Assembly (NCBI GenBank): GCA_023144895.1
Contig: JAGLEV010000061.1
Location: 1-52,885, forward strand
DNA: 52,885 nucleotides
Source: Thiotrichaceae bacterium
GTDB lineage: Bacteria > Pseudomonadota > Gammaproteobacteria > Thiotrichales > Thiotrichaceae
Direction of reading: 5' to 3'
Shown: in pieces, positions 1 through 52,885 of the stretch
Layout of the letters: each line of letters begins with the position of its first letter
Numbering within the stretch: position 1 is the stretch's first letter
Notes under the pieces: model-generated
Told to the model about the DNA's origin: nothing
The model's database searches: none
What the model saw: the letters and a program-made list of their open reading frames with translations, nothing else
Program-made: the position numbers and the translations under genes

Positions 1-521
1 GGGCAACGACGCAGAATAATCTTGCTGTTGCCTTGCAATATCAAGGTAATCGTACTGATGGCAAACAAAGACAAGTGCTATTGTCTGAATCCATTAAACA
101 TAGTCGCCTAGCCTTAGAGATAAGAACAGAAAAGTATCTTCCTGTTCACTGGAAACAATCACGCAATAATTTGGCAAAAACACTCAATTCGCTGGCTTAT
201 GATTTAATAGAAAACCCGCAACGGCTAAAAGAAGCAAGGAAAATGTTGCTTGAAGCAGTTGAAATAAATCCTAAAGAACCTGCCTATCGAGATAGTTTAG
301 GCTGGGCTGAATATCGCTTGGGAAATTTGCAGGAGGCAGAAAAGCTTTTACAGCAAGCGTTTGCAGGATTTCCTCATCCTGAAATTGCTAGTCATTTAAT
401 TGAAGTTTTATGGAAGCGCAATAAACACAGTAAAGCCAAGCAGCTATTAGCAAAAATGCTAAAAGAACACCCTAAGGATGCAATGTTGCTAGCAGTAAAA
501 AAGCGGCTAAAAATAAAGTAA
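1..521 (+). CDS. TPR-repeat protein, 5' end outside the window
   Basis: The reading frame is already open at base 3 (residues A-T-T-Q-N-N-L-A-V-A-L) with no stop before it, so this is the 3' part of a longer gene and the TTG at 33 is an internal codon. The visible ~172 residues carry tetratricopeptide repeats: the N-N-L-A-V-A-L and N-N-L-A-K-T-L helices are typical of TPR arrays with about 40-residue units, followed by classic TPR units with P-A-Y-R-D-S-L-G-W-A-E-Y-R-L-G and A-E-K-L-L-Q-Q-A-F. TPR arrays are protein-interaction scaffolds. The N-terminal part, which could hold a signal peptide or an effector domain, cannot be seen. It converges on lipB with about 20 bases between. Partner and function are unknown. 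Confidence 0.8.
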   Translation, partial: ATTQNNLAVALQYQGNRTDGKQRQVLLSESIKHSRLALEIRTEKYLPVHWKQSRNNLAKTLNSLAYDLIENPQRLKEARKMLLEAVEINPKEPAYRDSLGWAEYRLGNLQEAEKLLQQAFAGFPHPEIASHLIEVLWKRNKHSKAKQLLAKMLKEHPKDAMLLAVKKRLKIK

Positions 522-542
522 AAAAATACCTAATGGTAGCAG

Positions 543-1169
543 CTATAGGCGGGTGGTAATTAAATCACCCACCAAGTGCCGACTAATCTCCTCAAAACTA
601 TCACTAATTCCCAAGTGACGGCACTGAGTAATCTCCAACCCTTGATAACCGCAGGGATTAATACGCATAAAAGGCTCAAGATTCATATCAATATTCAAGC
701 TCATCCCATGATAGCAACGACCTTTGCTCACTCTTAAACCCAATGCTGCGATTTTTTTATCACCAACATAAACACCCGGTGCCTTGGGGTTATTTTTGGC
801 TTCAATATGATAGTCATTTAATAACTGGATAATGCTATTTTCTAGATGATTCACCCATTGTTTAATACCGATATTGCATCGTTTTAAGTCAATCAGGGTA
901 TAAATTATTAATTGCCCAGGACCATGATAAGTTACCTGCCCACCACGATCACTAAGGACAACAGGAATATCTCCTGCATCAAGAATATGTTCTTTTTTAC
1001 CATTACGCCCAAGGGTAAAAACAGGATTATGTTGCAATACCCATATTTGGTTGCGTGTCTGAGGATTTCGCAATCGTTGAAAGCTTTGCATAGCAGAATA
1101 ACTCTGCTCATAATCAACTAGCCCAAGATCAATAACATCAGCATCAATACCTGTTGTTAGATAACCCAT
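543..1169 (-). CDS. lipB: octanoyl-[acyl-carrier-protein]:protein N-octanoyltransferase
   Basis: LipB moves octanoyl groups from acyl carrier protein to lipoyl domains of 2-oxo-acid dehydrogenases and the glycine cleavage H protein, the first step of endogenous lipoate synthesis in the cytoplasm. At 208 residues it has the usual length. The family signature R-G-G-Q-V-T-Y-H-G-P-G-Q-L lies at residues 75-87, the conserved lysine is K139 in D-K-K-I-A-A-L-G, H154-G155 follows, and the catalytic cysteine is C173 in N-P-C-G-Y. It is the last gene of a minus-strand dacA-ybeD-lipB operon and overlaps the end of ybeD by 13 bases, so translation is probably coupled. The usual downstream partner lipA does not follow; the next gene is a convergent TPR gene. 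Confidence 0.95.
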   Translation of the reverse strand: MGYLTTGIDADVIDLGLVDYEQSYSAMQSFQRLRNPQTRNQIWVLQHNPVFTLGRNGKKEHILDAGDIPVVLSDRGGQVTYHGPGQLIIYTLIDLKRCNIGIKQWVNHLENSIIQLLNDYHIEAKNNPKAPGVYVGDKKIAALGLRVSKGRCYHGMSLNIDMNLEPFMRINPCGYQGLEITQCRHLGISDSFEEISRHLVGDLITTRL

Positions 1170-1435
1170 AAGGATAATTCACAGTCGGTAAGACTTAAAT
1201 ATAAACCATCGAGTTGCGCCCTATTCTTAGCGGCAATCGTTAAACTCAGGCTGAGGTATTTATTGCCTTTGCTATGACGTTCTTTAACTTTAGTTTCATT
1301 AAACGCTGGATCGTGTTGTTGGGCAATTTGTATTATTTTACGACGAAACGCTGGAGTGGAAGACCCCATAACTTTGACAGTAAAGTCACAAGGATACACA
1401 ATCAAAGAATCTTCTTTACTAAGAGAATCAACCAT
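1157..1435 (-). CDS. ybeD: YbeD/DUF493 family protein
   Basis: This is a 92-residue small ACT-like alpha/beta protein of the DUF493 (YbeD) family. Recognisable family features are the F-T-V-K-V-M-G segment near residues 18-24 and the K-Y-L-S-L-S-L-T strand with a Y-L-S-L-T-D-C-E helix near the C-terminus. The biochemical role of the family is not settled; the gene is regularly found between dacA and lipB in gammaproteobacteria, exactly as here. Its ATG overlaps the dacA stop by one base (TAATG at 1437-1433) and its end overlaps lipB, so the three genes form a tight operon. Function beyond the genomic link to lipoylation or cell wall genes is not established. Confidence 0.9.
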   Translation of the reverse strand: MVDSLSKEDSLIVYPCDFTVKVMGSSTPAFRRKIIQIAQQHDPAFNETKVKERHSKGNKYLSLSLTIAAKNRAQLDGLYLSLTDCELSLWVI

Positions 1436-2589
1436 TAGTGGAAAACCTTTTGTAAGCCATCTGTCATCTTACGCCACACGCCACCACCTGAAATATCCGT
1501 CAATGCAACCACAGGATGCTCAAGAACCACTTTTTCACCTTCTTTGATAATGAGCTTACCCATAACATCACCCCGTTTAATAGGTGCATCAGCATCACTA
1601 ATATACTCAATACTTCCTTCTAAATTAGCCAGAGTACCTTTAGGTACAGTAATGTAATAATCATCTAGTATTCCAATGGGTAGAACTTTTTCACTCCCCT
1701 TCCAAACACGAACATTTTCTAATACTGCACCTGATTTATAAAGCTTATTTGTTTCATAAGCACGATAACCATACTCCATTAATTGCTGACTATAGTCCGA
1801 GCGTTCTTTAGCGCTATTCGCCCCCACTACCACGGAAATCAAACGCATATTGTCACGCTTTGCAGAAGAAACAAGGCAGTAGCCTGCTGATTCGGTATGC
1901 CCTGTTTTTATACCATCCACGGTTGGGTCAAGCCATAGTAATTTATTACGGTTATATTGCTTGATACCATTATAGCTATACTCTTTTTGACTATAAAGTT
2001 TGTAATGTTCTGGGAATTCTTTAATAACAGCACGAGCTAAAAGAGCAATATCTTCTACCGTAGAGTAATGTTTCCCCTTATCAGGCCAGCCAGTCGCATT
2101 GTTAAACTGTGTATTGTTCATACCCAGTCGCTTGGCTTCCTCATTCATTTTTTGTACAAAGTTACCTTCTGTACCAGCAACATGTTCTGCTAAAGCAATA
2201 GCAGCATCATTACCTGACTGGATAATCAAACCGCTCATTAAGCGCTCCATAGGCACTTTTTTATTCGCCTCAACAAACATACGTGAGCCTTTTTTGCGCC
2301 ATGCTTTCTCACTAATAAGCACTAGGTCGCGCTTATCAATGGTACCCTTCGCTAATTCTTTATAAATGACATAGGCTGTCATGAGTTTGGTTATGCTTGC
2401 AGGCTCTATTTTTTTGCCAGCATTCTTACTCACTAAGATATTATTAGAATGAAAATCAATGAGTAAATAACTACGCGCACCCAACTCAGGTGGAAGTGTT
2501 AATGCTGTTGCTAACAGTGGCATACAAAATAACAAGAAAAAAGCGGTTGCTATTAGTTTTTTTATTAGTGATTGAGATGATTTATTCAT
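1435..2589 (-). CDS. dacA: D-alanyl-D-alanine carboxypeptidase (PBP5/6 type)
   Basis: This low-molecular-weight penicillin-binding protein trims the terminal D-Ala from peptidoglycan pentapeptides in the periplasm. The protein has 384 residues with an N-terminal hydrophobic signal segment at about 9-30. The three penicillin-binding motifs are present: S65-I-T-K68 (catalytic serine and lysine), S125-G-N127, and K228-T-G230. The C-terminal part has the PBP5-C beta domain and ends in a short amphipathic segment (V-W-R-K-M-T-D-G-L-Q-K-V-F-H) of the kind that anchors these enzymes to the inner membrane. It is the first gene of the dacA-ybeD-lipB operon; about 216 bases upstream are free of genes and should hold the promoter. 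It could equally be named dacC; the subclass cannot be decided here. Confidence 0.93.
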   Translation of the reverse strand: MNKSSQSLIKKLIATAFFLLFCMPLLATALTLPPELGARSYLLIDFHSNNILVSKNAGKKIEPASITKLMTAYVIYKELAKGTIDKRDLVLISEKAWRKKGSRMFVEANKKVPMERLMSGLIIQSGNDAAIALAEHVAGTEGNFVQKMNEEAKRLGMNNTQFNNATGWPDKGKHYSTVEDIALLARAVIKEFPEHYKLYSQKEYSYNGIKQYNRNKLLWLDPTVDGIKTGHTESAGYCLVSSAKRDNMRLISVVVGANSAKERSDYSQQLMEYGYRAYETNKLYKSGAVLENVRVWKGSEKVLPIGILDDYYITVPKGTLANLEGSIEYISDADAPIKRGDVMGKLIIKEGEKVVLEHPVVALTDISGGGVWRKMTDGLQKVFH

Positions 2590-2805
2590 AGTGACTATGT
2601 ATTAAAGTTAATGATTGAAACTACCTGCTATTGTTACCAAAAACAAGACTCAAATGTTAAAATTAGAAATTAAGGTCTGAAAATTAAATAACTTTCCAAA
2701 TTACGTCTAATTTTTAGTGAAAATCAAGTCAGGTCAAGGAGTATCATTGTGCTATACGCCGCTGAACTGGTTTGTATTAACTAAAAGACTTCGTAAATAG
2801 AGATG

Positions 2806-3834
2806 CTATTTTATTGCCATTCCTGATGGTGCAATAGAAAGTAAAGTAAACAAGGTATTTTGTAGAAAATTACCATTATCATCACTGACCATAATAAATT
2901 GATTAGAGCTTATATGTGCCAAGCCTTCATAATTATCAATATGCCAGCCTTGCTGAGAATCTAGTACTAACCTTTCATCAAGCTTTATTGGTAGATAAGG
3001 ATGATGGTCTTCTAGGTTAATCGTTCGTAAGCTAATAACTACACGTGTAAATGGAAATACCCATGAGCGTTCTAATACCAGCAGCTCACCTGAAGGCATT
3101 AACTCCATTGCAACAATCCCTGAATCTTGATAAGGAGAAGACCAAAATTGCCATGTTTGAGGCTTCTGATGACCCGCTGTATAAATAACATGCTTACTAT
3201 TAGCACCATTTTTCAGTCTATATTCTGGAGCAATCAGCAAGCCATATTTAGGATGTATTACTATCGCCTCTAATCCTGAATTATATCCAGAATAGTTACT
3301 ACCACGACTCAATTTCTCAGGTAATTTACTCTTAGCCAACCACTGCCCCTTGCTATTATAGTTGACTACACGCATGTTGCGCTCAAAAGATACCCATAGT
3401 AGCGTATCATTTGCAATGCCATTATCAGCATTCGTTAGAACTAAGCCTTCTGCATCAGAAAACTCAGACCCTGCAAGTACTAATGATTTACCGTGCTTAT
3501 CGTGTAGAGGATAGACTGCTATTGGAATAATCGCTGATAAGGTATTTGCTTTAATTTCTATGCTAAAGTGAAATAAATAACCTGTATCTGATATTGCTAA
3601 TAAACGCTGATGATCCTCATCCCAAGCTAAGCCTGATAGTTTTCCAATCTTTACCCCGTCGATGGATTGGTTTTTCAGTTGTACTGTACCTAAGATCTGC
3701 ACGCTTTGATGATGATGCAAACCTTTTGGTTTTATATCCAGTGTTATGACTGTTGAGCGAATCATAAAATAGTATATGAAACACACAAACACTAATCCGA
3801 TAATGAGTAGTACTAATTTACGAATCATCGGCAT
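2806..3834 (-). CDS. esterase-like/phytase-like beta-propeller protein, membrane-anchored
   Basis: The 342-residue protein has an N-terminal membrane segment (about residues 6-25) and an exported remainder. The body matches the 'esterase-like activity of phytase' family (PF13449) by its repeated strand motifs: L-S-G-L-A-W-D-E followed by L-L-A-I-S-D-T-G-Y, E-F-S-D-A-E-G-L-V, S-G-L-E-A-I-V-I-H-P, and N-Y-E-G-L-A-H-I then M-V-S-D-D-N-G. These D-x-G and E-G/E-A positions line the active cleft in the family, whose natural substrates are mostly unknown. The start overlaps the end of the SUMF-domain gene by 17 bases, so the two are translated from one transcript. Activity as esterase or phytase is inferred only from the fold. 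Confidence 0.75.
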   Translation of the reverse strand: MPMIRKLVLLIIGLVFVCFIYYFMIRSTVITLDIKPKGLHHHQSVQILGTVQLKNQSIDGVKIGKLSGLAWDEDHQRLLAISDTGYLFHFSIEIKANTLSAIIPIAVYPLHDKHGKSLVLAGSEFSDAEGLVLTNADNGIANDTLLWVSFERNMRVVNYNSKGQWLAKSKLPEKLSRGSNYSGYNSGLEAIVIHPKYGLLIAPEYRLKNGANSKHVIYTAGHQKPQTWQFWSSPYQDSGIVAMELMPSGELLVLERSWVFPFTRVVISLRTINLEDHHPYLPIKLDERLVLDSQQGWHIDNYEGLAHISSNQFIMVSDDNGNFLQNTLFTLLSIAPSGMAIK

Positions 3835-4642
3835 GATCCATGGCTAAACGAAAGCTAGTCTGATGATTTTGATACCAAATCATTTGAGAAGCACGATTAG
3901 AGAAACGGCATTCCCATAAATTACTTTGCCATGAACAGCCACGAATACTGCCATGACTCCCCCAAGGCGAAGCTTTAGCGCAATGTGATTGATATTTTTT
4001 ATTATTTTTGTGATAGAGGGAACAAGTCCACTCCCAAGTATTACCGAGAATATCATTCACCCCCAAGGTGTTTTTTAAGCCAGAGCCAATACTTCCTAAA
4101 CGCTTTCGCGAGGAAAGCAAAGTGTTTATATCACGACAGTGGGGCTGATCAATACAAGAAATATCACCTGCTATACGCGCCATAACCTCCCATTCTGACT
4201 CGGTAGGTAGTCGGTAAGCTCTGCCACTCTCCTCTGATAGCCACTGTGCATACTGCATTGCACCGATCCAACTGACTTCGATCACTGGATAGGTTTCATA
4301 ACCCTGCTCCACAATATAAAGACCCTTTTTATAAAGAAGGTGGCTATCGGCATCTTCATTTTTGAGTTGCACCCAGTATTGACCCAATAAAGGGATATGA
4401 CGCTGCTTAGCGTTTAAAAAACGAACATAATCAAGGTTGGTAACGGGATATTTAGCAATGAGAAAAGAAGTTGTGTTGAACGTATAGGGGGTTTCATCAG
4501 CCTCACAGTTTTTATCACCTGATTGGCAACCCAGTTGATATTGTCCACCTGAAATAGTTATCATTTCAGGTGTAAGCAAAGAGTTAGAATAGGATGAATG
4601 CGAGCTAATGAGAAGAATTAGCAGGAAGATAAAGCGCTGAAT
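3818..4642 (-). CDS. exported SUMF1/FGE-sulfatase-domain protein, probable ATT start
   Basis: The domain (PF03781 type) begins at M-I-T-I-S-G-G-Q-Y-Q-L-G-C and includes Y-P-V-T-N-L-D-Y-V, P-V-I-E-V-S-W, R-L-P-T-E-S-E-W-E and a C-terminal R-G-C-S-W...C-R-F-S-N-R...F-R-L-A core. The paired cysteines of true formylglycine-generating enzymes are not in place, so it is a generic family member of unknown substrate, not a sulfatase activator. The first ATG or TTG near the domain (TTG at 4579) would lack a signal peptide, but the frame stays open upstream and encodes Q-R-F-I-F-L-L-I-L-L-I-S-S, a good signal peptide. The only in-frame start that includes it is ATT at 4642, six bases after AGGA, directly behind the fxsA stop. 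The extended form has 274 residues. Confidence 0.75.
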   Translation of the reverse strand: MQRFIFLLILLISSHSSYSNSLLTPEMITISGGQYQLGCQSGDKNCEADETPYTFNTTSFLIAKYPVTNLDYVRFLNAKQRHIPLLGQYWVQLKNEDADSHLLYKKGLYIVEQGYETYPVIEVSWIGAMQYAQWLSEESGRAYRLPTESEWEVMARIAGDISCIDQPHCRDINTLLSSRKRLGSIGSGLKNTLGVNDILGNTWEWTCSLYHKNNKKYQSHCAKASPWGSHGSIRGCSWQSNLWECRFSNRASQMIWYQNHQTSFRLAMDHADDS

Positions 4643-4644
4643 AG

Positions 4645-5112
4645 TTAATCCTTACTAATTCGAGCTTCTGGTTTACGCACAAATTCACCATCAATCACTT
4701 GATCACGAGTACTCTCAAAAGAAGAAGATTTCATGTGTGATTGTATGGATGTATTTTTAGATATCCAGCCACTAATCAGTTGACGTGAAAAAGGAATCAA
4801 GCAGAGAAAGCCCAGTGTATCAGTAAAGAAACCAGGCAATAGCAGTAAAGCTCCACCGACTAATAGGATAATTCCATCCAGTACATCACCTGCGGGAAGA
4901 TGACCTTCCATAATGTTCTTTTGTAAACGTCCTAGTGCCACCATGCCTTGTTGTCGAAGTAACATAACACCAATAACAGCGGTTGCTATAATCAGTAGAA
5001 TGGTTTGGAATGCGCCAATACTTCCACCGACTTTTACTAAAAAGTAAATTTCCACTAAAGGAATAATTAAAAACAATATTGCAAATCTAGGAAAAGGTTT
5101 CACTGTAGTCAC
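4645..5112 (-). CDS. fxsA: FxsA-family inner membrane protein
   Basis: FxsA is a small cytoplasmic-membrane protein, known in E. coli for relieving F-plasmid exclusion of phage T7. The 155-residue product shows the family pattern: F-L-I-I-P-L-V-E-I-Y-F-L-V near the N-terminus, a membrane segment with L-L-I-I-A-T-A-V-I-G, the cytoplasmic L-G-R-L-Q-K-N-I-M-E-G loop, and the G-A-L-L-L-L-P-G-F-F-T-D-T-L-G-F segment. The tail of about 45 residues is polar. The start is GTG at 5112; a second GTG at 5103 is possible. It is the first gene of a minus-strand group with the SUMF-domain and phytase-like genes; its last codons supply the ribosome-binding site of the SUMF-domain gene. Its cellular role outside phage exclusion is unknown. 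Confidence 0.9.
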   Translation of the reverse strand: MTTVKPFPRFAILFLIIPLVEIYFLVKVGGSIGAFQTILLIIATAVIGVMLLRQQGMVALGRLQKNIMEGHLPAGDVLDGIILLVGGALLLLPGFFTDTLGFLCLIPFSRQLISGWISKNTSIQSHMKSSSFESTRDQVIDGEFVRKPEARISKD

Positions 5113-5249
5113 TCATATCTCAATGTAAAGATTAATAGATTACCTATAAAAAAACGACCAATTGATCAGTAATAGTATACACCGACTTCGTAAAAAAGTA
5201 ACTACAAGTCTTGGTAATACTCTTCATCAGGGGGAGTTTTATACTTTTA

Positions 5250-5678
5250 TTATAGGTTGCTTAATATCCAGTCGCTAATTTGTGTTGCACTCATTGCTCC
5301 TGCTTGCTGAGCAACTTGCTTGCCATTTTTAAACATAATCATCGCTGGAATACTACGAATGCCAAACTGCCCTGCTGTTTGTTGGTTTGTCTCGGTATTG
5401 ACTTTAGCGAGTCGTACTTTTGGCTCTAATTGTTCAGCCGCTTTCTGAAATTCAGGTGCCATCATTTTACAGGGCCCACACCATGAAGCCCAAAAATCAA
5501 CGACGACAGGAATATCGTTATTATTAATATGTTTATTAAAGACTGAGTCGTTCAAATCAGTGGGCTTTGCTACAAAAAGCAAATCTTTACACTGACCACA
5601 CTTAGGAGCATCTTCAAGGCGATCACTCGGTATACGATTGGTGGCGTGACAATGTGGACAGACGATATGTGAAGTCAT
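5250..5678 (-). CDS. trxC: thioredoxin 2
   Basis: TrxC is a cytoplasmic thiol-disulfide reductase with an N-terminal zinc site. Four cysteines that can bind zinc lie at C7, C10, C27 and C30 (C-P-H-C and C-G-Q-C), and the thioredoxin domain follows with the active site W66-C-G-P-C70 and the cis-proline region I-R-S-I-P-A. At 142 residues the length matches E. coli TrxC. In enterobacteria trxC belongs to the OxyR oxidative-stress regulon; no OxyR site is obvious here. The next minus-strand gene upstream is the SH3-like protein at 5714-6532, with 35 bases between, so they may share a transcript with fur. A 137-base spacer separates trxC from fxsA. Confidence 0.95.
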   Translation of the reverse strand: MTSHIVCPHCHATNRIPSDRLEDAPKCGQCKDLLFVAKPTDLNDSVFNKHINNNDIPVVVDFWASWCGPCKMMAPEFQKAAEQLEPKVRLAKVNTETNQQTAGQFGIRSIPAMIMFKNGKQVAQQAGAMSATQISDWILSNL

Positions 5679-5713
5679 TATTATTTAATCCTTAGAAAAA
5701 TCGTTAGCATTTA

Positions 5714-6532
5714 TTAGTTGATGAGTAAGTTGGAGAGTAGCACCCAACCATGAATGACTTGATCACCAACGGTTGACTCAACACTCATCCAGTCAAAGTT
5801 ATTGGTATTTTGTTTAAAATCAATCAAAGTTACCTGATCTCCCATTGTTAAAGTATGAGCAATAGGGGCTGTTGGATTAGGAGCAGTATAAAGAGGGGCA
5901 GCGACTGTAATAATATTACATTGAATCGTGGTATTATTTAGCACAGCATCCAAGCTAACCCCATGACGCAATATATTTCCTTCAATATCATATTGTTCTA
6001 TATGCCAAATATTGGGTGACACTAATCTTGCGCGCTGGTAAAGGTAGGTCTGCTTGCTGATAAAGCGATAACTATCCTCAGTCCACAGTTTATTGAATAA
6101 ATAGGAACTGCGTACTATTTTTTCTTTGGGTAGATGCTCTAAATTATAAATAGGGCTAGGAAAGAGTATAGGGACTAAACGCTTGGTATTAGGTTTCCAT
6201 GTAAACAAGCGGTAAACGGGTTCATTATTATGCTTGTCAATATGTGATGTGAGTGCAATATCCTGATAACCATCAAAATCAAAATCAGCGACCCAAATAT
6301 CACGTGCATAATCAGGAGTATTGTTATAATTTTTAATTAATATTTGCTGACGAGGCGGTTGAGAATTGACGGTAATTTTAGTTAAAGCCTGTCCTTTTTC
6401 AATAGATAAAGCAGCGATAGCACCGCTACCTATGTTAATTTTATTGAATTCAGCAATGATTAGAGGCTCTGTTTTTGGAGCTGCTGAAGATGCTGTTGCC
6501 GTAAGGAAGAACAGCAGAAAATAGTGAATCAT
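5714..6532 (-). CDS. periplasmic protein with FG-GAP-like motif and C-terminal SH3-like domain
   Basis: The 272-residue protein starts with a cleavable signal peptide (I-H-Y-F-L-L-F-F-L-T-A-T-A-S-S-A-A). Around residues 79-95 it has V-A-D-F-D-F-D-G-Y-Q-D-I-A-L, a calcium-loop-like motif seen in FG-GAP and XAC2610-type proteins. The last ~65 residues (A-A-P-L-Y-T-A-P-N-P-T-A-P, then G-D-Q-V-T-L-I-D and G-W-V-L-L-S-N-L) look like a bacterial SH3 domain, a module that often binds cell-wall peptides. I do not recognise a named family. It lies between fur and trxC on the same strand, 41 bases after fur, and could be co-transcribed with them. A wall-associated role is inferred only from the SH3-like tail. 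Confidence 0.65.
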   Translation of the reverse strand: MIHYFLLFFLTATASSAAPKTEPLIIAEFNKINIGSGAIAALSIEKGQALTKITVNSQPPRQQILIKNYNNTPDYARDIWVADFDFDGYQDIALTSHIDKHNNEPVYRLFTWKPNTKRLVPILFPSPIYNLEHLPKEKIVRSSYLFNKLWTEDSYRFISKQTYLYQRARLVSPNIWHIEQYDIEGNILRHGVSLDAVLNNTTIQCNIITVAAPLYTAPNPTAPIAHTLTMGDQVTLIDFKQNTNNFDWMSVESTVGDQVIHGWVLLSNLLIN

Positions 6533-6573
6533 TGCGATGAATTTTATACAAAAACGTATTATATGGAAATTCC

Positions 6574-6987
6574 TTAATCTTCATCAGAACTAATTTTTTC
6601 ACAATAAAGTGTTAAACTATGATCCACCAATTTATAGTGATGCTTTTTGGCAATAGAAATCTGACGTTGTTCAATAATCTCATCATGAAATTCAATAATT
6701 GTACCTGTTTTTACATCAACAATATGGTCATGATGTTCTCCATAATTCAGCTCAAAAACAGACTGTGCACCTTCAAAGTGGTGCCTCACCACTAATCCAG
6801 CCGATTCAAATTGTGTTAATACACGGTACACTGTTGCCAAGCCGATACCAGAATCTTCTCTAATAAGAATCTGATAAATACCTTCCGCAGTAAAGTGACG
6901 CTGATTCGCTGTTTCTAAAAGCTCAAGTATTTTTAAGCGAGGTCGAGTAATCTTCAAGCCTGCTTGCTTTAGGTCTTTTTTATCCAT
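6574..6987 (-). CDS. fur: ferric uptake regulator
   Basis: Fur is a metal-dependent repressor that shuts iron-uptake genes when Fe(II) is plentiful. The 137-residue protein has the winged helix with G-L-A-T-V-Y-R-V-L-T-Q-F-E (recognition helix, residues 49-61) and the metal-binding H85-H-D-H88 motif followed by I-I-E-F. The C-x-x-C structural zinc site of E. coli Fur is absent: the positions right after the HHDH motif are D91 and T94. Pseudomonas-type Fur proteins also lack the full C-x-x-C site and work, so this does not suggest loss of function. The gene is divergent from the M17 aminopeptidase across a 167-base spacer. I could not identify a convincing Fur box there. Confidence 0.93.
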   Translation of the reverse strand: MDKKDLKQAGLKITRPRLKILELLETANQRHFTAEGIYQILIREDSGIGLATVYRVLTQFESAGLVVRHHFEGAQSVFELNYGEHHDHIVDVKTGTIIEFHDEIIEQRQISIAKKHHYKLVDHSLTLYCEKISSDED

Positions 6988-7154
6988 AGGTGGTATTCAC
7001 GGCATTTATGGTGATTTGTTAATGAGAGAGTTTGGGTCTTTTACCCACTAGTATTCATTATACATAAATATCGGATAAATACCTTTCTTGGTTTAGAATA
7101 CGCTACACGATGTACCTATGGTGCCAATAAAACTGAATACTCAGGTAAAAATTA

Positions 7155-8516
7155 ATGTTTAATAATAAAGTAGAGTCAGATTCTATCCCATTAGTTCCCA
7201 TACATAGTGATGACTATAGACAATGGTTAGAAACACAAGAGATAGGCTTATGTACATGGCTAGAGAATAATAACTTTAACGCTAAAGCTGATGAATACTG
7301 CCTAGTGCCTGATGCTAATGGTAACATTGAATCGGTTATTGTTGGCTATGACACGAATGAGGGTCTGCGCTGGATGTTATCGGATTTATCAGGCAATTTA
7401 CCGATTAATAACTACCATATTGCTGGTGATTTTAGTCAATCAGAACATGATGATATTGCTATAGGCTGGGGATTGGGACAATACTGTTACCAAGCTTCAC
7501 AAAAAGGCAACCAAGAGTATGCTCAGCTTTATATTGAAAATTCTATCGCGGTTGAGGCAATGATTGAAGCGATTAGCCTTGTTAGAAACCTTATCAATAC
7601 ACCCGCTAATTTAATGATGCCTGAGCAGTTATCAGCCGCAACACAAGAACTTGCAAACCAGTATAATGCGGACTTTAGTGAAGTGGTTGATGAAGCGATT
7701 TTACAAGAGCACTACCCTGCTGTCTTTGCGGTTGGTAAGGCGAGTCAATATCGTCCACGTATTCTTAAAATGACATGGGGTGATAAAAATGCGCCACATC
7801 TTTGTTTAGTCGGTAAGGGGGTTTGTTTTGATACGGGTGGATTAGACTTGAAGCCATCAAAGTTTATGCGGAATATGAAGAAGGATATGGGAGGAGCTGC
7901 TCATGTGCTTGGCTTGGCTCAGATGATTATGGCATTGAATATTCCTGTTAAGCTCTCAGTTTTCATTCCTGCGGTTGATAATGCGGTGTCAAGTAATGCC
8001 TTTCGCCCCGGTGATGTCATTGACACCCGTGCTGGAAAGAAGGTAGAAATTGATAATACTGATGCAGAAGGACGACTCGTTTTATGTGATGTATTAAGTG
8101 AGGCGGCCGAATATAATCCTGATTTAATTATCGATTTTGCTACGCTCACAGGGGCGGCTCGTGTTGCCTTGGGTACAGAAATCCCTGTATTTTTTGCCAA
8201 TGATAGTGAGTCTGCCATTAAGATCAGCAAAGCCAGTGAAGATGCTCATGAGCGGGTATGGCAGCTTCCCTTGCACAAGCCCTATTTTAGCCAACTCAGT
8301 AGCCATGTTGCGGATATGACCAATTGCTCTGAACAAGGTTATGGTGGAGCGATTACAGCAGCGCTTTATTTAAATGAGTTTATTCCTGACAATGTTTCTT
8401 GGTTGCACTTTGATGTGATGGCTTGGAATACTCGCAAGCGTTCTGGTCGCCCTCAAGGTGGGGAAGCAATGGGCTTATTTGCAGTGCTGGAGTTTGTTAA
8501 ACAGCATTATGGTTAG
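7155..8516 (+). CDS. M17 family leucyl/cytosol aminopeptidase
   Basis: This cytoplasmic metallo-aminopeptidase removes N-terminal residues from peptides. The catalytic domain is complete: K221-G-V-C-F-D-T-G-G-L-D-L-K-P with the first metal ligands, K-K-D-M-G-G-A-A-H, and the family signature N301-T-D-A-E-G-R-L-V-L310. Metal ligands (D and E of this signature) and the catalytic arginine are present. At 453 residues it is shorter than E. coli PepA (about 500) and closer in size to PepB-like members with a compact N-terminal domain. It stands alone between fur (divergent) and dnaE (convergent). The 131-base gap to dnaE contains an inverted-repeat element. Whether it is PepA or PepB by substrate cannot be told. 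Confidence 0.92.
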   Translation: MFNNKVESDSIPLVPIHSDDYRQWLETQEIGLCTWLENNNFNAKADEYCLVPDANGNIESVIVGYDTNEGLRWMLSDLSGNLPINNYHIAGDFSQSEHDDIAIGWGLGQYCYQASQKGNQEYAQLYIENSIAVEAMIEAISLVRNLINTPANLMMPEQLSAATQELANQYNADFSEVVDEAILQEHYPAVFAVGKASQYRPRILKMTWGDKNAPHLCLVGKGVCFDTGGLDLKPSKFMRNMKKDMGGAAHVLGLAQMIMALNIPVKLSVFIPAVDNAVSSNAFRPGDVIDTRAGKKVEIDNTDAEGRLVLCDVLSEAAEYNPDLIIDFATLTGAARVALGTEIPVFFANDSESAIKISKASEDAHERVWQLPLHKPYFSQLSSHVADMTNCSEQGYGGAITAALYLNEFIPDNVSWLHFDVMAWNTRKRSGRPQGGEAMGLFAVLEFVKQHYG

Positions 8517-8532
8517 AAGGTTTTGTACCTTA

Positions 8533-8624
8533 CAATACCTTTGCTAATATGAAAGATATAAGCAATTGATTTTCAACAGATAAAAAGTCTATTTGGGCTT
8601 CAATTGAAATTAGCGAAGGTATTG
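8533..8624 (-). repeat. 92-bp inverted-repeat element (MITE-like), copy 1
   Basis: The outer 16 bases at 8533-8548 (CAATACCTTTGCTAAT) and 8609-8624 (ATTAGCGAAGGTATTG) are inverted repeats with one mismatch. A second, inner pair built on CAATTGA/TCAATTG lies inside. Read on the minus strand, the element aligns at both ends with the copy at 17421-17537: the first 10 bases are identical, about 25 of the first 33 match, and CTTTCAT recurs at the same distance from the other end. It sits between the convergent aminopeptidase and dnaE genes, where its hairpin could also act on transcription. No coding capacity is seen. Confidence 0.6.
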
Positions 8625-8647
8625 ACCTAGACCATGTGATAATAAAA

Positions 8648-11600
8648 TTAATAAACTATCTGAACCCTAGCCACACCATCAGTCTCCCGTAAGGACTGTA
8701 AAATATCATCCGTTATAGGGGCTTTATAATCATCGCCCAGCACAATCTTTACCCGAGAGTTTTCAGCCTGATAATTAATATATACAGGACAACTATGTTC
8801 ATCATCAGTATAAAGCAACTCAGCCAGCTTATCCGCCAAGCCTTCTGTTACTTGATCATGATAACAATTCAACACGGCATAACGTGCAAAGGTGTTTCTA
8901 GCACTAGCAATATCATGTAAAGCATCAACACGTAAACGAATACCACCTGTCCGCATGTCTTTACTCATTGTACCCTCGACTAATAAAATCTCATCTTTAA
9001 CAATCAAGTGACCAAATTCTTCAAAGGTTTTATTAAAAGCGGCTATCTCCATATAGGTCGTACCATCATCCAAGGAAAAGAAAGCTCGCTTACCATTATC
9101 CATATTCTGAATACGAATAGCGGCGACAATCCCGACTAAGATCACAGGTAATTTAGCAAACTTACCTCCTGGTACTTCATCCATATTGATCACTTCGACT
9201 AAAGTATGACTCATTAGTTGCTTTAGCTCATCACCATAAATATCAATGGGATGACCCGACAAATACAAACCTAAAACATTCTTTTCTTTGCTTAGCTTAT
9301 CTTTCAGCTCCCACTCATCAACGATTGGCATAGGGACTTCTTCCCCTTCAACATTAACGACACCAAATAAATCAGTTTGACCTAGATTTTTATCATAATG
9401 ATATTGGGCCGCCATTTTTAGTGCTTTAGGAAGAAAAGCCATTAAGCTACTACGTGACTCTGATAGTTGATCTAAAGCACCTGAAAAAATCAATGTCTCT
9501 AAAACGCGCTTAGAAACTTTTTGTGAGCTGACTCGCTTACACAAATCTAATAAAGAGGAAAACTCGCCCTGCTCTATTCGATTCTCAACAATCATATCAA
9601 CGGCAGATTCACCCACACCTTTAATGGCACCCAGCCCATAAACAACCTGCCCTTCATTATCGACTGTAAATTTATAATGTGAACGATTAATATCAGGAGA
9701 TACAATCTTCAGCTTCATCTGCTTACAATCATCAATAAAGATCACTACCTTTTCGGTGTTATCCATATCGGATGAAGCAACCGCTGCCATAAATTCAGCA
9801 GGATAATGTGCTTTTAGCCAAGCCGTTTGGAATGAAACTAAGGCATAAGCGGCAGAATGTGATTTATTAAAACCATAACCCGCAAATTTTTCCATTAAAT
9901 CAAAGATATAATTAGCATTATCTTCTTCAACATTATTCGCCAAAGCACCCTTTAAGAAAATTGCTCGTTGCTTTTCCATCTCAGAGACTTTCTTTTTACC
10001 CATAGCACGGCGCAACATATCCGCACCACCAAGGGTATAACTCGCGAGTACTTGAGCAATCTGCATAACCTGCTCTTGGTACAGAATAACGCCATAGGTT
10101 GGCTTGAGAATCGGCTCTAAATCAGGATGTGGATACTCAACCTTTTGCTTACCATGTTTTCTATCTACAAAGTCATCCACCATGCCCGAACCCAAAGGTC
10201 CTGGACGATAAAGCGCAACCAAGGCAATAATATCTTCAAAAACATCAGGCTGGAGGCGTTTAATTAAATCTTTCATGCCACGAGATTCAAGCTGGAAAAC
10301 AGCCGTGGTATTGCTATCCTTCAATAGATCAAAAGAGGCTTTATCTTTCAAATCAATCTCTTCAATTTTTAATAGCTCTTTATTCTCTTTAAATCGTTGA
10401 GCATTCACCATTTTCAATGCCCAATCAATAATGGTTAAATTACGCAAGCCAAGAAAATCAAACTTCACCAAGCCCACAGCTTCCACATCATTCATATCGT
10501 ATTGTGAGACAACATTTTTGCCTTCACTATCACAGTGCAATGGTGTGAAATCGGTTAATTCGCTGGGTGAAATTAAGACACCTCCCGCGTGTTTACCCGT
10601 ATTTTTTGTCAAGCCTTCCAAAGATAATGCTAGCTTAATTAAAGATCCCACTTCTTCATTAGTGTCTGCTAAGTGTTTTAAATCGGTGGACTCAACCAAA
10701 GCTTTTGATAAGGTCATTCCCAAATCCATAGGAATTAATTTAGCAATACGATCAACAAATAAATAACCATGACCGAGCACTCGCCCTGTATCGCGTACAA
10801 CCGCCTTTGCTGCCATCGAACCATGAGTGATAATCTGTGAAACCTTATCACGTCCATAGGTTTCAACCACATATTGAATCACTCGGTCGCGATTATCCAT
10901 ACAGAAATCAATATCAAAGTCTGGCATTGATATTCGCTCTGGATTTAAGAATCGCTCAAAAAGTAAGTCATATTCTAAAGGATCAAGGTCGGTGATTTTC
11001 ATTGCATACGCGACTAACGAACCAGCACCTGAACCACGACCAGGTCCAACAGGAATATCATTGTCTTTTGCCCATTGAATAAAGTCGGCGACTATCAAGA
11101 AGTAACTAGGAAAACCCATTCCCAAGATGACATCAAGCTCGATTTGTAATCGCTCATCATAAGGTTTACGCAATATTTCAAAGTCTTTTGCATGACGGTC
11201 TAACAAAGTATCCAGACGTAACTCCAAGCCTTTTTTAGACTCAGAAACAAAGAAGGTATCTGCTGTCATTCCCTCTGGCATGGGCACACTTGGTAGGTAG
11301 TTTTTACCTAACTTAAGTGTGACATTGCAACGCTTAGCAATTTCAACGGTATTTTCAATGGCTTCAGGAATATCAGCAAAGAGTGCTTCCATTTCCGCAG
11401 CGCTACGACAATATTGTTGCTCAGAGAAATTCTTTGGACGTTTAGGATCATCAAGAATATAACCCTCAGTAATACAAACTCTCGCCTCATGAGGGTAAAA
11501 GCCTTCAGTTTTTAAGAACTGTACGTCATTGGTTGCAACAACGGGTAAATCTAGCTCAGTCGCCAAATCAATCATTTGATGTAAGCTTTCTTCATCGCCT

Positions 11601-12115
11601 TTTCGTCCTGTGCGTTGTAATTCTAGATAATAACGATCAGGAAAAATCTTCGCCCACTCTTTCGCTAAGCGGGTTGCTAACTCAGGATTACCATTTAAAA
11701 AAGCTTGACCAACATCACCTAATCTCGCTCCCGATAAAACAATTAAGCCTTCAGAAAACTCAGGCAGCCATGCTTTATTCACCATCGGCACACCGAGAGA
11801 CTGCCCTTCTAAAAAGGCTTTAGAGATTAAACGGCATAAATTTAAATAACCCGTATCCGTTTGGCACAATAGATTAAAGTGAAAAGGCGCTCCCCCTTGC
11901 TCGTTACGCAAAAGACAGTCAACACCAAAAATAGGTTTAATTCCTGCCGCTGTCATTGCTCGAAAGAATTTAACTAAGGCATAAACGTTGTTGGTATCGG
12001 TCAAAGCAACGGCAGACATTCCTCCTGCAACAATCGCCTGTGCTAAAGGCTTGAGACGGATAGTACTTTGATTTAAAGAATACTCAGAATGTAGACGTAG
12101 GTGAACAAAACTCAT
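8648..12115 (-). CDS. dnaE: DNA polymerase III alpha subunit
   Basis: DnaE is the catalytic subunit of the replicative polymerase. The 1155-residue protein has the family's full length (E. coli 1160). An N-terminal PHP domain begins at F-V-H-L-R-L-H-S-E-Y-S; the C-family polymerase core includes G-P-G-R-G-S-G-A-G-S-L-V-A-Y-A and the catalytic aspartates in P-D-F-D-I-D-F at about residues 397-403. The tudor/finger region with Y-Q-E-Q-V-M-Q-I-A, the helix-hairpin-helix segment (Y-G-L-G-A-I-K-G-V-G) and the OB-fold near residue 980 (L-V-G-I-V-A-A-I-R) follow in order. The ATG at 12115 gives the normal start M-S-F-V-H-L-R. It is monocistronic here; accA or rnhB neighbours seen in some relatives are absent. 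Confidence 0.97.
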   Translation of the reverse strand: MSFVHLRLHSEYSLNQSTIRLKPLAQAIVAGGMSAVALTDTNNVYALVKFFRAMTAAGIKPIFGVDCLLRNEQGGAPFHFNLLCQTDTGYLNLCRLISKAFLEGQSLGVPMVNKAWLPEFSEGLIVLSGARLGDVGQAFLNGNPELATRLAKEWAKIFPDRYYLELQRTGRKGDEESLHQMIDLATELDLPVVATNDVQFLKTEGFYPHEARVCITEGYILDDPKRPKNFSEQQYCRSAAEMEALFADIPEAIENTVEIAKRCNVTLKLGKNYLPSVPMPEGMTADTFFVSESKKGLELRLDTLLDRHAKDFEILRKPYDERLQIELDVILGMGFPSYFLIVADFIQWAKDNDIPVGPGRGSGAGSLVAYAMKITDLDPLEYDLLFERFLNPERISMPDFDIDFCMDNRDRVIQYVVETYGRDKVSQIITHGSMAAKAVVRDTGRVLGHGYLFVDRIAKLIPMDLGMTLSKALVESTDLKHLADTNEEVGSLIKLALSLEGLTKNTGKHAGGVLISPSELTDFTPLHCDSEGKNVVSQYDMNDVEAVGLVKFDFLGLRNLTIIDWALKMVNAQRFKENKELLKIEEIDLKDKASFDLLKDSNTTAVFQLESRGMKDLIKRLQPDVFEDIIALVALYRPGPLGSGMVDDFVDRKHGKQKVEYPHPDLEPILKPTYGVILYQEQVMQIAQVLASYTLGGADMLRRAMGKKKVSEMEKQRAIFLKGALANNVEEDNANYIFDLMEKFAGYGFNKSHSAAYALVSFQTAWLKAHYPAEFMAAVASSDMDNTEKVVIFIDDCKQMKLKIVSPDINRSHYKFTVDNEGQVVYGLGAIKGVGESAVDMIVENRIEQGEFSSLLDLCKRVSSQKVSKRVLETLIFSGALDQLSESRSSLMAFLPKALKMAAQYHYDKNLGQTDLFGVVNVEGEEVPMPIVDEWELKDKLSKEKNVLGLYLSGHPIDIYGDELKQLMSHTLVEVINMDEVPGGKFAKLPVILVGIVAAIRIQNMDNGKRAFFSLDDGTTYMEIAAFNKTFEEFGHLIVKDEILLVEGTMSKDMRTGGIRLRVDALHDIASARNTFARYAVLNCYHDQVTEGLADKLAELLYTDDEHSCPVYINYQAENSRVKIVLGDDYKAPITDDILQSLRETDGVARVQIVY

Positions 12116-12675
12116 AGCTTAGTTAGACAGTAAGAGGTGGGAAAATTTGATTATAATACAAGGAGTGGTCTAACTATAACAATACTTCTAATCGTTTTTT
12201 TAGATGCGTGGAGAGGTAATATTGACCATAACCCAGTAGTATCTTTAATTTCCTAAAGAGCCTGCATGATCTAAAAGTGTACTGATTAAACTACCATAAT
12301 GACGCTGACCAAAGCTATCTTCATCAATATCATCAGCTCATCACCTACAAAATAAGCACAATGATAAGCATCACTATCAATAATTGAACTGGTATGGCTG
12401 GTTAAGTGTTTTAATAAAACAGGCTCTGTAAAGGGTGTTGAAAGGCTAATATCACTATCCCTGTTAAGGATAGTATGCTAGAGAAGTGTTATAGAAATGT
12501 AGCTATAACCACTTGAGTAAAATTCATTGATCACTCTAGCCGATCAAAGGTACTCATAAAGTAACCAATTATCATAATTAACTAGCGACTAACCTCATTT
12601 CATTTATCCTTAGCAATACATATCTTTGATGTTGTCTATTTTAGATAAAAACCCCAATTTATAATAGGATACCCC
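12116..12675. other. 560-bp gap between dnaE and the barrel-like gene
   Basis: No intact gene is seen. The left part should hold the dnaE promoter. The middle carries a probable decayed minus-strand gene (12245-12487). The right ~190 bases are AT-rich and precede the gene at 12676; a TATAAT lies at 12659-12664 but is too close to the ATG to be assigned as its -10 box with confidence. Confidence 0.5.
12245..12487 (-). pseudogene. probable decayed gene fragment with one frameshift
   Basis: Read on the minus strand, an open stretch ending near 12340 encodes D-S-D-I-S-L-S-T-P-F-T-E-P-V-L-L-K-H, then H-C-A-Y-F-V-G-D-E. After a one-step frame change near 12336-12345 the same amino acid texture continues as D-D-I-D-E-D-S-F-G-Q-R-H-Y-G-S-L, ending in a stop at 12247-12245. 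Neither piece has a start codon or ribosome-binding site, and a stop precedes the first piece. The composition (mixed polar and hydrophobic, few rare codons) looks like a real protein C-terminus that has lost its beginning. I do not recognise the family. A chance pair of short open frames is the alternative. Confidence 0.4.
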
Positions 12676-13251
12676 ATGAATATATCTAGAGCGTCATCTC
12701 TATCTGCACTTACGTTTCTTTTATCCGTCACAGCACAGACTGCTCAGGCTAATAATTTTAATTATGATTATGTTGAAGGTGGCTATTCATTCCACAAAGG
12801 CAGTGATAATGTTAAGCATGATCTCAATATAAAAGGCTCTAAAGCCATTAATCCTCAAGTAAATATTGTTGCAGGCTATTCAAAAATCGACCATGAATTT
12901 GTTTCTAGCTCTTCTGAAATTGAGGCAGGTGCTAACTATCATATGCCAATTAATGAAAAAACAGATATTGTTGGAGGTATCTCTTTATTGCACTCATCAA
13001 GTGCCAGTAATAGTAATTCACAAACAGGCTATAAAATGGGACTAGGTCTACGTCATCAACTCACGAATGAAATTGAAGCAAATACTGAAGTAAGCCATCG
13101 TGATGTAGGTAACCAAAATGAAAGTAATACATTTTCTATTGGTGGTCGCTATAGTATCAATGAAACATTATCAGCAGGCATTGACTATTCATCAACAGAT
13201 AACTATGGACCTGATGCCTTGACGACATCTATTCGCTGGAAAACTTTATAA
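12676..13251 (+). CDS. small outer-membrane beta-barrel-like protein
   Basis: The 191-residue protein has a signal peptide (about 25 residues, ending T-A-Q-A) and a mature part made of short amphipathic strands with alternating residues: F-N-Y-D-Y-V-E-G-G-Y-S-F, V-N-I-V-A-G-Y-S-K-I, G-Y-K-M-G-L-G-L-R-H-Q-L, T-F-S-I-G-G-R-Y-S-I and a last strand T-T-S-I-R-W-K-T-L. The end is not the usual aromatic terminal residue, but tryptophan and leucine close the strand. This pattern suits an 8-stranded barrel of the OmpA/OmpX/OmpW size class. No named family is recognised. AGGA lies nine bases before the ATG. It is flanked by decayed sequence and a tandem repeat, so it stands alone in a gene-poor zone. 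Function unknown. Confidence 0.65.
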   Translation: MNISRASSLSALTFLLSVTAQTAQANNFNYDYVEGGYSFHKGSDNVKHDLNIKGSKAINPQVNIVAGYSKIDHEFVSSSSEIEAGANYHMPINEKTDIVGGISLLHSSSASNSNSQTGYKMGLGLRHQLTNEIEANTEVSHRDVGNQNESNTFSIGGRYSINETLSAGIDYSSTDNYGPDALTTSIRWKTL

Positions 13252-13260
13252 ATCCTACAG

Positions 13261-13394
13261 GCTAAAACTGAATTTCTTGAAGCCTAAGCTGATAGAATTC
13301 AACACTTATTTTGTATAATTTGTGCAAGCTAAAGCGCGGACTCCTTAAACTTGAGTTTATGGAGTTCAACGCTGGTTTTATAGGGTCTATGCAA
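13261..13394. repeat. two degenerate 67-bp tandem repeat units
   Basis: Units at 13261-13327 and 13328-13394 align without gaps at about 42 of 67 positions. Both begin GCTAAA and end TGCAA, and share TTCAAC and TTTTNTA at the same places; matches are denser in the second half. Most differences are A/G or C/T changes. The pair lies just after the barrel-like gene and just before the convergent lipoprotein gene. Origin and role are unknown. Confidence 0.45.
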
Positions 13395-13410
13395 GATAAA
13401 TCCTAAACTC

Positions 13411-13938
13411 TTACAACAAATGCAATGATTTAACAATCAAATCAAAACCAATATTTGAATATTTTTGCTGATCAGTGGTTACATTGCTAATAAGAAAAGC
13501 AACTTTATTTGCCTGAGTAATCGAATAATACTTCCGAATATAAGGAATATTTTGTCCCAATAGGGTTAATGATATATTCTCTTGAAGACCTTCAATCTCT
13601 CCATTTTTCGTCATTATTTTTATTGCATTCATCGATTTTGTTTTCATTTCACCGATTGGCATTGACTTCGCTATGGATGCTGAAATGAGTAACGCATAAT
13701 CTTTCAGTGCTAACGCCTCACTTTCCTTATAAATCTGAATTAAAAAGACAGCGTCTCCTGTGGTTTCTATCGTTAGAAAGTGAACATCTTTTTTAAAGTT
13801 ATCATCAGAAATTTTCCAATTACTGGGATAGTCAAAGCTAACACCATGTTTGTTATATTTCAGGGGTGATGTTATCTCAGCTTTCGTTTCACAGGCTGAT
13901 AATGTTATTAATAAACATAAAAGTAGTAATATTTTCAT
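13411..13938 (-). CDS. lipoprotein with PsbP/DUF1795-like domain
   Basis: The 175-residue protein begins with a lipoprotein signal, lipobox L-S-A-C at about residues 13-16, so the mature form starts with an acylated cysteine and sits on the inner or outer membrane. The body has the F-D-Y-P-S-N-W-K-I-S-D-D motif (residues 35-45) typical of PsbP-like and DUF1795 proteins, where a Y/F-P-x-x-W opens a beta-sheet domain, followed by alternating strands up to V-A-F-L-I-S-N-V-T. The family has diverse members and no common function. It stands alone on the minus strand in a gene-poor zone with a good upstream gap. Family assignment is by motif only. Confidence 0.6.
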   Translation of the reverse strand: MKILLLLCLLITLSACETKAEITSPLKYNKHGVSFDYPSNWKISDDNFKKDVHFLTIETTGDAVFLIQIYKESEALALKDYALLISASIAKSMPIGEMKTKSMNAIKIMTKNGEIEGLQENISLTLLGQNIPYIRKYYSITQANKVAFLISNVTTDQQKYSNIGFDLIVKSLHLL

Positions 13939-14199
13939 GGTATTTCCTTATAAAAATTATTATGATCCATCATATTTTTATTTAATAGCCACTACATAAT
14001 AAGTAATGCATTGGGTAAAGTCCGTCTTGCTCTTTATTACTCAGGCTAGGTAACATAGACTGACTAAAAGTCATCACTCTCTTCATATAATCAATAGCCC
14101 TATAAAGTCGGTACGATCTTTAGGTACTCTTCTATTGTGATTAACGTAGAAGACATCTCCAACCGAAATCTTCTACGCTTCCACTGGTTACATTCTATT

Positions 14200-14445
14200 T
14201 TAGATTAGTAACCCATTCCGCCCTCCTTCTTTGTTAGCATCTCTTTTCGCCCTCTCATAGGATGCTATTTCTTTTTTTAATTTATCAACTTCGATGGCTA
14301 ACAAATGCTTTATATCCATCCCAATAATAAACGGATTAAGTTTTTAAATAAGTATCATCATACTCATTTAGCACATAGGTATAACTCATCAAAAAACAGC
14401 TTGTGCAATACCATCTTCTTCAACCTCAACATTAAATATTTTCAT
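14200..14445 (-). pseudogene. probable decayed small gene with three frameshifts
   Basis: On the minus strand an ATG at 14445 opens M-K-I-F-N-V-E-V-E-E-D-G-I-A-Q-A-V-F and runs into a stop at a run of six T. Removing one base there lets it continue as D-E-L-Y-L-C-A; two more one- or two-base shifts, one in an A run, lead to N-E-Y-D-D-T-Y-L-K and then a clean 46-codon stretch N-P-F-I-I-G-M-D-I-K-H-L-L ... K-K-E-I-A-S-Y-E-R-A-K-R-D-A-N-K ending at 14200. The last 39 codons start with an ATG at 14319 but lack a ribosome-binding site. The whole looks like one ~80-residue protein broken at homopolymers. Family not recognised. Confidence 0.4.
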
Positions 14446-14944
14446 TCGTCTTTCTTTTTTCAATTTTCTGCATTCTCATTACAGATAAAATAACAATGAA
14501 CTTATTAAAGCGTATTATTATCAAAAAAAACAATATAACATTCACTGTTAATAGAGTGCTCCTCGCAACAATAAAACAGTTTTATTTTGGTGGTATAAGC
14601 TTATAAATACTCATTATCACCTTACCTAAGATTTTTACTCACTTTTCTTATATCTATCGATATTTATAGTTATTACTAAGCAACATCTGTGCCAATCTTA
14701 ATTAATTCATGTAAGCCCCTATAAGTCAGCATTCACAAATAAAGAACATTAGCAAGTCGCTCTGATAAGTGGTTCAGTTTGTCCCATTAGAAAATTATGT
14801 AGCGACAAAAAATACCTGTTCGACAACAGAGGTAATCAATCCACCGTTTCCATTGCTTTTGTAAACCACATTACAGAAGGCTCTAAGATTTTGTGATTTT
14901 ACCTTGTTTAGAATAATGACATGCCATCAAGCTTCAGCTAAAAT

Positions 14945-15034
14945 CTAACAGACACTACTGGCACCGATTAACTCCATAGAAGCAATCAATAGAACTAAAA
15001 TCAGAGATTTTGGTTTACTACCTTTGACAACCAT
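14945..15034 (-). CDS. possible 29-residue membrane or signal peptide coupled to the phospholipase gene
   Basis: The phospholipase D gene stops with TAG at 15038-15036 and one base later an ATG opens a 29-codon frame: a basic start (V-V-K-G-S-K-P-K-S), a hydrophobic core L-I-L-V-L-L-I-A-S-M-E-L-I-G-A, and a final S-S-V-C. The spacing suggests translational coupling, and the layout is that of a signal peptide or a single membrane segment. The terminal cysteine just before the stop might be a remnant lipobox of a truncated lipoprotein. It may be a real microprotein, the N-terminal stub of a lost gene, or chance. Confidence 0.3.
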   Translation of the reverse strand: MVVKGSKPKSLILVLLIASMELIGASSVC

Positions 15035-15035
15035 C

Positions 15036-16577
15036 CTACAACTGTGATTCCACAGGTAATATCGACATGAAGCGCATCCAAATACGTTGTGATAATACGG
15101 TGTTAGGCTCTTTAGTATAAAACCTATTATTTGCATAATCTTGCCAAATAATATTATCGCCCTCTAGCTCTAGATGAAAAGCCAGTTTATCGAGATGCTG
15201 ATCAAACCACTGCACAATATGATTAGTAATATCCTTAGAACTAATCATAATTCCAATTTCAGTATTCTCATACAATGAGCGTGGATCCATATTCATTGAG
15301 CCAACATAGAGTTTATTCCTATCAAAACTGACTATTTTGGCATGTAACGCGGCTTTGGCTGGACGGTTGAGTAAACGTCGAGCGCGTTTTAATAAATTAA
15401 CACTCCCTTTCACTGATTTAAATTCATAGAGATGCACCCCCATTCGTAATAAATCCTTTCGATACTTATTATAATGAGCATTAACAATCGTCATATCTGT
15501 AGAAGCATAAGTATTAGTTAAGACTCTAACATTCAACCCTTTATCACATAGTTTTTGGAAATATTGCAAGCCTCGTTGACTAGGAATAAAGTAAGGTGTA
15601 ATAATTAAAATATTATTTTCAGTTTGCTTTACAACGGTATCAAAGCCCTCAATTTCTAACGAGCTACTCAGCCTTTTATCTTTATAATCAATCTTACTGG
15701 GATCATCCTTAATCACTGTTGCCACCGCCCAACGAAAGGGTAAGGTTCCCGTTTTAATTTGCTGGGCTAAGGGAGAAGTATCTAAAACATGAGTAAAGTA
15801 GGCACGTTCTGAATCCTCTTTAAACCAGTATTTTTCATTTTCAAAAGAGGGAGCGGAAAGCGTGGATACTTTAATTGTTTTATAAAAATTCCAATATTGA
15901 TCAAAAGACTTTGACACCTCTTTCGCAATGGGACCAATAGCCAAAACTTCCATACCACTAAATACACGCTCAGCCTCTGCTTCTGAATACTCATTACCTA
16001 TATTTCGACTCCCCACTATCGTTATATCATTATCAATCACCACTAACTTATTGTGCATCCTTCGAGTCACTTTACCCATTTGAAAAATATACTGAAAAAC
16101 TCGGGGTGTTTTACGACTAAAAGGATTAAAAACACGCACTTCAATATTAGGATGTAGATCAAGAGCGGCTAATTTAGCGGTTTGCTGGGAAAGATGAAAA
16201 TCATCTAATAAAACTCGTACTCGTACTCCACGATCGGCTGCCTTTTTTAGAGATTCATAAAATAAAAATCCTGTAAGATCATCTCTCACTATATAATATT
16301 GAACATCAATGCTTTTTTCTGCCTTATTAAACAGCTCTGTACGAGCAGCAAAGGCATCCAAACCACTACCTAATAGCACAAAGCCAGATTTGCCTTTGTG
16401 GTGGTGTAATTGAGATTGGTAGCTTCGTAGTAATTGCGTCTGATCTGCATTTTTTAGGGCATAAGTTGCCTTCCGATCAGGATGCTTTTGCGACCCTGCG
16501 CTACAGCCAGACAGCCACAACAAAACAAGAAGTATAAAAATAGAAAAGATCAAATTATATTGTGAATAGTGAAGCAT
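15036..16577 (-). CDS. phospholipase D family lipoprotein, ClsC/YmdC-like cardiolipin synthase
   Basis: The 513-residue protein has a hydrophobic N-terminus ending in a lipobox (L-S-G-C, about residues 22-25), then two phospholipase D half-domains. The catalytic H-x-K-x4-D motifs are H-N-K-L-V-V-I-D near residue 174 and H-A-K-I-V-S-F-D near residue 409, each followed by the G-S-R-N/G-S-M-N-M-D asparagine segment. The layout resembles E. coli ClsC (YmdC), which makes cardiolipin from phosphatidylethanolamine and phosphatidylglycerol with help of YmdB. No ymdB partner lies next to it. Alternatives are a general phosphatidyltransferase or nuclease of the superfamily, but the lipoprotein anchor and motif spacing favour a lipid substrate. 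It is alone on its strand with 190 bases upstream. Confidence 0.85.
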   Translation of the reverse strand: MLHYSQYNLIFSIFILLVLLWLSGCSAGSQKHPDRKATYALKNADQTQLLRSYQSQLHHHKGKSGFVLLGSGLDAFAARTELFNKAEKSIDVQYYIVRDDLTGFLFYESLKKAADRGVRVRVLLDDFHLSQQTAKLAALDLHPNIEVRVFNPFSRKTPRVFQYIFQMGKVTRRMHNKLVVIDNDITIVGSRNIGNEYSEAEAERVFSGMEVLAIGPIAKEVSKSFDQYWNFYKTIKVSTLSAPSFENEKYWFKEDSERAYFTHVLDTSPLAQQIKTGTLPFRWAVATVIKDDPSKIDYKDKRLSSSLEIEGFDTVVKQTENNILIITPYFIPSQRGLQYFQKLCDKGLNVRVLTNTYASTDMTIVNAHYNKYRKDLLRMGVHLYEFKSVKGSVNLLKRARRLLNRPAKAALHAKIVSFDRNKLYVGSMNMDPRSLYENTEIGIMISSKDITNHIVQWFDQHLDKLAFHLELEGDNIIWQDYANNRFYTKEPNTVLSQRIWMRFMSILPVESQL

Positions 16578-16770
16578 CTTTTAAGTATCCCTATCAATGC
16601 AAAAGTAATAAAAAGCATTGGAAATAAGGATATAAAAAAAAGTAGCTGACTTGCTATATTCGATAGGATTAGCGGGGGACAGGCTGTTACAGGGTGTTAT
16701 TTATGGTGGGGGTAGAAAGGTCGTATGAAAGAAACTAGAACCGTCAATTATTTCATACAACCTCTTAAAT

Positions 16771-17202
16771 TTAAGCCGCTTTTAGCGTCGCCTTCTTATA
16801 GGCAGGATATAAATGTTCAGACTCATCAATAATTCGATTCCAAACAAATTCGAATATTTGTTCAGTGTCTGCAACAAATAGGTCATGATTTTTAATGCGT
16901 AAAGTATTTTTAGAACACCATCTTCTCGTGTACTGAGCAAGCACTCGCTTAATCTCCATAGAACCCGACATAAACTTAGTGGCAGTATTTTTTATTTCTG
17001 AATCACTATGGACTAACATCGGTTGGTAAATATTTTTCTCTTCTATCGACAAGTGTTCTTTAACGGCATCTACATAGCTAAAAAATATATCACACATAAC
17101 CTTTGTATCGCACAGCTCCCGATTACGAATAAGTACACTCAGTACCTTAGAATGCTCTGCTATTTTATGATTATGCTCATGCATTGCGTCAAGTGATATC
17201 AT
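16771..17202 (-). CDS. hemerythrin-domain protein
   Basis: The 143-residue all-helical protein has histidine and acidic residues spaced as in hemerythrin-like four-helix bundles (PF01814): H12 and H17 in the first helix, H50 with E54 in H-L-S-I-E-E-K-N, H106, and E126 with H130 in the last helix (D-E-S-E-H-L-Y-P). Such residues bind a di-iron centre used for oxygen, NO or iron handling. It lacks a bacteriohemerythrin N-terminal loop, so it is closer to the HHE cation-binding type. It is monocistronic, with a purine-rich GGAGG just before the ATG at 17202. A role in iron storage or oxygen sensing is inference. Confidence 0.7.
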   Translation of the reverse strand: MISLDAMHEHNHKIAEHSKVLSVLIRNRELCDTKVMCDIFFSYVDAVKEHLSIEEKNIYQPMLVHSDSEIKNTATKFMSGSMEIKRVLAQYTRRWCSKNTLRIKNHDLFVADTEQIFEFVWNRIIDESEHLYPAYKKATLKAA

Positions 17203-17564
17203 ATTTCCTCCTAGTTAGTATGATTATTAAGTCAACATATCAAAGTATAGAGTACTTTATTATGGGATACTTTAATATATATTTATGGATAGAGTCTTTT
17301 TATTTTGTATTTCCTAGTGGATAGTGAAAATTTAGGCATACGATGAAGGAATATCAACAAAATCTTTAGAATTTTGAAGTTATTTTATTTTCAACGTTTA
17401 ACTCTTAAAGCAACTATAATCAATACCTTCACCCATTTTTATTTGAGCCAAAAGTCGCATTTTTCGACAGATAGATTCATGACTTAGTAGAATAAAATTC
17501 TCAAAAACGAGACGCTTTCATTTTGGTGAAGGTGCTGACAATATACGACATAGAAGGATCATTG
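17203..17564. other. gap holding a MITE-like element and the start of the rhodanese operon
   Basis: These 362 bases separate the divergent hemerythrin and rhodanese genes. The left part should hold both promoters, though I could not assign -35 and -10 boxes with confidence. The right part is filled by the inverted-repeat element at 17421-17537, which ends 27 bases before the chosen start of the rhodanese gene. Confidence 0.5.
17421..17537 (+). repeat. 117-bp inverted-repeat element (MITE-like), copy 2
   Basis: The ends carry ACCTTCACC (17425-17433) and GGTGAAGGT (17525-17533) as perfect inverted repeats. The element aligns with copy 1 read on the minus strand: CAATACCTTC at the left end, a TTGA(A)GCC(C)AAA block about 24 bases in, and CTTTCAT with AAGGT at the right end. 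Copy 2 is about 25 bases longer in the middle. It lies directly upstream of the rhodanese gene, so it may carry or disturb its promoter. Confidence 0.6.
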
Positions 17565-18737
17565 ATGTTAGATAAAAAATATTTGATTATCATTAGTTTA
17601 TTATTGAGCAATACCGCTCATGCTATCCCGCCTCCAGATGCCTTAATTTCAATTTGGCAGTCTGCACTACAGTTATTAGGGGTTATTTCTGTTTTCCTAG
17701 TCGGCTTCTATTACGCACTAAGGCAGTACCTCTCTGCTTGGAAAAAGCCTATCTTAGGATTTCTAGCAATTGCAATAATAGGCTCAGGTACTTACCTATT
17801 TTTAAATACACAAGCTACCGCTCCAAAAAGTACTGTTAACACCCGTATTAGTAACCCTGATATCCCCACATTAAAAGATGCTAACCCATCAGTAAAAAAT
17901 ACGCTGATTCAAGGAGAACAACTCTCTATTAAAGATATTATTGCTCATGATCCTAGCAAGGATAATCGAAAATGGAAGCTTCAAACCTATCAAGAAATGC
18001 AGAGAGAAATGAGTAGTCTTCGAGAAAAAAACAAACTCTCGAAGATAACCATGCACACCATGCCTTCCTTTAATGCTCAAGACTTAAATCGACATATCAC
18101 TGAGTCACCTGAAAAAATATTTTTACTGGATGTCCGTGCGGCTTATGAGCGTAAAAGATTTTCTATTAACCACCAAGCCACTATTCATTATGGTGACTTA
18201 GTGAATAGTATTTTGCCAAAAAAATTGGCTAAGCAGTTACCAAAAGACAAAACAATCATTGTGCTTTGTCACTCGGGTCTACGTGGTTATATTTCCTCTC
18301 ATTTATTACAAACATTAGGTTATAAAAATGTCGCTTTCTTACAAGGTGGATTACATGCTTGGAATCAACAAGAATTACCCATCAATGGGCAAGAAGATTA
18401 TTCATATGATACTTCTACTTATCCCATTTTTGGTGAGGAAGAAGTTTATAACAGGAAAGGTTTACTAAAAGTAGATATTGATGCTGATGATAATATTCTT
18501 CAAGACATTCCTGATTTGATTCACTTACCTTTTGAGATCGCTAGCAGTCAAGAGATTGATAAAATCATTCAACAGTCAAAAATCACTCCTCTACTGATTA
18601 TATGTAAAAGCTATAGTGGATGTTTTCATATCCCCAATTTTGGCTATTTAGTCGACCAAGCAGGTGGTAAAGTTGCAGGAGTATTTGATCTAACAGGAGA
18701 GTTTATTATCCCTCCTATTGTAGAGTCACTTGATTAA
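17565..18737 (+). CDS. membrane protein with two rhodanese-like domains
   Basis: I place the start at ATG 17565 because AAGGA lies six bases before it and the protein then begins with a clean signal segment (L-D-K-K-Y-L-I-I-I-S-L-L-L-S-N-T-A-H-A); the longer TTG frame at 17523 begins inside a repeat element. The 390-residue product has two further membrane segments (L-G-V-I-S-V-F-L-V-G-F-Y-Y and I-L-G-F-L-A-I-A-I-I-G), then a rhodanese domain (about 175-265) with the active cysteine C235 in V-L-C-H-S-G-L-R-G, and a second, diverged rhodanese-like domain (about 275-390) with C347 and C353. Rhodaneses carry sulfane sulfur on the cysteine. The next gene starts three bases after its stop, so the two form an operon. 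Partner and sulfur acceptor are unknown. Confidence 0.8.
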   Translation: MLDKKYLIIISLLLSNTAHAIPPPDALISIWQSALQLLGVISVFLVGFYYALRQYLSAWKKPILGFLAIAIIGSGTYLFLNTQATAPKSTVNTRISNPDIPTLKDANPSVKNTLIQGEQLSIKDIIAHDPSKDNRKWKLQTYQEMQREMSSLREKNKLSKITMHTMPSFNAQDLNRHITESPEKIFLLDVRAAYERKRFSINHQATIHYGDLVNSILPKKLAKQLPKDKTIIVLCHSGLRGYISSHLLQTLGYKNVAFLQGGLHAWNQQELPINGQEDYSYDTSTYPIFGEEEVYNRKGLLKVDIDADDNILQDIPDLIHLPFEIASSQEIDKIIQQSKITPLLIICKSYSGCFHIPNFGYLVDQAGGKVAGVFDLTGEFIIPPIVESLD

Positions 18738-18740
18738 TCA

Positions 18741-20420
18741 ATGACTAAACTCTCTAAAAAATATGCCTATTTATCCCAAGCAGAACAAGCAGGGATTATT
18801 ACGCCAAAAACACTATTACTACATGAGGCGAATGATGCTGAGGTTCAGCACTTTATTAAGACCTGTGATAGTGACAGCCGTTTTATTATACGGAGTATGC
18901 AAAGTGCAGAAGATACACACCACCAGTCTTATGCTGGGCATTTTTGGAGCTCTTCAGCAGTTCACCCTAATGAAGTCATTGCAACCATTTCTCTCGCTCA
19001 AAAAGAAAATCATCAGCGACTAAAACAACTCAATATCAATGAGCCACCACAGCTGATGTTGCAAGAGTATATTGAGCACAATATTGGTGGTGTTCTGTTT
19101 AGTCCATGGAGTTTTTTTGCTAATTATTGCTTTATTGAATACTCTACTCATAGCGTACAACAGGCTGTTGAAGGTAAAGCGACTCCCGCTGTTATCAGCA
19201 TTAAAGAAGGTTACCCATCGCCACTAGCACTGGATGAAAAATTAAGTTTTTTACTAGAATCATTGCGTTTATTAGTACAGAAATTACAGACTATCTTTAA
19301 TTTTCCTATTGATAGCGAGTGGGTTTATAGCGAGAAAAAAAAATCAATCCTATTATTACAAGTGCGCCCCCAAACACGCTTAGTCGGTGCCTTATTCAAT
19401 GCAACACCTGAACAATACCAGCAGTTAAAATTACCTGCTGGTGATTGGCAATATACGGCTTTATCAGAAAGTTTAGGCAAGCTTTCTCCACTATCTTTTA
19501 GTCTACTGGAACAGCTTTATGACAATTCAAGAGTCAGTTTACAATCATTAGGTTATCAAGCCAAACAGGTTGATTTTATCACTCGACTACCTGATGGCAG
19601 TATTTTAGTTGACCCCGTATTAGAAAAGCGTTTTTATGCTCCCACAACTTTTGGTGGATTTTGGAAGAGTTTTAAAGCACCACAGTGGCAACAAAAAATC
19701 AAAGATTTATTAGCAACTCTTAACCTTGATAAGAATTTTTCTTACACGCAATTATCACAATATTTTCAATACTGGATCATTGCGAATACACTAAGCAATG
19801 GTCAGGGCAGAGAGGAGAATAAACCTCATGCGTATGAATTATCTTGGCAACAAAAATTAGCCCCTCCCACTATTCATACTAATGATGATTCATGGGATAT
19901 ATTAAATCAACAGCTTAAACAGCTATTCTTTTTTGAACTGGAAAAGCTCAAGCAACAAATCACAGAGCCTCAGCAAGTCTTGTTATCTTGGCAAGATAGC
20001 TTACTCAATAAAACAGTTTCTATGATAGAGGAGCAACAGGCTACATCAATGGCGATATATGATTATAGTTTGTGGGGTATTGGATTAAGCAACACTGCAA
20101 TGCAGTCTATTGGTGCAAAAAAGAAAACATCAGGAAGGCTTTTTATTGTCCAAAATCCAAGCTATTTTCAAAAGGAAATCCCTGTTGAATCAATATTAAT
20201 AGCCCCCTACTTTGATAATCAGTGGGTACAAAGTATTCCTAAGCTCAATGGAATTATTGTGACACAAGGAGGGCATTTATCACATTCCGCTATTGTGGCG
20301 CGGGAGTCGGGTATTCCTTATTTTATTGGTCAATATGATAATACAGGTGAATTAAAGCAAGGTGACTGGGTGAGTTTGTCATTGTTAGGAGCTTTGTCTA
20401 TACCGAGTACAACAAGGTAA
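18741..20420 (+). CDS. ATP-grasp/PEP-utilizing phosphotransferase of the PEP synthase / rifampin phosphotransferase type
   Basis: Three parts are visible in 559 residues. Residues 1-215 form a PEP-synthase-type ATP-grasp domain: I-I-R-S-M-Q-S-A-E-D, S-Y-A-G-H-F, L-Q-E-Y-I-E-H-N-I-G-G-V-L-F-S and the closing D-S-E-W-V-Y...L-L-L-Q-V-R-P-Q-T. Residues about 216-470 are an unassigned helical region. Residues about 480-555 form the swivelling phospho-histidine domain with G510-G-H-L-S-H515-S-A-I-V-A-R-E and H515 as the likely carrier. The order ATP domain, middle domain, His domain matches rifampin phosphotransferases and differs from PEP synthase, which has a C-terminal PEP/pyruvate barrel that is missing here. 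The protein is much shorter than typical Rph (about 860). It should transfer a phosphate from ATP through His515 to an unknown substrate. It is co-transcribed with the membrane rhodanese. Confidence 0.75.
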   Translation: MTKLSKKYAYLSQAEQAGIITPKTLLLHEANDAEVQHFIKTCDSDSRFIIRSMQSAEDTHHQSYAGHFWSSSAVHPNEVIATISLAQKENHQRLKQLNINEPPQLMLQEYIEHNIGGVLFSPWSFFANYCFIEYSTHSVQQAVEGKATPAVISIKEGYPSPLALDEKLSFLLESLRLLVQKLQTIFNFPIDSEWVYSEKKKSILLLQVRPQTRLVGALFNATPEQYQQLKLPAGDWQYTALSESLGKLSPLSFSLLEQLYDNSRVSLQSLGYQAKQVDFITRLPDGSILVDPVLEKRFYAPTTFGGFWKSFKAPQWQQKIKDLLATLNLDKNFSYTQLSQYFQYWIIANTLSNGQGREENKPHAYELSWQQKLAPPTIHTNDDSWDILNQQLKQLFFFELEKLKQQITEPQQVLLSWQDSLLNKTVSMIEEQQATSMAIYDYSLWGIGLSNTAMQSIGAKKKTSGRLFIVQNPSYFQKEIPVESILIAPYFDNQWVQSIPKLNGIIVTQGGHLSHSAIVARESGIPYFIGQYDNTGELKQGDWVSLSLLGALSIPSTTR

Positions 20421-20731
20421 TAGGCTTATCAGTCGTTCCTGTTTTAATTATAAAGCAAGATAATTGCAATCTCTTAGCAAGAGAAAATCAAAACTGTAGA
20501 CTTAAATAGTCATTAATTTATTTTATAGACACTATAAGACAAGAGTTGCTAGCATTATCTCATCACTTTTTACAAATCTTATCAGATAGAGCTAATGATA
20601 TTTCTGAGTGAATATGAGTTCAAATATTCCATCTATCCTTAAAAACATCACGTCCAACGAATCTCATTAACCTATCTGGTGAAAAAATCATTACTATTAA
20701 TAGAATACAGCGATAAAGAGACTAGGGCTTT
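20421..20731. other. 311-bp gap upstream of the PcfJ-like pair
   Basis: No gene is seen. The last ~110 bases (from about 20622) are repeated before the second PcfJ-like gene (from about 21964), so they belong to the duplicated unit and probably carry the promoter. The left ~200 bases are AT-rich with a small hairpin (TCTCTT-AGC-AAGAGA) and no clear signal. Confidence 0.5.
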
Positions 20732-21931
20732 ATGATTCATTATTCAGACGAAAACGACCTAATCATAGACTATTCTAAAATCATTGGTTACCCCTGTTTA
20801 CTCACAGTCACATCATGGGAAAAAGGCATAACATGGAAAAGTGTTGCTGGTGAAGAAAGAGTTTTTCAAAAAAATTATCTAGACGAGACAGGAGTAGCAC
20901 TGCACCAAACTTACAATGGTAATAAACAGAACAAATGGTTAAACACTATTCCAAAAGACTTACTTAGTATGTTGCTGGATTATGAAAAAAATTACTTCTA
21001 CTCAGCCTATCCATTACTTTATTTATTAAGTCATCACCAAAATGCCATTGACTTATTTAAAAGCAGCCAGGTGCTGATGGCTATTCTTATGTATTCAGCA
21101 GAAAAAAACAACTGGAATGAAGAATATGTGGTTAATTTATTAAATGGAAAAAGAGTTGATATTATTGATGCCTGTGGATTACCTAGAAGAAAGTCAACAT
21201 TAAAAACACTTAATAAAATTGAGGGTATTTATCTTTCACCTTTAGAATATAATGCTATTAAAATAGTTTTATCACTTCCAAACGCTCACTTAATTAATCA
21301 CTTGAACTCTATTGATATAGGATTAATTTATTTAATAGCAAACCACAATGAATTTATAGCTTCTTCATTGATAAGTCGTTATCACAAAGAGTGGCTAGAT
21401 ATTGGGTTTAGATATATGTATATTGATACTAAAAGGATGCTTGGACGAGCAGGTAGCCGACACTTAAAAAAGTGTGCAACGCTTGATGAATTAAAAAAAA
21501 TACATAAAAAATGCATCATTAAACTAAATGAAGAGAATAAAAAGAAGAGAGAGAAAATAAAAAAGGAGATGCATGAGAGGCATGAGAGGAATAAAAAGAA
21601 TAATGAAATAAATAAAAAAAATAATGGAAAAGTCTATTTTTCTCAGCCCCCAGTTAAAGGAAATAAATATATAATCCCAATAACTAATAGTCATGATTTG
21701 ATGGATGAAGGGATAGATCAACGTCATTGTGTCGCTAGTTATCAGGATGAGATAGTTAACGGTAAAAGCTATATTTATAAAGTCTTAGAGCCAGAGAGAG
21801 CAACACTGCAAATTCTAATCTTAGGTAACAATAAATATAGAAGAGCTCAACTTAAATTGTCTTGTAATCAATCGCCATCAAAAGAAACAGTACAAATGGT
21901 TGAACAATGGATGAAAAAAGCATTCGAGTGA
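20732..21931 (+). CDS. PcfJ-like protein, paralog 1
   Basis: The 399-residue protein ends in a PcfJ-like domain: K-Y-I-I-P-I-T-N-S-H-D-L-M-D-E-G-I, then R-H-C-V-A-S-Y-Q-D-E-I-V-N-G near residue 330, Y-K-V-L-E-P-E-R-A-T-L-Q-I-L and A-Q-L-K-L-S-C-N-Q-S-P-S. The H-C and Y residues and the x-x-G-x-x-I-Y strand are hallmarks of the family (PF14284), first named from the conjugative plasmid pCF10 and of unknown function. The N-terminal ~250 residues are helical and not recognised. Compared with paralog 2 it has an extra K/E/N-rich stretch of about 33 residues just before the domain (encoded near 21520-21630), probably a charged helix. It is not next to transfer genes. Confidence 0.75.
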   Translation: MIHYSDENDLIIDYSKIIGYPCLLTVTSWEKGITWKSVAGEERVFQKNYLDETGVALHQTYNGNKQNKWLNTIPKDLLSMLLDYEKNYFYSAYPLLYLLSHHQNAIDLFKSSQVLMAILMYSAEKNNWNEEYVVNLLNGKRVDIIDACGLPRRKSTLKTLNKIEGIYLSPLEYNAIKIVLSLPNAHLINHLNSIDIGLIYLIANHNEFIASSLISRYHKEWLDIGFRYMYIDTKRMLGRAGSRHLKKCATLDELKKIHKKCIIKLNEENKKKREKIKKEMHERHERNKKNNEINKKNNGKVYFSQPPVKGNKYIIPITNSHDLMDEGIDQRHCVASYQDEIVNGKSYIYKVLEPERATLQILILGNNKYRRAQLKLSCNQSPSKETVQMVEQWMKKAFE

Positions 21932-22074
21932 CTTTCCAGTCATTCTCGTTGCCTTTGTAAATCGATATTCCACTTATCCTTAAAAACATCACGTCCAGCG
22001 AGTCTCATTAGCCTATCTGGTCAAAAAATCATTACTATTAAATATAGAATACAACGATAAAACACTAGGGCTTT

Positions 22075-23175
22075 ATGATTCATAATTCAGAAAAAAACGA
22101 CTTAATCATAGACTATTCTAAGGTCATTGGTTACCCCTGTTTACTCAAAATCACACCATGGGAAAAAGGCATAACATGGACAAGCATTGCTGGTCAAGAA
22201 AGAGTTATTCAAAAAAATTATCTAGACGAGACAGGATTAACACTGCACCAAACTTACAATGATAATAAAGAGAACAACTGGTTAAGAGCTATTCCAAAAG
22301 ACTTACTTGGTAAGTTGCTGGATTATGAAAAAAAGTACTTCTTCCCAGTTTATCCATTACTTTGTTTATTAAGTAACCATCAGAGTGCCATTGACTTATT
22401 TAAAAGGAATCATCTGCTGATGGCTATTCTTATGTATTCAGCAAAAGTAAATAACTGGAATGAAGAGTATGTGGTTAATTTATTAAATGGAAAAAGAATT
22501 GATCTTATTAATGCCTGCGGGTTACCTAGAAGAGAGTCGACATTAAAAACACTTGATAAAATTAGGGGTGTTTCTCTTACACCTTTAGAGTATCTTACTA
22601 TTAAAAATGTTTTATCACTTCCAAACGCTGACTTAATTAATAATTTTCGATATGTCGATATAAAGTTAATTTATTTAATAGAAGAGCATAACGATTTATT
22701 AACTAAATCATTAATGCAAAGCTATCACAAAGAATGGTCAGTATTTCAGTTTAAAAAAATATATTTCGATACTACAATAATGCTTGGGCGAGCAGCCAAT
22801 CCACAATTAATAAAGTGCTTAACTATTAGTGCATTAGAAAAAATACATGAAAGGTGGACTATTAAAAGAGATAAAAAAGTATATTTTCCTCAGCCCCCCA
22901 TTAAAGGAAGTAAATATATAATTCCAATAACTAATAGTCATGAATTGATAGATGAAGGGAGAGCTCAACATCATTGTGTCGCTGGTTACAAGGATGAGAT
23001 AGTTAATGGTAGAAGCTATATTTATAAAGTCTTAGAGCCAGAGAGAGGAACACTACAAGTTCTAATTTTGGCTAACAATAAATACGCAAGAGCTCAATTT
23101 AAATTGTCTTGCCATCAAAGCCCATCAAAAGAAACAATACGAATAATTGACCAATGGATTAACGGGAACGACTAG
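22075..23175 (+). CDS. PcfJ-like protein, paralog 2
   Basis: The 366-residue protein is closely similar to its upstream neighbour along its whole length, from the shared Y-S-K-V-I-G-Y-P-C-L-L start to the C-terminal domain with H-H-C-V-A-G-Y-K-D-E-I-V-N-G (near residue 298), Y-K-V-L-E-P-E-R-G-T-L-Q-V-L and K-L-S-C-H-Q-S-P-S. It lacks the charged insert of paralog 1. Both copies keep the invariant His-Cys pair and the tyrosine of the domain, so both look intact. The upstream region is duplicated too, so each copy can be transcribed on its own. It is followed by ppa with a gap of about 100 bases. Function is unknown. Confidence 0.75.
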   Translation: MIHNSEKNDLIIDYSKVIGYPCLLKITPWEKGITWTSIAGQERVIQKNYLDETGLTLHQTYNDNKENNWLRAIPKDLLGKLLDYEKKYFFPVYPLLCLLSNHQSAIDLFKRNHLLMAILMYSAKVNNWNEEYVVNLLNGKRIDLINACGLPRRESTLKTLDKIRGVSLTPLEYLTIKNVLSLPNADLINNFRYVDIKLIYLIEEHNDLLTKSLMQSYHKEWSVFQFKKIYFDTTIMLGRAANPQLIKCLTISALEKIHERWTIKRDKKVYFPQPPIKGSKYIIPITNSHELIDEGRAQHHCVAGYKDEIVNGRSYIYKVLEPERGTLQVLILANNKYARAQFKLSCHQSPSKETIRIIDQWINGND

Positions 23176-23278
23176 TAACTAGACTATATAAAAATGCTAT
23201 ACTCAGCCGTCAAAAAACTTGAGAAGCCAGTAACATATAATGGCTTTCATTCAACTACCTATCACTGGAGATTACAAA

Positions 23279-23890
23279 ATGGCTTTTCCTGATGCATTTT
23301 TTCGTTGGAGACCACACCCTTGGCATGGTTTAGAGGCTTGTGCTGACGATCCTGACGTTATCAATGCCTATATTGAAATCACCCCCTTTGATTCTGTTAA
23401 GTATGAAATAGATAAAAAAACAGGCTATCTTCATGTTGACCGCCCTCAACGAACATCATCTCAACCGCCTTCATTATATGGTTTTATTCCAAAAACATAT
23501 TGTGGCTCACGGGTAGGTGCCTTAATGGGCGATGATCTAAAAGGTGATACCGATGCATTAGATATTTGCATTATCTCTGAGCGCCCTATTAGTCGTGGAG
23601 ATATTGTCTTACATGCACGTGTTTTAGGTGGTTTACCTATGATCGATGATGGTGAAGCTGATGATAAAATTATTGCCGTCTTGAAAGGGGATCATGTATG
23701 GCATAATACAAAAGATATCACTGATCTACCTGAGATTATGATTGAACGCCTACATCATTATTTTATGACCTATAAAATGCAACCCGGAAAAGAATCAAAA
23801 GTTTCCATTGGTCCTGCTTATAATAAAGAACATGCTGAAAAAGTGATTAAAGCATCAATGCTTGATTACGATGATATGTTTGGTCAGTAA
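23279..23890 (+). CDS. ppa: inorganic pyrophosphatase, family I
   Basis: This soluble enzyme splits pyrophosphate and so drives biosynthesis forward. I start at ATG 23279 because GGAG lies eight bases before it; the ATG at 23240 has no ribosome-binding site. The 203-residue protein begins [16 protein letters not shown], continues with [12 protein letters not shown] and R-P-Q-R-T-S-S, and holds the metal-binding aspartates in [10 protein letters not shown], then [11 protein letters not shown]. This is the variant family I form found in several gammaproteobacteria, somewhat larger than E. coli Ppa. A strong terminator follows at 23904. Confidence 0.9.
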
Positions 23891-23903
23891 ATATTTTCTT
23901 TCT

Positions 23904-23934
23904 CACAGCCTAATTGATTAGGCTGTGGTTTTAT
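23904..23934 (+). terminator. rho-independent terminator of ppa
   Basis: A perfect 10-bp stem (CACAGCCTAA / TTAGGCTGTG, 23904-23913 and 23918-23927) with a TTGA loop is followed by GTTTTATTTG. The T-rich side serves plus-strand transcripts; the other flank is not T-rich in the minus direction. It ends at the very stop of the convergent rarA gene. Confidence 0.85.
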
Positions 23935-25238
23935 TTGTTATTCAGTCCCTTCAGCCAGTCCAACTTCTGTTTAATTTTGATCTCCAGCCCTCGCTCCACA
24001 GGGAAGTAGTATTGCTTCTCCACTCCATCAGGAAAATAATTCTCCCCCGCTGCATAAGCATGCTTTTCATCATGAGCATAGCGATACTGTTTGCCATAAT
24101 CCAAAGACTCCATTAGCCCACTAGAAGCATTACGCAGGTGTATAGGCACTTCATCACTCGCTGAGCTTTTTACATCTTGCATTGCTGCTTTATAAGCCAT
24201 ATCAACCGCATTGCTTTTTGCTGCACTGGCAAGATAGATAACCGCTTGGGCAATAGCTAACTCCCCTTCAGGTGAGCCAAGACGCTCATACGTTTGCCAT
24301 GCATTCAGTGCTAGCGTTAAGGCACGTGGGTCGGCATTACCAATATCTTCTGATGCAATACGCACCACACGACGAGCAATATACAAGGGATCACAGCCTC
24401 CCTCTAGCATTCGACAAAGCCAATACAAGGAAGCATCAGGATCACTCCCTCGAACCGATTTATGCAGAGCTGAAATTTGCTCATAAAATAAATCTCCACC
24501 TTTATCAAAGCGTCGCAAAGAGGCTTGCACCACTTCAGCAATCACCTCATTATCAATATTCATCACACCATTATCATCAACTTCTGCAAGATCAGTCGCA
24601 ATCTCTAGCCAATTTAAAGCACGACGAGCATCACCATCCGCACTTTTTGTTAAAGCATTCATTCCTGTTTCGGTGAGCTGAATAGCAAACTCTGCAAGAC
24701 CATATTCTGCATTATTAATGGCTCGCTCAATGACTTCTTTAATGGCGGAATCGGGCAAAGTTTTTAATACATAGGTACGCACCCTAGATAACAGTGCATT
24801 ATTAAGTTCAAAGGAAGGATTTTCTGTGGTTGCACCAATAAAGAAAATAGTGCCATTCTCAATATAAGGTAAGAATACATCTTGTTGTGCTTTATTAAAA
24901 CGATGCACTTCATCAACAAAAAGCACTGTAGATTTAGCAAACATCTCACGATTTTGCTCAGCTTGTGTCATGGCAATACGAATATCTTTCACGCCTGACA
25001 GTACAGCAGAGAGATTAATAAACTCAGCACCCGATTGATGGGAAATTAATTTAGCAAGAGTAGTTTTTCCTGTTCCGGGAGGTCCCCAAAACAACATGGA
25101 ATGCAAACGATCCGTTTCAATCGCTTTTCTTAATGGTTTGTTCTTCGCAAGCAAGTGTTGTTGCCCAGCATAATCAGCTAGACAACGGGGACGCATACGA
25201 TCAGCTAATGGGCGATAATCATTGTTCATTATCGCCAA
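23931..25238 (-). CDS. rarA: replication-associated recombination protein A (MgsA/RarA AAA+ ATPase)
   Basis: RarA is a clamp-loader-like AAA+ ATPase that acts at stalled replication forks. The 435-residue protein begins with Y-R-P-L-A-D-R-M-R-P, then Walker A G-P-P-G-T-G-K-T-T at about residues 51-59, Walker B with D-E-V-H-R-F-N-K-A-Q-Q-D, the T-T-E-N-P-S-F-E-L-N sensor 1 region, the S-R-V arginine segment, and the C-terminal D-A-S-L-Y-W-L-C-R-M-L tetramerisation domain with V-P-I-H-L-R-N-A. It is the third gene of ftsK-lolA-rarA, a common gammaproteobacterial order, and starts 12 bases after lolA. Its stop meets the ppa terminator. Confidence 0.95.
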   Translation of the reverse strand: MAIMNNDYRPLADRMRPRCLADYAGQQHLLAKNKPLRKAIETDRLHSMLFWGPPGTGKTTLAKLISHQSGAEFINLSAVLSGVKDIRIAMTQAEQNREMFAKSTVLFVDEVHRFNKAQQDVFLPYIENGTIFFIGATTENPSFELNNALLSRVRTYVLKTLPDSAIKEVIERAINNAEYGLAEFAIQLTETGMNALTKSADGDARRALNWLEIATDLAEVDDNGVMNIDNEVIAEVVQASLRRFDKGGDLFYEQISALHKSVRGSDPDASLYWLCRMLEGGCDPLYIARRVVRIASEDIGNADPRALTLALNAWQTYERLGSPEGELAIAQAVIYLASAAKSNAVDMAYKAAMQDVKSSASDEVPIHLRNASSGLMESLDYGKQYRYAHDEKHAYAAGENYFPDGVEKQYYFPVERGLEIKIKQKLDWLKGLNNK

Positions 25239-25250
25239 TTGTAGCCTTTA

Positions 25251-25877
25251 TTAGATCGGTGTGCCAATCACATCAACCCCTGATGGTACTGAAAATCTAA
25301 ATTGCTTCACATTCACAGGACGATTTGAAGAAGTACTAAAAGTAATAACCGTCTTCTGACCTACTTTGTCATATAACACCATCTGCTTTAAGTTACCTTT
25401 GCTGTCCATTCCCATTTGAATCGCTTTAAAGTCATCTTGTTTACGATGTGGTTTTAAATAGAACCAATCCCAACCACTGGTTTTATCTTCCATTTCCGTC
25501 ACCTTAAACTGGCTATCAGGTACCGAGCGCTGAATAAGAATAATCGCTGGAGAGCTAGCAACCATACTTCTTAGTGGCTTAACAGTGACTTGATCAAGAT
25601 CAAGGTCATACATCCAGATATTTTTACCATCTGAAACGATTTGCTGTGGATCAGGTTGCTTATAAACCCAACGGAATTTGCCAGGTCGTTGTAAAACTAA
25701 ATGTCCCCGTACCGTTTCTTTAATACGCCCATTTTTACCATAAAGCTGCTGTACAAAGCTGCCTTGAATAGTATTAACTGAAGTAAAAAAACGATTTAAT
25801 TTTTTTCGTGCATCTGACTCAGCGTAACTTACCGATGCCAAACTAACGAGCAAAAGTGTTAACAATAACTTTTTCAT
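25251..25877 (-). CDS. lolA: outer-membrane lipoprotein carrier protein LolA
   Basis: LolA is the periplasmic chaperone that takes lipoproteins from LolCDE and hands them to LolB at the outer membrane. The 208-residue protein has a signal peptide (residues 1-19, ending S-Y-A) and the family pattern I-Q-G-S-F-V-Q-Q-L near residue 37, then G-H-L-V-L-Q-R-P-G-K-F-R-W-V-Y and I-V-S-D-G-K-N-I-W-M-Y-D-L-D-L-D-Q-V-T-V. The arginine of the first motif region and the R-P-G-K-F-R-W strand line the lipid-binding cavity in the family. It sits between ftsK and rarA with gaps of 14 and 12 bases, so the three genes are one operon. Confidence 0.94.
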   Translation of the reverse strand: MKKLLLTLLLVSLASVSYAESDARKKLNRFFTSVNTIQGSFVQQLYGKNGRIKETVRGHLVLQRPGKFRWVYKQPDPQQIVSDGKNIWMYDLDLDQVTVKPLRSMVASSPAIILIQRSVPDSQFKVTEMEDKTSGWDWFYLKPHRKQDDFKAIQMGMDSKGNLKQMVLYDKVGQKTVITFSTSSNRPVNVKQFRFSVPSGVDVIGTPI

Positions 25878-25891
25878 TATTTTCCTTATAT

Positions 25892-28447
25892 TTAATCTTT
25901 AATAGGTTCTGGAGCAAGTACTTCTCGTGTTCCATTGGACTGCACCGCACTCACAACACCCGCTTGTTCCATATCTTCAATCATTGTTGCCGCTCGATTG
26001 TAACCAACTTTTAGTCGACGTTGAAGATAAGAAATCGAAGCCCTACGAGATTCTGTAATAATATATACAGCTTGGTCGTAAAGCGGGTCTCTCTCAGATT
26101 CTTTTGCTAATGGTTCAAGACCAGGCACGGTAGAATTTTCTGGAGCTTCTTGTACGACAGCGGATATGTAATCTGGTTCACCCTGAGTTTTCACATAAGC
26201 AACAACTTCTTCCACCTCGTCATCACTCACATAAGCACCATGTATCCGTTGTGGCATGCCACTCCCTGGTGGAAGATACAACATATCACCCTGCCCTAAC
26301 AGTTGCTCTGCTCCGCCCTGATCAAGAATAGTACGTGAATCAACTTTCGTCGATACATTAAAAGAAATACGCGTAGGAATATTCGCTTTTATCAAGCCAG
26401 TAATTACATCAACAGAGGGACGCTGTGTTGCCAAAATAAGATGAATACCTGCGGCTCGCGCTTTTTGTGCTAATCGTGCAATCAGTTCCTCTACCTTTTT
26501 ACCCACAATCATCATCATATCGGCAAACTCATCCACAACGATAACAATTTGTGGCATGGGCTGAAGAGCCTGAGGAGTGACATTAAGGTTTTTAGTGGCA
26601 TCGTATAATGGATCAATAATAGGATCCCCTTCATCTAAGGCTTTTTTCACCTTCGCATTATAGCCCTCAAGGTTTCTTACCTTGACTTTTGACATCACTA
26701 AGTAACGACGTTCCATTTCACAAACACACCAACGCAAAGCGGCGGCAGCATCTTTCATGTCGGTAACAACAGGAGTCAGCAAGTGAGGAATATCATCATA
26801 AATGCTCAATTCCAGCATCTTAGGATCAATCATGATCATCTTTACTTCATCAGCCGTTGCTTTGTAGAGAAAACTAATGATCATAGCATTCACAGCAACT
26901 GACTTACCCGATCCTGTCGTACCCGCTACAAGCAAGTGTGGCATCTTAGCCAAATCTGCAACGACAGGTAATCCCGCAATATCCTTACCAAGGGCAACCG
27001 TTAATGCAGAGGTTGAGTTCTTAAATACATCGGACTCAACAATACTACCCATAGTCACCATATCTCTAGTGGTATTAGGCACTTCAAGTCCTATTGTTGT
27101 CTTTCCAGGAATAACCTCAACAATTCTGACACTATGTACACCCAAATTACGAGCTAAATCCTTAGAAAGCCCCGTCACTTTACTGACCTTGGTACTGGCA
27201 TTAAGTTGTAATTCAAAACGAGTGATCACAGGGCCAGGGTGCCATGAGTCGACCACCACGTCTTTAACACCAAAGTGCCTCAAAGCCTCAACAATATTAG
27301 TCGCCAACATCTCTAGCCGGATAGGATCATGGTCTTCTCTATCTGAAGGTGGTGCTAACAAATTTAATTCAGGTAGCTGAATTCTTTTATTTAGTGGCAC
27401 CCTAGGTTCTGATCGTTTTGATGGCGTAGTGAGTGCATCAGGTGTTGTTAAAGAAACCTTATTGGTTGCAGAGTAATCAACAACAGCAGTACTTGGACCT
27501 TCTACTAATTCTTTTAAATCAGGGAGAGGCTCAGTGATTACCTTTTTACTTTTTGACGTAGCGGTAACTGGTGGAGTTGCCAAAGGTCTTTTTGGTGACG
27601 ATGTTTTTTGTGATGGTGTTTTTAGTGACGATTTATTATCAACCGACTCCTCTTCCACTTCCATATATTTTAGTAATTGAATTTTTTTATCTTTTAGCCA
27701 CAACCATGCACCTGAGCCTGTAATCGTAGCACTGGTTCGAGTAAAAAAAGTTTCTTCTTTTGCTGGTAACTCTTGCTGTACTGTACCAGCAGAGACTGTT
27801 TTAGGCTCATCAAAACCCACCAGTTTCTCCATAAAGTTCATAATGGTATCACCGATTTTATCTAGAACCAGCGCCCATTTAATATCTGCAAATAAGGTAA
27901 GGCCAGCAAAGAATAATGAGACAAAGAGAAAAATAGCTCCCATTTCACCTACTTTAGAACCAAAACCCTTGGCCATAATTAAACCAAGAAATCCGCCGCC
28001 ACTATAGGGTAACTCAGCGCTAGGCCATAACAAAGCCGCTAAACCTGTCCCTGCGAAGAGTGCCAAAAATATACCAAGTAAAGACAACCAGCTATTAATT
28101 CCACCTCGAGGATTATTAGGGTTCTTTTTATAAGGAAAACGGAACATGAGCCAACCTGTTACCAGTAAGAGCACAGGAACAAGATAAGAGATATAACCAA
28201 AGAAACTATAAAGCAAGGTAGAGATATAAACACCTATCGGCCCCGCCCCATTTTGATAATCACTAGTATCACAAGGTGGAACACTGATTCTGAAAAAATG
28301 ACAGTCATCAGCGCTATAAGTAATCAAGGAAAGAAAGACAATCGCTGCAATACCAGAGAATATTAATATACTCGTTTGTTGTAGGCTAACCCGTTTAAAC
28401 TTATTTAGCTTAATTTTTACTTTAGCTGCTTTAGCCACATTAATCAC
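25892..28447 (-). CDS. ftsK: DNA translocase FtsK
   Basis: FtsK ties cell division to chromosome segregation: its membrane part joins the divisome and its motor pumps DNA at the septum and activates XerCD at dif. The 851-residue protein has about four to five N-terminal membrane segments (up to residue ~200), a short proline- and threonine-rich linker, and the motor: Walker A G-T-T-G-S-G-K-S near residue 510, Walker [11 protein letters not shown] near 640, and P-T-R-I-S-F-N-V. The last ~65 residues form the winged-helix gamma domain that reads KOPS sites ([21 protein letters not shown]). The linker is much shorter than in E. coli (1329 residues). It heads the ftsK-lolA-rarA operon. Confidence 0.97.
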
Positions 28448-28547
28448 CTAATGTAATTTATAATAAGATTATTTCAATTGCATAACAAATATAGCATTAA
28501 TTAAAATAAAAAAGTAGTTGTTTTCCATTCTTGCCACTTGAAATAAA

Positions 28548-29141
28548 CTACCTATCAGGTAACTTTTCCCCTCCTAAATTTTGCTGAATTTGCTGAAATG
28601 AAGACTCAACATCACTGATACTTTCTTGTAAAATATGAGAGACTCCCTGAGCACCTTCTTCTAGTGATCTAGAAAGCTCATTAACCGATTCATTCAGCAC
28701 ACCATTCAACTCAGAAACACCTTGTTGCAATAGCTTATTTAATTCCTCACCCATTTTATTAGCAGAACGATTAATCACTTGCACTAAAGTCTGTTTAAGA
28801 TCAACGCGCCAAACACCTTCGGTATATTTTAAAATAGTATGTGTTGGGATTCTTATATCAGAATGATTCTTTTTTCCTGCAAGAACTAAGCTGGTTGGAA
28901 TTTTATTAGACTCACTCCCTGTTGCTTCAAAAGAGAATCTTTTTAGAGAAAAGCGATCAGGATGAATATATTTCAAGTACCCTGTTGTATCCCAACTAAT
29001 CAGTTGTTTAGCACTATCCATTTTACCTTCTTGAATGGCAGTCCAAAATGCTTGTGCTACTGCTTTAGGTTCTGTTGGAGTATTATTTCCACAGCCACTC
29101 AAGGTGATCATGAGAAGAAAAAGAATGATTAACTGACGCAT
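28548..29141 (-). CDS. lipoprotein with NTF2-like domain and helical tail
   Basis: The 197-residue protein has a lipoprotein signal with lipobox L-S-G-C (residues 14-17). Residues about 25-115 (A-V-A-Q-A-F-W-T-A-I-Q-E-G-K-M-D-S-A-K-Q-L-I ... V-W-R-V-D) look like an NTF2-like/DUF4878 fold, in which a helix pair precedes a curved sheet ending in the W-R-V-D strand. Residues about 120-190 are strongly heptad-like (L-N-K-L-L-Q-Q-G-V-S-E-L-N-G-V-L), probably a long amphipathic helix or coiled coil. No function can be named. It lies between mtaB and ftsK on the same strand with gaps of 41 and 100 bases and may belong to the mtaB transcript. Confidence 0.6.
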   Translation of the reverse strand: MRQLIILFLLMITLSGCGNNTPTEPKAVAQAFWTAIQEGKMDSAKQLISWDTTGYLKYIHPDRFSLKRFSFEATGSESNKIPTSLVLAGKKNHSDIRIPTHTILKYTEGVWRVDLKQTLVQVINRSANKMGEELNKLLQQGVSELNGVLNESVNELSRSLEEGAQGVSHILQESISDVESSFQQIQQNLGGEKLPDR

Positions 29142-29182
29142 AAGGAATTACCAATATAAAGTGCATTTAAGCCTAGGAAAAA

Positions 29183-30481
29183 CTACAAAGAAGTATCGCT
29201 TATTATAGCGTTGACTACTTGATATTGTTCGTCATACGAAACTAAATCAGTGGACTTAATCAGGTTTTTTAGGTTTTGATCCAAGACAGTGGTGCGAACC
29301 TTTATATAGTTAGGGGTATATCCATGAAAAACAAGTTGACCTTCCTTGTTCTTTTTACCTGATTCCCAAAGCACAGAGGATTGAGTACCAGCATATCGTT
29401 GATAAAACTCACGTTTCATCTCTAAACCTAAGTGGCGCATTGCTAAGCTACGTTCTTTTTTTATCTGGCTAGACACGGGGTTAGGTAGTGATGCTGCTTT
29501 AGTATTAGCACGAGGAGAATAAGAAAAGACATGCAATTGACCAAAACCAATCTCAGCAACATAGTCAAGCGTTGCTTGCCATTCTTGCTCTGTTTCACCA
29601 GGAAAACCAACAATAATATCACTGGTCACATTAAAATGCGGAACTTGCTCACGAGCAGAGCGTATCAATTCAGCAAAATCAGCGGTTTTTGAGCGACGTG
29701 ACATGCGACGCAACACAGAATCAACACCACTCTGTATTGGCAAGTGCATATGGGGCATTAAACGAGGATTAGCAAATAACTCAAAAAAATCTTCAGGTAA
29801 ATCCCAAGGTTCAACCGAAGCAAAACGTACACGAGGAATATCAGTATCACGAAGAATGGCGACAACAAGTGTTTTCAAGGTACTATTAATATCAGCACCA
29901 TAACCACCAACATGTACGCCTGTTAGCACAACTTCTTGAACACCTTGACCGACCAAGCAATTGATTTCATCAATAATATCACCCACTAGACGGCTACGCT
30001 CCTCACCTCTAGCAATGGTTACAATACAATAAGTACAGCGATAACGACAACCATCTTGGATTTTAATAAAGGCACGTTGACGACCTCGTTGGAAAAGCGC
30101 ACTTTCATTGGGATCCATTGCAATCAATGGCATCGATTGAGAAGAGAATTTCTCCAAAACTAATTCTGGAAGCTGATCTTTTTGAGCATTAGAAATCACT
30201 AAATCCACACCCAAAGTATGAGCCAACTCATCACCTTTCAATGAAGAATAACAACCTGTGACGACCAAATAGCTCTCTGGTCGTTGGCGATAAAGACGAT
30301 TAAATAATTGGCGTGACTTACGCTCAGCATCAGAAGTCACTGCACAGGTATTAACAATAATAACATCGGCTTCATCTGGCTCAGCTGTCATTGAATGACC
30401 TTTGAGCATGAAGCTTGCGCTCCACTGTTCTAGCTCGGCTTCATTCAACCGACAACCTAGTGCCTTAATATATATTTTCAT
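29183..30481 (-). CDS. mtaB: tRNA N6-threonylcarbamoyladenosine(37) C2-methylthiotransferase
   Basis: MtaB is a radical-SAM enzyme with two iron-sulfur clusters that turns t6A37 into ms2t6A37 in tRNAs reading ANN codons. The 432-residue protein has the N-terminal UPF0004 domain (I-K-A-L-G-C-R-L-N-E-A-E, then N-T-C-A-V-T and V-T-G-C-Y-S), which binds the second cluster through its three cysteines; the radical-SAM motif C-x3-C-x2-C in G-C-R-Y-R-C-T-Y-C near residues 146-153; and a C-terminal TRAM-like segment of about 60 residues. The G-C-R-L-N start and overall length fit MtaB rather than MiaB or RimO. It follows ppiD by 22 bases on the same strand. Confidence 0.9.
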   Translation of the reverse strand: MKIYIKALGCRLNEAELEQWSASFMLKGHSMTAEPDEADVIIVNTCAVTSDAERKSRQLFNRLYRQRPESYLVVTGCYSSLKGDELAHTLGVDLVISNAQKDQLPELVLEKFSSQSMPLIAMDPNESALFQRGRQRAFIKIQDGCRYRCTYCIVTIARGEERSRLVGDIIDEINCLVGQGVQEVVLTGVHVGGYGADINSTLKTLVVAILRDTDIPRVRFASVEPWDLPEDFFELFANPRLMPHMHLPIQSGVDSVLRRMSRRSKTADFAELIRSAREQVPHFNVTSDIIVGFPGETEQEWQATLDYVAEIGFGQLHVFSYSPRANTKAASLPNPVSSQIKKERSLAMRHLGLEMKREFYQRYAGTQSSVLWESGKKNKEGQLVFHGYTPNYIKVRTTVLDQNLKNLIKSTDLVSYDEQYQVVNAIISDTSL

Positions 30482-30503
30482 ACGACACTTAGCCTTAAAT
30501 ACA

Positions 30504-32396
30504 CTATTGCTCAGTACTTAAACGATCAATAAATATCTCAACATCCGCATTTTCACGTAAAGCTTGCATTGTTGCTACACGCTCACGGTTGCCAGTGTAA
30601 TTTGCCCATTGATTTTGTGCTTCTTCGCTTGGCTCCTCTGCATTATCTTTAACCGCGGTCAAAGCAATAATAGATGCATCTCCATTAGCATTTGTTAGCT
30701 GAGTAAACACTTTCTTACCTTCTTCTGGTGCACTTAGCTTAAATGCTGCGGTCACTAGTTGCCGAGATAACTCATTATTGCTACGTTCTAATCCATCATG
30801 CTTCACAACTTTACTTGCATCATCACCTAACGTAGCAAAATCACCTGCTTCAGAAACGGTCTTATATAAGCCATCGATTTTAGTTTTAAGCTGCTCTCGT
30901 GCTTGTTTATTCTTAACGAGCTCAGTCACTTTATCTTTTACATCATCTAAACTACGTGGCTTTGGAGTTTTATGCTCAGCAAGACGTACAACGATAATAT
31001 GGTCAGGTGTTAATTCAATCAGTGCCGAGTTAATACCCGCATTTAATACTTTATTTGAAAATGCCGCTTCAATCAGTTCACGATTTTTAAAAATACCTGT
31101 CGCGGTAGTACGACTAAATAAGGCACTGGTTTGAATCGCCACTCCCGTTGCTTTTGCTGCGGGATCTAAGCTACCATCATTTTCAAATGATGCGTTCTTT
31201 AGCTTGTCATACATACCATCAAATTGCTTATCAGCTTCTTCTGCAAGATAACTCTTACGAATTTCTTCCTTAGCATCTTCAAAAGATTGCGTCTTCTCTG
31301 CAACTAAAGCAAGCACCTTAATAATCTCAATACCATTCGTTGTTTCGACAGGAGCACTAACTTCCCCCGCTTTGCCAGCAAAAACCGCTTTTTCAAAATC
31401 AGCCGCGATCACTCCTTGTTTTATAAAACCAATCACTTCACCTGACTCAGCAAATACCGTATCATCTTCACCCGCTTCCATTGCTTGCTCGAAAGTCTTC
31501 TTACCTGATTGAATGGATTGATAAATGGCTTCAGCCTTAGCCATTGCTTGTGCTTTATCTTGTGTCTCTGTGATACTCACCCGAATATGGCTGGCTTTAA
31601 ATTTACCTTTAGTAATAAAGCGCTCAGTATCGTCTTGATAATAACCTAATAAGTCATCATTACTTGCCTCTAGCGTCTTAGCAAGAGAGTCCTTGCTTAA
31701 CTCAACATAGGCTAAGCTAACTTGCTCTTCCGTTTGAAACCGCTTAGGGTTTTCTTTGTAATAAGTCGCGATAGCCTCATCAGTAATCACAATATCTTTG
31801 AGAATATCTGCAACTTTTATCTCAAAGACTTCAATATCACGCTTTTGACTATCCAGTTGATGTAACTGACTGGCTTCTAGACTAGAAACTAAAGCGGTAT
31901 CACTCACTGCATCAAGGAATTGATTCTCAGTCACTGAATTACGCAGACCTTCTTCATAAGATTTACGAGTACGTCCTGCTGATTGCATCACAAGGTTATA
32001 TTGCTCTGGGCTAAACTGACCATCACGTTGAAACTGAGGAACCCCATGAATAATACCTAACACTTCAGCATTACTTGCACGATAACCATGATGGCTAGCA
32101 TGTTGAGCAGCAACTTTTCTATTAATTAAGCTTTCCAGCGCAGATTGACGCAAACCTGCATCTAAGCCTTGAGGTAGCTTACCACCAAACATTGCCGCCA
32201 TTCGTTGACGCTGTGACGAAACTTCTTGTTGTACTTCACGTTTTGTGACTTCCTCCCCATCAATGATCGCTATCGCTCCGTTACCACCACCACTAAAGTA
32301 CTCATTGATGCCAAACAAAGCAAAGGGAATACTAATGAGGCCAACAATAAGGTAGGCAATCCAACCTTTGGCATTATCATGAATTGATTGAAGCAT
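30504..32396 (-). CDS. ppiD: PpiD-type periplasmic chaperone/peptidyl-prolyl isomerase
   Basis: PpiD is an inner-membrane-anchored chaperone at the Sec exit site that helps fold outer-membrane proteins. The 630-residue protein has one N-terminal membrane anchor (G-W-I-A-Y-L-I-V-G-L-I-S-I-P-F, about residues 11-30), a SurA-like N-domain with E-V-Q-Q-E-V-S-S-Q-R-Q-R-M, a parvulin-type domain (about 265-360: F-K-A-S-H-I-R-V, then G-E-V-I-G-F and V-E-T-T-N-G-I-E-I-I-K-V), and a C-terminal helical domain. The position right after hupB and the tRNAs is the conserved gammaproteobacterial place. It leads a group with mtaB. A terminator at 32521 separates it from the tRNA genes. Confidence 0.93.
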   Translation of the reverse strand: MLQSIHDNAKGWIAYLIVGLISIPFALFGINEYFSGGGNGAIAIIDGEEVTKREVQQEVSSQRQRMAAMFGGKLPQGLDAGLRQSALESLINRKVAAQHASHHGYRASNAEVLGIIHGVPQFQRDGQFSPEQYNLVMQSAGRTRKSYEEGLRNSVTENQFLDAVSDTALVSSLEASQLHQLDSQKRDIEVFEIKVADILKDIVITDEAIATYYKENPKRFQTEEQVSLAYVELSKDSLAKTLEASNDDLLGYYQDDTERFITKGKFKASHIRVSITETQDKAQAMAKAEAIYQSIQSGKKTFEQAMEAGEDDTVFAESGEVIGFIKQGVIAADFEKAVFAGKAGEVSAPVETTNGIEIIKVLALVAEKTQSFEDAKEEIRKSYLAEEADKQFDGMYDKLKNASFENDGSLDPAAKATGVAIQTSALFSRTTATGIFKNRELIEAAFSNKVLNAGINSALIELTPDHIIVVRLAEHKTPKPRSLDDVKDKVTELVKNKQAREQLKTKIDGLYKTVSEAGDFATLGDDASKVVKHDGLERSNNELSRQLVTAAFKLSAPEEGKKVFTQLTNANGDASIIALTAVKDNAEEPSEEAQNQWANYTGNRERVATMQALRENADVEIFIDRLSTEQ

Positions 32397-32520
32397 AATT
32401 ATAGTTTTCTGTTATTTAATTTATTATGAAGAGCAAGATAGCATGCGTATCCTCTGGATAGTACTGAATACTGAACCATAAGCCTAGTACATATTGTAGA
32501 AGCAGTAATCGATACGCATA

Positions 32521-32547
32521 AAAAAGGACGCTAAAAGCGTCCTTTTT
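32521..32547 (-). terminator. rho-independent terminator after tRNA-Asp
   Basis: A perfect 12-bp stem, AAAAAGGACGCT / AGCGTCCTTTTT (32521-32532 and 32536-32547), closes on an AAA loop. It is followed by a T run in either direction and so can stop transcripts from both sides. It lies six bases after tRNA-Asp and about 125 bases before ppiD. Confidence 0.85.
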
Positions 32548-32553
32548 AAATAG

Positions 32554-32630
32554 TGGCGGAGCGGACGGGACTCGAACCCGCGACCCCTGGCGTGACAGGC
32601 CAGTATTCTAACCAACTGAACTACCGCTCC
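32554..32630 (-). tRNA. tRNA-Asp (GTC)
   Basis: On the minus strand the 77 bases fold into a full cloverleaf: acceptor GGAGCGG with CCGCTCC, D arm with GTTCAGTTGGTTAG, anticodon arm CTGGC-CTGTCAC-GCCAG with anticodon GTC, T arm G-G-G-T-T-C-G-A-G-T-C-C-C, discriminator G and an encoded CCA. Sequence is close to E. coli tRNA-Asp. It follows tRNA-Val by four bases and shares its transcript. Confidence 0.97.
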
Positions 32631-32634
32631 ACTA

Positions 32635-32710
32635 TGGTGGGTGATGAGAGATTTGAACTCCCGACATTCGCCTTGTAAGGGCGACGCTCTACCAACTGAG
32701 CTAATCACCC
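32635..32710 (-). tRNA. tRNA-Val (TAC)
   Basis: On the minus strand the 76 bases have acceptor GGGTGAT with ATCACCC, D arm TAGCTCAGTTGGTAGAGC, anticodon loop CTTACAA with anticodon TAC, T arm with GTTCAAATC, and an encoded CCA. It is the first of the two tRNA genes between hupB and ppiD, a place where tRNAs are common in gammaproteobacteria. Confidence 0.97.
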
Positions 32711-32768
32711 GCTGCTGTTCAGCGAGGATGCGAATAATAAATGATCTTTTTTAAGATTACTAGCCCTA

Positions 32769-32796
32769 ATTTTATTCTTTTTTCATCTTCTTACAA
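32769..32796 (-). promoter_or_regulatory. candidate sigma-70 promoter of the tRNA pair
   Basis: Minus-strand TTGTAA (32796-32791) and TAAAAT (32774-32769) are spaced by 16 bases and point at tRNA-Val, whose first base is about 60 bases downstream. A GC-rich stretch (TTAGGGC) follows the -10 box. The match is good but not experimentally supported. Confidence 0.4.
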
Positions 32797-32823
32797 ATCA
32801 GCCACTTAATTTCAAGGTAGCTT

Positions 32824-33096
32824 TCAGTTTACTGCGTCTTTTAAAGCCTTTCCTGCTCTGAATGCAGGGACTTTTGAAGCAGCAATCTTTAATGGCTCAC
32901 CAGTACGAGGATTACGACCTGTACGAGCTTTACGGTCACGTACCAAGAAAGTACCAAAACCAATTAATGTGATTTGCTCACCTTTACCCATTTCTTCGCT
33001 AATAGCCTCTACTATTGCTTTGTATGTCTTCTCTGTATCAGCTTTAGTTAAGCCTGATTTTGTTGCTACTGCATCGATTAATTGTGACTTATTCAT
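32824..33096 (-). CDS. hupB: DNA-binding protein HU-beta
   Basis: HU is a small nucleoid protein that bends DNA without much sequence preference. The 90-residue protein has M-N-K-S-Q-L-I-D-A-V-A, G-F-G-T-F-L-V-R-D-R-K-A-R, and the signature arm G-R-N-P-R-T-G-E-P-L-K-I with the proline that intercalates into DNA, ending K-A-L-K-D-A-V-N. Its place between lon and ppiD is the usual one for hupB. A 354-base gap upstream should hold its own promoter. The same G-R-N-P-x-T-G arm recurs in a secreted peptide at 49091-49342. Confidence 0.96.
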   Translation of the reverse strand: MNKSQLIDAVATKSGLTKADTEKTYKAIVEAISEEMGKGEQITLIGFGTFLVRDRKARTGRNPRTGEPLKIAASKVPAFRAGKALKDAVN

Positions 33097-33450
33097 TTGT
33101 TTATTACCTTCGTTATTAAAATGTGTACATGTACCTAAAATACAAGCAATTCAGTAATAGTTGTCGTATTTTTCATTGTTACGCCTTCAAATGCTTCAAG
33201 CTGTCTCTAGTGACTACGAGTATTTGTAATCTGACCCCGCCAGTGAATGAAGCAATGCAACCAAAACGCGGCTCATTTATACCAGTGTGGGATTTGCACT
33301 GTCAACCGTTAATCGATAATAAACACCGAAAATAATTGCGATTTTTCTGAATAGAATTTTTTTGGTCAGGGGGATTGTTTTGTTTTTTGTAGATTTTATA
33401 TGCACATGCCTAGCGCTCCGCCAAGGGGACTTTGACGGAGTTATTCTGCT
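33097..33450. other. 354-bp gap between lon and hupB
   Basis: No gene is supported; a 70-codon plus-strand frame inside has no ribosome-binding site and odd composition. The right end contains the lon hairpin (33416-33440). The part next to hupB is AT-rich and is the likely hupB promoter region. Confidence 0.5.
33416..33440 (-). terminator. hairpin after lon
   Basis: CTCCGTCAAAG and CCTTGGCGGAG (minus strand) pair over 11 positions with one mismatch and one G-T pair around a three-base loop, 11 bases after the lon stop. There is no clear T run after it, so it may be a weak terminator or an mRNA-stabilising hairpin. Confidence 0.4.
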
Positions 33451-35901
33451 TTAATGCTTACGAACTGTACTTTTAGGCTTAGGTTTTGATTTCTCTGTTC
33501 CAGATAATGCTCCAACATTGCTGACGACTGGTGCATCTTCCTCTTCTAAAGGCTGAGGAGAGGCTTCTAAAGCCAGCTCCAACACCTCATCAATCCATTG
33601 TACAGGTTTAATTGTTAAGCCTTTCTTCACATTGTCAGGCACTTCAATTAAATCTTTCTCATTACCTTTTGGAATAAGCACTGTATCAATTCCACCACGA
33701 TGAGCAGCTAATAGCTTTTCTTTAAGACCACCAATAGGTAGTACTTCACCCCGTAGAGTAATCTCACCTGTCATCGCAACATTCGCTAGTACAGGAATAT
33801 TCGCCATCGCTGAAACAATGGCTGTCACCATAACCACACCAGCACTTGGACCATCTTTCGGTGTTGCACCTTTAGGTACATGAATATGAATATTATGTTT
33901 TTTCATGAAGGCACGAGAGATACCTAAGTGACTGGCGCGACTTTTAACCACTGTTTCAGAGGCATGAATAGATTCCTTCATGACCTCACCCAAACTACCC
34001 GTTGTACGCATAGAGCCATTACCTGGTACAACAACACTTTCAATCGTTAAAAGCTCACCACCAACGGATGTCCATGCCAGCCCTGTCACCTGACCGACTT
34101 GATTTTTCTTATCGGCTTTGCCGTAATCAAAGTGCTGTACACCAAGATACTTATCAATATTTCTTAAAGAAACACTCGTTTTTTTCGTTTTACTGAGCAA
34201 GTGCTCCTTAATCACTTTGCGACAAACCTTAGAAATTTCTCTATCTAAATTTCTAACCCCTGCTTCTCGAGTATAATGACGAATAATAGCCAATACCGCA
34301 CCGTCACTAATGGATAATTCACCTTTTTTCACTCCATTGTTTTTCAACTGCTTGGGAAGCAAATAATTTTTAGCAATATTCAGTTTTTCATCTTCGGTAT
34401 AACCAGAAATTCTAATCACTTCCATTCGATCCAACAAAGGTCTTGGAATATTATAACTATTCGCTGTTGCCACAAACATCACATCAGAAAGATCAAAATC
34501 CACCTCTAGGTAATGATCAGAAAAACAATGATTTTGCTCTGGATCTAATACTTCCAACATGGCAGAAGAAGGGTCACCACGAAAATCCGTCGACATTTTA
34601 TCGATTTCATCTAAGAGAAATAATGGGTTTTTTACTTTAACTCGCGATAGATTCTGAACAATTTTACCTGGCAATGCACCAATATAAGTACGTCGATGAC
34701 CACGAATCTCCGCCTCATCACGCACACCACCCAAAGCCATGCGAGTATATTTACGTCCTGTGGCTTTCGCAATAGACTGACCTAATGAGGTTTTACCCAC
34801 ACCCGGTGGACCGACAAGACACATAATAGGACCTTTAAGTACTTTAACACGTTGCTGTACTGCTAAATATTCCAATATGCGTTCTTTAATCTCTTTCAAG
34901 CCATAATGATCTTCATTTAATGCTTTACTGGCTTTCGACAGATCATGAGATATCCGTGTTTTCTTTTTCCATGGAACTTTCACTAACCAATCAATATAAT
35001 TTCTAGCAACCGCTGCCTCAGCCGACATGGGTGACATCATTTTTAGCTTCTTTAGCTCAGCCTCTGCCTTATCTTTTGCCTCTTTAGGCATATTAGCTTT
35101 TTTGATTCTAACTTTAAACTCATCGACTTCACTCGTAGGAGCTTCATCATCAATATCGCCCAGCTCTTTTTGAATCGCCTTCATTTGCTCATTCAAATAA
35201 TATTCGCGCTGACTTTTTTCCATCTGATTTTTAACATGACCACGAATACGACGCTCAACTTTCAAGATATCGATTTCACTTTCAATCAATTCAATCAAAT
35301 GCACAAGACGATTTTCAAGCCCAGGAATTTCAAGAACAATTTGCTTATCAGTCACTTTTAACGAGAGGTGGGCTGCTATCGTGTCAACTAAACGAGCAGG
35401 ATCACCAATAGTTGCTAAAGAATTAAGGATTTCAGGTGGTGTTTTTTTATTAAGTTTTACATATTTTTCAAATAAAGCGATTAAAGTTCGTTCATAAACT
35501 TCAATTTTACGTGTATCTTCAACTACAGGCTCTTCTTCTAAAGGAAGCGTGTCAGCAACATAGTAATCTTGTTGATCTTTTAAGCTAACTAACTCAACAC
35601 GCTCAACACCTTCAACTAAAACTTTTAATGTGCCATCGGGAAGTTTTAATAACTGTAAAATAGTTGCAATCGTACCAACAGCATAAAGGTCATCCAAATT
35701 GGGATCATCCATATCCGCATTTTTTTGAGTGACAAGTAAAACCTGTTTACTTGTATCCATAGCAACATTAAGTGCATTAATCGATTTTATTCTACCAACA
35801 AAGAGCGGAATCACCATATCAGGGTAAACCACCACATCACGTAGCGTTAAAACGGGAATATCAATCAGTTGAAGCGGTGTTGAATCGACATAATCTGTCA
35901 T
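33451..35901 (-). CDS. lon: ATP-dependent protease La (Lon)
   Basis: Lon is a cytoplasmic AAA+ serine protease that removes damaged and regulatory proteins. The 816-residue protein has the N-terminal LON domain (I-P-V-L-T-L-R-D-V-V-V-Y-P), a coiled segment, the AAA+ module with Walker A G-P-P-G-V-G-K-T near residue 363 and F-L-L-D-E-I-D-K-M-S Walker B, and the protease domain with the catalytic serine in D-G-P-S-A-G (near residue 683) and lysine in G-G-L-K-E-K (near 725). The C-terminal 40 residues, rich in K and P (K-S-K-P-K-P-K-S), extend past the usual end. It follows clpX by 153 bases on the same strand; hupB comes next, the standard clpX-lon-hupB order. Confidence 0.97.
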   Translation of the reverse strand: MTDYVDSTPLQLIDIPVLTLRDVVVYPDMVIPLFVGRIKSINALNVAMDTSKQVLLVTQKNADMDDPNLDDLYAVGTIATILQLLKLPDGTLKVLVEGVERVELVSLKDQQDYYVADTLPLEEEPVVEDTRKIEVYERTLIALFEKYVKLNKKTPPEILNSLATIGDPARLVDTIAAHLSLKVTDKQIVLEIPGLENRLVHLIELIESEIDILKVERRIRGHVKNQMEKSQREYYLNEQMKAIQKELGDIDDEAPTSEVDEFKVRIKKANMPKEAKDKAEAELKKLKMMSPMSAEAAVARNYIDWLVKVPWKKKTRISHDLSKASKALNEDHYGLKEIKERILEYLAVQQRVKVLKGPIMCLVGPPGVGKTSLGQSIAKATGRKYTRMALGGVRDEAEIRGHRRTYIGALPGKIVQNLSRVKVKNPLFLLDEIDKMSTDFRGDPSSAMLEVLDPEQNHCFSDHYLEVDFDLSDVMFVATANSYNIPRPLLDRMEVIRISGYTEDEKLNIAKNYLLPKQLKNNGVKKGELSISDGAVLAIIRHYTREAGVRNLDREISKVCRKVIKEHLLSKTKKTSVSLRNIDKYLGVQHFDYGKADKKNQVGQVTGLAWTSVGGELLTIESVVVPGNGSMRTTGSLGEVMKESIHASETVVKSRASHLGISRAFMKKHNIHIHVPKGATPKDGPSAGVVMVTAIVSAMANIPVLANVAMTGEITLRGEVLPIGGLKEKLLAAHRGGIDTVLIPKGNEKDLIEVPDNVKKGLTIKPVQWIDEVLELALEASPQPLEEEDAPVVSNVGALSGTEKSKPKPKSTVRKH

Positions 35902-36054
35902 TAAATATAAACCTCGACGTTATTACAATCACTAGATAAATTAAACGTTGCAAGACAGACCTAAAAGTCTGATCTACAAACTAAGCAAGCAGGAGCATAT
36001 TAGTAGAGTCAGCTCAGATAAAGGACTCAGTACTATGCACCTTAGCTTACCTAT

Positions 36055-37329
36055 TTATATTGCTATTTGAGTTTCTACCTTCTTATCTTCATAGACAAGA
36101 TAAGGTTGCGCCTCTCCATTGACAACCGCTGCATCAATAACAACTTTAGTCACACCGTCCTGTGAAGGAAGGTCATACATTGTATCAAGCAACAACTCTT
36201 CCAATATAGTACGCAAGCCACGAGCACCTGTTTTACGCTTCATTGCCTTTTTTGCAATAGCGGCAAGTGCATCATCACGTAGTACTAATTCAGCACCTTC
36301 TAATTCAATCAACTTAGCATATTGCTTACTTAATGCATTTTTAGGCAAAGTTAAAATCTTAATTAACGCATCTTCATCAAGCTCTTCCAAAGTTGCAATC
36401 ATGGGTAAACGCCCCACAAACTCAGGAATCAAGCCATAACGCACAAGATCATCAGACTCAATACCTTTAATCACTTCACCAAAAGCTTTAGCATCATCCA
36501 CTTCTTTCACATCAGCACCAAAGCCAATGCCACTCTTTTCGGTTCTATTTTGAATCACTTTATCCAAACCAGCAAAAGCACCACCACAGATAAATAAAAT
36601 ATTCTTAGTATTAACCTGTAGGAATTCTTGTTGCGGATGCTTTCTACCGCCTTGAGGTGGGACAGAAGCCATTGTGCCTTCAATCAGCTTCAATAATGCT
36701 TGTTGCACACCCTCACCTGAAACATCACGAGTAATGGATGGGTTTTCGGCTTTACGAGAAATCTTGTCGATCTCATCAATATAAACAATACCTGTTTCTG
36801 CCTTCTCAACATCGTAATCACAACGTTGAAGTAACTTTTGAATAATATTCTCAACATCTTCACCAACATAACCCGCTTCAGTTAAGGTCGTAGCATCCGC
36901 AATAGTGAAAGGTACATTCAGTGTTCTGGCTAAGGTCTCAGCGAGTAAAGTTTTACCGCTTCCTGTTGGGCCAATCAATAAGATATTACTCTTTGCCAGT
37001 TCAACATCATCCTTACTATCATTATTCTGCATTCGCTTATAATGATTATAAACGGCAACGGCTAGTACTTTTTTTGCTTTTGGCTGACCAATAACATAGT
37101 CATCAAGTAAACTTTTAATTTCTGTTGGTATCGGTAATGGAGCGTTATCAGCAATAGCAGAAACTGCTATTTCCTCACGAATAATATCGTTACACAAGTC
37201 AACACACTCATTACAAACAAAGACCGATGGCCCAGCGATTAACTTACGTACTTCATGCTGGCTTTTGCCACAAAATGAACAATATAACAACTTACCTTCA
37301 TCTTGCTCACCATTACCGTCTTTACTCAT
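36055..37329 (-). CDS. clpX: ATP-dependent Clp protease ATP-binding subunit ClpX
   Basis: ClpX is the AAA+ unfoldase that feeds ssrA-tagged and other substrates to ClpP. The 424-residue protein has the N-terminal zinc-binding domain (C17-S-F-C20 and C39-N-E-C42), Walker A G-P-T-G-S-G-K-T near residue 120, the G-Y-V-G-E-D-V-E pore loop, Walker [11 protein letters not shown], the I-G-F-G loop that docks onto ClpP, and the sensor 2 G-A-R-G-L-R. All functional parts are intact. In most gammaproteobacteria clpP lies directly upstream; here the upstream 370 bases are empty and then come pilin genes, so clpP must be elsewhere. Confidence 0.97.
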
Positions 37330-37699
37330 TTAAACCTCTAGGTTGCTTTAAGAAACTCTGCTGTTGCTTCTTGGGAAAATTATTTATTCAATGAAGTTAA
37401 TTAACCTCATGATAGGGTCATAAAATCGTTTTTAAAGGAATTCACTATATAAGATCTATTATTGTAATAACTACACCCATAGTAAATACGACCATGACTA
37501 AAAATTATTATACCCTGAGTAGTCAATATATCAAAATAATAAATAAGCCCGTAACAAACGACCCTCACCTTACTTGAAATCCCTCTTCCATTGTGACAAT
37601 TTAACTTAAATATCAATAACAAACAAAATATTATCAAGACTCACTATGAGCTTACTTTTAATACTCTTTTTAATCAATATTATGAGGTCATCCTATTAA
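37330..37699. other. 370-bp gap between the pilin operon and clpX
   Basis: No gene is supported; a minus-strand frame of 76 codons inside it (37407-37637) lacks a ribosome-binding site and reads like random AT-rich sequence. The clpX promoter should lie in the part nearest 37330. There is no trace of clpP or of the tig gene that often precedes it. Confidence 0.5.
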
Positions 37700-38203
37700 C
37701 TAACGACGATAAAAGCTTTGCAAAATAACAAAAGAACCATTCAATATATCACTAGAACGAGCTGTCACTCGAAAATAGCGACTATTTAGTAAGCTTGCTT
37801 GACTTAGACCACTGTTTTGATCAGTAAAACCTGATATTTTCTCTATCATATAACGCACAGGGATTGGTTTATCACCATTAGAACCATCCGCAGGCAAATG
37901 AATAAGCCTATTGTTCATCCACATTACGGGGTTGTGATAGTCTCGATTAGCATCATAAGAATACAATCCATCCTCCCCCGTAAAATCAGCGTGTAATAGG
38001 TCAATCGGCATGTGTTCGACAAACTGCTCTGCCTGTAGTAATGCAACTTCTGCTTGCTGATGCATTATTTCACTTTGGTATAAATTACTTGCCATTTTTT
38101 GCTGTAATAAAACCTGTTGAGCGACTGAAACCACCATTATTGATAGAACTAGCAAGAGAATAAGTACGGTTATTAACACTGAGCCTTTATTTTTAAGCAT
38201 CAC
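37700..38203 (-). CDS. pilX: minor pilin-associated protein PilX
   Basis: PilX-type proteins join the priming complex of type IV pili in the inner membrane. The 167-residue protein has a short basic start, G7-S-V-L-I-T-V-L-I-L-L-L-V-L-S-I-M-V-V, and a polar rest with the N-terminal helix continuing as V-A-Q-Q-V-L-L-Q-Q-K-M-A-S-N-L-Y-Q-S-E, a typical PilX pattern. Cleavage would occur after G7, at a PilX-like site without the usual F at +1. It is the last gene of the fimT-pilV-pilW-pilX operon and overlaps pilW by four bases (ATGA). No pilY1 or pilE follows; the operon ends here. Confidence 0.8.
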   Translation of the reverse strand: MMLKNKGSVLITVLILLLVLSIMVVSVAQQVLLQQKMASNLYQSEIMHQQAEVALLQAEQFVEHMPIDLLHADFTGEDGLYSYDANRDYHNPVMWMNNRLIHLPADGSNGDKPIPVRYMIEKISGFTDQNSGLSQASLLNSRYFRVTARSSDILNGSFVILQSFYRR

Positions 38204-39294
38204 TCACCACGATTTCGGAGCTTGATCGTTGTGCTATAGACTCGACGTAGATAACGGTCATCTTTAGGCTGTAATAAAACCGCACCATTAAAATATACTC
38301 GCTGGCGCCCCACGGTTAGATTATTAGCCAATGAACGTAATAATAAACTCACTCTAATACTGACCACTTGATGCCAATCAATGACCTGATCAGCAGAAAC
38401 ATAATAATTAGCCGTACCATCTTGGTCATTATCTTCACCATATAAAAACTGTAAATTTTCCACACCTTCAATAATTTCCTGCTTATTACCTAGGCTAAGC
38501 CCCTTGCCTAAATAGCGTACATAGAGAGAGGGCAAATGATCATTGGCTTGTCGATACTTTGAAGCCCGCTGGCTAACAAAAAAGATAGCATGTTCCAAAA
38601 TACCCACTTCAGTACTAGCAAGGTTCAATAAAGATAAATCAAAGGCTTGGTTTCCTGGTGACAAACAATTTCTGGCACGTAATGAAAGATAATTGCCACC
38701 ACAATCACCACGCTGATTACTCTGGCAATCACACACTTGTGCAAAGACTTGTTGCCGACAATCATTGAGCACAACAATATCATTCAGGTCTAAGGACAAA
38801 TTCATATCGGTATAATACAATTTATCATTCTGGATATTTTCAGCCGTAGTATACTGTTTTACATACCAAACCTTGAGCACATCTGTTTGTTTTCTTAGTT
38901 TAGTACCTGCGGGTTTATTACTAACGGAGGTACTTCTCCAGTGACTTGTCTCAATGGATTTTAAATATCGGTTATTTGCCACTTCTACACGGCGAGCATA
39001 AGCGGTTCCTTGCGCTTCCCAGCCTTCAATCCACTGCCAAGGCTTAAATAGCACTGTATTCATAATGGATTTTGCAGGCAATGACTGACCTGATTGACAA
39101 CCAAAGTTACCTGCTTGCTGAATGGTGTTGGTCATAATAGAAAATGCTAGCCGTGCATTTTCCTGCATTCTTGATTCAGCATGTAATAAACGATTGCTTT
39201 GACCCACTGAATAGAAAAAATGATAAAGCCCAGTGAGAATAAGTATCCCGATCAACAAGGCAATCATCACCTCAACTAAAGTAAAGCCTTTCAA
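38200..39294 (-). CDS. pilW: minor pilin PilW
   Basis: PilW is a large minor pilin of the type IV pilus initiation complex. The 364-residue protein begins M-K-G-F-T-L-V-E-V-M-I-A-L-L, a class III prepilin leader cut by PilD after the glycine, with the E5 residue needed for assembly. The helix continues to about residue 40 (A-R-L-A-F-S-I-M-T-N-T-I-Q-Q-A-G-N-F-G-C), and the globular part contains several cysteines (C-R-Q-Q-V-F-A-Q-V-C-D-C and C-G-G-N) that may form disulfides. Size and sequence match PilW-type proteins. It overlaps pilV and pilX by ATGA at both ends. Confidence 0.85.
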   Translation of the reverse strand: MKGFTLVEVMIALLIGILILTGLYHFFYSVGQSNRLLHAESRMQENARLAFSIMTNTIQQAGNFGCQSGQSLPAKSIMNTVLFKPWQWIEGWEAQGTAYARRVEVANNRYLKSIETSHWRSTSVSNKPAGTKLRKQTDVLKVWYVKQYTTAENIQNDKLYYTDMNLSLDLNDIVVLNDCRQQVFAQVCDCQSNQRGDCGGNYLSLRARNCLSPGNQAFDLSLLNLASTEVGILEHAIFFVSQRASKYRQANDHLPSLYVRYLGKGLSLGNKQEIIEGVENLQFLYGEDNDQDGTANYYVSADQVIDWHQVVSIRVSLLLRSLANNLTVGRQRVYFNGAVLLQPKDDRYLRRVYSTTIKLRNRGE

Positions 39295-39794
39295 AACTGA
39301 GCCGTTATCACTAAGCGTTGACGTTGATTACCCTCTAGCTGCCACCAAAGCTTAATAGCATAAGTATCACCTGAATTATCACAGTGATAATTCAGAGGGT
39401 TACCATCATTAGGACTAGCATCAAGACAAACCACAGCAATAGCTTGAGGTAAACGACGAGTCAAAGCATAAGTGTAAACACCAGACCACTCAAATAGATC
39501 ATTTTCAGCCATTGCTTGATATTCACAGCCTAGCCACTGATGACAAGACCGATGTCGCACAGCTTCACCTTGATTATAATCTCCCGCCTCAACCCCTCGT
39601 AGATTAGCACGCATTCGCTCCACCATATCATGAGCAATAATCGTTGCTTGGGTATGTAAGTAAGCACTACGATTAGACTGTTGCAAACGTAAATACAAAC
39701 CAGAAATACTCAATAAACCAAAGGAGACAATCAACATAGCCACAAGCCCCTCAATCAAAGTAAAACCTCGATAGTGATGATTAAGTGGTTTCAT
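39291..39794 (-). CDS. pilV: minor pilin PilV
   Basis: I start at ATG 39794, which overlaps the fimT stop in ATGA; an ATG four codons earlier (39806) is possible. The protein begins M-K-P-L-N-H-H-Y-R-G-F-T-L-I-E-G-L-V-A-M-L-I-V-S-F-G-L-L, a prepilin leader cut after glycine followed by the PilV-type 'E-x-L-V-A-x-L-I-x-x-F-G' helix. The rest (about 140 residues) has the N-L-R-G-V-E-A-G-D-Y sequence and a C-terminal sheet with W-W-Q-L-E-G. PilV is part of the minor pilin complex that primes type IV pili. The gene overlaps pilW by four bases. Confidence 0.85.
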   Translation of the reverse strand: MKPLNHHYRGFTLIEGLVAMLIVSFGLLSISGLYLRLQQSNRSAYLHTQATIIAHDMVERMRANLRGVEAGDYNQGEAVRHRSCHQWLGCEYQAMAENDLFEWSGVYTYALTRRLPQAIAVVCLDASPNDGNPLNYHCDNSGDTYAIKLWWQLEGNQRQRLVITAQF

Positions 39795-40309
39795 TTTATG
39801 ACACAACGTTGTTTTTTATGAGTATCACTTGAACGTATTCGTCCATTAAATCCAATGATAATACTTCGACCCAGCATGGCGTTATTTTGACGACAAAGTG
39901 TAAAAGTTCCTGCATAGCCATAAGCAAAACCTAGCTTGCCATAACGAATATAGGATTTATTAAAACGTATAAAAACATCCTTTTTACTATTGCTATGTAC
40001 CAGTACAAGATCCTCATTATGATTCACTTGTCGATCACCATTACTATCGTTATAAACTAACCAGCCATAACGCCATGTTTTACCCCCATCACATTTATTT
40101 GCATACGGTTTTTTATTGCACAAGGTGATCCTTTTACCTTTAGATATAGCAAGAGTACGAGTAAAATTTAAGGCAGAAAGTAGCTCACCTTGTACTGCTT
40201 TTATTTTATTCACATGTACAAGCTTAGCCAGATCAGGCAAACTAACCACTGTAATAATACTGAGAATAATGATCACGAAAAGTGATTCAATCAAAGTGAA
40301 GCCGCTTAT
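39791..40309 (-). CDS. fimT: FimT/GspH-type minor pilin, probable ATA start
   Basis: The frame encodes S-G-F-T-L-I-E-S-L-F-V-I-I-I-L-S-I-I-T-V-V, a prepilin signal that must be included. The first canonical start (TTG at 40294) would cut it inside the F-T-L motif. Upstream, the frame hits a TAG at 40321; between that and the motif only ATA at 40309 sits at the right distance (five bases) from a perfect AGGAGG. I therefore take ATA as start, giving 172 residues. The helix is followed by a GspH-type sheet with R-T-L-A-I-S-K-G-K-R-I-T-L-C (about residue 55) and a late G-F-N-G-R-I-R. It is the first gene of the minor pilin operon and is FimT-like. A lost base in the assembly is the alternative. 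Confidence 0.7.
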   Translation of the reverse strand: MSGFTLIESLFVIIILSIITVVSLPDLAKLVHVNKIKAVQGELLSALNFTRTLAISKGKRITLCNKKPYANKCDGGKTWRYGWLVYNDSNGDRQVNHNEDLVLVHSNSKKDVFIRFNKSYIRYGKLGFAYGYAGTFTLCRQNNAMLGRSIIIGFNGRIRSSDTHKKQRCVIK

Positions 40310-40461
40310 ATCAACCTCCTAAAAATTTTGAACATAAGTTGATGAGTAGGTAGTAAATTACTGTCAAACTGCGATCCATCAAAGTAGTAGCCGATAGGCG
40401 ATGATACTCTGGCTAAAAATTAATCTACCTTTTTATAAAGTTAACTAGGAAAAAATACAAG

Positions 40462-41586
40462 ATGTCTAAAATTTCAATCATTGGTGCTGGCTTTGCTGCA
40501 TTAACCGCAGCAAAGAAGTATCGAAAATTAGATCCAACAGCCGAAATCACCCTGATTGCACCTAAGGCTGAGTTTATTTATTTTCCTAGTTTAATTTGGA
40601 TTCCTTGTGGATTGCGTACAGGTGATGATTTACGTGTTGATCTCAATAATTTCATTAGCAAACAGAATCTAAAATTTCATGCAGGCACAGTAACAGGGCT
40701 TGAGGATGCAGGTCGCACGGTTATTACGGATAAGGGTAATGTTGAAAATGATGGCTTAATTATTGCCAGTGGTGGACGTTTTATTAAAAAGCTTCCCGGT
40801 ATTGAACATGCCTTAACCCTTTGTGAAGGTATTTCTGCCACTGAGAAAATAGCGGAACGTTTAAAAGCAATGAAGTCTGGCACTATTGCTGTTGGTTTTG
40901 GTGGTAATCCTAAAGAACCATCGGCTATGCGGGGTGGTCCAATGTTTGAGTTATTATTTGGACTGGATACTTTATTACGTCGACAAAACCGTCGTGAGGA
41001 TTTTGAAATTATCTTCTTCACGCCCGGTGCTGAACCCGGAAAACGCTTGGGTGAGCGTGCCGTCACAGGTATTCTTAAAGAGATGAAAAAACGTGATATT
41101 AAAACTCAACTGGGTCATAAGCTCAAAAGTTTTTCTAATAAAAGCATCACAACAGAAGGTGGTGAATTTGATGCTGATCTCATCTTATTTATGCCGGGAA
41201 TGACAGGACCACAGTGGCTTGATAATAGTGAATTACCTCGTTCTTCAGGTGGCTTAGTGACTGCGAATAAACAGGCTAAGATTGAAGGTTTTGATAACAC
41301 CTTTGTTGCAGGTGATACAGGAAGCTTTCCCGGTCCAAAGTGGATGCCAAAGCAAGCCCACATGGCGGATCTTCAAGCAGATGTTGCCGCGACTAACCTA
41401 CATGGTGAGATAAATAATGGTGCAACAGATGCTGTATTTAAAATAGAGCTTGTTTGTATTATTGATACTTTAGATAAAGGCATTTTAGTCTTTAGAAATA
41501 TGAAGCGTACGATTGTATTTCCTTGTAAATTATTACATTTTGCCAAGCGTTTATTTGAAAAGCTGTATTTGCGTAAGTATCGGTAA
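40462..41586 (+). CDS. sulfide:quinone oxidoreductase-like FAD flavoprotein
   Basis: The 374-residue protein has the FAD Rossmann motif I-G-A-G-F-A-A-L-T-A-A-K near residue 7, Y-F-P-S-L-I-W-I-P-C49-G, a second nucleotide-type region A-V-G-F-G-G-N-P-K-E-P-S-A-M-R-G-G-P-M-F-E-L, and F-V-A-G-D-T-G near 281-287 that holds the FAD phosphates. The R-G-G-P-M-F-E and A-G-D-T blocks and the K-Q-A-H-M at 297-301 are shared with sulfide:quinone oxidoreductases and flavocytochrome c sulfide dehydrogenases. Cysteines at 49, 121, 332 and 355 are present, but the central catalytic cysteine of type I SQR (in the A-M-R-G-G region) is absent. C-terminal residues 325-374 look amphipathic, suited to membrane contact. 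Activity on sulfide is likely but not certain; other disulfide reductases are possible. Confidence 0.75.
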   Translation: MSKISIIGAGFAALTAAKKYRKLDPTAEITLIAPKAEFIYFPSLIWIPCGLRTGDDLRVDLNNFISKQNLKFHAGTVTGLEDAGRTVITDKGNVENDGLIIASGGRFIKKLPGIEHALTLCEGISATEKIAERLKAMKSGTIAVGFGGNPKEPSAMRGGPMFELLFGLDTLLRRQNRREDFEIIFFTPGAEPGKRLGERAVTGILKEMKKRDIKTQLGHKLKSFSNKSITTEGGEFDADLILFMPGMTGPQWLDNSELPRSSGGLVTANKQAKIEGFDNTFVAGDTGSFPGPKWMPKQAHMADLQADVAATNLHGEINNGATDAVFKIELVCIIDTLDKGILVFRNMKRTIVFPCKLLHFAKRLFEKLYLRKYR

Positions 41587-41604
41587 TTATTGATAAGCTA
41601 TGAC

Positions 41605-41641
41605 GGTATATTATTCAGTCAGTACATTTGAATAATATACC
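41605..41641 (+). terminator. perfect 13-bp AT-rich hairpin after the SQR-like gene
   Basis: GGTATATTATTCA (41605-41617) and TGAATAATATACC (41629-41641) pair perfectly around an 11-base loop, 19 bases after the stop. CATTTTCTAAC follows. The AT-rich stem is weaker than usual, so terminator or a protein-binding palindrome are both possible. A separate 12-bp palindrome GATCGTACGATC lies at 41681-41692. Confidence 0.5.
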
Positions 41642-41735
41642 CATTTTCTAACTATTCTTGTTAGATTTCAGCGAGAGGCTGATCGTACGATCCTTATAAA
41701 AAACAAAGATAACAAGGCTTTATATCCTTGCAGAT

Positions 41736-42938
41736 TTAATACAATAAAAATCCAGAAACAGCCTTCTTCCACTGCATTTCATCCAACAGCAAACGCTCTT
41801 CCATCTCACTCACCTGAGCCTGAGGGTCATCAACCCACTCACGTAAATAACTCCCACCATTAATCACATCAATGGCTAAGCGATCAAACTCATACTCATA
41901 ATCAAAATCACGCCAGAGAGTATCATCGGGATAACACAACCGAACCGCTTTCAAAAACAACACCATAAAACGAAAGGGCTTAAACTCTTCTGCTTTATAC
42001 CCAGAAAAATCAGTATGTAGTTGCACACCCGCGCACAATTCACCCTGATATTTATGAAAAGTTGGCTTAAACCATATTTCCCGAATACGGCAACCTGCCA
42101 TCCATTCAGGCGCTAACTCCGCCATGATTTGCAAAATTTTAGGAGTATCTAAATCAGGCGCACCGAATAACTCCAAAGGTCGTGTTGTTCCACGCCCTTC
42201 AGATAACGTCGTCCCTTCTAGTAATACAGTCCCTGAATAAATTCGTACCGCATTCAAAGTGGCAATATTAGGGCTAGGATTAATCCATGACAAGTCTTGC
42301 TGAGGCCAGCCAAAATCAGGGGCTGTCTTCATCTCGTAGTCCTGCATAGCAATAACAGTCAATGCAGTATTGAGTTGTTTAAAATCTTTATACCACTGTG
42401 CTGATTCACCTAAAGTGAGTCCATGGCGCATGGGTATTGGTGCAGCCCCAACAAAGCTTTCTTGCCCTGCAATTAAACTTAGCCCTTCAATCTCTCGTCC
42501 AGCAGGGTTCGGTCGATCAAGCACCCAGAGTTGTTTATCACTATCACTAAAATCTTCTAACAAATAAAATAATGTCGTGATAAAAGTATAAATACGGCAT
42601 CCCACATCCTGTATATCCACCAATAACACATCAAAACTTGCCAGCATTTCAGCCGTTGGACGACGCACTTCACCATAAAGGCTATAAACAGGAATAGCAT
42701 ACTTCGCATCACGCGTATTATGCGTTTCCTCCATATTATCCTGCTGATCGCCTCGCAAGCCATGTTGCGGACCAAAACAAGCAGTTAAATTAATATCCTT
42801 ACATTCTGCTAACGCATCAATACTTGCTTTAAAATCACTCGTCACCGAGGCTGGAGTTGCTAATAAAGCGACTCGCTTACCCTGCAAAGACTCTCGCATA
42901 CTGGCATCTGCCAATAATACATCAATACCTAATTTCAT
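41736..42938 (-). CDS. DUF1343 (NamZ-like) protein without signal peptide
   Basis: The 400-residue protein belongs to the DUF1343 family (PF07075), which includes the exo-beta-N-acetylmuramidase NamZ. Seen motifs are G-I-D-V-L-L near the start, C-F-G-P-Q-H-G-L-R-G-D-Q-Q, I-P-V-Y-S-L-Y-G, D-V-L-L-V-D-I-Q-D-V-G-C-R-I-Y-T-F, and D-R-P-N-P-A-G with M-R-H-G-L-T. NamZ members are exported, but this product starts directly with the domain (M-K-L-G-I-D) and has no signal peptide or membrane segment, so it acts in the cytoplasm, perhaps on recycled wall fragments. It starts three bases after recQ and is the last gene of the rlmB-GTPase-GTPase-recQ operon. Substrate is inferred from the family. Confidence 0.85.
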   Translation of the reverse strand: MKLGIDVLLADASMRESLQGKRVALLATPASVTSDFKASIDALAECKDINLTACFGPQHGLRGDQQDNMEETHNTRDAKYAIPVYSLYGEVRRPTAEMLASFDVLLVDIQDVGCRIYTFITTLFYLLEDFSDSDKQLWVLDRPNPAGREIEGLSLIAGQESFVGAAPIPMRHGLTLGESAQWYKDFKQLNTALTVIAMQDYEMKTAPDFGWPQQDLSWINPSPNIATLNAVRIYSGTVLLEGTTLSEGRGTTRPLELFGAPDLDTPKILQIMAELAPEWMAGCRIREIWFKPTFHKYQGELCAGVQLHTDFSGYKAEEFKPFRFMVLFLKAVRLCYPDDTLWRDFDYEYEFDRLAIDVINGGSYLREWVDDPQAQVSEMEERLLLDEMQWKKAVSGFLLY

Positions 42939-42941
42939 TTC

Positions 42942-45137
42942 TTAAACCCCCATTCCTACCACGACAGTGCGTAAAATATCGTAGGAAAATTCTTCTTCTA
43001 GTGCTTCATACAATAGACTTAACGGCTTACCCTGCCCCATACCAAGACTTTCTGCGGCTGTTTCAATCGCTGTTATTTCATCTTCACCAATCGATACAAC
43101 AGTGGCTACATCCGTTTCATGTAAAGTAATCGCAGCTAACAAATGCTTGTAAACCGTACTTTGTGCCAAGTCGCGCTGAGCAGCAATATCTTCAACATCA
43201 TAGCCTTTTTTCAATAAAGCCAAGCTATCTGCTTCGGTATCCGTTAAATGCGTTTTTTTCTCAACCATCCGTTGAGCTGGTGTAAAGTGAGAATACTGTG
43301 AATGACTTTGAATCTCAGGATGTTCCGACAAGTAGCTCGTAATCTCAGCCATAAACTGCTGACCAAATTTATCCAACTTAAAGGTACCGACACCTGTTAA
43401 AAGCAAAAAATCCCGCTCATTTTGTGGCTTATTGACTGCCATTTGGCTTAAAGTTGCATCATTGAAAATAACATAAGGTGGCACACCCTGCCCCTCAGCA
43501 ATCGACAAACGTAATATTCGTAATACCTCACGCAACGCCTCATCTTCTGCAGTTAAACCAGAAACAATCGCTGCCTTGCCCTGTTTGCCTTTTATCGGCT
43601 TCGTACTTTTTCGCACCAAAAACTGCACTTCACCTTTCAGTAGTTGACGTGATTGCTCTGTCAGATGCAAAGCACCATATTCTCCATCCACACGTAAAAA
43701 AGCCATCGCAATCAAATCACGAAATACCGAACGTAAATCAACCTGTGTATAGTCTTTAGCAATCGCCCATGTGCTGATCTCATTATGGCGATTATTAGCA
43801 ATCCGATCATCCAACTTACCGACCAAGATATTAATCAAATAAGTCACGCCAAAACGTTGCTCGGTGCGATACACACAAGACAACGCCATCTGTGCCGCTT
43901 TGGTTGCATCCCATGTTTCAGGAGGATTAGTACAATTATCACAATGCCCACAAGGTTCAGCAAGCTTCTCATCAAAATATTGCAACAAAGCTTGCCGACG
44001 ACAAGTGGCTATCTGACACAAACCTAGCAATGACTGTAGTTTCATCTGTGTAATGCGTTTATGTTGCTCAGCGGCATCACTATTATCCAGCATTTTGCGC
44101 AAGAAAATAACATCCTGCAAGCCATAGCTCATCCAAGCATCGGCAGGTTTACCATCACGCCCTGCACGCCCTGTTTCTTGATAATAAGATTCAATATTTT
44201 TAGGGAGATTTAAATGTGCAACAAAACGTACATCAGGCTTATCAATTCCCATTCCAAAGGCAACGGTAGCAACAATAATAATACCCTCGCCACGTAAAAA
44301 ATGCTGTTGATTAGCTGCTCGTTGATCCTGTGGCATTCCAGCGTGATAAGGTAATGCTGAAAAACCTTGCTCCATCAACCACTCTGCGGTGGCATCCACT
44401 TTTTTACGAGAAAGACAATAGACAATACCTGCTTGCCCATTATGTTTATCATTAATAAAGTGCAATAACTGTTGACGTGCATTGCTTCCCGATTCAGCAA
44501 TTGTGTAATAAATATTCGGACGGTCAAAGCTATTAATAAAGAGGTCATTGTCTTGCAAAGCGAGCTGACTAACAATTTCTGCACGGGTTCGGCTATCCGC
44601 AGTGGCGGTTAGTGCAATACGAGGTACACCAGGAAATTTCTCTGGTAAAAGGTTGAGCTGTTGATATTCTTTTCGAAAATCATGCCCCCATTGCGAGACA
44701 CAATGTGCTTCATCAATGGCAAATAAAGAAATTTGACAGTGCTGTAATAGCCCCACCATGCTAGGCATCAATAAACGTTCAGGAGCGACATAGAGTAAAT
44801 CGACATCACCTTGCTGAATACGCTGTTGAATATCCTGTATTTCAAATAGTGATAGTGATGAGTTAATAAAGACAGCCCTAATTCCTACTTGTAACAAGGC
44901 ATCCACCTGATCTTGCATCAGGGCAATTAAAGGAGAAACCACCACGCCCATACCTTGCCGAACCAAGGCAGGAATTTGGTAACAAAGCGACTTACCGCCA
45001 CCTGTAGGCATTAATACTAGTGCATCATTACCCTCTAAAATTCGCTCAATGATAGCCGCTTGATTATGACGAAAGTTCTCATAACCAAAAGTCTGGCTGA
45101 GTATCGATTGAGCTTGTTGCATTAATTCAGAGGACAT
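42942..45137 (-). CDS. recQ: ATP-dependent DNA helicase RecQ with extra C-terminal helix-turn-helix domain
   Basis: RecQ unwinds DNA 3'-5' in recombination and fork repair. The 731-residue protein has Walker A M-P-T-G-G-G-K-S near residue 42, [14 protein letters not shown] near 144, helicase motif VI region [12 protein letters not shown], the zinc-binding cysteines [10 protein letters not shown] and C-G-H-C-D-N-C near 376-400, the RQC winged helix, and an HRDC domain. E. coli RecQ has about 610 residues; the last ~120 here ([33 protein letters not shown]) are an added helix-turn-helix of the HTH_40 type known from other RecQ forms. The stop of the GTPase gene upstream abuts its ATG. Confidence 0.94.
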
Positions 45138-46523
45138 TTATTTTTTAGCCTTTTTGCGTAGATAAGCCAATATCTCTTCGCGTGCCTCGCTTATCACAGA
45201 ATCACGATCTAAATGATCTAAAATCTCAGAAACAACAAACTTAGGTCCTGCATCACCCCATGATTTGCCTTTAGCAAGATAACGTTCAGCCACTTGACCA
45301 ATCACGAGTGTACTATAATACGCAATCGCTCCTTGAGCGGCGGCTGTGATCACTGTAGACAAGCCACCTGTACCCAATTTTAACGCTGAAGAAATAAAGT
45401 TAACTGCCCATACCGTACCATATAAAATAAGCATTTGAGCCGCTATTGTCTTAATCAACTCACCCGCCTCTACTTTCGTCATCGGCAAGTTGTAGAGACG
45501 AGAGAGATGCACAATCATACTGACATCGACTGCGGCGGCGGCGACCAAATCAGCAACAGGAATAGGATTAATTGCAACCGCAACCCCTTTGCCAATACAG
45601 TAGGTTTTAATAATTTTTTCAGCAGATTCACTACGTGCTTCAAGCAAAGCAGAACCCAGCTTTTCGGATAAATCACCTGCAAAAATACTAGCATTTAAAG
45701 CACTAAGCGTTTTACCTTCAGACTCCAAGATATCCCACAAACGTGCTTTAAGGTTAACAATATCAATCGGCTTAGCACGTACAGATTCTTTTTCTGTACC
45801 ATCCTCTGCAACATAAACCACCTTTTGCTCGGCAGGTTGAGCAGCGGCAAAAATAATATTAGCAGATGCAATCAGGTCTTTAACACGTTTACGAATAATC
45901 TGACGCAAAGATAATTGATCATCATTGGAATATTGATCAGATTTATTAACGACAAGAATAATGGGGCGCGTACCGTCCGCCACGAGCTTTAATGCTGACA
46001 TTTCTACATCGGTTAAATCACTATCAATCACAAAGAGCACTAAATCTGAACGACGTACCACCTCATGCGCCATTGCTTCACGTTCTTCACCATCAATCTC
46101 ATTAATACCAGGTGTATCCAGCAAGAAAATACCACCATCTTGGTACTCTTGCCATGCTTCAATGCCAGTAACTTTAGTTTCACCGTGCAAAATACTGGTA
46201 CTAAAGACATCACGCCCAATCAAAGCATTCAATACAGAAGATTTACCCACACTCACGCGTCCAAAAACAGCCACATGAAGGTGACCATTTTCTAGCTTAT
46301 CTAAAAGTTGGTTAACTTCATTATATTCACTTTTAAGTTTAAGACGAATCGAATCAGGTATGCCATCATTATCTAATAACTTTCTTAAGCTCTCCCTCGC
46401 AAGATCCATATGCTGATCTTGCGTAGATTGTTCATGCTCTACTGTTACCCTGTCATTATTTCTTGATTTTTTGGTCGAAAACCAATTGGGCAAAGAGCTT
46501 TGTACGTGATTCCATATTTTCAC
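45138..46523 (-). CDS. dynamin-like/Era-like GTPase with DUF697 domain, paralog A
   Basis: The 461-residue protein has GTPase motifs G1 G88-R-V-S-V-G-K-S-S96, G3 D136-T-P-G139 and G4 N193-K-S-D196 in an Era/dynamin-like order. The C-terminal ~200 residues include hydrophobic helices (A-V-A-I-N-P-I-P-V-A-D-L-V-A-A-A and I-L-Y-G-T-V-W-A-V-N-F-I) typical of DUF697, a region that can insert into membranes. The start is GTG at 46523, seven bases after AAGGAG inside the upstream paralog gene, giving a real overlap of 68 bases. It lies between paralog B and recQ in the rlmB operon. Function is unknown; DUF697 GTPases are membrane-linked and often come in pairs. Confidence 0.8.
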   Translation of the reverse strand: MKIWNHVQSSLPNWFSTKKSRNNDRVTVEHEQSTQDQHMDLARESLRKLLDNDGIPDSIRLKLKSEYNEVNQLLDKLENGHLHVAVFGRVSVGKSSVLNALIGRDVFSTSILHGETKVTGIEAWQEYQDGGIFLLDTPGINEIDGEEREAMAHEVVRRSDLVLFVIDSDLTDVEMSALKLVADGTRPIILVVNKSDQYSNDDQLSLRQIIRKRVKDLIASANIIFAAAQPAEQKVVYVAEDGTEKESVRAKPIDIVNLKARLWDILESEGKTLSALNASIFAGDLSEKLGSALLEARSESAEKIIKTYCIGKGVAVAINPIPVADLVAAAAVDVSMIVHLSRLYNLPMTKVEAGELIKTIAAQMLILYGTVWAVNFISSALKLGTGGLSTVITAAAQGAIAYYSTLVIGQVAERYLAKGKSWGDAGPKFVVSEILDHLDRDSVISEAREEILAYLRKKAKK

Positions 46524-47919
46524 CCAGCATCTCCTTAAATGTTAATGAAGCTGGTGCCGCTTTAAACTTTCCCCTAGTTTCAAGCGTTACCATAATAGCG
46601 CGTCCTAAGGCATTAAAAATAATGCCATACGACACAGCATGAACCAAACCACCCGTGACGGTTCCGATACCCGGAAATGCCTTTAAACCATTACCAGCAA
46701 CGGCCAATATTAATGGGACGGTTGTCTTCATGTGACCTTGACTAAAATTAATAAATTGATCAATATCTATCTGCCTAACGGGAACATTATAAAGCTTACA
46801 AATCTCCTTCACCATCAAGGTCGCAAGAATACCTTGAATAATTAAATCAGTACCTGGGCTTATTGCTGCCATTGCTCCGACCACGGCTTTTCGCGTTGAA
46901 CTATTAACAATTTTCATTGCTTTGTCACGTTGAAAATCACGTTTTGCCATATCTAATTTTTGTTTCACTAAAACAAAAACACTGGCATCACGCAACTGCC
47001 CTAAGACACTCACTTGGTCATCAATGAGATCTTGAATCGCTTCTGCTAAATCTTCAACCTTAGCTTCTCGCTCTCTTAATACCACCTGCTCTGAGCCATC
47101 AGGAAATATCCTAATAATTTCCTCTGATCCACCCGTTTGAGTAAAGACAATATCTAGCTCTGTCCCGACTCGATCTCCCAAACGTTGCTGTAAAGCTTCG
47201 CGTTCTGGCGCGGTTAGACGATCACATTTATTGATCACCACAATCATTGGCTTGCCAAAGCTTTCCAGTAATTGAATATCTTCAAACTGAGTACGCGTTA
47301 AATCCGTATCGGTAACATAGATTACTATTTGTGAACGTACTGCTTCATCATGAACCGTATCATCCATGAAACCTAGCGCTTCATTGCGACCAGGTAAGTC
47401 GGTAAGGATAAGCTTGTCACCCGATGTGCTTTCCCATGTATATTCAGAAACTTCAACCGTTGACCCGCCACGAATATCAATTTTAACATCGGCACTGGGC
47501 AATATGGCTTTAATAATCGAGGACTTACCCGTACTAATATCACCAAATAAAGAAACATAAATAGCACCTGTTTCTTTGCGCTCTGCTAATACCACTAACT
47601 CTTCACGTAGGTTACTGGTATCCATGCCTGTTTCCTCGGCATGTTCTAGATCCTTGATAATCGTTTCTTTACTGACTTTTTCATCTTCATCATTCAGCTT
47701 ATTTGGCTTAAAAAGACGATAGACCCAATAGCCAGCCAGCGAGATAATACCCGCAATAACGGTAAAATAGCTATAAAAGAAAGCACTTGATAATTCTGAT
47801 AGCTGATTCCACACTCCTATTGCGCTTTGTGTCACAAAAAAGATAACCGTCAATACGGTGAGGGTAAGGACAACAACCCCTAATGCAACCAAACGATTAA
47901 ATTTCTTAGCTATCTTCAT
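46456..47919 (-). CDS. membrane-anchored GTPase with DUF697-like domain, paralog B
   Basis: The 487-residue protein has two N-terminal membrane segments (about residues 12-34 and 48-68), then a GTPase domain with G1 G126-D-I-S-T-G-K-S-S134, G3 D174-L-P-G and G4 N230-K-C-D233. In G3 the usual T is replaced by L (D-L-P-G, not D-T-P-G). A hydrophobic C-terminal region (I-S-P-G-T-D-L-I-I-Q-G-I-L-A-T-L-M-V) resembles DUF697. It starts in an ATGA overlap with rlmB and overlaps paralog A by 68 bases, so both GTPases are made from one transcript. Both share order and size of domains, so they may form a heteromeric membrane machine; this is inference. Confidence 0.75.
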   Translation of the reverse strand: MKIAKKFNRLVALGVVVLTLTVLTVIFFVTQSAIGVWNQLSELSSAFFYSYFTVIAGIISLAGYWVYRLFKPNKLNDEDEKVSKETIIKDLEHAEETGMDTSNLREELVVLAERKETGAIYVSLFGDISTGKSSIIKAILPSADVKIDIRGGSTVEVSEYTWESTSGDKLILTDLPGRNEALGFMDDTVHDEAVRSQIVIYVTDTDLTRTQFEDIQLLESFGKPMIVVINKCDRLTAPEREALQQRLGDRVGTELDIVFTQTGGSEEIIRIFPDGSEQVVLREREAKVEDLAEAIQDLIDDQVSVLGQLRDASVFVLVKQKLDMAKRDFQRDKAMKIVNSSTRKAVVGAMAAISPGTDLIIQGILATLMVKEICKLYNVPVRQIDIDQFINFSQGHMKTTVPLILAVAGNGLKAFPGIGTVTGGLVHAVSYGIIFNALGRAIMVTLETRGKFKAAPASLTFKEMLGENMESRTKLFAQLVFDQKIKK

Positions 47920-48656
47920 TTTGTTCTCTGCCTATTCGCCTCATACAAACAAATCCCCGTTGCTACAGAGATGTTAAGACTAGAAATTTTTCCTGCCATT
48001 GGCAAGCTTAATAAAAGGTCACATTGCTTTTCTGTCAAACGTCGCATCCCTGCACCCTCAGCACCCATCACTAATGCCATTGATACAGTAAAATCTTGTT
48101 GAAAATAATTACCTTGAGCCTTATCACTCGTCCCCATAACCCAAACACCTTTTTGTTTTAGCGTTTTCAAGGTACGAGATAAGTTAGTCACCTTAACCAG
48201 TGGCACTAAATCTGCCGCACCAGATGCCACTTTACGCACAGTAGGAGTTAAGCCAACCGAATTATCTTTAGGCACAATGACTGCATTCACCCCTGCGGCT
48301 TCAGCAGTACGCAAACAAGCGCCTAAGTTATGTGGGTCAGTCACACCATCGAGCACTAAGAGTAAAGCAGGTTTATCTAAGTTATCGACCAGTTGTAATA
48401 AATCTTTCTCAGTATAACTCTCAGCCTGATGATACTCAGCGACAATATGTTGATGATGTTGAGTTTTGGAGAGGTGCTCTAATTCCCCTGTATTCACCGA
48501 CACTAATTTTACTTTTGATGATTTAATTTCATCAAGCAACTTTGTTAGGCGGGAACTGGGATTATCGGTACTGGTATAGACGCATGAGACATTAGCAACA
48601 TCGTTCTGAATCGCGGTTTGGACTGCATGAATGCCATGAAGCATTGTTTTCGACAT
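47916..48656 (-). CDS. rlmB: 23S rRNA (guanosine-2251 2'-O)-methyltransferase
   Basis: RlmB methylates the 2'-hydroxyl of G2251 in the P-loop of 23S rRNA. The 246-residue SPOUT enzyme has an N-terminal substrate-binding domain (L-H-G-I-H-A-V-Q-T-A-I) and the knotted C-terminal catalytic domain with D-G-V-T-D-P-H-N-L-G-A-C-L-R-T-A, G-A-E-G-A-G-M-R-R-L, and I-S-S-L-N-I-S-V-A-T-G. These are the three SPOUT motifs in order. It is the first gene of a five-gene operon with two GTPases, recQ and a DUF1343 gene; the next gene overlaps it by four bases. Confidence 0.94.
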   Translation of the reverse strand: MSKTMLHGIHAVQTAIQNDVANVSCVYTSTDNPSSRLTKLLDEIKSSKVKLVSVNTGELEHLSKTQHHQHIVAEYHQAESYTEKDLLQLVDNLDKPALLLVLDGVTDPHNLGACLRTAEAAGVNAVIVPKDNSVGLTPTVRKVASGAADLVPLVKVTNLSRTLKTLKQKGVWVMGTSDKAQGNYFQQDFTVSMALVMGAEGAGMRRLTEKQCDLLLSLPMAGKISSLNISVATGICLYEANRQRTK

Positions 48657-48896
48657 AAATAAATCTACTAGCGTAAGCCTAAGGTGAGAGGAAGAAGGTA
48701 AAGAGGTTAAAAATATCAGCAGAGCATGAGAAAAACAAGCTCAAAGGACTAGTGATAAGAAATTTATGGCTCGCCTTGATCTTTCATGAAGATATAAAGC
48801 AGTAAAACCATCAAGATACTTAAAAACAAGAAATAAAAAATAGGATAACAAGTAGTTTTTCAATTAACCTAGGCTTAGATCATTGAAGTCATGGAG

Positions 48897-48924
48897 GTTC
48901 ACTACCGCAGAGGTAGCTTAAAAA
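48897..48924 (+). repeat. solitary 28-bp repeat resembling a type I-F CRISPR repeat
   Basis: The sequence starts GTTCACTACC, contains the stem CTACC-GCAGA-GGTAG, and ends AGCTTAAAAA. Type I-F repeats are 28 bases, start GTTCAC, hold a 5-bp stem CTGCC/GGCAG at the same place, and end AGCTTAGAAA or AGCTAAGAAA. Here the stem carries matching changes on both sides (CTACC/GGTAG), keeping it paired. A second, damaged copy starts at 48932 (TTCACTACTGTAG), only 35 bases on, too close for the 60-base period of an array. No second intact repeat, spacer series or cas gene is seen in the window. It may be a relic repeat, a stand-alone crRNA-like unit, or chance. Confidence 0.5.
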
Positions 48925-49044
48925 CATTAGAATTCACTACTGTAGGAAATCTTTAGCGAACATAATTAGCATTATCATTGGTCGGTTTCACTTGGCAAAG
49001 CTGTATAGAAAAGGACTCAATAGGTTAAGAAATAAGGGTTTTGG

Positions 49045-49073
49045 CACGTGTACTTGTCAAGCAAATACACGTG
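49045..49073 (-). terminator. 8-bp hairpin after the HU-tail peptide gene
   Basis: CACGTGTA and TACACGTG (49045-49052 and 49066-49073) pair perfectly around a 13-base loop, 17 bases after the stop of the minus-strand gene. The downstream flank (CCAAAACCCTTATTTC) has only a weak T run. Terminator is plausible, but the CACGTG core could also bind a regulator. Confidence 0.3.
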
Positions 49074-49090
49074 ATATCAGCAAATCAATG

Positions 49091-49342
49091 TCACTTACTG
49101 GCTTCTCTTACTGCCTTTGCTGTCGCATCTTCCCATGATTTACTTTTTACCTCCCTTCCTGTCTGAGGGTTTCTGCCTTTTCTTTCCCTTGGTGTTGCCT
49201 TTTTTTGTGTGCTTTCTCCACTGCCTTGGTCAGTTACACCGTTAGTTTGATTACTTCGTGTTGTATTATGATTAGCTCCAGTTGCAAACTGAGATACCAT
49301 CAATACTGATATAAAAGCTATTGTAGCTAGTAAGGTTTTCAT
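49091..49342 (-). CDS. exported small protein with HU-like arm motif
   Basis: The 83-residue protein has a clear signal peptide (M-K-T-L-L-A-T-I-A-F-I-S-V-L-M-V-S-Q-F-A-T-G-A) and a basic mature part with a Q/N/S/T-rich spacer. The last ~30 residues read K-G-R-N-P-Q-T-G-R-E-V, matching the DNA-binding arm of HU/IHF proteins (HupB in this window has T-G-R-N-P-R-T-G-E-P), then K-S-K-S-W-E-D-A-T-A-K-A-V-R-E-A, like the end of HU. It is too short to fold as HU. It may bind nucleic acid outside the cytoplasm or be a recombined gene piece. It stands alone with a GGAGAG ribosome-binding site. Confidence 0.6.
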   Translation of the reverse strand: MKTLLATIAFISVLMVSQFATGANHNTTRSNQTNGVTDQGSGESTQKKATPRERKGRNPQTGREVKSKSWEDATAKAVREASK

Positions 49343-49694
49343 CTGTCTCTCCTAGTTGATTAAAACGACATATTTACAACTCATTAAATTCACCAAATAA
49401 TAAGTTGCAGGTAACTAAAAAATATCACAATTTTACCTTATATACCAAATTAAACAGACTAAACAGTCATTTATAGTGGTCTATGCCCCACAAGGAGGAG
49501 CTTTATGTTGTGATCAGTGAGAGATACCGCTTTAACTTATTCAGGGGTTATTAGCCCCTCTCTTAAATTATCTTCAATACCTTCGCTAAAATGCACGACT
49601 CAACCGCCAATATTTAAGTAGCAAAGCCAATTAAAAAGCCCCTGTGCTTATTTCAACCAATGCTATACTCTCAACTTTCCCCACAGATACTATC
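49343..49694. other. 352-bp divergent gap
   Basis: This spacer lies between the exported peptide gene and the zinc-ribbon gene, which point away from each other, so it should carry both promoters. A 15-base stretch at 49575-49589 (CAATACCTTCGCTAA) matches the end of the MITE-like elements exactly, with no partner end found nearby; it is probably a fragment. Confidence 0.45.
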
Positions 49695-50246
49695 ATGTTC
49701 ACAGCCAGTAACTTCCTAGCATTGCATCCAGTAAATGCAAGCAATACCATATCATTAGAACATATATCACATAAACTACTTGAAATAAAATTCATTAATA
49801 AGCAAGAAGCCACTTGGCGCTTTGAATTAGGTGATAAATTTTTATCCTATATAACCTTTTTAGGCTGCTCACCCGATATTGAGCTTAGCCCTCATCCTAG
49901 TAAGCCTTATAGCTATATTACTTTAAGCTCTACTAATAATATTCAGTTCCATTCAGGAAAAAATATTAAAATACCCCACTGTAAACACTGTAAAAAATCC
50001 CTTGATGGCTCAATCACTTTATTAAAAAATAATCCTATCAAACAGCCTATTAACTGTCTGCATTGTCATCACGAAGTTGATATACTCCGCCTCAATTGGC
50101 GTAAATCAGGCTTTTTTGCACACTGTGCTATTTATATTGGCAATATCTATGAAGCAGAAGCTGTACCCACTGAGTCTCTATTAGCAAAATTATTAGAAAT
50201 CAGTGGCTTTGAATGGAAATATAGCTATCTACGTCAACCTATTTAA
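49695..50246 (+). CDS. uncharacterised protein with a C4 zinc ribbon
   Basis: I choose ATG 49695 (M-F-T-A-S-N-F-L-A-L-H-P), because the longer frame from 49644 adds a stretch without a ribosome-binding site; no strong Shine-Dalgarno precedes either. The ~183-residue protein has an N-terminal alpha/beta part with F-L-G-C-S-P-D-I-E-L-S-P-H-P, then a zinc ribbon of two C-x-x-C pairs, C-K-H-C and C-L-H-C, about 32 residues apart, and a C-terminal part with W-R-K-S-G-F-F-A-H-C and I-Y-E-A-E-A-V-P. It resembles an uncharacterised conserved gammaproteobacterial family; no function is known. It is followed by the TRAP binding protein 24 bases on and could share its transcript. Confidence 0.65.
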   Translation: MFTASNFLALHPVNASNTISLEHISHKLLEIKFINKQEATWRFELGDKFLSYITFLGCSPDIELSPHPSKPYSYITLSSTNNIQFHSGKNIKIPHCKHCKKSLDGSITLLKNNPIKQPINCLHCHHEVDILRLNWRKSGFFAHCAIYIGNIYEAEAVPTESLLAKLLEISGFEWKYSYLRQPI

Positions 50247-50270
50247 AATTTTTATAATCAGGAGAATTTT

Positions 50271-51383
50271 TTGATATCCCTTAATCGAATCACTGCCCTA
50301 CTTTTTAGCCTCTTACTCACACTAGGATTGGCAGGATGTGGCGAGCAAAATAAGTCAGACACTGCCACAACAAGTACGGCAAAAGTTGAAACTATCCGTT
50401 GGAAAATGGTGACAACATGGCCAAAAAATTTCCCCGGTTTAGGGACTGGAGCCAATAACCTTGCTGAAAAAATCAATCAATTATCAGGCGGTCGTTTACA
50501 GGTAAAAGTCTATGGCTCAGGTGAGCTTGTTCCCGCAATGGAAACCTTTGATGCGGTCTCTCGTGGAACAGCACAAATGGGGCATGGTGCGGCTTATTAC
50601 TGGAAAGGTAAAAATGCTACTTTCCAATTTTTCTCTACCGTGCCTTTTGGTTTAACCGCACAAGAAATGAATGGCTGGTTATACAATGGTGGTGGCTTAG
50701 AACTTTGGCAAGAAGCCTATGCTAAACATAATCTTATTCCTATGCCCGCAGGTAATATGGGCGTACAAATGGGCGGCTGGTTTAATAAGGAAATCAAGAC
50801 GATTGATGACCTAAAGGGCTTGAAAATGCGTATTCCTGGACTGGGTGGAGAAGTATTAAACCGTGCAGGAGGTACTCCAGTAAACCTTCCTGGTGGTGAG
50901 CTATACAGTGCAATGCAATCAGGCACAATTGATGCCACAGAATGGGTCGGCCCTTATAATGACCTTGCCTTTGGCTTTCATAAAGTCGCTAAATATTATT
51001 ACTTTCCTGGTTGGCATGAGCCAGGAACTTCACTAGAAGCTATTATTAATAAAGAAGCTTTTTCCGCACTACCCAAAGACCTTCAAGCCATTGTTTTAAA
51101 TGCGTGTAAACTGGCAAACCATGAAATGCTTGCAGAGTATACAGCACGTAATAATGATGCATTAGTCACCTTAGTAGAAAAGCATCAAGTACAAATTAAA
51201 CGCTTTCCTGATGATGTATTAAATAAACTAAGAAGCCTATCTGATGAAGTTGTGGCTGAATTAGCAAAGAAAGATGCTTTCTCACAAAAGGTATTTGACT
51301 CTTACAGTAGCTATCGCAAAAAAGTGATGGCATGGCATGAGTACTCTGAGCGGGCTTATCTTAATGTACGTGCTGAAAAATAA
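50271..51383 (+). CDS. TRAP transporter substrate-binding lipoprotein (DctP/TakP type)
   Basis: The protein begins at TTG 50271 with AGGAGA six bases before it. A lipoprotein signal ends in L-A-G-C (near residue 23), so the binding protein is anchored to a membrane. The mature ~345 residues have the DctP pattern: W-K-M-V-T-T-W-P-K-N-F-P-G, F-D-A-V-S-R-G-T-A-Q-M-G-H-G, D-L-K-G-L-K-M-R-I-P-G-L-G-G-E-V with the ligand arginine, G-G-T-P-V-N-L-P-G-G-E-L-Y-S-A-M-Q-S-G. The closest known type is the 2-oxo-acid binding TakP family. The membrane subunits DctQ and DctM do not lie beside it, so the transporter must be split or this is a stand-alone binding protein. A hairpin follows at 51398. Confidence 0.85.
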   Translation: MISLNRITALLFSLLLTLGLAGCGEQNKSDTATTSTAKVETIRWKMVTTWPKNFPGLGTGANNLAEKINQLSGGRLQVKVYGSGELVPAMETFDAVSRGTAQMGHGAAYYWKGKNATFQFFSTVPFGLTAQEMNGWLYNGGGLELWQEAYAKHNLIPMPAGNMGVQMGGWFNKEIKTIDDLKGLKMRIPGLGGEVLNRAGGTPVNLPGGELYSAMQSGTIDATEWVGPYNDLAFGFHKVAKYYYFPGWHEPGTSLEAIINKEAFSALPKDLQAIVLNACKLANHEMLAEYTARNNDALVTLVEKHQVQIKRFPDDVLNKLRSLSDEVVAELAKKDAFSQKVFDSYSSYRKKVMAWHEYSERAYLNVRAEK

Positions 51384-51397
51384 CTTTTCTATCGGTT

Positions 51398-51435
51398 GGT
51401 TTCAGCTTTCTAAGAGCTGAAGCCTAGGTTTATAT
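51398..51435 (+). terminator. hairpin after the TRAP binding protein gene
   Basis: GGTTTCAGCT (51398-51407) and AGCTGAAGCC (51415-51424) pair over 10 positions with one G-T pair. TAGGTTTATATTT follows, which is only moderately T-rich. It may be a terminator or attenuator between this gene and the permease gene that starts at 51438. Confidence 0.5.
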
Positions 51436-51437
51436 TT

Positions 51438-52142
51438 ATGATCCTAGAAATATCACTTTTTCAACTAGCTATTGCATTTATACCTGCACTCGTTGCTATC
51501 ATTATTCTATGGCTATGGTCACAAAACTATAAATCAGCCATTCATGCGGTCATTCGGATGTCGCTACAATTATTAATGGTGGGTTATTTTCTTAATTATC
51601 TATTTTCATCAGATAATTCATGGATTATCGTACTCGTTCTTTCCATTATGATCATCGTGTCAAGCTGGATTGCTCTACATGGTATTACAGAGCACCGAGT
51701 GGCTTTATATCAATACACATTCATCGCTATTTTATTCGGTGGTGGCAGCACATTAATACTGGTGACTCAAGGTGTATTAGCCATTGATCCATGGTATGCA
51801 CCGCATTATATTATCCCAATGGCGGGGATGATTTTTTCCAGCTCAATGACTAGTGTTAGTTTAGCCGCTGAACGTTATTTTGCCGAACGACCACGGGTTG
51901 CTACTTATCTTGAAGCTAGAAATATTGCCTTCCAAGCCTCGATGATACCAATTATCAACACACTTTTTGCGGTTGGCATTGTTTCACTTCCTGGCATGAT
52001 GACAGGACAAATATTATCAGGAGTGTCACCCTTAATCGCTGTGCGCTATCAGATGATGGTCATGTCGATGATCTTTGGTGCTTCTACTATTGCTGTTATT
52101 ATTTTTCTTATTTTACTCAAACACTTAGAGAATAAAAAATAA
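51438..52142 (+). CDS. FetB/YbbM-like (UPF0014) ABC permease
   Basis: The 234-residue integral membrane protein has about six to seven hydrophobic segments. Family blocks are I-R-M-S-L-Q-L-L-M-V-G-Y-F-L, M-I-I-V-S-S-W-I-A-L-H, I-I-P-M-A-G-M-I-F-S-S-S-M-T-S-V-S-L-A, and A-F-Q-A-S-M-I-P-I-I-N-T-L with G-I-V-S-L-P-G-M-M-T-G-Q-I-L-S-G. FetB with the ATPase FetA exports iron in E. coli under peroxide stress. No fetA-type ATPase gene lies beside it, so the partner is elsewhere or missing. It is convergent with the carboxylesterase, 16 bases away. Confidence 0.85.
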   Translation: MILEISLFQLAIAFIPALVAIIILWLWSQNYKSAIHAVIRMSLQLLMVGYFLNYLFSSDNSWIIVLVLSIMIIVSSWIALHGITEHRVALYQYTFIAILFGGGSTLILVTQGVLAIDPWYAPHYIIPMAGMIFSSSMTSVSLAAERYFAERPRVATYLEARNIAFQASMIPIINTLFAVGIVSLPGMMTGQILSGVSPLIAVRYQMMVMSMIFGASTIAVIIFLILLKHLENKK

Positions 52143-52158
52143 ACTCAGTTTTTATAAT

Positions 52159-52815
52159 TTATAAGCATTGTTGTAACCAAGCCGAAATATCCCTAATTTC
52201 TTCTCCACACAAAGAATGCTCCATTGTGTATGACTTAATTTCTGGCTTATAGCCCATCATCGACAACTTGCTAAAAGCACTTTCTGCTAATACAAAAGGT
52301 ACGACAGGGTCTTGCTTCCCATGAGCAATAAAAATGGGAATATCTTGTTGAATACCTTCTTTTTTAATAGTTTCTTCTGTCGCAAAATAAGTCGATAATG
52401 CCATGATTCCTGCTAGCTTTTTCGGATAGCTCAAAGCACATTCATAAGCCACTGCACCCCCTTGAGAGAATCCCGCTAAAATAATCCGCTCACTAGCAAT
52501 ACCTCGTTCTATTTCACGATCAATCAAAGCCGCTATTGCTGTCGCTGATTTCATTAATTGAATAGTATCAACTTTTCTATCAATCGACATTTCCAAAATG
52601 TCATACCATGCAGGCATCACGTAATGATTATTAATAGTGACAGGAATGGAGGGCGCACTAGGAAAAATAAAGCGTACCGCTAACTCTTTAGGCAATCTAA
52701 GTTCTGGAATCAATGGCACAAAATCATTGCCATCTGCTCCAAGACCATGCATCCAAAGAATACTGGCATCAGGATTTTCTTGGGTTTCTACTTCAACACA
52801 GGGTAAATAATTCAT
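52159..52815 (-). CDS. alpha/beta-hydrolase carboxylesterase/phospholipase
   Basis: The 218-residue protein belongs to the carboxylesterase/phospholipase family (PF02230; YpfH and human APT1 relatives). The nucleophile is S117 in G-F-S-Q-G-G, with D169 in H-G-K-Q-D-P-V-V-P and H200 in M-E-H-S-L-C-G as the remaining triad; W-M-H-G-L-G-A-D-G-N near residue 21 forms the oxyanion region. There is no signal peptide, so it acts in the cytoplasm on short acyl esters or acyl-thioesters. It is the last gene, starting near the right edge with a 70-base upstream region in view. Confidence 0.9.
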   Translation of the reverse strand: MNYLPCVEVETQENPDASILWMHGLGADGNDFVPLIPELRLPKELAVRFIFPSAPSIPVTINNHYVMPAWYDILEMSIDRKVDTIQLMKSATAIAALIDREIERGIASERIILAGFSQGGAVAYECALSYPKKLAGIMALSTYFATEETIKKEGIQQDIPIFIAHGKQDPVVPFVLAESAFSKLSMMGYKPEIKSYTMEHSLCGEEIRDISAWLQQCL

Positions 52816-52885
52816 CGGTAAAGTCTAGCAGAAACAGCGCACATTTTGTACCGTGAGTCAAAGCCCAGTCAATGTTGAGCAACTT

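Follow-up and report, generated by a model that had tools for sequence, protein, structure and literature searches.

A membrane-anchored tandem rhodanese and a compact dikinase encoded side by side in Thiotrichaceae as a candidate split member of a transmembrane dikinase family

The window, a stretch of 52,885 nucleotides from a Thiotrichaceae bacterium, encodes a membrane-anchored tandem rhodanese (gene 1) directly followed by a compact dikinase of the rifampin phosphotransferase (RPH) type (gene 2). The pair is best read as belonging to a small family of transmembrane dikinases, in a split form that lacks the YidC-like domain, with a probability of roughly 0.5 for its identity and the direction of its coupling taken jointly. 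The identity itself, namely one coupled transmembrane rhodanese-dikinase unit, is highly likely. The direction, in which the periplasmic module would gate the kinase, is proposed tentatively and at somewhat less than even odds. Because related marine bacteria encode both parts as one fused protein, the two gene products very probably work as one device. Sequence comparison establishes the anatomy, the homology, the catalytic residues, the gene coupling, and the fusion elsewhere. The pair is assigned to the RPH-type dikinase superfamily as a variant form and not as an RPH.

Rhodanese domains are common and their partners often unknown, and for the many RPH-type dikinases few substrates are known. 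Since the link between the two is confirmed by fusion in the cultured Phaeobacter inhibens DSM 17395, both questions can be tested in one bacterium. If the proposed reading is true, the pair would be a metabolic switch across the membrane of a kind not seen before.

Both reading frames were recovered with their translations as the first-pass annotation had described them, and its positions for C235 (in CHSGLRG), C347, and C353 of gene 1 and H515 of gene 2 agree with ours (Table 1). Three bases separate the stop codon of gene 1 from the ATG of gene 2. Because approximately 310–360 gene-free bases lie on either side of the pair, the unit consists of exactly two genes. Full-length orthologues with 37–73% identity exist for both genes, and the reading frames thus exceed chance. 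In consensus scans, promoter matches around the pair were about as frequent as expected by chance, and no terminator was found 3' of gene 2. Outside the pair, at 20732–21931 and 22075–23175, lie two paralogues in tandem whose C-terminal domains resemble PcfJ (Pfam E 9.8e-13 and 4.1e-10, respectively); they are related to phage families that have no known function.

Table 1. Features of the two-gene unit, in positions of the window
Feature	Position	Strand	Description	Basis
Probable ribosome-binding site of gene 1	17552..17558	+	AGAAGGA	Direct sequence reading
Gene 1 (P0001)	17565..18737	+	390-aa membrane-anchored tandem rhodanese; ATG 17565, stop 18737	ORF, translation, Pfam, orthologues in 9 other Thiotrichaceae
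Signal peptide	17565..17624	+	Ends A-H-A; mature start IPPPD	Invariant residues; cleavage inferred
Membrane helix 1	17643..17720	+	aa 27-52	Hydropathy
Membrane helix 2	17748..17804	+	aa 62-80	Hydropathy
Rhodanese domain 1	18075..18368	+	Active loop C235-H-S-G-L-R-G	Pfam, aa 171-268
Rhodanese domain 2	18462..18734	+	C347-X5-C353-F loop	Profile alignment with rhodanese 2 of the fused proteins
Gene 2 (P0002)	18741..20420	+	559-aa compact dikinase; ATG 18741, stop 20420	ORF, translation, Pfam, 10 orthologues
Short ATP-grasp domain	18741..19379	+	aa 1-213	hmmsearch alignment to 5fbs, conservation
Middle, putative acceptor-binding domain	19380..20183	+	aa 214-481	Conserved residues
Swivelling phosphohistidine domain	20184..20378	+	aa 482-546	Pfam PEP-utilizers

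The product of gene 1 opens with a segment in which A18, A20, I21, P22, and P24 are invariant between the Thiotrichaceae proteins and the fused homologues of roseobacters. Its two membrane helices are joined by a positively charged loop, RQYLSAWKKP. Because this loop precedes helix 2, hydropathy and charge suggest by the positive-inside rule that the rhodaneses face the periplasm. The first rhodanese is recognized by Pfam (E 1.8e-13, 51.2 bits versus a cut-off of 22.2), and D189, R191, C235, H236, G238, and R240 are invariant in Thiotrichaceae and roseobacters. The second has no Pfam match in the window protein; its kinship emerges when profiles are aligned with the fused homologues, where Pfam sees two rhodanese stretches, and C347, C353, and F354 are invariant across both groups. 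The anatomy proposed earlier, a membrane protein with a signal peptide and two rhodaneses, is thus retained, with domain 1 resting on Pfam and domain 2 on the profile alignment. C235, C347, and C353 are the only cysteines of the protein, and all three are invariant in ten Thiotrichaceae proteins and six aligned roseobacter fusions. A divergent fusion in genome G825 carries loops of the same type, CHNGNRSS and CYDRRGCF. The rhodaneses probably handle sulfane sulfur at C235 and a thiol pair at C347/C353. Described tandem rhodaneses and thiosulfate sulfurtransferases share the canonical cysteine loop of domain 1, whereas the C-X5-C loop of the second domain, the membrane anchor, and the conserved IPxP(D/E) mature N terminus set gene 1 apart from them.

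The product of gene 2 follows the order of the RPH-type superfamily: ATP-grasp, acceptor domain, C-terminal His domain. In the alignment to 5fbs, K7, R51, S70, and E193 correspond to K22, R117, T136, and E297 of RPH-Lm, which belong, together with H825, to the residues studied in that enzyme (PMC4844700). S70 is a conservative substitute for T136, the other three counterparts are kept, and H515 is the counterpart of H825; all ATP-site and His residues that were tested in gene 2 are in place. The catalytic H515 lies within GGHLSHSAIVARE, where GGHLSH matches the GG-x-x-x-H motif of the catalytic His, and is invariant in alignments across lineages. Pfam detects PEP-utilizers (E 3.1e-15, aa 483-546) and PPDK_N (E 1.8e-9, best stretch aa 172-224), and residues 214-480 have no credible match to any library model. 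The conserved features of this middle region are SESLGKLSPLSF (aa 242-253), Y365-E366, E399, and K402. Of these, E243 and Y365-E366 do not vary across the three lineages, nor do E399 and K402 within Thiotrichaceae. AlphaFold2 models were poor for both proteins (46.1 for gene 1 from a 3-sequence alignment; pLDDT 39.6 for gene 2 from a 4-sequence alignment). PADLOC returned no credible defence-system match, and there is hence no sign of a known defence system.

The domain order is that of RPH (PMC4844700), which could speak for a rifamycin-inactivating phosphotransferase, the more so as RPH-like relatives exist. This identity is, however, hardly credible: the RPH model NF041857 gives gene 2 30.6 bits against a cut-off of 999, and the middle domain is much shorter (~255-270 versus ~430 aa, in proteins of 559 and ~865 aa) and on its own shows no significant alignment to RPH (E 0.33). 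Gene 2 was thus rejected as a rifamycin-resistance enzyme; it also differs from RPH in being linked to a membrane rhodanese protein. The RPH layout assigned in the first-pass annotation holds for the order of domains, and the likeness beyond this order is only broad. The relation to RPH rests on full-length alignments and on intermediate ones that run via the fused kinases. In block 9 of RPH, the catalytic Arg-Glu...Lys block (R666, E667, K670), whose Arg has no clear counterpart here, the fused and third-lineage kinases show K-E-x-A-K. The Thiotrichaceae kinases show there, depending on the alignment, either R/K mostly without Glu or the invariant E399-x-x-K402 without Arg.

PEP synthase and PPDK also contain ATP-grasp and phosphohistidine domains but differ from gene 2 by the PEP/pyruvate barrel, by another domain order, and by forming a separate clade. 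The PEP synthase model TIGR01418 matches gene 2 only at model positions 364-447 of 784, with 37.9 bits against 739.75. The short form could easily be mistaken for a broken PEP synthase, and no ordinary PEP synthase or PPDK was found in the window's genome, listed as 100% complete, gene 2 being its only PPDK_N/PEP_synth match. Descent from an ordinary PEP synthase by loss of the barrel is nevertheless ruled out by domain order and conservation and has a negligible probability: the C-terminal His domain follows a conserved middle with no barrel behind it, 11 full-length orthologues keep that middle, the kinases branch apart from PEP synthases, and relatives with gene 2 usually also own a separate PEP synthase of ~800 aa. 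The earlier view that gene 2 is no such fragment is upheld by the missing barrel and these orthologues. Most family members carry the ~800-aa enzyme, unlike the window's genome.

Two-gene dikinase systems of the RPH type that act on small molecules are represented by the phenolic dikinases HpeHI, CreHI, and PpsAB (PMC12167813). They resemble the window pair in comprising two genes but encode the ATP-grasp domain in a separate gene, whereas gene 2 holds ATP-grasp, middle, and His domains in one chain and has a membrane rhodanese as its partner. Known superfamily members act on rifampin and phenols (PMC4844700, PMC12167813).

Among 63 Thiotrichaceae genomes, the kinase occurs in 11, full-length and with the middle domain conserved, and the rhodanese protein in 10. 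In 10 of the 11 kinase genomes, the rhodanese gene lies immediately upstream on the same strand, with gaps of -41 to +31 nt, and the other neighbours of the pair are shuffled from genome to genome. The homologues are thus not found mostly apart, which answers the question of adjacency raised by the first-pass annotation. The two genes co-occur across the 63 genomes with a Fisher p of 9e-11, a value that the relatedness of the genomes makes too optimistic, and the trees of the two genes are congruent (Mantel r 0.895, a value reached in 0 of 20000 permutations). A sample of 369 genomes of the class yielded no case beyond Thiotrichaceae, and viral contigs contained no relatives. The sole kinase genome without a rhodanese gene is G026, whose orthologue (L047:4259-5938) lies ~250 bases from a divergent gene and keeps all catalytic residues. 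This solitary kinase could be taken to mean that two unrelated genes share an operon by chance, which is very improbable given the conserved pairing amid shuffled neighbours and the congruent trees, and is contradicted by the fused homologues.

A fusion of this kind, first met in Leisingera by tblastn of gene 2 against plasmids, combines in one chain the N terminus, two rhodaneses, a 60KD_IMP/YidC-like domain, PPDK_N, and PEP-utilizers. The Leisingera frame extends upstream, giving the same AxA-IPSPE N terminus as the gene 1 type. In Phaeobacter, Leisingera, and Tritonibacter, the fused protein has ~1340 aa, the same rhodanese cysteines as gene 1, and a dikinase portion of the rifampin-phosphotransferase type; relatives are annotated only as "PEP/pyruvate-binding domain-containing protein," and no described function was found for the roseobacter fusion. 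At an identity of at least 60%, 78 plasmid records contain the locus, chiefly from Phaeobacter and Leisingera and including P. inhibens DSM 17395, and 4 of 149 sampled genomes of the roseobacter family carry the fusion, each as a single open frame of ~1350 codons. In profile alignments, the kinase half matches gene 2 end to end (E 8.2e-27, 539 columns) and the membrane half likewise matches gene 1 over its whole length, with all three cysteines aligned (E 4.8e-16, 320 columns); the fused kinases align to RPH-like enzymes with E 3.2e-63 over 688 columns. The protein of DSM 17395 (WP_014881854.1, ~1340 aa) is homologous end to end with gene 1 plus gene 2, but it is a single chain with a YidC-like domain in between and a longer dikinase, whereas the window pair is split. 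A YidC-like domain was recognized in neither of the two window proteins and is treated as a variable feature of the proposed family, whose other features both genes display: the IPxP(D/E) N terminus, the helices, the C-X5-C tandem rhodanese, and a linked dikinase. In the kinase tree, a clade with a support of 99 unites the window-type, fused, and third-lineage kinases and separates them from RPH-like enzymes and PEP synthases, although the topology may be distorted by the long branch that leads to the Thiotrichaceae kinases. The joint action of both genes supposed earlier is, with the conserved unit and the roseobacter fusion, more strongly supported than had been assumed. The pairing had been called undescribed, and no description of either pairing or fusion was found in the searchable open papers, a scope outside of which most subscription journals fall.

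A third lineage is formed by two genomes of another family (f207), in which a membrane-protein gene overlaps the kinase gene by 4 bases. The membrane protein has an ALPTPDALISV N terminus, a weakly YidC-like C terminus, and an N-terminal region that aligns to gene 1 (profile E 2.5e-7). The periplasmic part shows, in both genomes, neither a Pfam rhodanese match nor a rhodanese cysteine loop. Further lineages were not found in 398 genomes of the phylum. The membrane proteins (L077:2228-4129, L078:1280-3199) both keep one cysteine, in YLRCD-x-x-AHEA, past the second helix, and flagellar genes lie near the pair in both genomes.

For the mechanism, gene 1 would be the membrane protein with its rhodaneses facing the periplasm and gene 2 its cytoplasmic partner. 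ATP would bind at K7, R51, and E193, and H515 would take the β-phosphate, with AMP and Pi being released. The His domain would then swing to the middle domain and phosphorylate a hydroxyl group on a small molecule or lipid, probably a hydrophobic one. On the other side of the membrane, C235 would pick up sulfane sulfur as a persulfide and hand sulfur or oxidation state to C347/C353, the disulfide or polysulfide state of which would switch the kinase through the two helices. In the fused relatives, the signal would also pass the YidC-like helices. That a periplasmic sulfane-sulfur or redox state, read by the tandem rhodaneses, controls a cytoplasmic small-molecule or lipid kinase in this way is conceivable, at odds of about one in three. 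Under this reading, such a switch could have a YidC-like membrane core or do without one; kinase and membrane partner stay together in three proteobacterial lineages.

Gating of the kinase is preferred over direct sulfur delivery because of the predicted opposite membrane sides and the one lineage without the cysteines, and this with modest confidence; the sensing direction is a choice among options that the data do not separate. The third lineage, which has the N terminus and the kinase but no rhodanese, suits an exchangeable periplasmic input better than an obligate delivery of sulfur. Of the sulfur relay on the membrane suggested in the first-pass annotation, a literal version that feeds the kinase is therefore unlikely, the rhodaneses being predicted periplasmic and absent from that lineage. 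Alternatively, the chemistry could be sequential, with the kinase activating a compound by phosphorylation and the rhodaneses providing sulfur for this compound or its pathway, as happens when thio-cofactors are made. A common pathway is implied by fusion and operon, and neither active loop has lost its cysteines in gene 1 or the roseobacter fusions, but the predicted topology and the lineage without rhodanese cysteines leave this rather unlikely. Less probable again is that the membrane protein serves mainly as an anchor whose rhodanese folds bind a ligand or partner, with the kinase acting on a membrane lipid or quinol independently of sulfur. The same lineage would fit such an anchor, as would the YidC-like domain in two lineages and the hydrophobic hydroxyl compounds on which known kinase relatives act (PMC4844700, PMC12167813); the invariance of the only three cysteines of gene 1 over two bacterial classes argues instead for thiol use.

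Opposite the fusion, Phaeobacter, Tritonibacter, and their relatives encode a binding protein of the PhnD-like type (PF12974) as well as a hybrid histidine kinase (L073:8428-11660, L080:5933-9165, L084:3-2668, L085:2396-5512), neighbours that are conserved in Phaeobacter, Leisingera, Tritonibacter, and Parasedimentitalea. Both were rejected as parts of the system, as they are absent in G825 and not found beside the Thiotrichaceae pairs, and are treated as clade-specific. In TtrS, tetrathionate is likely bound by a sensor domain of the PhnD-like type, which also served to identify ThsS as a thiosulfate sensor (PMC5408782); the neighbour may hint at a sulfur-oxyanion signal. On a Thioclava plasmid (L074:3026-11233), an RPH-like dikinase is grouped with genes for an FAD oxidoreductase and an aminotransferase in what looks like a biosynthetic cluster, and an acyl-homoserine-lactone synthase is encoded nearby.

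Follow-up and report, generated by a model that had tools for sequence, protein, structure and literature searches.

Two neighbouring genes of a Thiotrichaceae bacterium encode proteins with a PcfJ-like domain, and the locus raises the question of how the second gene arose, how long ago, and whether selection has since kept two diverged forms. The genes lie head to tail on the plus strand of a contig of 52,885 nucleotides (JAGLEV010000061.1, assembly GCA_023144895.1), the whole of which is referred to here as the window, and both open reading frames are complete and exceed the curated cut-off of 25 bits of the Pfam PcfJ model (PF14284; Table 1). Direct repeats between the copies extend over 300 nt at 90% and 299 nt at 86% identity, and the proteins are 68% identical. 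The repeated unit begins at 20624 and 21965, ~110 bp 5′ of each start codon, with a block of 77 nt at 92% (20624-20700 and 21965-22041) from which similarity, interrupted by small gaps, runs on as far as both start codons, and the unit ends with the gene; the DNA comparison of the flanks of both copies found no similarity outside this unit. A chance origin of the likeness between the copies was excluded, and the tandem duplication of gene and upstream region that had been proposed at 20622-23175 was borne out by the direct repeats, including the ~110-bp upstream stretch. Promoter-like sites around the pair were in no excess over shuffled sequence (within about one standard deviation). The pair is flanked by a gene for a PEP-utilising-domain protein on one side and an inorganic pyrophosphatase gene on the other.

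Table 1. Coordinates of the tandem PcfJ pair and its parts (positions of the window).
Feature	Position	Strand	Basis
Upstream region, copy 1	20624..20731	+	Direct repeat of 77 nt (92%), followed up to the ATG by similar sequence broken by small gaps; recurs before copy 2
Copy 1, PcfJ-domain gene, 399 aa	20732..21931	+	ORF; PF14284 9.8e-13, 48.6 bits
Most divergent block, copy 1 (codons 185-275 of the alignment, with the insert)	21287..21652	+	Synonymous divergence scan
32-codon Lys/Glu/Asn-rich insert, copy 1 only (relative to copy 2)	21533..21628	+	Protein alignment; 9-bp and 21-bp tandem units
Upstream region, copy 2	21965..22074	+	Repeat of 20624-20731
Copy 2, PcfJ-domain gene, 366 aa	22075..23175	+	ORF; PF14284 4.1e-10, 40.1 bits
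Most divergent block, copy 2 (codons 186-275)	22630..22899	+	Synonymous divergence scan
C-terminal PcfJ core, copy 2 (residues 273-366), beta-alpha-alpha-beta-beta-beta-alpha	22891..23172	+	Predicted model m1a02b318e3c5, pLDDT ~90

The length difference between the copies comes almost wholly from a Lys/Glu/Asn-rich insert at residues 268-299 of copy 1, whose extent in the alignment is slightly smaller than the ~33 codons first suggested, 33 being the net difference in length. The insert is made of short repeats, and these tandem units make slippage its likely origin. In the domain itself, the H-C motif and tyrosine are retained as first noted (H332/C333/Y337 in copy 1; H300/C301/Y305 in copy 2), and the E-G, H-C, Y, and Q positions of the core are present in both copies (E294, G295, H300, C301, Y305, and Q341 in copy 2 numbering). 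An alignment of 31 viral domains, drawn from 47 non-redundant ones after 16 had been dropped whose part after the H-C motif was seemingly interrupted or off-register, has H258, E294, G295, H300, C301, and Q341 invariant and V302, Y305, and I316 nearly so, and nearly all conserved PcfJ positions are kept by both copies. Departures occur at two positions that are sequence trends of the subfamily rather than curated criteria: in an H-D pair before the core, the histidine is kept and the aspartate (present in 10 of 11 other subfamily members) is replaced by lysine in copy 1 and glutamate in copy 2, and the asparagine that follows the conserved glutamine in copy 1 and all 11 other members is a histidine in copy 2.

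The structure of copy 2 was modelled from 36 sequences, the 31 viral domains among them, with a mean pLDDT of 76, with values of ~90 in the C-terminal core and below 50 at residues 33-66 and 223-241, and the predicted chain begins with beta strands, passes into several short helices, and finishes with the core as given in Table 1. The N-terminal half of GNAT acetyltransferases has the same order of elements as this predicted core (GNAT topology). When the core was aligned with VIA-align, all 50 rows listed were acetyltransferases by title and were matched in their N-terminal part, the best being 8gxj_B (Z 6.4, rmsd 3.3 over 90 residues, 13% identity), which the tool rates as possibly a common arrangement; residues 277-365 were really covered, and the candidates were solely those of Foldseek, so the absence of non-GNAT folds among them is uninformative. 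Foldseek itself returned nothing from the PDB at E 0.001 (best 1.2, with GNATs mainly at the top) and matched viral PcfJ models at 3.7e-7, a sequence search of solved structures gave no match up to E 1, and a profile comparison by hhalign with a GNAT set of only four sequences gave a probability of 0.1. The C-terminal half of GNAT proteins is absent; the last helix of the copy 2 model stops at residue 362, four residues before the end of the protein (366 aa). Most PcfJ domains close their last strand with Q-x-R-G-x-x-N, a sequence resembling the GNAT CoA motif; at this place the two copies in the window have Q-x-K-L. The likeness of the predicted PcfJ core to the N-terminal half of GNAT acetyltransferases is thus a lead rather than a case of membership, and is without sequence support. 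A bolder version, which we regard as a long shot, is that the PcfJ domain is kin to the GNAT fold but half as long, with an H-C / Y / Q site of different chemistry or one completed by the pairing of partners, and that the duplicated pair is splitting its recognition part, perhaps as a heteromer.

Divergence between the copies gives a measure of their age. By the NG86 method, copy 1 and copy 2 differ by a dN of 0.18 and a dS of 0.25, with a dN/dS of 0.72 (bootstrap 0.53-1.03), whereas three pairs of single-copy relatives in the sister genus each have a dN/dS of 0.15 at a dS of 0.41-0.47. As dS between the copies is lower than among these relatives, the duplication is not old, contrary to what the many point changes had suggested, and the substitution counts show it to be fairly recent and later than the species splits in the sister genus, provided that synonymous rates are alike. 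Amino-acid change relative to synonymous change has been ~5 times faster between the copies than in the single-copy relatives, and an old, strongly maintained duplication was rejected on both measures.

Among the genomes scanned (63 of the order and 398 of the phylum), a tandem PcfJ pair occurs only here. The pair is the sole PcfJ match in its own genome (2.6 Mb, 103 contigs), none of five congeners has a close relative of it, and one congener carries a distant PcfJ gene of 513 aa. With copy 2 as the query, 8 of the 63 genomes of the order matched, its own included; four of nine genomes of the genus g3 contain one closer relative each, with 44-50% identity over the main stretches, and three of these were found again in MAGs labelled Cocleimonas or Leucothrix, the former a member of Thiotrichaceae. 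With the Pfam model, matches came from 14 of the 63 genomes at order level and from 13 of the 398 at phylum level (the source genome counted in both), with a single match in each apart from the source genome and one other (G024, two genes on different contigs). The many scattered copies that would have spoken against the original prediction were therefore not seen, and transposition or wide dispersal was rejected, there being two PcfJ genes in the genome. Identity between the two copies (68%) far exceeds that to their next relatives (~45%). The adjoining pyrophosphatase gene is present in all five congeners, and in the stretches fetched around it no other gene of the window was found except for a weak rhodanese match of 47 residues in G005; without conserved synteny there, no empty site is available for dating the insertion. 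The relative in genome G023 (L026 1-640) has lost its open frame to a frameshift and to stops preceding it, a defect that may stem from an assembly fault. Copy 2 had no match among phage records by tblastn, nor did the pair or its nearest relatives yield any when used as queries against viral contigs, while scans with other queries, mostly the PcfJ domain alone, gave 64 loci, two of which are the same contig. On some of the viral contigs (L126-L148), the PcfJ core lies inside frames of ~570-1350 aa and contains a near-constant E-G-E-T-M-G-H-C-V-G stretch.

The genes of the window appear chromosomal and of housekeeping types, nine ORFs having been scanned with profiles and the rest judged by eye, and on the same basis no transfer or relaxase gene was recognised near the pair, in agreement with the original prediction. 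Upstream, a 559-aa protein (18741-20420, plus strand) that combines a remnant of PPDK_N with a PEP-utilising mobile domain at its C-terminus directly follows a 404-aa rhodanese-domain protein and reaches the cut-off of none of the NCBIfam models listed for it. A phospholipase-D-like protein with a lipoprotein-like start is encoded at 15036-16577 on the minus strand; in its second half, DISARM DrmC models match at 2.8e-23 and cardiolipin synthases score below the cut-off. It is adjoined by ~1.1 kb (13939-15035) without an ORF of 80 aa, at a G+C content of 33%.

The retention of two forms had been likened to that of defence or counter-defence genes. Several relatives do lie beside such genes: AbiEi/AbiEii and a type II Zorya system in G022; an island in G115 (L055 7051-16163) with AbiEi/AbiEii, an HTH antidote-like gene, PcfJ, a DUF262-type gene (identified by eye and by a PADLOC HEC-05 match), and a type I methyltransferase; PDC-S26 and WYL in G643; DISARM genes in G168; type I R-M on a Marinomonas plasmid; and AbiE with a Lamassu-like gene on a Pantoea plasmid. 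The disrupted relative of G023 adjoins a T5orf172 gene matching PDC-S57. Defence islands, however, attract unrelated genes too. The comparison covered 128 neighbour proteins of 17 PcfJ loci and 128 proteins of 14 out of 20 random 11-kb regions fetched from genomes carrying PcfJ; at E 1e-40, PADLOC models were matched at about 6 of 17 loci, one of them through a HerA ATPase that may be housekeeping (L075), as against 1-2 of 14 random regions, in one or two of which type I R-M and bSEFIR matches occurred, and the excess is not significant (Fisher p 0.13-0.41 for 5-7 of 17 vs. 2 of 14). The 17 exclude the Thiotrichaceae type of 500 aa, L077 (a repeat of L076), and L071 and L080, whose PcfJ gene was unresolved by profile. 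RapA in L026 was scored as non-defence, and in GC-rich loci such as L057, L070, L074, and L075 the mechanical ORF calling may include false genes, the PcfJ start in L070 being likely too far upstream. Neither copy matched any PADLOC family, and no defence gene was recognised around the pair in the window, where most ORFs were judged by eye. The defence analogy thus holds for the company of several relatives and not for an excess over random regions or for the window, and a role of the pair in conflict with phages or plasmids is no more than possible.

How the two copies came to differ can be read in several ways. If one copy suffices, the other may simply be drifting towards loss without any new role, which would suit the dN/dS of 0.72 with its upper bound of 1.03, the histidine of copy 2 at the otherwise invariant asparagine, the untidy repeat insert of copy 1, and the disrupted relative in G023; we consider this unlikely, since neither copy has a stop or frameshift although free drift predicts a stop in ~99.8-99.9% of branches (0.07-0.23% of simulated branches lacked one, ~1e-3 per copy), and since almost none of the conserved PcfJ positions has changed in either copy. 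Private changes number 30 and 20 in the two copies, and as this difference in rate is not significant (p 0.20), it is a poor fit to a single idle copy. The open frames, which had been noted from the start, therefore lend weight to the earlier view that selection has kept two diverged forms, against which stand the ratio of 0.72 as compared with 0.15, the lost asparagine, and the disrupted relative; a dN/dS near 1 with disabling changes in relatives, which would have undone that view, is approached by these values. Constraint on the pair is relaxed or altered, and maintenance by selection is uncertain.

Divergence is also unevenly spread along the genes. Synonymous divergence peaks at codons 185-275, just before the PcfJ domain (0.41 vs. 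0.14 elsewhere; scan permutation p 0.026), and amounts to 0.07 in codons 1-100, 0.20 in codons 101-190 and 268-366, and 0.42 in codons 191-267, where the windows 1-100 and 190-267 were picked after the data had been seen and the scan permutation is the fair test. Diversifying selection on two kept forms, in the style of defence and counter-defence genes and with the helical part before the core as a variable recognition part, could produce such a concentration, and dN is higher than dS over codons 1-100 (0.117 vs. 0.071, p 0.47, not significant); the conflict genes near relatives point the same way, among them the sole AbiEii gene in G022, ~60 bp away from PcfJ, and that in G115, at a distance of ~930 bp. 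We hold it to be rather improbable, as none of the codon windows examined has a significant dN > dS, the neighbourhood evidence is as described above, and synonymous divergence is likewise highest in codons 185-275, a sign of recombination more than of selection on the protein only. The patchiness can fairly be ascribed to recombination or gene conversion, and an extreme form of this reading, in which the middle block or the whole of one copy came as a second allele from a diverged strain instead of diverging in place, has little in its favour beyond these block values, as no donor was found among the genomes searched and the copies remain mutually nearest.

The explanation that we tentatively prefer, at somewhat less than even confidence, is that a single-copy PcfJ gene was duplicated in place with its upstream region, after which constraint was partly released and the ends were patched by gene conversion or recombination. 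The ancestral gene would have been a single-copy accessory member of the family on a Thiotrichaceae chromosome. Its duplication together with the ~110-bp region is shown by the repeats, and it was followed by faster amino-acid change in frames that stayed open, with the ends remaining alike, the stretch before the PcfJ domain becoming most different, and copy 1 probably gaining its charged insert by slippage. In the predicted protein, the core that follows the N-terminal beta part and the run of short helices may hold a site of catalysis or ligand binding (E-G, H-C, Y, R, T, and Q), and partner choice may lie with the helical part, in which case the recognition ranges of the copies may be drifting apart. 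The amino-acid excess could equally be due to diversifying selection. Our guess at the likeliest role is that of an accessory gene in conflict with phages or plasmids, a guess prompted by the several relatives among conflict genes, which the random-region control did not confirm.

The pair is a genuine and rather young tandem duplication in a known, uncharacterised family, whose domain is widespread in phages, plasmids, and bacterial chromosomes and for which no function was found in the literature as far as titles and abstract openings tell. A duplication by itself is ordinary, and the value of this one is as a natural comparison of which positions may change and which may not, while the conserved residues name targets for mutation. 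The name PcfJ derives from the enterococcal plasmid pCF10, and the plasmid members examined have 480-648 aa, a different N-terminal part, and in several cases neighbouring traD, relaxase, or topoisomerase genes, whereas the pair is chromosomal, tandem, and without a recognised transfer gene nearby. Individual plasmid genes (L085, L086, L087, and L088) lie by traD, MobP2 relaxase, topoisomerase, or zincin-like genes. Closer in length and in full-length similarity are orphan chromosomal PcfJ genes of ~370-435 aa (Cocleimonas/Leucothrix MAGs, G115, G122, G386, G723, G643, G662, and G593), which unlike the pair are single copies, mostly in unrelated gene neighbourhoods. Phage PcfJ-like proteins (PHROGs 3169, 8470, 16315, and 7484; Enterococcus, Bacillus, and Brevibacillus phages) share the C-terminal core and predicted fold with the pair, but their N-terminal part cannot be aligned to it by sequence. 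What the family and the pair have in common is the C-terminal domain above the PF14284 cut-off with its E-G, H-C, Y, and Q positions. GNAT acetyltransferases, finally, resemble the predicted core in the order of their N-terminal half, the PcfJ protein stopping where their C-terminal half would begin, and if the GNAT-like model is right, it provides a testable enzyme or ligand-binding hypothesis for the PcfJ domain.
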